Shown here piece by piece: positions 1 through 32,130 of a DNA stretch of 32,130 nt. A program made the position numbers and the translations under genes. Source of the stretch: Sphingomonadales bacterium (GTDB lineage: Bacteria; Pseudomonadota; Alphaproteobacteria; SMXS01); NCBI GenBank assembly GCA_022844405.1, contig JALHLV010000037.1, forward strand, positions 1-32,130, written 5' to 3'. Below the pieces are notes generated by a model. It was not told the DNA's origin. It did not search any database and was given only the letters and a program-made list of their open reading frames with translations. The first letter of the stretch is position 1. Each line of letters begins with the position of its first letter.

Positions 1-1130
1 ACCAGTGCGAGGTGGTGACCTTCACTGCCGACCTGGGCCAGGGCGACGAGCTGGAGCCGGCGCGGGCCAAGGCCGAGCTGATGGGCGTGAAGCAGATCTT
101 CATCGAGGATCTGCGCGAGGAGTTCGTCCGCGACTACGTGTTCCCCATGTTCCGCGCCAACGCCGCCTATGAGGGCGTCTACCTGCTCGGCACCTCGATC
201 GCCCGGCCGCTGATCGCCAAGCGCCAGATCGAGATCGCCCATGAAGTGGGCGCCGACGCGGTCTGCCACGGCGCTACCGGCAAGGGCAACGACCAGGTCC
301 GCTTCGAGCTGGGCTATTACGCGCTCGATCCGGCGATCAAGGTGATCGCGCCGTGGCGCGAATGGCAACTGACCTCCCGCACCGCGCTGGTCAAGTTCGC
401 CGAGGAGAACCAGATTCCGATCCCCAAGGACAAAAGGGGCGAGGCGCCGTTCTCGACCGATGCGAACCTGCTGCACATTTCGGCCGAGGGCAAGGCGCTC
501 GAGGATCCGTGGGCCGAGACCGAGGAGTTCGTCTACTCGCGCACCGTCGCGCCCGAGGACGCGCCCGACAAGCCGACCTATGTGGAGATCGACTTCGCCA
601 AGGGCGATCCCGTCGCCGTCGACGGCGTGAAGATGGGCCCGGCCGCGCTGCTCACCCGGCTCAACGAGCTTGGCGGCGCCAATGGCATCGGCCGGCTCGA
701 CCTGGTGGAGAACCGGTTCGTCGGCATGAAGAGCCGGGGCGTCTACGAAACGCCGGGCGGCACCATCCTGCACGCGGCGCACCGGGGCATCGAGAGCATC
801 ACCCTCGACCGCGGCGCGGCGCACCTGAAGGACGAGCTGATGCCGCGCTACGCCGAGCTGATCTACAACGGCTTCTGGTTCAGCCCGGAGCGCAGGATGC
901 TCCAGGCGCTGATCGACCAGAGCCAGGAAAAGGTCGCCGGCACCGTGCGACTGAAGCTCTACAAGGGCAGCGCCACGGTGGTCGGCCGCAAGTCGCCCAA
1001 CACGCTCTATTCGCTGCAGCACGTGACCTTCGAGGAAGACGCCGTCTACGACCAGCGGGATGCGGCGGGATTCATCAAGCTCAACGCGCTGCGGCTGCGG
1101 CTGCTCGGGCAGCGGGACGGGAAGAAGTAG
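1..1130 (+). CDS. argG: Argininosuccinate synthase, 5' end outside window
   Basis: Joins citrulline and aspartate with ATP to make argininosuccinate, the penultimate step of arginine synthesis, in the cytoplasm. The reading frame is already open at base 3 and reads [14 protein letters not shown], a stretch that lies some 25-30 residues into the family. The start codon and the N-terminal ATP-binding loop (AYSGGLDTS in relatives) are therefore off the left edge. Visible family signatures include [25 protein letters not shown] and the C-terminal [10 protein letters not shown] region. About 375 residues are present out of the usual 400. No frameshift is seen. It ends in TAG and is followed by a nested inverted repeat that separates it from convergent folD. 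Confidence 0.97.
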
Positions 1131-1144
1131 GTCGTGTCCCTATC

Positions 1145-1389
1145 AAATAAGGGTTGTCATCCCGGACGTTAGCGACGCCCGCGATCCGGTAGGATCGTGG
1201 TCTTGCGGCGCTTGCGATCCGGGACCCATTGATCCGCCATACGTCAACATCCGTGATGCGGCACCTGCGCCGATGCAACGCGCCAAGGGTATTTCCCTGC
1301 CCTGACATGGGTCCCGGATCGCAAGTTTCGCTGCCGCGAACCTAACCGGTTCGCGGGCTCAACTAACGTCCGGGATGACAACCTTATTT
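1145..1389. repeat. Nested inverted-repeat element, family 1, copy 1
   Basis: The outer arms are 1145-1172 and 1363-1389, identical as reverse complements except for one extra G on the left (core TTGTCATCCCGGACGTTAG). The inner arms 1211-1229 and 1307-1325 are a perfect 19-base pair containing GATCCGGGACCCAT. The 245-base unit fills nearly all of the 286-base gap between convergent argG and folD and holds no gene. The same terminal words (TTGTCA-CCC and GGG-CCCAT) recur at 30471-30619. It looks like a REP/BIME or non-autonomous palindromic element. The RNA could fold strongly and may stop read-through from both sides, but there is no clear U-tract. Confidence 0.8.
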
Positions 1390-1416
1390 GGATGGGGTCG
1401 TAGAGGAGCAGCCCCC

Positions 1417-2307
1417 TCAAACCTTCGGCTCCTCGACCCCCGCCTGGCGGCAGGCCGCGATCACCGTGTTGTGCAGCAGCGTCGCGATGGTCATCGGGCC
1501 GACGCCGCCGGGCACGGGCGTGATCGCCGCCGCCCGTTCCTTCGCCTCGGCAAAACACACGTCGCCGACCACGCGGGTGCCGCCGCCGTCCCTGGGGATG
1601 CGGTTGATGCCGACGTCGATGACCACTGCGCCGTGCTTGATCCAGCCGCCGCGCACCATCTCGGGCTTGCCGACGGCGGCGACGACGATGTCGGCCCGGC
1701 GGCATTCGGCGGGCAGGTCGTCGGTGCGGGAATGGGCCATGGTGACCGTGGCGTTGGCGCGCAGCAGCATCTGGGCGATGGGCTTGCCCACCAGGTTGGA
1801 GCGGCCGAGCACGATGGCCCGCTTGCCCGACAGATCAGGCCCCAAACGATCTTCGATCAGCATCATGCAGCCCGTCGGCGTGCACGGGAACAGGCCCGGC
1901 AGACCGCTCGCCAGCCGTCCGGCGTTGATGACGTGCAGGCCGTCCACGTCCTTGTCCGGGTCGATGGCCTGGGTGATGGGCTGCTCGACCAGCGGCTTCG
2001 GCAGCGGTAGCTGCACCAGGATGCCGTGGACGCGGGGATCGGCGTTCAACTCGCGCACCAGGCCGAGCAGCCCGTCCTGGGTGACGTCGGCGGCACGCTT
2101 GAACTCGAACGAGTTCATGCCGGCCTCGAGGGTCTGGGCGTGCTTGTTGCGCACATAGATCTCGCTGGCGGGATCGGCGCCCACCAGCACCACGGCGAGG
2201 CCCGGCGTCAGGCCGTGACCCGCCTTCAAAGCCGCCACCTGCCGCGCCACCTTGACGCGCAGACCCGCCGCGAACGCCTTGCCGTCGATGATCGCCGCTT
2301 CAGACAC
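1417..2307 (-). CDS. folD: Bifunctional methylenetetrahydrofolate dehydrogenase/cyclohydrolase FolD
   Basis: Cytoplasmic enzyme that oxidises 5,10-methylene-THF with NADP+ and hydrolyses the product to 10-formyl-THF, the formyl donor used by Fmt (also in this window) and by purine synthesis. The protein has 296 residues, the usual length. The substrate motif has Tyr51 and catalytic Lys55 (YVRNK). Further family landmarks are [20 protein letters not shown], the nucleotide-binding stretch [14 protein letters not shown] and the C-terminal [10 protein letters not shown]. The ATG at 2307 begins [10 protein letters not shown], which fits the family N-terminus. It lies 60 bases downstream of yggT on the same strand, so the two are probably cotranscribed. 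It converges on argG across the repeat at 1145-1389. Confidence 0.98.
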
Positions 2308-2367
2308 GCTGTTCTCCCGTCAGTCTTTTCCGCACGGGCACGACGAGGCCGCCGGTCGCGCGCCCGA

Positions 2368-2658
2368 TCACATGAACAGCGGCAGGATGTCCTTCAGCAG
2401 CAGCGCCTGGATCACGTAGATGAGGATGATCAGCACCAGGGGCGAGAAGTCGATACCACCGAAATTGGGCAGGAAGCGCCGGATCGGGCGCAGCAGCGGC
2501 GTGAACAGCCCTTCCAGCGACCGCATGACGCTCGAGACGAACTGGTTGCGCGGGTTGACCACGTTGAAGGTGATCAGCCAGCCCATCACCGCCCAGATGA
2601 TGAGCATCCAGATCAGGACCTGGCCGACCAGATAGATGAGCGTCGCGAGGGCGTTCAT
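2368..2658 (-). CDS. YggT family membrane protein
   Basis: Small integral membrane protein of 96 residues. The frame is open upstream, but I chose the ATG at 2658 (MNALATLIYLVGQ) because it matches the family N-terminus and a purine-rich GGGAAAA lies just before it. Two hydrophobic stretches are visible, about residues 4-28 and 70-93. Between them is the amphipathic segment RSLEGLFTPLLRPIRRFLP, which is diagnostic of the family. Relatives have been linked to cell-division or envelope functions and osmotic stress, but no biochemical activity is established. It precedes folD by 60 bases. Confidence 0.9.
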   Translation of the reverse strand: MNALATLIYLVGQVLIWMLIIWAVMGWLITFNVVNPRNQFVSSVMRSLEGLFTPLLRPIRRFLPNFGGIDFSPLVLIILIYVIQALLLKDILPLFM

Positions 2659-2804
2659 GGGGTTTTCCCGTCCGTTGTGCGGCAGGTTTAATATGGGGGG
2701 TATGCCCGGCGCAAGTGCGGTGAATTGCACGACGCCCTGCCCGTGCGGACGGGCGCTTGACTTTGAGGCCCAGCCGTCCCAAGGTGCGCGCCGTTTCGCC
2801 GGTC

Positions 2805-2880
<76 letters not shown>

Positions 2881-3042
2881 GAAACGACGTCCTTGACCGG
2901 CTGGCCCCGAAGCAGCCCCAGCCGACCAAAACGGTACTGTAAGCCGGTCCCCACGAAAATCCCTGTCACGCCGCGCTATCCGGGCTGTCTGCCCGGTTAT
3001 GGTTCATCCCTTGAGCGCGCTTTGACGGTGCGGATTCGTGGC

Positions 3043-3061
3043 TGGACTGCAGTTCAGTCCA
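3043..3061. promoter_or_regulatory. 7-base inverted repeat, possible operator
   Basis: TGGACTG and its exact reverse complement CAGTCCA are separated by five bases (CAGTT), 45 bases upstream of the peroxiredoxin start codon. A TTGACG that could be a -35 element lies just before it at 3022-3027, but no convincing -10 follows at normal spacing. The size and symmetry suit a dimeric repressor of TetR, MarR or HxlR type. No such regulator is encoded in the window, so this is inference from symmetry and position. Confidence 0.4.
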
Positions 3062-3105
3062 ATGTACCTTGTCGGTCTCACCCATGTAGTACGGAGGATA
3101 GGCCC

Positions 3106-3750
3106 ATGAGCCTGGACGAACAGCTGGAGCAACTTCGTGCGCGTGCGGCAACCCTGCCCGAAGACCGGCGCCGGGTGATGGAAGCGGCGACGAGGGAGTT
3201 GGCGGCGTCCGGAACGGCTGAACGGGCGCTCAAGGTCGGCGACGTTGTGCCGGATTTCGAGTTGCCCAATCACAAGGGCGAACCGGTTCGTTTCGCCGAT
3301 CTGGTGCAGCAAGGGCCGGTCGTCATCAATTTCTATCGGGGCGGCTGGTGCCCGTACTGCAATCTGGAGATGCGGGCGCTGCAGGAGAAGCTGCCCGAGA
3401 TCGTCGATCTTGGCGCGCGGCTGGTCGCCGTCTCTCCCGAACTGCCAGACGCCGCCATGAGCACCGCCGAAAAGAACGCCATCAGCTTCGATGTGCTGAG
3501 CGACCTCGGCAATAGGGTCGCGGCGGCCTTCGGCCTGGTCTTCACGCTGCCGCCGGCGTTGCAGGCGCTTTACAAGACCTTCGGCCTCGATCTGGAAGAA
3601 TCCAACGGCGACGACAGCATGACCCTGCCGATCCCGGCCACATACGTGGTCGGCGCCGACCGGCGGATCATCCATGCCCATGTGGATGCCGACTATTCCA
3701 GGCGGATGGAACCTGCCGAGGTGGTGGATGCGCTGAGGCGGCGGGCATGA
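3106..3750 (+). CDS. Peroxiredoxin-like protein, AhpC/TSA family
   Basis: A 214-residue thioredoxin-fold peroxiredoxin expected to reduce peroxides in the cytoplasm. The core begins near residue 44 with VGDVVPDFELPN. The active site is in NFYRGGWCPYCNLEMRAL, with Cys82 and Cys85 forming a CxxC after Trp81, a variant typical of one AhpC/TSA-like subfamily. The N-terminal 40 residues are helical and charged, and there is no signal peptide. The frame is open back to 2842, through the tRNA tail. I placed the start at ATG 3106 because ACGGAGGA lies 7 bases upstream. The stop overlaps the next start by four bases (ATGA), so the pair is translated together. Confidence 0.9.
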   Translation: MSLDEQLEQLRARAATLPEDRRRVMEAATRELAASGTAERALKVGDVVPDFELPNHKGEPVRFADLVQQGPVVINFYRGGWCPYCNLEMRALQEKLPEIVDLGARLVAVSPELPDAAMSTAEKNAISFDVLSDLGNRVAAAFGLVFTLPPALQALYKTFGLDLEESNGDDSMTLPIPATYVVGADRRIIHAHVDADYSRRMEPAEVVDALRRRA

Positions 3751-4397
3751 GCCTGTCGGTGGATGTCTACTGGTCGTTCCGCAGCCCCTACTCGTATCTG
3801 GCGACCACGCGCCTCGTGGAGATGCGGCGAACCTATCAGGTCGACATCCTGTTCCGGCCCGTCTACCCGCTCGCGGTACGCAAGACCGACTTCTTCGCGA
3901 CCGTGAATCCGGCCTGGGTCAAGTACGTGCAGCGCGACGCGCCCCGGTTGGCCGAGTTTCTGGGCTTGCCCTTCCGGTGGCCGAAGCCCGATCCGATCGT
4001 GCAGGACATGACGACGCTGCGCGTCGCGGACGAGCAGCCCTATATTCGCCGGCTGACCCGCATGGGCCAGGCGGCGGCCGACCGGGGCTGCGGCATTGAA
4101 TTCGCCCACGCGGTGTCGTCGCTGCTGTGGGGCGGCACCCGCGGCTGGAACGAGGGCGATCATCTGCGCGACGCCGTCGCGAGCGTTGGACTGGCCATCG
4201 ATGAGCTGGACGCGGCCATCGAAGCAGACCCGGAAGCATATGACACGCGCATCGCCGCCAACCAGGCCGCGCTCGAGGCGGCGGGGCATTGGGGCGTGCC
4301 GACCATGGTGTTCGAGGGTGAGCCGTTCTTCGGCCAGGACAGGCTCGACGTGCTCGAATGGCGGCTCAGGCAGCGCGGACTCGCGGCCCGGGCATGA
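3747..4397 (+). CDS. 2-hydroxychromene-2-carboxylate isomerase-like DsbA-family protein
   Basis: A 216-residue thioredoxin-fold protein of the kappa-GST/HCCA isomerase group. The N-terminus has FRSPYSYLA (residues 11-19), in which a serine (Ser13) stands where DsbA has its first active-site cysteine. The C-terminal [21 protein letters not shown] is the family's cis-proline loop and closing helix. Characterised relatives use glutathione to isomerise a naphthalene-pathway intermediate. No other naphthalene genes are nearby, so the true substrate is unknown. It is coupled to the peroxiredoxin by a 4-base overlap, which suggests a joint thiol-dependent detoxification role. The 3' end overlaps the convergent doxX gene by 32 bases. 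Confidence 0.85.
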
Positions 4398-4869
4398 ACC
4401 TCCCGCGGATGAGATGGTCGAGGGATAGCGAGCCCGGCCCCCGGAACAGGATGAACCCGAGCGCGGCGGCCCATCCAAGATGGGTCATCCAGGCTTCCGG
4501 ATAGACGAATGCCTGGATGACGGCGGTCATTCCCAGCAGGGCGGCGGCGCTGAGGCGGGACGCCAGGCCGACGAGCAGCAGCAGCGGAAACAGGTGCTCG
4601 GCGTAGGTAGCCAGGTGCGCCGCGACGGGCGCGGGAATCAGCGGCAGGGCATATTCGTGCTCGAACAAGAAGTATGTGCTGTCCGTCACGGTCAGCACGC
4701 CCTCGACCTTGGTGCGCCCCGACAGCAGGAACACGGCGGCGACGAACAGCCGCGCGGGCGTCGCCAGCACGGTTTCGAGGGAAACCCGGTCCAGGGCGTG
4801 GATCGAGCAAACGGCCAGCTGACGGAGTCGGCTCCCCGGTCGCGTCGTCGTGGCGGCGAGGTCGGTCAT
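4366..4869 (-). CDS. bufD: DoxX-family membrane protein of bufferin operon
   Basis: A 167-residue integral membrane protein with about four hydrophobic segments. These begin near residues 36 ([17 protein letters not shown]), 84, 106 and 130. The [16 protein letters not shown] opening and the [21 protein letters not shown] segment are typical of DoxX. It is the last gene of the operon and its ATG overlaps the bufC stop by four bases. DoxX proteins commonly accompany DUF2282-DUF692-DUF2063 clusters and are thought to help electron transfer or peptide handling at the membrane; the exact role is not settled. The symbol is given from operon position and should be treated as provisional. Confidence 0.82.
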
Positions 4870-5645
4870 GTGCGGGTCTCCGGATGGGCGTGGCTGAAGG
4901 TACCGCCAGCGATCAACGTGGCGAGCTCCGCCGGCAGGGAGGCTGCTCCGGACAGGTTGGCCGCAACATTGATCGCCTGGCCGAGCGGCAGGCCATCATC
5001 AAGCGCGACGAGAACGGCGAAACCGGCCTCGGTTACCCGGCGGACGCTCACATCGGCATGAGGACGGATGATCAGCAGACGTTCGACACCGTCGGCAACC
5101 ATCATCGGCGCTGGGTCGTCATGGCGGTTTGCCTCCCAGATGTCGAGCACGCCGAACCCCGTGGAGAACAGGCGGGCCGAGGGATGGAGCTTCAGCCCGA
5201 GCGCGTCGCCGTGGCGCTCAGCCAGCGCATGGAGGGCGCCGGCGTCCAGCGGTACCGCCTCGGCGGCGTGGAAGGCATCACGGTGGAGGAATTCGAGCGC
5301 CGCCACATCGGGAAGGTAAGGCAGCGATGCGGCCGGCTCGAACGCGCGAAGGAACCCGGGAAACTCCCGCCCGAACCCGATCAGCGTCCCCGCACGGCTG
5401 GGATGCCCCTCGATGAAACAGCCTGCGGCGAACCGGAAAAAGGCGTCACCGACGATCCGGCGCGTCGCCGGGAACACGTCGGTAAGCGCATCGGCGAACC
5501 GGCTCCGGACGTTGTTGCGATAGATGGCGAGGGACGCGGCCGGCGGAATGCCCGGCGCCACGAGGTCTTCCAAGGCGTCCTGCCCGGATGCGCTGGCCCG
5601 GAGACAGGCGCTGAACCGGTCTTGCAGCTTAGCCAGCGAGAGCAT
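4866..5645 (-). CDS. bufC: DUF2063 protein, partner of the MNIO enzyme
   Basis: A 259-residue protein with the DUF2063 N-terminal domain. The landmarks are [20 protein letters not shown] (about residues 41-60), then [28 protein letters not shown] and [15 protein letters not shown]. Family members act as the companion protein that delivers the precursor peptide to the DUF692 oxidase. The C-terminal half is a less conserved beta-rich domain. The start at 5645 overlaps the end of bufB by 17 bases and the stop overlaps the DoxX gene by four, so the operon is tightly coupled. No signal peptide is seen, consistent with modification in the cytoplasm before export. Confidence 0.92.
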
Positions 5646-6516
5646 GAGACCGCTCCCGGGCGTGCATGATCGTATCGGCGCGGTTCGCTTCTGCCAGCAA
5701 CACCGGCAGGTCGGGCACGTTGGAATCCCACTCGATCAGTGTCGGGCGCGGCCCGATTCGCCGGACCGTCTCCCGGTACAACATCCAGACTTCCTCGCGG
5801 ACGCGGCTGCCGTGGTCGTCGATGAGGATCTCCCGGCCGGCGAACTCGATCTCGGCATGGCCGGCGAGGTGGATTTCCCCGACCAGGCCGGCGGGGATCG
5901 CCGCAAGCCAGACGCGGGGATCGAAGCCGTGGTTCCGGGCGGAAACGTGCACGTTGTTGATGTCGAGAAGCAGGAGACAGCCGCTCCGGAGCGCCAGTTC
6001 GACCATGAAGTCGTGTTCGGGAATGGCGGACCAGGCGAAGCGCAGGTAGCTCGACGGGTTCTCCATCAGCACCTGGCGGCCGAGCGCGTCCTGCATCTGG
6101 GCCACATGGCCGGCGAGCACGGCGAGGCTCTCCTCGGTATAGGGCAGCGGCAGCAGGTCGTGGTGGGCAATGCCGGCATGCGCCGACCAGGCGACATGCT
6201 CGGACACCATGGCCGGGGCATAGTGATCGACCAGCGATTGCCAGCGGGCGAGATGGTCCCGGTCAAGCGGCCCGGCCCCGCCGAGCGAGAGGCCGACGCC
6301 ATGAAACGACAGCGGGTAGTGGTCCGCCAGCGCGTCCAGGTAACGGTGGGGCGGCCCGCCGTCGCCCATGTAATTCTCCGGATGGACCTCAAGGAACGAC
6401 AGGGATGGCCGGGTCTCCAGCAGCGCCCGGTAGTGCGGCGCCTTGAGTCCGATGCCGGCCGTGGCCGGCACCGGGCCCATGCCACGCGAAAACGAGGTTT
6501 CGTGGCTCGGCGCCAT
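5629..6516 (-). CDS. bufB: DUF692 multinuclear non-heme iron oxidase (bufferin maturase)
   Basis: A 295-residue TIM-barrel enzyme of the MNIO (DUF692, MbnB-like) family, which uses two or three iron ions and oxygen to rebuild cysteine side chains in ribosomal peptides. Family motifs appear in order: GIGLKAPHY (21-29), FLEVHPENYM (41-50), SFHGVGLSLGG (70-80), SEHVAW (105-110), DLLPLPYT (120-127), MENPSSYL (151-158), LLDINNVHV (183-191), EIHLAGH (214-220), IDDHG (232-236) and IEWD (261-264). The metal-binding His, Glu, Asp and Asn residues expected in these motifs are all present. It starts 3 bases after the bufA stop. Known relatives convert two central cysteines of bufferins to 5-thiooxazoles; the neighbour's sequence suggests the same here. 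Confidence 0.95.
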   Translation of the reverse strand: MAPSHETSFSRGMGPVPATAGIGLKAPHYRALLETRPSLSFLEVHPENYMGDGGPPHRYLDALADHYPLSFHGVGLSLGGAGPLDRDHLARWQSLVDHYAPAMVSEHVAWSAHAGIAHHDLLPLPYTEESLAVLAGHVAQMQDALGRQVLMENPSSYLRFAWSAIPEHDFMVELALRSGCLLLLDINNVHVSARNHGFDPRVWLAAIPAGLVGEIHLAGHAEIEFAGREILIDDHGSRVREEVWMLYRETVRRIGPRPTLIEWDSNVPDLPVLLAEANRADTIMHARERSHALAG

Positions 6517-6519
6517 GTA

Positions 6520-6822
6520 TCAGGCTTTCGGCACGTGCGCGCTGGATGGCTCGAGGCTGCCCATGCCGTGCGGAGTCTTGATCGTCGCGCAGGTGCCCTT
6601 GGGCACCAGCTTCCAGGCGTTCGACTGGTAGTCGATCTTGGACGAGCCGGCGCAGCTGGTGCCTTCGCCGGCCTTGCAGTCGTTCTTGCCGGCCATGGCG
6701 ACGCCGTAGCATTTCTCCATGTCGGCCTTGTCGGCGGCCATCGCCGATGAGACGCCACCCAGCGAAATGGCCAGTGCGGCGGCGGCAAGCAACGTCGAGC
6801 GCGAAGTGGTCTTGGCGGTCAT
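6520..6822 (-). CDS. bufA: DUF2282 bufferin precursor peptide
   Basis: A 100-residue exported peptide. Residues 1-30 are a signal peptide with a hydrophobic core [14 protein letters not shown] and cleavage site AMAA/DK. The mature part carries four cysteines (38, 49, 57, 78) in the family frame [29 protein letters not shown] and WKLVPKGTC. In characterised bufferins the two central cysteines become thiooxazoles that bind copper and the outer two form a disulfide; this is family knowledge, not seen here. The RBS AGGGAGA lies 8 bases before the ATG. It is the first gene of the bufABCD-type operon and sits about 60 bases below an ECF-type promoter. Confidence 0.95.
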
Positions 6823-6887
6823 AGGAAGAGTCTCCCTTGGTGAGGTGGAAATCGCCGCCGGTATCGAAGCACCGCCGACACTACCTA

Positions 6888-6913
6888 TTCGCGCGACAGC
6901 ATGCGGCGGTTAC
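6888..6913 (-). promoter_or_regulatory. ECF sigma-factor promoter of bufferin operon (GTAACC-N16-CGAA)
   Basis: On the minus strand GTAACC (6913-6908) is followed by exactly 16 bases and then CGAA (6891-6888). As I recall, this is the promoter pattern reported for the heavy-metal ECF sigma factor SigF of Caulobacter, whose regulon includes a DUF2282 gene. Transcription would begin near 6880, giving a leader of roughly 58 bases before the bufA ATG. Neither a sigF gene nor its membrane anti-sigma partner is in this window, so the regulator must lie elsewhere. Confidence 0.72.
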
Positions 6914-7131
6914 AGCCTGCGGGGAAAAAGTGGCGTGCCAACGGTTGAACGTGAATCCGGCCCGCCGGTCGCGGGACGACGCATTCGGTCTAGCTGTCAT
7001 CCGCCGGACGCAACCTTGGTCGATCAAGCCGGACCTTGTCATCGTCACACAAGTCGATACAAACCGACCGATCGAGGCCCTTTCGACGGCCTGCAAGCAG
7101 AGAAACTCCGGGTTTGCAAATGGTGGGTCCC
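6914..7131. other. Gene-free stretch of the bufA / 7283 divergent intergenic region
   Basis: The gap between the divergent genes at 6822 and 7283 is 460 bases. Apart from the promoter at 6888-6913 and the tRNA-tail copy at 7132-7152, I see no coding frame with a plausible start, RBS and composition. The segment is somewhat richer in A/T than the flanking genes. It could be the scar of past integration events or carry an undetected promoter for the plus-strand pair. Confidence 0.4.
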
Positions 7132-7152
7132 CCCCCTCGGCTCCGCCAGAAA
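7132..7152 (+). repeat. Partial copy of tRNA-Ala 3' end (attachment-site-like direct repeat)
   Basis: This stretch reads CCCCCTCGGCTCCGCCAGAAA and matches 2864-2884 of tRNA-Ala(CGC) at 20 of 21 positions, in the same orientation. The match runs four bases past the tRNA's CCA end. Upstream of it there is no tRNA body: the D, anticodon and T arms cannot be drawn. This is the layout left when a mobile element integrates at a tRNA 3' end. No integrase gene lies between the two copies. Confidence 0.55.
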
Positions 7153-7282
7153 TCCCCTTCTCCACGCGTTTTCCGCTTTCGGCCCGCCCTGGGCGAATGC
7201 AGGATGTGACGGTTGCCGCCGTGACGGGAACAAAGTGGTTCGAGGCTGGACGCGCGGCGCGCGGCTTTCGGGGGGCTCGGAA

Positions 7283-8272
7283 GTGACGAAGACGACGGGT
7301 TGGCTTTTGGCCGCGATCATGATCGCGTTGGGGACGCTCGTTGTCGGTCCTCCGGCGCGGGCGCAGGGCCTGTCGATCGGAGGACCCGACTGGGAGGCCA
7401 AGGATCCGCACGTGGTGTGCCGCGCCGTCGGCAAGCAGACCAAGACCATCTACGGCTCGTCCCCGGTGACCAACAATCCGAACATCAGGAAGCGCTACGA
7501 CTACCATGCCAAGAAATTTGAGACCGATGGCGGCGAAGCCTTGAGCACCGAATGCATCAGCTACACGTCGATCGCGCCCCAGTACCTGGCGACCTTCACG
7601 CCGGGTGCCTCATTCGTGAATACCTGGAAAGAAACCAGGCATGTCGTCGCCTCACCCTTCCTGCCGGCGGGCTGGGCCGAGACGCCGGTGCCGACGGAAT
7701 CCGAGGATGCCCAGGTCCGCAAGACGGCCATCGTCAACTTCCAGGCGCCGCAGCGCGGCGAAAGCGGCTACGCGGGCGTCACCTTCAAGGTCGAGTATAT
7801 GCTGATCGGCTGCTTCGGCGAGTTGCACCTCGCCTATTCGGTGGTGCCGAACAGCGTCCGTTCCTCGAACGGGAGCTATTGGCTGGACGATCGGGTCTAC
7901 CAGGTCCAGCCTCCGTCGACGACGATCAACGCGGTCACGCTGAATGGAACCGTCACGCTAGGCCCCGTGCAGATCGGCCGGTTCGGCGACAATTTCGCAG
8001 CTCAGGCCCTCGGCTTCGGCTGTTTCAGCGGCCAGACCAAGAAGATCGCCATGCTGAAGGACCATCTGCCACCCAATCCGTCGAAGGCGCAGACACAAGC
8101 CTTCATCGACAAGCTCACGGTGTATCTCCATGCCGGCACGGTGCTTCGCAGCACGGCCGCCGAATCGCAGATCCGCCGCGCCCAGGCCGCCGCCGCACCG
8201 CCGCCGCCACCGGAACTGGTGGAACAACGCAAGGCAAGCGCGCGCGGCTTCGTCCAGTCCTGGCAGCCATGA
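7283..8272 (+). CDS. Secreted protein of unknown function
   Basis: A 329-residue protein that I do not recognise. The frame is open far upstream, but translation most likely starts at GTG 7283, because this gives a clean signal peptide (WLLAAIMIALGTLVVG, then ARAQ/G near residue 28). The mature protein is polar with four cysteines (in VVCRAV, STECIS, LIGCFGE and GFGCFSG), which could form two disulfides in the periplasm. The middle has alternating hydrophobic residues suggesting a beta-rich fold. The C-terminal 50 residues are Ala/Pro rich with a run of six prolines. The stop overlaps the start of the following TPR protein (ATGA), so the two form an operon. The gene is divergent from the bufferin operon, but nothing in its sequence ties it to metals. 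Confidence 0.75.
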   Translation: MTKTTGWLLAAIMIALGTLVVGPPARAQGLSIGGPDWEAKDPHVVCRAVGKQTKTIYGSSPVTNNPNIRKRYDYHAKKFETDGGEALSTECISYTSIAPQYLATFTPGASFVNTWKETRHVVASPFLPAGWAETPVPTESEDAQVRKTAIVNFQAPQRGESGYAGVTFKVEYMLIGCFGELHLAYSVVPNSVRSSNGSYWLDDRVYQVQPPSTTINAVTLNGTVTLGPVQIGRFGDNFAAQALGFGCFSGQTKKIAMLKDHLPPNPSKAQTQAFIDKLTVYLHAGTVLRSTAAESQIRRAQAAAAPPPPPELVEQRKASARGFVQSWQP

Positions 8273-9894
8273 CCGCCATGCGGCGCCAACCGAAGATCGG
8301 TCGTCTGCTCGTCGCCGCGGCACTGCTGGCGTCCACTGGTCCTGCCGCGAACGCCCAGACCAGGCCCATCTCCGAGCTGGCCGCGGCGTATGACAAGCTC
8401 TGCGCCCCCGGCGGCGCCAGTGCCAGCTCAGCCACCTGCGAGGCGCTGAAGGCCGACATTCAGACGGCGCTTGGCCAGACCGCCGGCGGGACATCCGCGA
8501 TGCAGGGCGCGCCGCGCTCGGCTGCCCCCGCCGCGCCCGTGGGTTCCGTGCCCGCCGCCGTCACGGCGTCGGCCCCGTCCTTGGCATCGGCCCTGCCGAT
8601 GGCTGCCGCTTCGTCCTCGGGAACCTGGTTCTGCGGCGCCTACAGCCAGGATTATGCCCGCTACCACGCCTCCGCGGCGTTCGACGGCGGCAGCCTCGAC
8701 CGCAACGCCATCGTCCAGCAGTGGATGGCTCATCTGGCCCAGCTCGCCGGTGTGGGAGAACCGCAATCCGTGTTCTGCCTTTCCGCGTCCGGCATGGCGA
8801 CGGCCGAAGCCGGACGCCACAAGGCGGCGCAGGCGCTGACCGCCGACGGCGCCGAGCTTATCGACAGCGGTTGGACGCCGGCGGCGGATCGGGATGACCC
8901 GCCGGCCTCGGACGCGCCGACAGTCGCCGCCGCGCCGGTAGAGAACCAGCCCGCGGCGCCCGACGCTCCGGCTCCTACGCCGAGGCCCGAAGACAAAGCC
9001 TACATCTCGCCGATCAACACGGCCGACGCCCAGGCGGCCGCCGGCGACAAGCAAGGCGCGATCGCGACGCTCCGGGCGCATCTGGCGACGGTGCCCGGCG
9101 ACGCGGCCGCCCATGCCCAACTCGCCCGTTACCTGCGCGACACGGGTGACGAAGACGGGGCCCTCGCCGCTATCGGCCGGGCCATCGACGCCGAGCCACG
9201 CAATCCCGATGCGCGCAACTTCCGGATCAACATCCTGATGAAACGCAAGGCGTTCGCCGAGGCGTTCTACGACCTGGATGTGCTCGTCGCCGACGGCGAC
9301 GCGACGACCGTCACCTATGTCAATCGCGGCGTGGTCAACCAAAGCCTCCAGGCGCCGGCCGAGGCGGTCGCCGACTACGACCGGGCGATCGCCGCGGACC
9401 CGGCGAACGCGATCGCCCATATCAACAAGGCGTCGGCGCTGATCCAGCTCCGGCAGGATCGGCAAGCCATCGTGGCGGCGACGACGGGTCTTGCCCACGA
9501 CGCCAGCTCGACCGACGGCTACATGGTCCGCGGCATGGCCTATCTTAACCTGTTCGACGGCGCCGCGGCGGTGCAGGACTTCAGCCGGGTGCTGGAGCTG
9601 CGCCCGGACCGGAGCGCCGCCCTCAGGTACCGCGCCCAGGCCTACAAGGCGGCCAAGCTGCTGCCGCAGGCGATCCAGGACTATGACGCGCTGGTGGCGC
9701 TGGCGCCGCGTGACGCCGAGTTCCTCATCCAGCGCGGCATCTGCCACCAGGAACAGGGCGACCTGGCGCGCGCCATCGCCGACTACGACAGCGCCCTTGC
9801 CATCGAACCAGGCAATGCGTCAATCGGCTCGCGCCGCGCCCTCGCGCAGGCCGAGCTGGCGAAGCGGGGCGGGATGTCCGGCGGCTCGAACTGA
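8269..9894 (+). CDS. Secreted tetratricopeptide-repeat protein
   Basis: A 541-residue protein with an N-terminal signal peptide (LLVAAALLASTGPAANAQ, cleavage near residue 30). An Ala/Pro-rich, low-complexity region follows (about 75-250) that contains a short domain with the motif WFCGAYSQDY. The C-terminal half, from about residue 255, is a string of TPR units. Recognisable examples are AVADYDRAIAADPANAIAHI, AVQDFSRVLELRPDRSAALR and AIADYDSALAIEPGNAS. TPR arrays mediate protein-protein contacts, so a periplasmic scaffold working with the cotranslated upstream protein is a reasonable inference. Only 7 bases separate its stop from the stop of the convergent P450 gene. The precise function is unknown. 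Confidence 0.8.
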   Translation: MTAMRRQPKIGRLLVAAALLASTGPAANAQTRPISELAAAYDKLCAPGGASASSATCEALKADIQTALGQTAGGTSAMQGAPRSAAPAAPVGSVPAAVTASAPSLASALPMAAASSSGTWFCGAYSQDYARYHASAAFDGGSLDRNAIVQQWMAHLAQLAGVGEPQSVFCLSASGMATAEAGRHKAAQALTADGAELIDSGWTPAADRDDPPASDAPTVAAAPVENQPAAPDAPAPTPRPEDKAYISPINTADAQAAAGDKQGAIATLRAHLATVPGDAAAHAQLARYLRDTGDEDGALAAIGRAIDAEPRNPDARNFRINILMKRKAFAEAFYDLDVLVADGDATTVTYVNRGVVNQSLQAPAEAVADYDRAIAADPANAIAHINKASALIQLRQDRQAIVAATTGLAHDASSTDGYMVRGMAYLNLFDGAAAVQDFSRVLELRPDRSAALRYRAQAYKAAKLLPQAIQDYDALVALAPRDAEFLIQRGICHQEQGDLARAIADYDSALAIEPGNASIGSRRALAQAELAKRGGMSGGSN

Positions 9895-9901
9895 TCCGCC
9901 G

Positions 9902-11086
9902 CTACCAGCGCAGATACAAATTCTTCATGGTGCGGAGCTGGCCGCTCTCGTAGGTGGGCATCGTGCCGGGCGCGAGCCGGAATACCGGAATCCGCCGCAG
10001 GAACTCCTCCACCGTCACCTTGATCTCCAGCCGGGCGAGGTGCTCGCCCAGGCAGCGGTGCGGGCCGACGCCGAAGGTGGTGTGGACGATCTGGCCGCGC
10101 CTGGGGTCGAATTTTCCCGGCTGGTCGCAGGCCTCCGGGTCGCGGCCGGCGGCGGCGAAGTTGAGCGCCACCCGGTCGCCGGGCTTCAGCGCCACGCCCG
10201 CCACCTCGGTCGCGGCGCGCACCGTCCGGGCGGCGGCGACCACGGGCGGATAGAGGCGGATGGTCTCCTCGACCACCGCGTCGATCAGGCCGGGATCGGC
10301 CCGCAGGGCGACGCGGGTTTCCGGATGGGTCGCCAAATGGTGGATCGCGCCCGACATCACATGGGTGGTCGTCGCCAGCCCGCCGAACACCACGTCGAGG
10401 ATGATGTAGACCTTGTCCTCCCACGGGCACGGCGCGCCGTCCTTGTCGACGCCGGCGACGATCAGGTCGATCAGGTCGCCCTTCGGCGGCTGCTCGCTCC
10501 GGCTCCGCAGGAACGCGTCAAGATAGGCGTGGACGCGGCCGAAGGCGGGACCGCGCTCGTCGACCGGACCGAAGGAAGAGATGTCGACATCCCGGAACAG
10601 CAGCGGGAGGTCCTCGACGGGCACCGGCAGGATTCGCTCGAACAGGATGCGGCCGGGCAGGATGGCGGCATAGTCGGCGATGAACTCGCACTCGCCCCTG
10701 GGCACCATGGCCTCGATCAGCTCGACGGCGCAGGCCCGGGCGAAATCCTCCAGGCCGGTGACGTTGTCGCGGCTGAAATACGGGTTCAGCACATGCCGCC
10801 AGGTGTTGTGGTAGGGCGGGTCGGAGTCTTCCGGCAGGATCGGGATCGAGCCCTCGGGCGCATTCAGCATCCAGCCGTCGGCGCTGGAGAAGGTGCGCCA
10901 GTCGCGGGCGCAGCGGCGCACGTCCTCGTGCCGGTTGATGACGTAGTAGCCGCTGCCGTCGCGGCTGCGCGCCACCGGGCAGGCGGCGAGCAGATCGTCG
11001 AGCGTCTCCTCGAAGCGCTCGCTGAGCAGCGGGTCCTCCATGTGGAAGTCCGCGTAGAGGCGCTGGGCGATCCGTTCTTCGGCCAT
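9902..11086 (-). CDS. Cytochrome P450
   Basis: A 394-residue soluble bacterial-type P450. The heme loop is FGVGPHRCLGEHLARLE with Cys345 as the iron ligand. The K-helix ExxR is EETIR with Glu274 and Arg277, and the I-helix oxygen-binding segment is FGGLATTTHV. There is no signal or membrane anchor, so electrons must come from a ferredoxin system, and none is encoded in the window. The substrate cannot be read from the sequence. The RBS GGGGAG is about 8 bases before the ATG. It follows the exported cytochrome c gene on the same strand after a 106-base gap, which makes cotranscription uncertain. Confidence 0.93.
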   Translation of the reverse strand: MAEERIAQRLYADFHMEDPLLSERFEETLDDLLAACPVARSRDGSGYYVINRHEDVRRCARDWRTFSSADGWMLNAPEGSIPILPEDSDPPYHNTWRHVLNPYFSRDNVTGLEDFARACAVELIEAMVPRGECEFIADYAAILPGRILFERILPVPVEDLPLLFRDVDISSFGPVDERGPAFGRVHAYLDAFLRSRSEQPPKGDLIDLIVAGVDKDGAPCPWEDKVYIILDVVFGGLATTTHVMSGAIHHLATHPETRVALRADPGLIDAVVEETIRLYPPVVAAARTVRAATEVAGVALKPGDRVALNFAAAGRDPEACDQPGKFDPRRGQIVHTTFGVGPHRCLGEHLARLEIKVTVEEFLRRIPVFRLAPGTMPTYESGQLRTMKNLYLRW

Positions 11087-11192
11087 GGCGTCGTTCTCCC
11101 CGTTGCGCCGAGGATAGCGGAGACCAGGAGTTCGCTCGACCGATTATCGCGCGAAAGACCCCGTTGTCGATTAGTGCCTGGGGACGGCGGTT

Positions 11193-12128
11193 TCACGGGC
11201 CGGCCAGGAATCGTTCCACGGTGCGCCGGTCGAACAGGCTGCCGGCCTCTCGCACCGCCAGGGTCTTCAGGGTCGCGTCCAGCCGCATGCGCCAGGCCGC
11301 CAGGGCGCGCCGCGCGCCGTCGGGATCGTCACGGAGCAGCGGGCGGAGGGCGCCGAGGTCGCGGCCCAGCGCGGGCAGCGCGTCCGCCGCCTCGGGCGCG
11401 CCGGGAAAGCGCTGCGCCAGCCGGCCCAGCGCCAGGTTCAGCGACCGCAGCACGAAATCGGCGGCGTTCGGGTCGCGCCGGTCCAGGGCGGCGAGCAGCA
11501 CGGCGTAGGTGCCGGACAGCTCGCCCGCCGCGTGCCGGAAGCGGATCGGAACCGACGGTTCCGCCGGGCAGGCGCTCCGCTTCAGCGCCGCCACATAGGC
11601 GACGAGGCCCTCGGCGACGGCGGGCGCGGGCTCCTTGCCCTGGAACTCGTCGACCATCACCGAATGCACGAAGCCCCGCAGATCGCCGACCGGGCGCATG
11701 GTGCCGAAGCTGGATTTGGCCCCGGCGTCGGTCAGATCCGGGATCGGCACCGGGTTCACCGTATCGTCGCCGCGCGTCTGGCTGAAGATCGCCGAGGTTA
11801 CGTCGGCGGTCCCGGGCGCGCCGGACACGCCGGCGATGAAGAAGGCCGGGTTGCCGTGGCCGTTGCGGTGGCAGGTGTCGCAGGACATGCCGCTGCGCGC
11901 GGCCAGTCCGCCCAGCAGCGCCGGCGAGCGGAACGCCACCTGCCCCAGCGACGCCAGCCAGGCCTGCTCGGGGTCCGTGGGCATGGCCAGGCATTCGGCG
12001 GGCGCCGTGGTCAGCGCCGCCGCCCGGTCGGCGTCCGGCGACAGCCAGTTCAAGTCGTCGAGCGCGGCGGCCGGCGCGGCGATGACCGCGCCGGCGAACG
12101 CGAGCGACAGCAGGCTAGTTCGCGCCAA
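11193..12128 (-). CDS. Exported mono-heme c-type cytochrome, uncharacterised
   Basis: About 311 residues with one heme c motif, CDTCH, in SGMSCDTCHRNGHGNP. Around it are FRSPALLGGLAARSG and a PIPDLTDAGAKSSFGTMRPV stretch loosely reminiscent of di-heme peroxidase-like proteins, but no second CxxCH is present. There is no good ATG. I placed the start at TTG 12128, which gives a signal peptide (SLLSLAFAGAVIAAPAAA/LDD) and a 14-base overlap with the preceding TPR gene, implying coupled translation. Alternatives upstream (e.g. ATG 12179) would add 17 residues without improving the signal. The C-terminal half is Ala/Leu/Arg rich and probably helical. It likely carries electrons in the periplasm; the partner is unknown. 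Confidence 0.7.
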   Translation of the reverse strand: MARTSLLSLAFAGAVIAAPAAALDDLNWLSPDADRAAALTTAPAECLAMPTDPEQAWLASLGQVAFRSPALLGGLAARSGMSCDTCHRNGHGNPAFFIAGVSGAPGTADVTSAIFSQTRGDDTVNPVPIPDLTDAGAKSSFGTMRPVGDLRGFVHSVMVDEFQGKEPAPAVAEGLVAYVAALKRSACPAEPSVPIRFRHAAGELSGTYAVLLAALDRRDPNAADFVLRSLNLALGRLAQRFPGAPEAADALPALGRDLGALRPLLRDDPDGARRALAAWRMRLDATLKTLAVREAGSLFDRRTVERFLAGP

Positions 12129-13035
12129 CCACCACCGCCGCGATCCGGTCGGCCAGCATTTCCCGCTCGGTGCAGCCATAGGGGCACAGCCGGTCGAGGG
12201 TGGCGAGCTGGGCGCGGGCCTTGTCCATCTGGCGCAGCTCGACGAACAGCTCGCCGAGGTATTCGTGGGCGCCGCGATGGTTCGCATCGAGCGCCAGCGC
12301 CTGCTCGTAGTAGCCCAGCGCCTGCTCGAAGCGGCCCAGCTTGCGGCTGGAATAGCCCAGATAGTTGAGCACGTCGGCGTTGGGGCCGATCGACGCGCCG
12401 AGCACCTTCAGGCCGGCGATGGCCTCCTCGAACCTGCCGTCGTTGATCAGTGCCACCGCGTCCATGTAGGCGGCGCGCGGCTCGGTCCGTGGGCCGAACA
12501 GCAGCGATTGGGGAGCCGGCGCCGCGGCCGCCGGTGCGCTGCCCTCGACGATGCTCTTCAGGCCGTCGCGGGCCGCGATCAGCGCCGGCGCGCAGGTGTC
12601 GCCGCAGGCCTGGGCCTTGGCGTTGAGCGCGTCCAGCGCCTGCTGGGCCTCGGCCTTCTTGCCCAGCGCCATATAGGAGCGGCCGAGCTGGTCGTAGGCG
12701 CCGTACTGGTACTCATCGTACTTGATGGCCTTTTCCAGGTACTTGATGGCGTCATCGTGCTTGCCGTTGCCGGCCTTGGCGAGGCCCATGTAGTAGTTGG
12801 CGTCGGCGTTTTTGGGCACCGCGCCCAGCACGGTCTTGAACTGGCGCTCGGCCTTCTTGTACTCGCCGGCCTGCAGTGCGTCGAGACCGTCCGAATAGGC
12901 CTTGTTCGGGTCCGGCCCGGACGGCGAGACACCGCCGGAGCTGCCGCCTCCGCCGCCGCCGCCGGCCGCGAAGGCCGCCGGGCCGGCGAGGGCGATCATG
13001 ACGATGAAGGCACAGGCGATGCGAAACACGCTCAT
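12115..13035 (-). CDS. Exported tetratricopeptide-repeat protein
   Basis: 306 residues. The ATG at 13035 is preceded by GAGGAG 8 bases upstream and begins a signal peptide (FIVMIALAGPAAFA, cleavage near residue 23). The mature N-terminus is a glycine/serine run, then TPR units throughout. Examples are ALQAGEYKKAERQFKTVLGA, AIKYLEKAIKYDEYQYGAYD and ALGYYEQALALDANHRGAHE. Its 3' end overlaps the cytochrome c gene, so the pair is probably one functional unit in the periplasm, with the TPR protein perhaps acting as an assembly or docking factor. This role is inferred from the arrangement only. Confidence 0.85.
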   Translation of the reverse strand: MSVFRIACAFIVMIALAGPAAFAAGGGGGGGSSGGVSPSGPDPNKAYSDGLDALQAGEYKKAERQFKTVLGAVPKNADANYYMGLAKAGNGKHDDAIKYLEKAIKYDEYQYGAYDQLGRSYMALGKKAEAQQALDALNAKAQACGDTCAPALIAARDGLKSIVEGSAPAAAAPAPQSLLFGPRTEPRAAYMDAVALINDGRFEEAIAGLKVLGASIGPNADVLNYLGYSSRKLGRFEQALGYYEQALALDANHRGAHEYLGELFVELRQMDKARAQLATLDRLCPYGCTEREMLADRIAAVVVGAN

Positions 13036-13183
13036 GGTCCTTGCTCCTCTCCCATGGTCATGCCGGAAAGAGTGAACTCCGCCTGGCATGTGGACAAGTC
13101 AGAATATGGGCGTCGAGGGTATCTTCGCACCACTGGCCGCGCATATTTCTATGGAAATGGAAAGATAACGGGCGTCATGCTTG

Positions 13184-13210
13184 GGCCGCGCCCGCCACCG
13201 CGGGGCGGCC
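13184..13210 (+). promoter_or_regulatory. Leader hairpin ahead of NIPSNAP-like gene
   Basis: GGCCGC (13184-13189) pairs with GCGGCC (13205-13210) and CCCGC (13191-13195) with GCGGG (13200-13204), with one bulged G and a CACC loop. This very GC-rich stem ends only about 8 bases before the RBS GGGAGAAG. It might influence translation or mRNA stability, but in GC-rich DNA such stems also arise by chance. Confidence 0.3.
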
Positions 13211-13228
13211 GGGAAACGGGAGAAGTCG

Positions 13229-13543
13229 ATGTCGTCGCCACTCTATCTGCACGTCACCCTCAAGGTCCGCATGGACGGCTACAAACGGTTCTGCGAGGGC
13301 ATGGCCAAGCAGGTGCCGATCATCGAAAGCTACGGCTGGAAGCTGGTCGGCGCCTGGGTGACCACGGTCGGCCGCCTGCACACGGTGATCGACATCTGGG
13401 AAATCCCCGACGCCAATTCCTATGCCGACGTGATGAAGAAGGTCTCCGAGCGCCCCGACTATCCGGCGTTCTGGAAATTGCTCGAGGAGACGCTCGAGGA
13501 GGAAGTGGTCACCATGATCCAGAAGGTGTCCTACGCCCACTGA
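13229..13543 (+). CDS. NIPSNAP-like / dimeric alpha-beta barrel protein
   Basis: 104 residues. I chose ATG 13229 (MSSPLYLHVTLKVRMDGY) over the earlier in-frame ATG at 13181 because GGGAGAAG lies just before it and the shorter form matches the domain. The pattern of a first strand, a helix with FCEGMAKQVPII, then GWKLVGAWVTTVGRLHTVIDIWEI and a second helix PDYPAFWKLLEE fits the NIPSNAP fold of the ferredoxin-like dimeric barrels. No catalytic function is established for most of these. It is monocistronic and converges on the luxR-type gene with a 10-base gap. Confidence 0.75.
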   Translation: MSSPLYLHVTLKVRMDGYKRFCEGMAKQVPIIESYGWKLVGAWVTTVGRLHTVIDIWEIPDANSYADVMKKVSERPDYPAFWKLLEETLEEEVVTMIQKVSYAH

Positions 13544-13553
13544 ACCGCGCCAC

Positions 13554-14324
13554 TCAGATCAGCCGTAGCCGCATGGCCTGGGCCACCGCGTGGGCGCGGG
13601 TCTCGACGCCCAGCTTGGTCTTCAGGTTGGCGACATGGTAGTTCACCGTCCGCTCGGCGATCTGCATGATCTCGGCGATGTCCTCGGTGGACTTGCCATG
13701 GCTGAGCCAGCTCAGGATGTCGATCTCGCGCGCGCTCAGCGACGGCGTGCCCTCGCCGCCGCCGGCGGTAAGCTGGCACCAGGTCTCGTGCGCCTGGTTG
13801 CACAGCGCCGGCATCAGCATCTCGGCGTGTTCGAAGTGGTCCTTGCCCAGCGCCGTATAGTCAGCCTTGGTCGGGGCCACCGCGAACAGGCCCATGTAGT
13901 TGGTCGGGTCGCGCACCGGGAAGTGCCACGCCGGCGAATAGATGCCGAAATCGTCGAGGCCGACGAAGATGTCGCTGGCCCATGAGCCGTCGTCGTCGAT
14001 GTCGGTGCGCCGGACCGGCGTCGTCTTGGTGATGATGTAGGCGATCAGCGGGTCGCGGACCGAAACGCTGGAATCAGCCCAGACCCGCCGGATCTGGTCC
14101 GGATAGGTCGAGCAGATCATGTACAGCCGGGGCTGGCTGACGTCGATCTGGCAATAGATGTAATGGGAGAAGCCGAGCTGCTCGATAACTTTCTGGAAGC
14201 GCTGGCCCAACGCCACTTCGTCGGGCGACGTTCGCACGAAGTCGACAAGCGAACCGTTCGGCCCGATTCCCCGAATGGGCGCGAGCCTCTCAACCTGAAT
14301 CTGTATCAAATCAACCCTCGACAA
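13554..14324 (-). CDS. LuxR-family regulator with autoinducer-binding domain (LuxR solo)
   Basis: 256 residues. The N-terminal part (about 30-175) is an autoinducer-binding domain, with YPDQIRRVWADSSVSVRDPL carrying the conserved Asp-Pro pair (TraR D70-P71). The C-terminal part (195-256) is a LuxR helix-turn-helix, LSAREIDILSWLSHGKSTED then TVNYHVANLKTKLGV. By eye alignment the TraR pocket positions W57, Y61 and W85 are Ile, Trp and Arg here, so the ligand may not be a standard acyl-homoserine lactone. No luxI synthase is in the window. A small DUF4177-like gene ends 28 bases upstream on the same strand, and a lux-box-like palindrome lies above both. It probably regulates its own operon. Confidence 0.9.
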   Translation of the reverse strand: MSRVDLIQIQVERLAPIRGIGPNGSLVDFVRTSPDEVALGQRFQKVIEQLGFSHYIYCQIDVSQPRLYMICSTYPDQIRRVWADSSVSVRDPLIAYIITKTTPVRRTDIDDDGSWASDIFVGLDDFGIYSPAWHFPVRDPTNYMGLFAVAPTKADYTALGKDHFEHAEMLMPALCNQAHETWCQLTAGGGEGTPSLSAREIDILSWLSHGKSTEDIAEIMQIAERTVNYHVANLKTKLGVETRAHAVAQAMRLRLI

Positions 14325-14352
14325 ACCTGTTGCCGTGCCGGCTCCGGCACGA

Positions 14353-14616
14353 TTAGTCAGAAGCCGCCTGATAGGTCCGGCGCTGGAAAATGAACAGCAA
14401 TTCCTGATGGTTGGCCATGAAGTCCGATGTCCCCACCTTGAACATGTTCACCAGTTCCCACGCCGATCCATGCTCAACATAGAATTCATCGAGCATTTTT
14501 TCCAGCTTCCGGGCCTGGTTCTGCATGGATCCGTCCCCCGAGGCCACCATCACCCGGTGCTCGATGCGCAGCCTCGGCTGCTCCTTGACCACTGATATGG
14601 ACTTGGCGACGGCCAT
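14353..14616 (-). CDS. Small DUF4177-like protein
   Basis: 87 residues. The C-terminal two-thirds, KLEKMLDEFYVEHGSAWELV then ELLFIFQRR, follows the DUF4177 pattern of a helix, a Gly/Trp-Glu-Leu-Val strand and a closing strand ending in FxR. The family has no known biochemical role. A GGGGGG run lies about 9 bases before the ATG and serves as a rough RBS. It sits directly upstream of the luxR-type gene with a 28-base gap, suggesting cotranscription and possibly a link to its signalling. The gene is real on domain resemblance and position, but the match is from memory of the pattern. Confidence 0.65.
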   Translation of the reverse strand: MAVAKSISVVKEQPRLRIEHRVMVASGDGSMQNQARKLEKMLDEFYVEHGSAWELVNMFKVGTSDFMANHQELLFIFQRRTYQAASD

Positions 14617-14705
14617 TCCAGCAGAACCCCCCGACTTCTTGTTCCGAGCCGTTTTTCACGGCGTTTCCACCCGTGGATAGGACACGCCAAAATTCGCCCG
14701 AGGGG

Positions 14706-14725
14706 AACTGTAAGAAGTGACAGTG
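14706..14725. promoter_or_regulatory. lux-box-like palindrome
   Basis: The 20 bases contain CTGT (14708-14711), eight bases, and ACAG (14720-14723), with the inner A-G-A spacing of the classical lux box (pattern RNSTGYAxGATxxTRCASRT). Positions that disagree are the central T, one flanking T and the last two bases. It is centred about 100 bases upstream of the DUF4177-like start and 27 bases beyond the SDR stop. A weak TATCCA lies about 39 bases downstream toward the gene. CTGT-N8-ACAG alone is expected about once in 65 kb of even-composition DNA, so the location next to a luxR gene is what gives it weight. Confidence 0.5.
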
Positions 14726-14751
14726 ATGCGAGGATCAAGCGGCGCCGGCGG

Positions 14752-15534
14752 CTACATCGCGCTGATGCCGCCGTCGAGCACCAGTTCCGAGCCGGTCATG
14801 AACTTGGATTCGTCGGACGCCAGGTAGACCACGCCCCAGGCGACGTCGTCGGGTTCGCCCACCTTGCCCAGCGGGATCTGGCGGCCCAGCTTGGCGAGCG
14901 CTTCCCCACGTGGCGTATTGACGGCGAAGTCGTCGAGGATGGGCGTGTCGACGAACGCCGGGTGCACCGAGTTGCACCGCACGCCCGGCGCCTTGCGCGC
15001 GCAATGCAGCGCCACCGACTTGGTCAGGTGCCGCACCGCCGCCTTGGCCGAGTTGTAGGCAGGCACGTTGTGCCCGGCGACGATGCCGGCGATGGACGAG
15101 ATGTTGACGATGGCGCAGCCGCGCTCGGGCGTCGCCGCCGCGCGCAGATAGGGCACGGCGTATTTGCAGCCCAGGAACACGCTGTCCAGGTCGATGGAGT
15201 GCACCCGTTTCCACTCGGCGAACTCGGCCTGCTCGATGTTGCCGATCGAGCCGATGCCGGCGTTGTTGACCAGCACGTGGATGGCGCCGAATCTATCGGC
15301 CGCCGCCTTCAGCACTTCCTGCCAGCGCGTCTCGTCGGTGACGTCGTGCCGCAGGGCGATGCTGCCGGGGATTTCGGACGCGATCTTCTCCACCGCCGCC
15401 AGGTCGATGTCGGTCAGCACCACGCTGGCGCCTTCCTGCGCCAGCCGCCGTGCGATGGCCGATCCCAGGCCGCCCGCCGCGCCGGTCACGACCGCCACCT
15501 TGCCGGCGACCCGGCCTTGCTTGTCGTTCGTCAT
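14752..15534 (-). CDS. Short-chain dehydrogenase/reductase
   Basis: 260 residues, a classical SDR: NAD(P)-binding TGAAGGLG at 17-24, NNAG at 90-93, and the catalytic Ser146 or 147, Tyr160 and Lys164 (YNSAK). Asp41 after the second strand (VVLTDID) suggests a preference for NAD over NADP. The YLASDESKFMTGSELVLDGG end is standard. The closest familiar relatives act on hydroxysteroids or other secondary alcohols, but the substrate cannot be assigned. An RBS (GGGGGAA) lies just before the ATG. The hairpin at 15552-15588 separates it from polA upstream. Confidence 0.92.
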   Translation of the reverse strand: MTNDKQGRVAGKVAVVTGAAGGLGSAIARRLAQEGASVVLTDIDLAAVEKIASEIPGSIALRHDVTDETRWQEVLKAAADRFGAIHVLVNNAGIGSIGNIEQAEFAEWKRVHSIDLDSVFLGCKYAVPYLRAAATPERGCAIVNISSIAGIVAGHNVPAYNSAKAAVRHLTKSVALHCARKAPGVRCNSVHPAFVDTPILDDFAVNTPRGEALAKLGRQIPLGKVGEPDDVAWGVVYLASDESKFMTGSELVLDGGISAM

Positions 15535-15551
15535 CGCCTGTTCCCCCTTTT

Positions 15552-15588
15552 CGTCATGGCGAGGAGGCTGCTCCTCCTCGCCATGACG
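15552..15588. repeat. Perfect 16-bp palindrome, family 2 (CGTCATGGCGAG)
   Basis: CGTCATGGCGAGGAGG (15552-15567) and its exact reverse complement (15573-15588) enclose a 5-base loop. It lies 9 bases past the polA stop and 17 bases before the SDR start. The head CGTCAT-GCGAG is the same as in the repeat at 26931-27022, so I place both in one dispersed family. It could act as a transcription-slowing hairpin or 3'-end stabiliser for polA mRNA. No U-run follows it on the minus strand. Confidence 0.75.
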
Positions 15589-15596
15589 AGGTAGCG

Positions 15597-18374
15597 CTAA
15601 TGCGCTTCATCCCAGTTGCCGCCGACGCCGACGCCGACGGTCAGCGGCACGGCCAGGTTCACGGCCGGCGCGGCGGCGCCTTCCATCACCGTCCGGACCA
15701 GATCGCCCGCCGCGCGGAGCTCGGCCTCGGGCACCTCGAACACCAGTTCGTCATGCACCTGCAGCAGCATCTTCGTCCGCAGCCCGGCCGTATCCAGCGC
15801 GCCGGGCATGCGCACCATGGCGCGGCGGATGATGTCGGCGGCCGAGCCCTGGATCGGCGCGTTGATCGAGGCGCGCTCGCCGAACTGGCGCATCGCCGGG
15901 TTCTTGTCGTTGATCGACCTGACATGCACCCGGCGGCCGAACAGGGTGGTGACGTAGCCCTTCTCCCGCGCGCCGGCAATGGTCTCATCCATGTAGGCGC
16001 GGATTCCCGGGAAGCGCTCGAAATAGCGCGTGATGTAGGCCTTGGCCTCGCTCTGCGGAATGGATAGCTGGCGCGCCAGGCCGAATGCCGAGATGCCGTA
16101 GATGATGCCGAAATTGATCGCCTTGGCCCGGCGGCGCTGCTCGGGTGGCATGCCTTCCAGGGGGATGCCCAGGACTTCCGAAGCGGTCATGGCGTGGATG
16201 TCGAGGCCGTCGGCGAAGGCCTGCTTCAGCGCGGCGATATCGGCCATGTGCGCGAGGATGCGCAGCTCGATCTGGCTGTAGTCGGCCGACATCAGTTTGT
16301 GGCCGTCCTTCGGGATGAACGCCTGCCGGATCTTGCGGCCTTCCGCGGTGCGGATCGGGATGTTCTGCAGATTGGGCTCGGTCGACGACAGCCGGCCCGT
16401 CGTCGTCGAGGCCATGGAATAACAGGTATGGATGCGCTGGGTGACCGGGTCGATCTGCAGCTGAAGCGAGTCGGTGTAGGTGCTCTTCAGCTTGGACAGC
16501 TGGCGCCAGTCGAGCACGCGGGCCGGCAGGTCGTGGCCCTGTGCCGCCAGGTCCTCCAGCACGTCGGCGCCGGTCGAGCGCGCGCCCGACTTGCCGGCGC
16601 GGGTGCTGGCGCCCAGGTTGAGCTCGTCGAACAGCAGGTCGCCGAGCTGCTTGGGCGAGCCGATGTTGAACTCGCGCCCCGCCAGCCGGTAGATCTCCTT
16701 CTCCAGCGCCGCCATGCCGTCGCCGAATTCCTTCGACAACGCCACCAGCTTCTCCCGGTCCACCTTGATGCCCTCGCGCTCCATGGCGCCCAGCACCGGC
16801 GACAGCGGCCGCTCCAGAGTCTCGTAAACCGTGACCAGATGCTCCCGCGCCAGCCGCGGCTTCAGTGTCTGGTGGAGGCGCAGGGTCACGTCGGCGTCCT
16901 CGGCGGCGTAGGCGGTCGCCTTGTCGATCGGCACCCGGTCGAAGGTGATCTGGTTCTTGCCGCTGCCCGCCACGTCGGCGAACTTGATGGTCTGGTGGCC
17001 CAGATGCAGCTCGGACAGCTCGTCCATGCCGTGGCCGTGAGCGCCGCCCTCCAGCACGTAGGAGATCAGCATGGTGTCGTCGATGGGCGCGACCGCGATA
17101 CCTTCCTTGGCGAACATCACCGCGTCATACTTGATGTTCTGGCCGATCTTCAGCACGCCCGGATCTTCCAGCAATGGCTTGAGGCGCGCCAGAACGGCCC
17201 GCTTGTCGAGCTGCTGCGGCCGGTCGCCGTCGAGGTCCAATGTGCCCGCGCCGCCCGACCCGGTGTGGCCGATCGGGATGTAGCAGGCCCTGCCCGGCTC
17301 GATGGCGAGCGAGACGCCAACCAGGCCGGCGAGCATGGGCTGGACCGAGGTCGTCTCGGTGTCGACGGCGACGAAGCCCTGCGCTGCCGCCGCGTTGATC
17401 CACATGTCGAGCGCGTCCAGGCTCAGGATGGTGTCGTAGCCGGTGGTCTCGACCTTCTGCGGCGGTTCCGCCGGCCGGGGGCCGGATGCCGCCGAGCCGC
17501 CGCCGGCGCGCGACGCCAGTTTCACCGCCAGGCTCTTGAAGCCGTTCATCTCGACGAACTCGATGGCGCGCGGATAGTCGATGGGCCGGACCTTGATGTC
17601 GTCGATGCCCTCGGGCACTGGCGCCCGGTCGTCGAGCGTCACCAGGGTGCGGCTGATGCGCGCCTGGTCGGCGAACTCGATCAGGGATTCGCGCCGCTTG
17701 GGCTGCTTGATCTCGCCCGCGCGGGCCAGCAGCGTGTCCAGGTCGCCATACTCGGTGATCAGCTGGGCGGCGGTCTTGATGCCTATGCCGGGGACGCCGG
17801 GCACATTGTCGACGGAATCGCCCGCCAGCGACTGCACGTCGATCACCTTGTCCGGCGCCACGCCGAACTTCTCGAACACCTCGGGAATGCCCAGACGCTT
17901 GTTCTTGACGGTATCGAGCAGCATCACGCTGTCGTCGACCAGCTGCATCAGATCCTTGTCCGAGGACACGATGATCACCGTGGCGCCGCGCTCGCGGGCC
18001 TGCCTGGCATAGGTGGCGATGATGTCGTCGGCTTCGTAGTTCTCCAGCTCGATGCAGGGGACGTCGAAGGCGCGCACCGCGTCGCGGATCAGCGCGAATT
18101 GCGGGATCAGGTCCTCCGGCGGCTCGGGGCGGTTGGCCTTGTAGGCGGGATAGAGGGTGTTGCGGAAGGTCATCTTGCCGGCGTCGAAGATCACGGCGAG
18201 GTGCGTCGGCGCCTCCGATCCGCTGTCCTCCAGCAGCTTGTACAGCATGTTGCAGAAGCCATAGACCGCGCCGACCGGCGTCCCGTCGGACCGCGACAGC
18301 GGCGGCAGGGCATGATAGGCCCGGAAGATGTAGCCGGACCCGTCGATCAGGAAGATGTGCTCGCGCTCGCTCAT
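15597..18374 (-). CDS. polA: DNA polymerase I
   Basis: 925 residues, the full three-domain form used in Okazaki-fragment maturation and repair. The N-terminal 5'-3' exonuclease covers about 1-290 (FLIDGSGYIFRAYHALPP, AGDSVDNVPGVPGIG). The 3'-5' proofreading domain is intact, with VDTETT, IGQNIKYDAVMF and YAAEDADVTLRL supplying the acidic residues. The polymerase domain has motif A SADYSQIELRILAHM, motif B RRRAKAINFGIIYG and motif C LLQVHDELVFEV. The start at 18374 (MSEREHIFLIDGSGY) fits the family. It is divergent from the HigA-type gene, with 178 bases between them. Confidence 0.98.
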   Translation of the reverse strand: MSEREHIFLIDGSGYIFRAYHALPPLSRSDGTPVGAVYGFCNMLYKLLEDSGSEAPTHLAVIFDAGKMTFRNTLYPAYKANRPEPPEDLIPQFALIRDAVRAFDVPCIELENYEADDIIATYARQARERGATVIIVSSDKDLMQLVDDSVMLLDTVKNKRLGIPEVFEKFGVAPDKVIDVQSLAGDSVDNVPGVPGIGIKTAAQLITEYGDLDTLLARAGEIKQPKRRESLIEFADQARISRTLVTLDDRAPVPEGIDDIKVRPIDYPRAIEFVEMNGFKSLAVKLASRAGGGSAASGPRPAEPPQKVETTGYDTILSLDALDMWINAAAAQGFVAVDTETTSVQPMLAGLVGVSLAIEPGRACYIPIGHTGSGGAGTLDLDGDRPQQLDKRAVLARLKPLLEDPGVLKIGQNIKYDAVMFAKEGIAVAPIDDTMLISYVLEGGAHGHGMDELSELHLGHQTIKFADVAGSGKNQITFDRVPIDKATAYAAEDADVTLRLHQTLKPRLAREHLVTVYETLERPLSPVLGAMEREGIKVDREKLVALSKEFGDGMAALEKEIYRLAGREFNIGSPKQLGDLLFDELNLGASTRAGKSGARSTGADVLEDLAAQGHDLPARVLDWRQLSKLKSTYTDSLQLQIDPVTQRIHTCYSMASTTTGRLSSTEPNLQNIPIRTAEGRKIRQAFIPKDGHKLMSADYSQIELRILAHMADIAALKQAFADGLDIHAMTASEVLGIPLEGMPPEQRRRAKAINFGIIYGISAFGLARQLSIPQSEAKAYITRYFERFPGIRAYMDETIAGAREKGYVTTLFGRRVHVRSINDKNPAMRQFGERASINAPIQGSAADIIRRAMVRMPGALDTAGLRTKMLLQVHDELVFEVPEAELRAAGDLVRTVMEGAAAPAVNLAVPLTVGVGVGGNWDEAH

Positions 18375-18484
18375 GGGGCCGCATCATGCCCAGCCGCAAC
18401 CGCATAGGCCAGCCCTTCGTGCTACGGCCCGCGTCGTCTGGTGGCCACGCCGTGGGACATGCGAAATTCTCCCCGTCTCCCGTA

Positions 18485-18516
18485 GTCTATATATGCTTGA
18501 CGTATTACATATAGAC
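18485..18516. promoter_or_regulatory. Promoter with 8-base inverted repeat upstream of HigA-type gene
   Basis: GTCTATAT (18485-18492) and ATATAGAC (18509-18516) form a perfect inverted repeat with 16 bases between. Inside it is TTGACG (18497-18502), a good -35. A weak -10 (CAATAT, 18520-18525) lies 17 bases on. The stretch is strikingly A/T rich against its surroundings. HigA-type antitoxins normally bind such repeats over their own promoter, so this is a likely autoregulation site. Confidence 0.6.
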
Positions 18517-18552
18517 CAGCAATATCAGTAGCCTGTGGCGACAGGGAGCGAT

Positions 18553-18855
18553 ATGTCGAAGCCTCCGGTCCATCCCGGCCAGTACCTGGCGGACGAATTG
18601 AAAGACATCGGCGTGACGCCGACCGAGTTGGCGCGGCAGATCAACGTGCCCGCCAACCGCATCTCCGAGATCATCCGCGGCCGCCGCTCCATCACCGGCG
18701 ACACGGCGCTGCGACTCAGCCACTGGTTCGGTGCCACGCCGCAATTCTGGATGAACCTGCAGTCGGCCTACGACCTGCGCGTGGCGGCGCTGCGCGCGGG
18801 CGAGGCGATTGGGCGGCTTCCGAAGCGGGGTGAAACTGGCCTAGGCGGCAAATAG
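18553..18855 (+). CDS. higA: HigA-family HTH antitoxin, no HigB partner nearby
   Basis: 100 residues. The Xre-type helix-turn-helix runs through DIGVTPTELARQINVPANRI and SEIIRGRRSITGDTALRLSH (about 18-57), followed by the family's WFGATPQFWMNLQSAYDL. The ATG at 18553 has AGGGAG 4 bases upstream; the in-frame GTG at 18535 is less likely. HigA proteins neutralise the ribosome-dependent RNase HigB and repress their operon. HigB is normally just upstream, but that space holds only 178 bases of promoter between polA and this gene. A Fic module begins 37 bases downstream. It may be an orphan, or a transcriptional controller for the Fic genes. Confidence 0.88.
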   Translation: MSKPPVHPGQYLADELKDIGVTPTELARQINVPANRISEIIRGRRSITGDTALRLSHWFGATPQFWMNLQSAYDLRVAALRAGEAIGRLPKRGETGLGGK

Positions 18856-18892
18856 CGATTGGCTACCGCGATACTCGATTGTGCGATAGAAT

Positions 18893-19105
18893 ATGCTCAT
18901 GTCGAATGGTTCGCGCCTCTCCCTGGAACAAGTTGAGCTGGTCCGCAAACGCCGGCTCGACGCAATGCGCCTGCAAGAGATCGAGGGCAACCCTCTGACC
19001 GCCGAAGAAATCGCGATGTTCGAGATGTTCGAACGTGAAGGCTGGCCGCATGAGCGCCGCCGCGCATACATCCTGGGGATGATTGGGTCGTTGGCTGCGG
19101 AGTGA
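18893..19105 (+). CDS. Small putative antitoxin of the Fic protein (VbhA-like)
   Basis: 70 residues, rich in Glu and Arg and probably all helical. The segment LDAMRLQEIEGNPLTAEE resembles the inhibitory helix of class I Fic antitoxins, whose motif (S/T)xxxE(G/N) puts a glutamate into the Fic ATP pocket. Here EGN is present, but the S/T position appears to be Leu. GTGA overlap with the next gene (19102-19105) couples the two. The start could be ATG 18893 or 18899; no clear RBS is visible for either. Assignment rests mainly on position and the EG motif. Confidence 0.7.
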   Translation: MLMSNGSRLSLEQVELVRKRRLDAMRLQEIEGNPLTAEEIAMFEMFEREGWPHERRRAYILGMIGSLAAE

Positions 19106-19671
19106 ACTGGGCCGATCCCTACTGTTATCCCGGCTCCACAGTTCTCAGGAATAAGCTGTCGCTTGCCGACCAAGAACGGCTCAACCTTATCGAGCGTCGT
19201 CTTGTAACCCAGCGGGCATTGGAGGGAATCCCGGCGGGGTTGTTCGACCTCGCCCACCTTCGGAGAATTCACAAGCACCTGTTCCAAGACGTATATGATT
19301 GGGCCGGCGCGATACGCACCGTCGAAATCGCCAAGAATGGGCATCAATTCCAGTTCTGCCGTTTCATCGAAACTGGGATGGCCGATGTCCATCGGCGACT
19401 TTCCAGTGCCGCTTTCCTGAAAAATCTCTCCGCCGAGGATTTTGCGGCTGCCGCAGGCGAAATTATCGGCGATCTGAACTACGCGCATCCGTTTCGCGAC
19501 GGAAACGGACGAACTCAGTTGCTCTACCTCCAACAACTCGCCGAACAAGCTGGTCATCGACTGGAGATCAGCCAACTGGATTCGCAACGGTGGATATCCG
19601 CGTCTAAAGCAGCGCACAACGCCGATTACAGCCTCATGGCAGCGGAAATCGCCAGGGTCATCCAGCGATAG
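19102..19671 (+). CDS. Fic-domain AMP-transferase, probable toxin
   Basis: 189 residues, essentially one Fic domain. The catalytic motif HPFRDGNGR is complete at 129-137, with His129 and the Asn and Arg needed for ATP binding. Upstream are the family's HLRRIHKHLFQDVYDWAGAI (52-71) and the flap with HQFQFC. Fic enzymes transfer AMP to a target protein; toxins such as VbhT and FicT inactivate DNA gyrase and topoisomerase IV. The inhibitory motif is not in the protein's own N-terminus, so it needs the small upstream protein as partner. The start is GTG at 19102. Target identity is not determinable here. Confidence 0.92.
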   Translation: MNWADPYCYPGSTVLRNKLSLADQERLNLIERRLVTQRALEGIPAGLFDLAHLRRIHKHLFQDVYDWAGAIRTVEIAKNGHQFQFCRFIETGMADVHRRLSSAAFLKNLSAEDFAAAAGEIIGDLNYAHPFRDGNGRTQLLYLQQLAEQAGHRLEISQLDSQRWISASKAAHNADYSLMAAEIARVIQR

Positions 19672-19697
19672 CGATCGTCCGGCAGCCGTGACGCCGA

Positions 19698-19889
19698 TCA
19701 GTGCCCGCCGTCGCCGTCCAGGATGAACAGGCGGTCGCAGTACGGGCATTCCACCCGGCCGGTCTCGTCCATGTGCAGGTAAACGCGGGGGTGACCCAGG
19801 GCGCCTTCGCCGCCGTCGCAGGAAACTTCCACCGAGCGGGTGTGGATGGTTTCGGGCGCGTCGGGCGCGGATGCGGTTGAATTCGGCAC
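19698..19889 (-). CDS. CHCC-type zinc-finger protein
   Basis: 63 residues from GTG 19889. The pattern VSCDGGEGALGHPRVYLHMD followed by GRVECPYCDRLFIL gives the Cys, His, Cys, Cys ligands of the zf-CHCC family (PF10276), related to mitochondrial complex I subunit NDUFS6. Bacterial members are small soluble proteins without a defined role. The frame is open upstream, but the extra residues do not resemble the family, so I prefer the GTG start even though no Shine-Dalgarno is clear. It is divergent from the ABC ATPase gene and converges with fic across 26 bases. Confidence 0.82.
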   Translation of the reverse strand: MPNSTASAPDAPETIHTRSVEVSCDGGEGALGHPRVYLHMDETGRVECPYCDRLFILDGDGGH

Positions 19890-19995
19890 GGGGAGTGTTC
19901 GCTTTTTGTGACGCGAGGGTCGTTGAGGTTTGCTTGGGCGGATGATACGGATTGCCGCTCGCACTTCAACCGATAGTGCGCCGCACACGACAGGC

Positions 19996-20967
19996 ATGCA
20001 GGAAAACCGCCTACCCATGATCGCGCCCGACAACGCGCCCGACAACGCCATCGAGATCAGGGGGCTGCGCAAGCGCTATCGCGGCGGCAAGGGATTCAAG
20101 CCGCACGAGGCGCTGCAGGGCATCGACCTGGACATCCCGCGCGGCTCGTTCTTCGGCCTGCTGGGCCCCAACGGCGCGGGCAAGTCCACCCTGATCAACA
20201 TTCTCGCCGGTCTGGTGAACAAGACCGAGGGCGAGGTCCGCATCTGGGGCTTCGACGTCGACAGGCAGCCGCGCAGCGCCCGCGCCAGCATCGGCGTGGT
20301 GCCGCAGGAGATCAGCTTCGACGCGTTCTTCACGCCGTTCGAGGCGCTGGAGCTGCAGGCGGGGCTCTACGGCGTGCCCAAGGCCGAGCGCCGCACCATG
20401 GAAATCCTCGCGGCCATGCACCTGACCGACAAGGCCAACGCCTATGCCCGGGCCCTGTCGGGCGGCATGAAGCGGCGGCTGCTGGTCGCCAAGGCCATGG
20501 TTCACAGCCCGCCGATCCTGGTGCTCGACGAGCCGACCGCCGGCGTCGACATCGAGCTGCGCCAGCAGCTCTGGGAGCACATCGAGGCTTTGAAGAGCGG
20601 CGGCGTCACCATCATGCTGACCACGCACTACCTGGAAGAGGCCGAGCGGCTGTGCGACCGCATCGCCATCATCGACAAGGGCGTGGTGGTGGCCAACGAG
20701 CCGACCCAGACCCTGCTGCAGCGGATCGACGAGCGCGAACTGGTGCTGCGCCTCGACCGGCCGGTGAACGCGATGCCTGAAGGGCTTCACGGTTTCCAGA
20801 CGAAAACGCTGGCCGTCAACGAACTCTCCGTGCGCTACTCGGCCAGCCTGCACAATGTCGACGAGGTACTGCACGCGGTCCACGGCGCCGGGTACGGCAT
20901 CCTCGACCTCACCATGCGCGAGGCCGACCTGGAAGACATCTTCATCAGCCTGACGAGCCGGACATAG
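19996..20967 (+). CDS. ABC transporter ATP-binding protein, YadG-like
   Basis: 323 residues from ATG 19996 (a later ATG at 20017 is possible). Walker A is GPNGAGKST at 57-65. The Q-loop is GVVPQE, the signature LSGGMKRR, Walker [13 protein letters not shown] and the H-loop TTH, so the ATPase is fully equipped. The C-terminal extension matches ATPases that pair with ABC-2 type permeases. The partner membrane protein would normally be the next gene, yet nadB starts one base after the stop. Its permease must be elsewhere, or the protein now serves another membrane component. Confidence 0.9.
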
Positions 20968-20968
20968 C

Positions 20969-22549
20969 ATGGCCAACGACGCGGACTTCGACGTCCTGGT
21001 GATCGGCAGCGGCGCGGCCGGCCTGACGCTGGCGCTGTGCGTTGCCGACCATTGCAAGGTGGGCGTGGTCTCCAAGGCGAAGATCGACTCGGGCAGCACC
21101 AACTGGGCCCAGGGCGGCATCGCCGCCGTGCTCGGCACCACCGACACGTTCGATTCCCATGTGCAGGATACGCTGGTCGCCGGCGCCGGCTTGTGCGACC
21201 CGGAGGCGGTGCGTTTCACCGTCGAGGAAGGCCCGGCCGCCATCCAGTGGCTGATCGACCAGGGCGTGCTGTTCGACACCACCAAGAGAGGCCCGTGGCA
21301 CCTGACCCGCGAAGGCGGCCACAGCCACCGCCGGGTCATCCACAACAAGGACGCCACCGGCAAGGCGGTGCAGCGGACGCTGGACGAGCAGGCCAAGTCC
21401 CACCCGAACATCACGGTGCTGGAGAACTACCTCGCCGTCGACCTGATCAACCGCGACACCGGCGGCGTGCGCGGCGCGTGCCGGGGCGCCTACCTCTACG
21501 ACATCGCGGAATCCCGGGTGAAGACCTTCGGCGCCAAGGCGACGGTGCTCGCCACCGGCGGCGCCAGCCGGGTCTATCTCTACACCTCGAACCCCGACGG
21601 CTCGACCGGCGACGGCATCGCCATGGCATGGCGCGCCGGCTGCCGGGTGGCGAACCTGGAGTTCAACCAGTTCCATCCGACCTGCCTCTACCATCCCGAG
21701 GCGCGCACCTTCCTGATCACCGAAGCGGTGCGCGGCGAAGGCGGCAAGCTGCTCTTGCCCAATGGCGAGCGCTTCATGAAGCGGTTCGACCCGCGCGGCG
21801 AGCTGGCGCCCCGCGACATCGTCGCCCGCGCCATCGACCACGAGATGAAGCGGCTGGGCCTGGAGTGCGTCTATCTGGACATCAGCCACAAGAAGAAGGG
21901 CTTCATCAAGGAGCACTTCCCGAACATCTACAGGCAGTGCAAGCAATACGGCATTGACATCTCGAAGGAGCCGATCCCGGTGGTGCCGGCCGCGCACCAC
22001 ACCTGCGGCGGCGTGATGGTCGACAAGCGCGGCCACACCGACGTGGACAACCTCTACTGCATCGGCGAGGCGTCCTATACCGGCCTGCACGGCGCCAACC
22101 GGCTGGCCAGCAATTCGCTGCTGGAATGCGTGGTCTATGCGACCAGCGCCGCCGAGGACATCCTGGAGAAGCTGGAGGCGCTGCCCGCGCCGCCGGACCT
22201 GAAGTCCTGGGACGAAAGCCGCGTCACCAATTCCGACGAGGAGGTCGTGGTGTCGCACAATTGGGACGAGCTGCGCCGCACCATGTGGAACTATGTGGGC
22301 ATCGTGCGCACCGACAAGCGGTTGCGCCGCGCCCAAAGCCGCGTCGACCTGCTGCGCGCCGAGATCCAGGAGTATTACAGCAATTTCCGCGTCACGCCCG
22401 ACCTGCTGGAGCTGCGCAACCTGGCGACGGTCGCCGACCTGATCGTGCGCTCGGCGGCGTCGCGCAAGGAAAGCCGCGGCTTGCACTACACGCTCGACTA
22501 TCCGGACATGCTGCCGGACGCGCTGCCCACCGTGCTGGCGCCGGCCTGA
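20969..22549 (+). CDS. nadB: L-aspartate oxidase
   Basis: 526-residue flavoprotein that oxidises L-aspartate to iminoaspartate, the first step of bacterial NAD synthesis. It has the N-terminal FAD loop [13 protein letters not shown] and NWAQGGIAA. The active-site EFNQFHPT, the REGGHSHRR stretch, the capping [10 protein letters not shown] and [15 protein letters not shown] follow. The C-terminus ends with the NadB-type [15 protein letters not shown] pattern (here [17 protein letters not shown]). NadA and NadC, usually adjacent, are not in the window. It is closely packed with the ABC ATPase upstream (1 base) and the transaminase downstream (2 bases). Confidence 0.95.
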
Positions 22550-22551
22550 GC

Positions 22552-23460
22552 ATGTCGCGCGTCGCCTATGTCAACGGCTTCTACCTGCCCTATGCCCACG
22601 CGGCGGTGCATGTGGACGACCGCGCGGTGCAGTTCGCCGACGCGGCCTATGAGGTGATCGCGGTCATCGGCGGCCGGATCGCCGACCTCGAGCCCCATCT
22701 CGACCGGCTCGACCGGTCGCTCGCCGAACTGCGCATCGCCGGCCATCCGCGCCGCGCCGCGTTGACGGTGATCGCCAATCAGATGTTGCGCCGGAACCGG
22801 CTGGAATACGGCCTGCTCTACATCCAGGTCGGCCGCGGCGCGCCCGGCCTGCGCCATTCGCCGCGCGACAGCGCGTTCCCGAAGGATGTGCGGCCGTCGG
22901 TGATCATGACCTGCCGGCCGCTGGACTTTTCCCGGGTGGCGGCCCGCGCGGCCTCGGGCGTCGCGGTGGCGACCATGCCCGATCAGCGCTGGGGCCGGGT
23001 CGACATCAAGGCGGTCGCGCTGCTGCCCAACGCGCTGGCCAAGCAGGCGGCGCGCGAGGCCGGCGCGTTCGAGGCGTGGCTGGTCGACCGCGACGGCAAG
23101 GTCACCGAGGGCGCTTCGACCAACGCCTGGATCGTCGACGCGGGCGGCACCGTGATCACGCGGCCGCTGTCCAGCAACATCCTCGCCGGCATCACGCGGC
23201 AGGTGGTGATCGCCCAGGCGCGCGACGCCGGACTTGAGGTCGCCGAGCGCGCCTTCACCGTGGCCGAGGCGCAGGCCGCCAAGGAGGCGTTCTTCACCAG
23301 CACCACGGGCGGGCCGATCCCGGTGGTGACCATCGACGGCAAGCCGGTGGCGAACGGCGCGCCGGGCGAGGTGACAGGGAAGCTGGTCGGCCTCTACCGG
23401 CGGCACCTGGCCTCGTTCGCGGCCGATCCGGAGGCGGCGTTCCAGGCGCTGGGCGGCTGA
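22552..23460 (+). CDS. D-amino-acid transaminase (class IV aminotransferase)
   Basis: 302-residue PLP enzyme that interconverts D-alanine and D-glutamate, both peptidoglycan precursors. Tyr33 lies in QFADAAYEV, the catalytic lysine is Lys153 in RVDIKAVALLPN, and the PLP-binding glutamate is in VTEGASTNAW. RPLSSNILAGITR closes the phosphate site. The FADAAYEV and DIK patterns favour D-amino-acid transaminase over the branched-chain enzyme, but class IV members are hard to tell apart by eye. Its TGA overlaps the next gene's ATG by one base. Confidence 0.88.
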   Translation: MSRVAYVNGFYLPYAHAAVHVDDRAVQFADAAYEVIAVIGGRIADLEPHLDRLDRSLAELRIAGHPRRAALTVIANQMLRRNRLEYGLLYIQVGRGAPGLRHSPRDSAFPKDVRPSVIMTCRPLDFSRVAARAASGVAVATMPDQRWGRVDIKAVALLPNALAKQAAREAGAFEAWLVDRDGKVTEGASTNAWIVDAGGTVITRPLSSNILAGITRQVVIAQARDAGLEVAERAFTVAEAQAAKEAFFTSTTGGPIPVVTIDGKPVANGAPGEVTGKLVGLYRRHLASFAADPEAAFQALGG

Positions 23461-24131
23461 TGGCGCACGAGCTCTACAACAAGGCCACCTGGATCTTCGA
23501 TCTCGACAACACGCTCTATCCGGCGGCATGCGACCTGTTCGCCCAGATCGACGTGAAGATGGGCGCCTATATCTCGAGGCTGCTGAGCGTCGACCTGATC
23601 GAGGCGCGCCGGGTGCAGAAGGACTATTTCATGGAGTACGGCACCACCCTCGCCGGACTGATGCGCCACCACCAGGTCGATCCGCACGACTATCTGGACT
23701 ACGTCCACGACATCGACGTCACCGTGGTCATGCCCGACGAGCGCATGGCGAAGGCGCTGGAAGTGCTCCCTGGCCGCAAGATCGTCTATACCAACGGCTC
23801 GGCCGGCCACGCGGCGCGGGTGATGCAGCGGCTCGGGATCACCCACCTGTTCGAGGGCACCTTCGACGTGCTGGCGTCCGACTTCATTCCCAAACCCGAT
23901 CCGGGCGCGTTCGGCGCGCTGATCGAGGCTTATGCCATCGACCCGGACGATGCGGTGATGGTCGAGGACCTGGCCAAGAACCTGATCCCGGCCAAGGACC
24001 TCGGCATCACCACGGTCTGGGTGCCGACCGCCTCCGAATGGTCCCGGGCCGGTGCCGACCGCAGCTTTATCGACTATGTGGCCGACGACCTGTCCGCCTG
24101 GCTCGCGGATGTGGCCGGTCTAGCCGATTGA
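23460..24131 (+). CDS. HAD-family pyrimidine 5'-nucleotidase
   Basis: 223 residues of the haloacid dehalogenase superfamily. Motif I is FDLDNTLYP with Asp14 as nucleophile and Asp16 as acid, motif II is YTNGS, the lysine is in PKPDPGAF, and the last acidic motif is VEDLAKN. The DNTLYP variant and length match SDT1/PYRN-like pyrimidine 5'-nucleotidases. Neighbours in many alphaproteobacteria are dapD and dapE, as here, which supports the assignment. Actual substrate not proven. Confidence 0.88.
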   Translation: MAHELYNKATWIFDLDNTLYPAACDLFAQIDVKMGAYISRLLSVDLIEARRVQKDYFMEYGTTLAGLMRHHQVDPHDYLDYVHDIDVTVVMPDERMAKALEVLPGRKIVYTNGSAGHAARVMQRLGITHLFEGTFDVLASDFIPKPDPGAFGALIEAYAIDPDDAVMVEDLAKNLIPAKDLGITTVWVPTASEWSRAGADRSFIDYVADDLSAWLADVAGLAD

Positions 24132-24185
24132 CACGCCGTCCGGCGCGGCTATGGTCTCCGCGCCTCAAGATTCAAGGATAGAGCC

Positions 24186-25031
24186 ATGAGCCTGACGAGC
24201 CTGGAGCCGATCATCGACCGAGCCTGGGAAGAGCGCGACGGGATTTCCCTGACCACCATGGGCGAGGTTCGGGACGCGGTCGACGCCGCGCTGTCCGCCC
24301 TCGACGCCGGCAGGGCGCGCGTGGCCGAAAAGACCGACGGCGGCTGGGTCGTCAACCAGTGGCTGAAGAAGGCGGTGCTGCTGTCGTTCCGCCTCAACGA
24401 CATGGAGCCGATCATGGGCGGCCCCGGCAACGCCACGCGCTGGTTCGACAAGGTGCAGTCGAAGTTCGACGGCTGGGGCGTCGAGGACTTCCGCGCCGCG
24501 CGCTTCCGCGCCGTGCCTGGCTGTTTCGTGCGCCGCTCGGCCTATATCGCGCCCGGCGTTGTGCTGATGCCCAGCTTCGTCAATCTGGGCGCCCATGTGG
24601 GCGAGAATTCCATGATCGACACCTGGGCGACGGTCGGCTCCTGCGCCCAGATCGGCCGGAACTGCCATATTTCGGGCGGCGCCGGCATCGGCGGCGTGCT
24701 CGAGCCGCTGCAGGCCGATCCGGTCCGCATCGAGGACAACGTGTTCATCGGCGCCCGCTCGGAAGTGGCCGAGGGCGTCATCGTCGAGGAAGGCTCGGTG
24801 CTGTCCATGGGCGTCTATATCGGCGCCAGCACCAAGATCGTCGACCGCGACACCGGCGAGGTGTTCTACGGCCGCGTCCCCGCCTATTCGGTGGTGGTTC
24901 CCGGAGCGCTTCCCGGCAAGCCGCTGCCCGACGGGACACAAGGCCCGAGCCTTTACTGCGCGGTGATCGTGAAGCGCGTCGACGAAAAGACCCGCTCGAA
25001 GACGTCGATCAACGAGCTGCTGCGGACCTGA
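24186..25031 (+). CDS. dapD: Tetrahydrodipicolinate N-succinyltransferase
   Basis: 281-residue enzyme that adds a succinyl group to tetrahydrodipicolinate in lysine/diaminopimelate synthesis. The N-terminal helical domain is followed by a left-handed beta-helix of hexapeptide repeats. Its stretches include [40 protein letters not shown] and [20 protein letters not shown]. The start at 24186 is 54 bases after the HAD gene. The stop codon at 25029-25031 directly abuts the stop of the opposite-strand antitoxin gene, with no base between. Confidence 0.98.
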
Positions 25032-25280
25032 TCAATCCAGTTCGTCGCCTGAGCGCGGCGGCTGCGTTCCCGTGCTGTCGAGAATTTTCCGGACCCTGTT
25101 CCAGTCGCCGCGCTGAGCACGTTGCCGCAGCATGTCTTCAGTCCGTAGCGCGGACAGTTTTTCAGCCACGGCTGTGGCGATAAACTGGTTGAGCGAGACG
25201 CCTTCCTGCGCAGCCGTTTCCTTGACAGCCTGCATCACGCTCTGTGAAAGCCGGAGTGGGTAATTCGCTGCTTTTGTCAT
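25032..25280 (-). CDS. Ribbon-helix-helix antitoxin
   Basis: 82 residues. The N-terminal half, NYPLRLSQSVMQAVKETAAQ followed by EGVSLNQFIATAVAEKLSAL, is a ribbon-helix-helix DNA-binding domain of the HicB-associated/CopG type. The C-terminal 40 residues are charged and would wrap the toxin. Its start overlaps the toxin's stop by four bases (25277-25280), so the toxin is encoded first, the reverse of most vapBC pairs. It probably represses the A/T-rich promoter at 25707-25728. Confidence 0.88.
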   Translation of the reverse strand: MTKAANYPLRLSQSVMQAVKETAAQEGVSLNQFIATAVAEKLSALRTEDMLRQRAQRGDWNRVRKILDSTGTQPPRSGDELD

Positions 25281-25702
25281 TTCGACCTCAGAGTTCTCAT
25301 CGCGTCTTGTGGCTCCAGCAGGTCTATCCCGAATGAAGCCGGCACCCTTCCATAGTCCTTGAGATTGAACGTCACAATCGCGCTGGCTCGGCCGTTGACC
25401 GCGGTTTCCAGAACCATGTCGTCATATGGATCCGAAAGGAGCGGGCGCCAAAGGTAGTGAATGTCTACGGGCTCCAGGATCGATGCGAGACCATCGAGGA
25501 TGGCCTCTATGTCATCCGGTGATAGACCCGTCTCCTCCATTAGGCCCGGCCGCGACAGCACCGCCTCATACTCGATGAAAAGTGGTACCGAGATCAGTCC
25601 GACTAGCGACCGTTCGCCTATCGCGTCGAGAATGGCGCGAGAAGCCCCTTTGGCGCTTCTGACGGCTGCAACGACTACGTCTGTATCCAGCACCAACCGC
25701 AT
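25277..25702 (-). CDS. PIN-domain toxin (VapC-like, COG1569 type)
   Basis: 141-residue predicted ribonuclease. The acidic PIN residues are visible: Asp6 and Asp8 in LVLDTDVVVAAV, Glu in FIEYEAVL, and Asp in DPYDDMVLE. The strand IVTFNLKDYG is the usual C-terminal motif, with Asn where many relatives have Asp. Members cut tRNA or rRNA to arrest growth. The pair lies antisense within the otherwise conserved dapD-dapE run, which points to acquisition by insertion. The sequence is less GC-rich than its neighbours. Confidence 0.88.
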   Translation of the reverse strand: MRLVLDTDVVVAAVRSAKGASRAILDAIGERSLVGLISVPLFIEYEAVLSRPGLMEETGLSPDDIEAILDGLASILEPVDIHYLWRPLLSDPYDDMVLETAVNGRASAIVTFNLKDYGRVPASFGIDLLEPQDAMRTLRSK

Positions 25703-25706
25703 AATG

Positions 25707-25728
25707 TGATATTATATATGATATCATA
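25707..25728. promoter_or_regulatory. A/T-rich palindromic operator/promoter of the PIN toxin-antitoxin pair
   Basis: TGATAT (25707-25712) and ATATCA (25721-25726) form an inverted repeat, and TATGATATCATA (25717-25728) is a perfect 12-base palindrome. They start 4 bases upstream of the toxin ATG, so the mRNA leader is very short or absent. The A/T content is exceptional here. RHH antitoxins bind such sites to autorepress. The region is also just upstream of dapE. Confidence 0.6.
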
Positions 25729-25782
25729 AGTAGAAACCAGATTTTGGTGTGCGAACCCATGCGATTGGCTAAAGTGCGCGCC

Positions 25783-26928
25783 ATGACCAGCATCGATCCC
25801 GTTGAACTTACCCAGGAACTGATCCGCCGTCCCAGCGTGACGCCGGCGGACGCGGGGGCGCTCGACGTGCTGCAGCGGGCGCTGGAGAAGATCGGGTTCG
25901 CTTGCAGGCGCTACGTGTTCTCCGAGGAGGGCACTCCCGACATCGACAACCTCTATGCGCGGCTGGGCACGGCGTTGCCGAACTTCTGCTTCGCCGGGCA
26001 CACGGATGTGGTGCCGGTCGGCGACCTGGCCGGCTGGACGGTCGATCCGTTCGGGGCCCAGATCATCGACGGCAATCTGTTCGGGCGTGGCGCGGCCGAC
26101 ATGAAGGCGGCCATCGCCTGCTTCACTGCGGCGGCTGGACGGTTCGCCGCCGGACACAAGGATTTCCCCGGCTCCATCAGCCTGCTGATCACCGGCGACG
26201 AGGAAGGCCCGTCGATCAACGGCACGAAGAAGGTGCTGGAGGCGCTGCGGGAAGAGGGCGAGCAGCTCACCCACTGCCTGGTCGGCGAGCCCACCAACCC
26301 CATCAGGCTCGGCGACATGGCCAAGATCGGCCGGCGCGGCAGCCTCAACGGCCTGGTCACCGTCAACGGCGTGCAGGGCCACGTGGCCTATCCGCACCTG
26401 GCCGACAATCCGGCGCCGAAGCTGGCGCGGCTGATGGCCCGCCTGGTCGCGCTGGAGCTGGACCGGGGCAACGCCCACTTCCAGGCATCCAACCTGGAGA
26501 TCACCGCCATGGAGACCAGCCCCGGCGCCGAAAACGTCATCCCGGCCTGGGCGCGCTGCCGCTTCAACGTGCGGTTCAACAGCGACCATTCCTCCGAGGA
26601 CGTGGAGCGGCTGGTGCGCAACGCGCTCGACCAGGAGCTGATCGACTACGACCTCGCCATCAAGGTCAGCGGCGAATCCTTCCTGACGCCGCCGGGCAGG
26701 CTGAGCAGCCTGATCGTCGAGGCCTGCAAGTCGGTGCTGGGCGTCGAGCCCGAACTCAGCACCACCGGCGGCACGTCGGACGCGCGCTTCATCAAGGATT
26801 ACTGCCCGGTGATCGAATTCGGCATGGCGAGCGGCACCATGCACAAGGTCGACGAGCGGGTCGCGGTAGCGGACATCGAAGGCTTGACGAAGATCTACGA
26901 GGAAGTGCTAAAGCGCTACTTCCTTTGA
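25783..26928 (+). CDS. dapE: Succinyl-diaminopimelate desuccinylase
   Basis: 381-residue zinc peptidase-family enzyme that removes succinate to give LL-diaminopimelate. Metal and catalytic motifs are AGHTDVVP (His73, Asp75), GRGAADMK (Asp106) and TGDEEGPS (the Glu-Glu pair). [11 protein letters not shown] and the C-terminal [14 protein letters not shown] supply the dimer-contact and last zinc residues. I chose ATG 25783 ([20 protein letters not shown]) because relatives start there; an in-frame upstream ATG at 25744 would add 13 residues without similarity. It is separated from dapD by the toxin-antitoxin pair, so it needs its own promoter. Confidence 0.97.
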
Positions 26929-26930
26929 TC

Positions 26931-27022
26931 CGTCATTGCGAGCCGCGTAGCGGCGCGGCAACCCAGCAGCAACGGTCAAGCGGCGGCAATGCCTGGGTTG
27001 CCGCGCTTCGCTCGCAATGACG
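26931..27022. repeat. Palindromic repeat element, family 2 (CGTCATTGCGAG)
   Basis: The left arm 26931-26966 and right arm 26993-27022 share CGTCATTGCGAGC at the outside and CGCGGCAACCCAG at the inside, each 13 bases and perfectly complementary. An asymmetric internal bulge lies between them. The 92-base unit fills the gap between convergent dapE and truA. Similar CGTCATTGCGAG palindromes are common in alphaproteobacterial genomes. It may serve as a two-way transcription brake. Confidence 0.8.
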
Positions 27023-27028
27023 TAAGGG

Positions 27029-27769
27029 TTAAGGATATACCACTCGCGTCAAATAAAGCCCGTCCGGCGGCGCGTTCAGCCCCAACCGCTGCCTGTCCCG
27101 CGCCTCCAGCGCCGCGGTCACGTCGCCCGGCGTCCACTTGCCTTCGCCGACCAGCTTCAGTGTGCCGACCATGGAGCGCACCTGGTGGTGCAGGAACGAG
27201 CGCGCCTCGGCGACGATCGTGATCTCATGACCGTGGCGCATGACATCGAGCCGGTCTAGGGTCTTCAGCGGCGACTGCGCCTGGCAGTGCACCGAGCGGA
27301 AGGTGGTGAAGTCGTGCCGCCCAACCAGAGTCTGGGCCGCGTCATGCATCGCGTCCGCGTCCAGCGGCACCGGCACCTGCCACGCGAGCCCGTGGTCGAA
27401 AGTCAGCGGTGGGCGGCGATTGACGATGCGGTAGCGGTAGGCACGGCCGACGGCGTCGAACCGGGCATGGAATTCGGGCGCGGCCACCGCCGCGTCCAGC
27501 ACCGCGACCGGATCGGGCTTCAGATGATGATTGAGCGCGCCCTGGACCTCCCTCGGGCTCTTGTCGGCGGTCAGGTCGAAATGCACCACCTGGCCTTCGG
27601 CGTGAACGCCCGCGTCGGTGCGGCCGGCGCCGGTGACGGTCACCGCCTCGCCGCAGAACATCTCGATGGCGCGCTCCAGCGCCGCCTGGATCGACGGCCC
27701 GTTGGTCTGGCGCTGGAAGCCGACGAACGGCCCGCCGTCATATTCGATGGTGAGGCGATAGCGCGGCAT
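27029..27769 (-). CDS. truA: tRNA pseudouridine(38-40) synthase
   Basis: 246-residue enzyme that makes pseudouridine at positions 38-40 of the tRNA anticodon arm. The catalytic Asp52 is in [23 protein letters not shown] (10-21) and [14 protein letters not shown] are the other family landmarks. The start ATG shares one base with the fmt stop (TGATG at 27771-27767), so translation is coupled. The open frame continues far upstream inside fmt, but the TruA N-terminus [12 protein letters not shown] fixes the start. Confidence 0.98.
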
Positions 27770-28692
27770 CAGCCCAGGACCTCGCCGCGCGGGATCGGGA
27801 ATCCGCGCAACAGCGCGTCCGCGCCCATGGCGCCCTTGCCGGCGCGTTGCAGTTCGGTCAGCAACACAGCGCCGTCGCCGCAGGCGATGGTGAGTGTGTC
27901 GTCGAGCACCGTGCCGGGCGCGCCCGAACCGGCGGCGACCCTGCTGCGCAACGCCTTTATGCGTTCGCCGCGATATTCGAACCACGCGCCGGGAAATGGG
28001 CTCAGGCCGCGGATGTGGCGGTCCACCTCGATAGCGGGGCGCGACCAATCGATGCGCCCCTCGGCCTTGTCGATCTTCTTCGCATAGATGACGCCATCCT
28101 CGGGCTGCGGCTCCGGAACGGCGCCGGCCTGCACATCCGCCAGCGCCTCGAACAGCGGTGCGGCGCCCAGCGCGGCCAGCGCGTCGTGCAGCTCGCCCGC
28201 CGTCATTTCCGGGCCGATGGGGATTTCCCGGCGACGGTAGACCGGACCGGTGTCGAGGCCTTGCTCCATCCGCATGATGCAGACGCCGGTTTTCTCGTCG
28301 CCCGCCATGATCGCCCGCTGGATCGGGGCGGCGCCGCGCCAGCGTGGCAGCAGCGAGGCATGGACGTTGAGGCACCCGAGGCGCGGCGCGTCAAGGACCG
28401 GCTTGGGCAGGATCAGGCCGTAGGCGGCGACCACGGCGACTTCGAGATCGAGCGCGGCGAACGCCTGCTGGTCATCGGCGGATTTCAGCGTTTCCGGCGT
28501 GAGAACCGGGATGCCCAGCATGTCGGCCAGGCGGTGTACCGGAGACGGCTGCGGCTTCTTGCCGCGCCCCGCCTGGCGCGGCGGCTGGCTGTAGACGGCG
28601 GCGATCTGGTGGCCATGGGTCCGCGACCAGCCGGCCAGATCGGCGAGGATGCGCGCCGCGAAGTCGGGCGTGCCCATGAAGGCGATGCGCAT
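27769..28692 (-). CDS. fmt: Methionyl-tRNA formyltransferase
   Basis: 307 residues. Formylates initiator Met-tRNA using 10-formyl-THF. It begins [13 protein letters not shown]. The catalytic trio is Asn109, His111 and Asp147 in [18 protein letters not shown] and QGLDTGPV. The C-terminal OB-like domain binds the tRNA. It follows def by 13 bases and precedes truA with a 1-base overlap: def-fmt-truA is a single operon. Confidence 0.98.
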
Positions 28693-28705
28693 CTTTCGGG
28701 TCCGG

Positions 28706-29224
28706 TTATTCGGCGGCTTCGGCTTTGCGGGCCTTGGTCAGCTTGCGCACGATCATGTCGCGCTTCATCCGCGACAGATGGTCGATGAACAGCACGCCGT
28801 TCAGATGGTCCATCTCGTGCTGGATGCAGGTGGCGAGCAGGCCGGTCGCGTGAATCTCCCGCGCCTCGCCGTCGTAGTCCAGGAAGCGCACCTTCACCTC
28901 GGCGGGACGGTCCACGTCGCCGAACATCTCCGGCACCGACAGGCAGCCTTCCTGGTAGGAGGCCAGCTCTTCGGACTCCCAGACGATCTCCGGATTGATG
29001 AAGTAGCGCGGCGCCCGGCCTTCCTCCTCGGTGGCGATGTCCATCACCAGCACCCGCTTGGGCACGCCGACCTGGATGGCGGCGAGGCCGATGCCGGGCG
29101 CGTCGTACATGGTCTCGAGCATGTCGTCCATCAGCGCGCGCAGTTCGTCGTCGACCGTCTCCACAGGCTTCGATACCTGCTTCAGGACCGGATCGGGAAC
29201 GGTGACGATGGTGCGGATGGCCAT
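28706..29224 (-). CDS. def: Peptide deformylase
   Basis: 172-residue metalloenzyme that removes the formyl group from new proteins. The three motifs are [10 protein letters not shown] (44-53), EGCLSVP (92-98, Cys94) and QHEMDHLNG (His136, Glu137, His140). The start ATG 29224 ([15 protein letters not shown]) was chosen over an earlier in-frame start at 29278 by fit to the family. The gene is divergent from rmuC, with 138 bases between. Confidence 0.98.
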
Positions 29225-29362
29225 TTCTGCTCGCTGGTTTGTTTGCCGGTAGGTAGTACGGGCGGCCGGAAGCGTCAAGCGGCCACGGTACAGTGTCTAT
29301 GGGCACGGCGAATCCCGGCATGATACCCTATCTCATATGCCTGTCATCAAAACCGAGGACCG

Positions 29363-30439
29363 ATGGAAGACTCCGGAGCCCTGCTCGTATTCGGCCTGAT
29401 CGCCGTCGCCCTGTTGGTCGCGGGCGGCTTCTGGCTGGTGCTCAACCATTTGAAGCAGCCGCGCCAGGATCCCATGGCGCAGTGGCAGGCCGACCAGCTC
29501 TCCAGCCTGACGGCAAGGCTCCAGGCGCTGGCCGAAAGCCAGGTCAGCCTGCAGTCCGCCATCAACCAGCGGCTCGACAGCGTCACCCACCGGCTGGGCG
29601 AAGGCTTCAGCCAGAACGCGGAAAAAACCGCCAAGTCGCTGGGCGAGATCCAGGAGCGGCTCACCGTCATCGACAAGGCGCAGGACAATCTGATCAAGCT
29701 GTCGAACGATGTGGTCGGGCTGCAGGACATCCTCAGCAACAAGCAGGCGCGCGGCGCGTTCGGCGAGATCCAGCTCAACGACCTGGTGTCGTCCATCCTG
29801 CCGCCCACCGCCTACGAGTTCCAGGCGACGCTGACCAACGGCAAGCGGGCCGACTGCCTGATCCATCTGCCCAAGCCGCCCGGCTCCATCGCCATCGACG
29901 CCAAGTTCCCGCTGGAAAGCTACCGGCTGCTGCAGGCCGCCGAGCGCGGCGACGAGCGCAAGCTGGCCGAGCGCGCGTTCCGGATCGACGTATTGAAGCA
30001 CGTGGCCGATATCGCCGAGCGCTACGTGGCGATCGAGGGCACCGCCGATTCGGCGCTGATGTTCCTGCCGTCCGAGGCGGTCTATGCCGAGCTGCATGCC
30101 AATTTCCGCGACGTGGTCGAAAAGTCGTTCGCGGCCAAGGTCTGGATTGTCTCGCCCACCACCATGATGGCGACGCTGAACACCGTGCGTGCCATCCTCA
30201 GGGACGTGCGGATGCGCGAGCAGGCCGGGCTGATCCAGAAGGAGGTGGCGGTGCTGATGGACGACATCCGCCGGCTGGACAAGCGCGTCGACAGTCTGCA
30301 GACGCACTTCAACCAGGCCAGCCGCGACATCGACGACATCGTCATTTCCAGCAAGAAGGTCACCAGCCGGGCGGGGAAGATCGAGGAGCTGGAGCTCGAC
30401 AAGGTCGAGCCGGTGGTGAAGCTGGTGGTGGAGAATTAG
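29363..30439 (+). CDS. rmuC: RmuC family DNA recombination protein
   Basis: 358 residues. The N-terminal 28 residues form a membrane segment (LLVFGLIAVALLVAGGFWLV), then a long coiled coil (about 35-125) and the RmuC nuclease-like core. In the core, QARGAFGEIQLNDLVSSILP, SIAIDAKFPLE and WIVSPTTMMATLNTV are typical. RmuC limits recombination at inverted repeats in E. coli and is related to PD-(D/E)xK nucleases. It is shorter than the E. coli protein (about 475), as usual in this class. The 3' end is followed by the inverted repeat at 30471-30619. Confidence 0.95.
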   Translation: MEDSGALLVFGLIAVALLVAGGFWLVLNHLKQPRQDPMAQWQADQLSSLTARLQALAESQVSLQSAINQRLDSVTHRLGEGFSQNAEKTAKSLGEIQERLTVIDKAQDNLIKLSNDVVGLQDILSNKQARGAFGEIQLNDLVSSILPPTAYEFQATLTNGKRADCLIHLPKPPGSIAIDAKFPLESYRLLQAAERGDERKLAERAFRIDVLKHVADIAERYVAIEGTADSALMFLPSEAVYAELHANFRDVVEKSFAAKVWIVSPTTMMATLNTVRAILRDVRMREQAGLIQKEVAVLMDDIRRLDKRVDSLQTHFNQASRDIDDIVISSKKVTSRAGKIEELELDKVEPVVKLVVEN

Positions 30440-30470
30440 GGGCAGCGCCCCCTCGCTCGCTCCACTCTCT

Positions 30471-30619
30471 TTGTCACCCCCGCCAAGCGCAGCGCGAGCG
30501 GGGGCCCATCTGGCCGAAAAAGGCGCGATGCTTGGCCTTGCTGATGGAGCGGTTCCTTCAAAATGAATACTTGCTCAGACATGGGTCCCCGCTCGCGCTG
30601 CGCTTGGCGGGGATGACAA
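30471..30619. repeat. Inverted-repeat element, family 1, copy 2
   Basis: The left arm 30471-30509 and right arm 30581-30619 are reverse complements at 37 of 39 bases, with a 71-base centre. The arms run TTGTCA-CCCCGCC through GCGCGAGCGGGG to CCCAT. The outer TTGTCA and the inner CCCAT/ATGGG words are shared with the element at 1145-1389. It lies between convergent rmuC and recR. No coding frame of note is inside. Confidence 0.82.
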
Positions 30620-30643
30620 TTTGGGGGATGGGTGCAGATGGCC

Positions 30644-31246
30644 CTAAAACGGCCGCCGCGCCCTCAGCGCCGTGGTCAGCGTGCCGTCGTCGAGATAATC
30701 CAATTCACCACCCATGGGGACGCCGTGGGCCAGGCTGGTGACCGTCACGCCGGCGTCCTTCAGGCGATCGGTGATGTAGTGGGCCGTCGTCTGGCCATCC
30801 ACCGTCGCGTTCATGGCGAGGATCACCTCGCTCACCTCGGGCCGGCTTGCCCGGTCGATCAGACTCGCGATGTTGAGATCGTCCGGGCCGACGCCGTCGA
30901 GCGCCGACAGCACGCCGCCGAGGATGTGATAGCGGCCCTTGTAGGCGGCCCGCTCCAGCGCCCACAGATCGGCGACCTCCTCGACCACGCAGAGGATCGC
31001 CGGGTCGCGGCGCGGGTCGGTGCAGATGTGGCACGGATCGACCGTGTCCAGGTTGCCGCAGACGCCGCATGGCTTGATGTTGGTAGCGGCTTCGGTGAGC
31101 GCCCGGGCCAACGGCTCCATGGCCGACGGACCCTTCTTCAGCAGGTGCAGGGTCGCGCGCCTCGCCGAGCGCGGACCGAGCCCCGGCAGCTTGGCGAGAA
31201 GCTGGATGAGTCCGTCGATCTCGGGACTGATGACGGGCGCCGCCAT
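30644..31246 (-). CDS. recR: Recombination mediator protein RecR
   Basis: 200 residues. Works with RecF/RecO to load RecA at gaps. The helix-hairpin-helix is at [18 protein letters not shown] (about 19-36). The four-cysteine zinc finger has Cys60, 63, 72 and 75 ([16 protein letters not shown]). The TOPRIM domain starts at [15 protein letters not shown]. It begins 4 bases after ebfC ends, within the dnaX-ebfC-recR operon. Confidence 0.98.
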
Positions 31247-31250
31247 CCCT

Positions 31251-31574
31251 TTAGAACGGCAGGCTCATGCCGGGCGGCAGCTCGAGGCCGCCGGTGACCT
31301 TCTTCATCTCCTCGGCGGCGTAGGACTCGGCCTGGGCCTTGGCGTCCTTGTGGGCGGCCAGGATCAGGTCCTCGAGCATCTCGACGTCGTCGGGATTGGC
31401 AATGGACGGATCGATACGGATGCGCTTCATCTCGCCCTTGCCCGACAGGGTGACGACGACCATGCCGCCGCCCGAGGTGCCGTCCACCTCGGCGCTTTCG
31501 AGCGCGGCCTGCATGTCGGCCATCTTCTGTTGCATCTGCTGGGCCTGCTTCAGCATGCCGGCGAGATTCTTCAT
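31251..31574 (-). CDS. ebfC: YbaB/EbfC family nucleoid-associated protein
   Basis: 107 residues, small dimeric DNA-binding protein. [20 protein letters not shown] is the long first helix, [20 protein letters not shown] the central sheet, and [20 protein letters not shown] the last helix. The frame is open upstream, but the ATG at 31574 fits the family and overlaps the dnaX stop by four bases. Its place between dnaX and recR is strongly conserved in bacteria. Confidence 0.97.
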
Positions 31575-32130
31575 AGGTCCAGTTCTCCCAATTCGTCCGG
31601 GTCCGCGTCGAGAACGGCGTCGGCCTCGGAAGGTGCCACCTCCGCCGCGGCGGTGTCGATGATCGATGTCACCTGGGCGCCCGGGAAGGCGCGCAGCGCG
31701 GCCTTGACCAGCGGGTGCTCGTTGACCTCGTCGTGCCGCTGGCGTTCGGCCGCCTGGCGTTGCTCGCGCAGGGTCGGCTCGCCGGCTTCGCGCGACACGG
31801 TGACCACCCAGCGCATGCCGGTCCATTCGTGGAGGCGCTGGCTGAGCTTGCCGATCAGGTCGGGCGGCGCGCGGCCCGCGGGCCGCAACTCGATGCGGCC
31901 GGGCTGAAAGCGTACCAGATGCACGTTGTCGATCAGGTGGGCCTCGAGCACGCCTTCCTTCTGCTCGACGGCGAGCGCGACGATGTCGAGGAAGGTGCGC
32001 GGCTGCGGCAGGCCGCTGGCCTGCGGCTGCAGGTCGGCCTGAGGCAGAGGCTCGGCGCGCGCCGAGCCATGGGAGACGGCCGAGGCGCCGCCATTGCCTG
32101 AAGGCGGCGGCGCGGCGGCCGGCGCGGCAG
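31571..32130 (-). CDS. dnaX: DNA polymerase III subunit gamma/tau, C-terminal part only
   Basis: The frame is open without a stop from 31571 to the window edge, giving 186 codons (185 residues and the stop). The first 35 or so residues seen are an Ala/Pro/Gly linker. The domain that follows, [33 protein letters not shown] and [19 protein letters not shown], is the alphaproteobacterial DnaX C-terminal domain that contacts the polymerase and helicase in the replisome. The ATPase core and any frameshift site for the short gamma form lie outside the window. It is coupled to ebfC by ATGA. Confidence 0.95.

Follow-up and report, generated by a model that had tools for sequence, protein, structure and literature searches.

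A bufferin-1 operon of a Sphingomonadales bacterium as a very probable arm of a sigma-F/NrsF envelope-stress regulon

The 32,130-nucleotide stretch of Sphingomonadales DNA analysed here (the window) carries a four-gene operon, bufABCD, which raises the question of what this operon makes and which signal switches it on. Judged from its sequence, it is an ordinary bufferin-1 system, belonging to an already described family, and by analogy with studied members it most likely makes a modified copper-soaking peptide. The operon very probably belongs to an envelope-stress regulon of the sigma-F/NrsF (ECF16) type, of which it would form one arm.

All four genes lie on the minus strand. The bufA gene (6822-6520) encodes the bufferin-1 precursor of 100 aa (PF10048, DUF2282; 92 bits, cut-off 22.4, 2.2e-26) and is followed by bufB (6516-5629), encoding an MNIO (formerly DUF692) enzyme of 295 aa (PF05114; 343 bits, 1.2e-102), bufC (5645-4866), encoding a DUF2063-RRE partner of MNIO (PME type 1) of 259 aa (PF09836; 76.3 bits, 2.2e-21), and bufD (4869-4366), encoding a DoxX-family membrane protein of 167 aa with hydrophobic segments (PF07681; 54.1 bits, cut-off 23.6, 2.5e-14). 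A gap of 3 bases separates bufA from bufB; bufB and bufC overlap by 17 bases, bufC and bufD by 4. The earlier note on this DNA had claimed a complete four-gene bufferin operon at this place, and this holds, as all four families match far beyond chance; the family call was also right, since gene content, gene order and the curated BufB model NF050167 support bufferin 1. All three partner genes were found within 4 kb after the precursor in 64 of the 80 fetched relatives, and 70 of them carry a DoxX relative after bufA. Compared with two genomes of the same genus, the operon genes give dN/dS values of 0.17-0.31 (G001) and 0.15-0.32 (G002), which imply purifying selection. No match to the operon was obtained in four of six same-genus genomes (two of these four are 78% and 84% complete), so that the operon seems to be dispensable in the genus. 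The genome holds one PF05114 gene and no second bufferin operon above the Pfam cut-off, the other PF10048 signal reaching 13.1 bits against a cut-off of 22.4. An Rfam scan of the window gave a tRNA as the sole match above the gathering score, and ARAGORN placed a tRNA-Ala at 2805-2880.

The predicted BufA starts with basic residues, followed by a hydrophobic stretch at about residues 9-27 and an AMA-ADK motif (by hydropathy and eye only), which suggests a probable Sec-type N-terminal signal cleaved after Ala29. The four cysteines reported previously in the DUF2282 frame are indeed present, as Cys38, Cys49, Cys57 and Cys78. Four cysteines beyond residue 22 were counted in 76 of the 80 fetched relatives, five in two and three in two. 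For the BufA alignment, 62 of the 80 relatives were kept once near-duplicates had been removed along with sequences longer than 125 aa or containing less than four cysteines, and 44 of the 62 were aligned together with the window sequence; because of this prior filtering on cysteine number, no claim on cysteine conservation is made from the alignment. A sequence search of the PDB with BufA returned no match up to E 1, and the predicted model was poor (pLDDT 69.9).

The precursor tail had been proposed to carry an extra histidine pair that could add metal contacts. After Cys78 the tail reads [22 protein letters not shown], including the letters AT that had been omitted before. Two histidines are present, but they are single residues ten positions apart and do not form a pair. 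The motif TPHG occurs in 41 of the 80 fetched relatives and [10 protein letters not shown] in 38. Tail histidines number none in 24 of these relatives, one in 55 and two in a single sequence, the nearest relative; among 28 bufA copies including that of the window, 19 have none, six have one and three have two, namely the window itself, G001 from the same genus and the less closely related G013, in which the histidines are placed differently. The two-histidine locus of G001 is the same locus as the single two-histidine case among the fetched relatives. The first histidine is thus common in the family, and the second is missing in the same-genus G002, which has ARVPSA at that place. These counts do not support an additional metal site in the BufA tail.

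What might switch the operon on is suggested by a sigma-F (ECF16)-type promoter box, GTAACC-N16-CGAA, located on the minus strand at 6913-6888, its last base (6888) standing 66 bases upstream of the first base of the bufA start codon, ATG. Position 6913 was also the end of the range given in the earlier note, the text of which leaves the box unmentioned. The box is identical to the consensus used to search for sigma-F promoters in C. crescentus (PMC3511200), and it is the only match to the pattern in the window, where 0.02 would be expected in shuffled sequences. Among the 28 bufA copies, the box precedes the gene in 8 of the 10 from genomes with NrsF (it is missing in the other two) versus 0 of 18 from genomes in which NrsF was not detected (Fisher one-sided p 1.4e-5, and 1.2e-4 with one same-genus copy kept). 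It is retained in all three same-genus bufA copies and occurs in 40 of the 80 fetched relatives, versus 1 of 80 for the backwards pattern. The box alone proves little, since the genome-wide pattern is not more common than its backwards control (15 versus 15 matches). Seven genome matches have exactly N16, and three of them lie just upstream of a fitting gene (bufA, a DUF1223 gene and a cytochrome b561 gene); three others have no frame of at least 60 aa starting within 150 bases, and the remaining one has a 111-aa frame of unassigned family. Location inside a frame does not discriminate between these matches, because each of the seven is overlapped by a long frame.

The corresponding regulators are encoded on another contig, C36, where an ECF sigma gene (Sigma70_r2 and r4_2) is followed, with a 4-base overlap, by nrsF (PF06532, 68.4 bits), the pair adjoining methionine-sulfoxide-repair (msr) genes with facing boxes. 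Two sensor cysteines, C131 and C181, have been reported as important in C. crescentus NrsF. The NrsF of the window genome keeps the first, and the column that fits C181 by the 50-residue spacing holds a histidine; we infer this assignment of columns to C131 and C181 from the sequences. A cysteine stands in the C181-fitting column in 5 of the 16 copies compared, so that the second cysteine is not family-defining, and by its profile match the Pfam membership of the protein as NrsF stands despite the missing residue. DUF1223 genes carry the box in 6 of 9 cases in genomes with NrsF versus 0 of 16 in genomes without it, and no report of DUF1223 as a sigma-F/NrsF target was found in the literature searched. 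A wider reading, which we put forward tentatively, would make the bufferin an accessory effector of a sigma-F/NrsF regulon with a steadier methionine-sulfoxide-repair core in the genus, the secreted, CxxC-bearing, thioredoxin-like DUF1223 protein a further target, and the variant NrsF (second cysteine replaced by histidine, an extra cysteine before the first) a protein that could bind metal directly.

We propose that the membrane anti-sigma factor NrsF would sense an excess of copper, or a thiol stress related to it, as the inducer expected from studied members, and would then free the sigma factor encoded beside it on C36. The freed sigma factor would read the box upstream of bufA and drive transcription of bufABCD. 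The precursor might be held by BufC while BufB would oxidise Cys49 and Cys57 to thiooxazoles, and a disulfide may link Cys38 and Cys78, as in studied members (PMC12452194). The mature peptide, counted from Ala30, has a calculated monoisotopic mass of 7283.44 Da in the reduced state; two thiooxazoles, at a loss of 4 Da each (PMC13419390), and one disulfide would lower it to about 7273.36 Da. The peptide, exported via Sec, would chelate copper in the periplasm; its thiooxazoles and its copper binding are likewise expected from those members. The same sigma factor would drive the repair genes msrAB and those like msrPQ, with the gene of the secreted DUF1223 protein as a further probable target.

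A bufferin-type operon might instead serve mainly against a metal other than copper, such as gold, chromium or cadmium, or against an oxidant such as hypochlorite, with the peptide acting as a thiol or metal sink. The C. crescentus sigma-F regulon is reported as induced by chromium and cadmium (PMC3511200), the ECF16 system of Brucella melitensis is described as answering hypochlorite (PMC8315932), and the box is common to bufA and the methionine-sulfoxide-repair genes here. We nevertheless regard this reading as unlikely, since the C. crescentus sigF mutant is described as sensitive to copper but not to chromium or cadmium (PMC8224329) and copper is reported as the metal bound by characterised bufferins (PMC12452194).

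An exported precursor with a different MNIO modification (oxazolone-thioamide or a new one) and no thiooxazoles appears quite improbable. MNIO enzymes perform several chemistries, oxazolin was first assigned an oxazolone-thioamide, and the authors of PMC13097082 state that whether thiooxazole is the sole product of MNIO-PME1 clusters needs more work; according to the same source, however, the DUF2063-partnered products fontiphorin, oxazolin and gonophorin carry 5-thiooxazole. BufB exceeds the cut-off of the bufferin maturase equivalog NF050167.1 (MNIO_BufB; 375.8 bits, cut-off 310, 1e-112) and falls below those of the HvfB, ApyH, MbnB and ChrH models, with only 51.4 bits against 325 for MbnB. 

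In an alignment to the solved MNIO structure 3BWW, BufB retains D233, H235 and the DINN motif; it is predicted to oxidise the central cysteines. PF09836 covers residues 7-99 of the 259 of BufC. Since a sequence search of the PDB with BufC gave chance-level matches only (best E 0.2), a fold search was required: the AlphaFold2 model (pLDDT 92.4) had its best Foldseek matches in the TglHI structure 8hi7 (chain A, 1.3e-5) and in NGO1945, 3dee (4.7e-4), and BufC is thus predicted to fold like MNIO partner proteins. Of 70 BufC candidates, 40 were aligned together with the window sequence. Against the HvfC and HvfX models, BufC and BufD reach 27.3 and 41.2 bits, far short of the respective cut-offs of 142 and 80.

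That the box is a chance match and another copper regulator controls the operon is very improbable: the missing genome-wide enrichment would fit it, as would the 18 of 28 bufA copies with neither detected NrsF nor box, because of which other control probably exists in the bufferin family, but all three same-genus copies keep the box, and it tracks NrsF across genomes.

By itself, the operon adds one more bufferin-1 to the thousands known. An operon without an adjoining sigma gene can still look like the target of a sigma-F encoded in trans, and the box may be used for finding regulon partners; here it suggests DUF1223 as a likely partner under copper or thiol stress in the periplasm.

Among known systems, the EGKCG-type captophorins (oxazolin HvfA, fontiphorin FonA) share with this operon an MNIO with a DUF2063 partner and thiooxazoles (PMC13097082), but their precursors have EGKCG repeats, whereas the BufA of the window has none. 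The gigPABT genes of Cupriavidus metallidurans resemble it in the four-cysteine, leader-bearing peptide GigP, the DUF2063 protein GigB and the DoxX-like membrane protein GigT (PMC10304878), and GigA would, read by position, be the MNIO. According to that source, gigPABT is copper-induced, lies near an ECF sigma gene, the divergent rpoQ next door, and ranks last of five systems for copper resistance; here the sigma gene is on another contig. The bufferin-1 operon of C. crescentus/vibrioides (CC3254-CC3257, CCNA_03363-03366) is orthologous and has the same order of DUF2282, DUF692, DUF2063 and DoxX. It is described as sigma-F dependent, with promoters very similar to the sigF promoter (PMC3511200), and as copper-induced (PMC8224329), sigF and two MNIO genes all being reported as dispensable for survival of chromium and cadmium (PMC3511200). 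C. crescentus has a second DUF2282 operon, whereas a single copy is present here, and its sigF-nrsF pair (CC3252-CC3253) adjoins the operon (PMC3511200), whereas in the genome studied here the sigma-nrsF pair lies on a different contig beside the msr genes.

The window is the whole of contig C37 (32,130 bases), one of the 41 that make up a 3.78-Mb genome. The bufABCD genes on its minus strand, which the earlier note had proposed as a complete bufferin operon, are indeed real and complete, and form an ordinary operon of the bufferin-1 type: bufA (6822-6520, DUF2282), bufB (6516-5629, MbnB_TglH_ChrH, DUF692), bufC (5645-4866, DUF2063) and bufD (4869-4366, DoxX) each exceed the Pfam cut-off of their family. 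BufB also passed the NCBIfam model MNIO_BufB ("MNIO family bufferin maturase") at 375.8 bits, where 310 is required, and it scored below the respective cut-offs of the HvfB, ApyH, MbnB and ChrH models. The genes are arranged head-to-tail, with a gap of 3 bases between bufA and bufB and overlaps of 17 bases (bufB-bufC) and 4 bases (bufC-bufD). A DSBA-like gene on the plus strand (3747-4397) converges with bufD, the 3' ends of the two overlapping by 32 bases (4366-4397). A codon comparison with two same-genus genomes gave dN/dS values of 0.15 to 0.32 for all four buf genes.

The layout corresponds to the core operon given for bufferins in PMC12452194. A scan of titled genomes yielded 103 confirmed precursor relatives, and within 4 kb after the precursor the best 80 of these showed relatives of BufB in 67 cases, of BufC in 72, of DoxX in 70 and of all three in 64, although certain contigs end too early to show the partner genes. 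Beyond residue 22, the precursors of the same 80 contain four cysteines in 76 cases, five in two and three in two. One record, titled uncultured Vibrio (L098, 4998-8145), has about 2.1 kb between the precursor and the start of the DUF2063 gene, enough to accommodate an insertion of a gene between bufB and bufC.

The alignment of BufB to the solved MNIO structure 3BWW covers most of its length and shows that the DINN motif and the D-x-H pair (D233, H235) are retained. By our own residue matching, these would correspond to N175, D242 and H244 of HvfB, described as essential in PMC13419390. A sequence search of the PDB with BufC returned nothing better than E 0.2; its predicted model (pLDDT 92.4) matched the folds of two MNIO partner proteins, chain A of the TglHI entry 8hi7 and NGO1945 (3dee). 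We assign chain A to TglI because the DUF692 chain of this enzyme appears as chain D in entry 8hci.

It had also been suggested that the precursor tail beyond Cys78 holds an additional His pair which could add metal contacts. Among the best 80 of 103 relatives, TPHG occurs in 41 and a ten-residue sequence in 38, and two tail histidines occur in one only, the nearest relative. In a second set of 60 genomes, the window's own included, two tail histidines were found in three of 28 precursor copies: that of the window, that of the same-genus genome G001, which is the same nearest relative, and that of the more distantly related G013, with its first His at another place (VGHG instead of PHGM). The operon occurs in two same-genus relatives; the second His is kept in one (AHLPKA) and is Arg in the other (ARVPSA). 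The first His is therefore a family trait and the second lacks conservation; nothing in these comparisons supports an added metal site in the tail, yet they do not disprove one.

The useful addition of our analysis is the regulatory context. The sequence GTAACCGCCGCATGCTGTCGCGCGAA at 6913-6888 on the minus strand, whose first base is the end of the range given for the operon in the earlier note, fits exactly the C. crescentus sigma-F consensus GTAACC-N16-CGAA and ends 66 bases before the bufA ATG. It is the single match in the window, where 0.02 were expected. Genome-wide, the same pattern with looser spacing gave 15 matches, as did its backwards control (15), and with no excess over that control the comparison across genomes had to decide. 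We scored the box (spacer 15-17, from -300 bases to 60 inside the chosen start) before the 28 precursor copies, and NrsF, the anti-sigma factor of sigma-F, in the same 60 genomes. Where the genome carries NrsF, 8 of 10 copies have the box before them; among the remaining 18 copies none does (one-sided Fisher test, p 1.4e-5, or 1.2e-4 if the same-genus copies are reduced to one). As some genomes are incomplete, a small number of the NrsF absences could be false. The backwards pattern precedes none of the 28 copies. In the fetched relatives (best 80 of 103), the box was found in 40 and the backwards pattern in one. In C. crescentus, similar sequences lie upstream of both DUF2282 operons and the CC3254 start site was mapped at -61, according to PMC3511200. 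The box before bufA is very probably a genuine sigma-F promoter. Bufferin precursors lack the box when their genome yielded no NrsF (18 of 28 copies, e.g. at L008, L010, L014 and L015), so these are probably under another regulator.

The same box stands just before the start of a DUF1223 gene on contig C20 of this genome (69347-69322, minus strand), whose product by eye has a signal-like start and a CxxC. Across the 60 genomes, 26 DUF1223 matches were listed, one being excluded as the second fragment of an already counted gene; of the 25 places left, the box was present upstream at 6 of 9 in NrsF-bearing genomes versus 0 of 16 in the others (one-sided p 4.7e-4; 0.013 with one same-genus copy kept). 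On this split DUF1223 is probably a further sigma-F target. DUF1223 does not appear in the regulon table of PMC3511200 as far as its accessible text goes, and the two papers found to contain the name carry titles on other topics.

A single nrsF gene (E 0.01 or better) was found in the genome, on contig C36, overlapping an ECF sigma gene; ahead of the latter lie genes for a molybdopterin oxidoreductase and a cytochrome b561, which we name an msrPQ-like pair. The msrA and msrB genes point away from this group, and two boxes facing both directions lie in between (L047 2915-3012). Four of the five same-genus relatives with NrsF have such a block with boxes both ways; in the fifth, G002, a box precedes sigma-nrsF and the msr block is absent within the 13 kb taken. 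The nrsF gene of C36 (L047 5075-5713, plus strand) encodes a variant that keeps the first of two conserved cysteines, has His at the second and carries an additional Cys in the segment preceding the first. In the 16 copies compared, the first Cys is present in 15, the sixteenth being cut off by extraction; the second position is Cys in five and His in nine; the extra preceding Cys occurs in nine, and one further Cys in the six same-genus copies only. The variant is common to the same-genus NrsF genomes and three copies outside the genus (G013 second copy, G023 and G050). From their 50-residue spacing, the two columns would be C131 and C181 of C. crescentus, with a one-column alignment shift possible.

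NrsF is present in five of six same-genus relatives and the bufferin precursor in two, the four precursor-less genomes being 100% (two), 78% and 84% complete. In G001 and G002, the neighbour of bufD is again the DSBA-like gene seen in the window, the G001 contig ending within it. The 19-kb stretch taken from G005 contains the AhpC/DSBA pair and no buf gene, and G006 likewise has the DSBA-like gene without buf genes. The operon looks like an accessory element, present or absent at one site, and the sigma-F and msr core is steadier.

As to copper, evidence comes from other organisms. The sigma-F regulon of C. crescentus, including DUF2282, DUF692, DoxX and MsrPQ homologues, rose under copper in either cell type and either medium, two values at a laxer cut-off only, and a sigF::Tn5 mutant grew very poorly with the metal (PMC8224329). 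Against this, sigF and the two MNIO genes were dispensable for survival of Cr or Cd in that species (PMC3511200), and of the five systems for copper in C. metallidurans, gig was the one that mattered least (PMC10304878).
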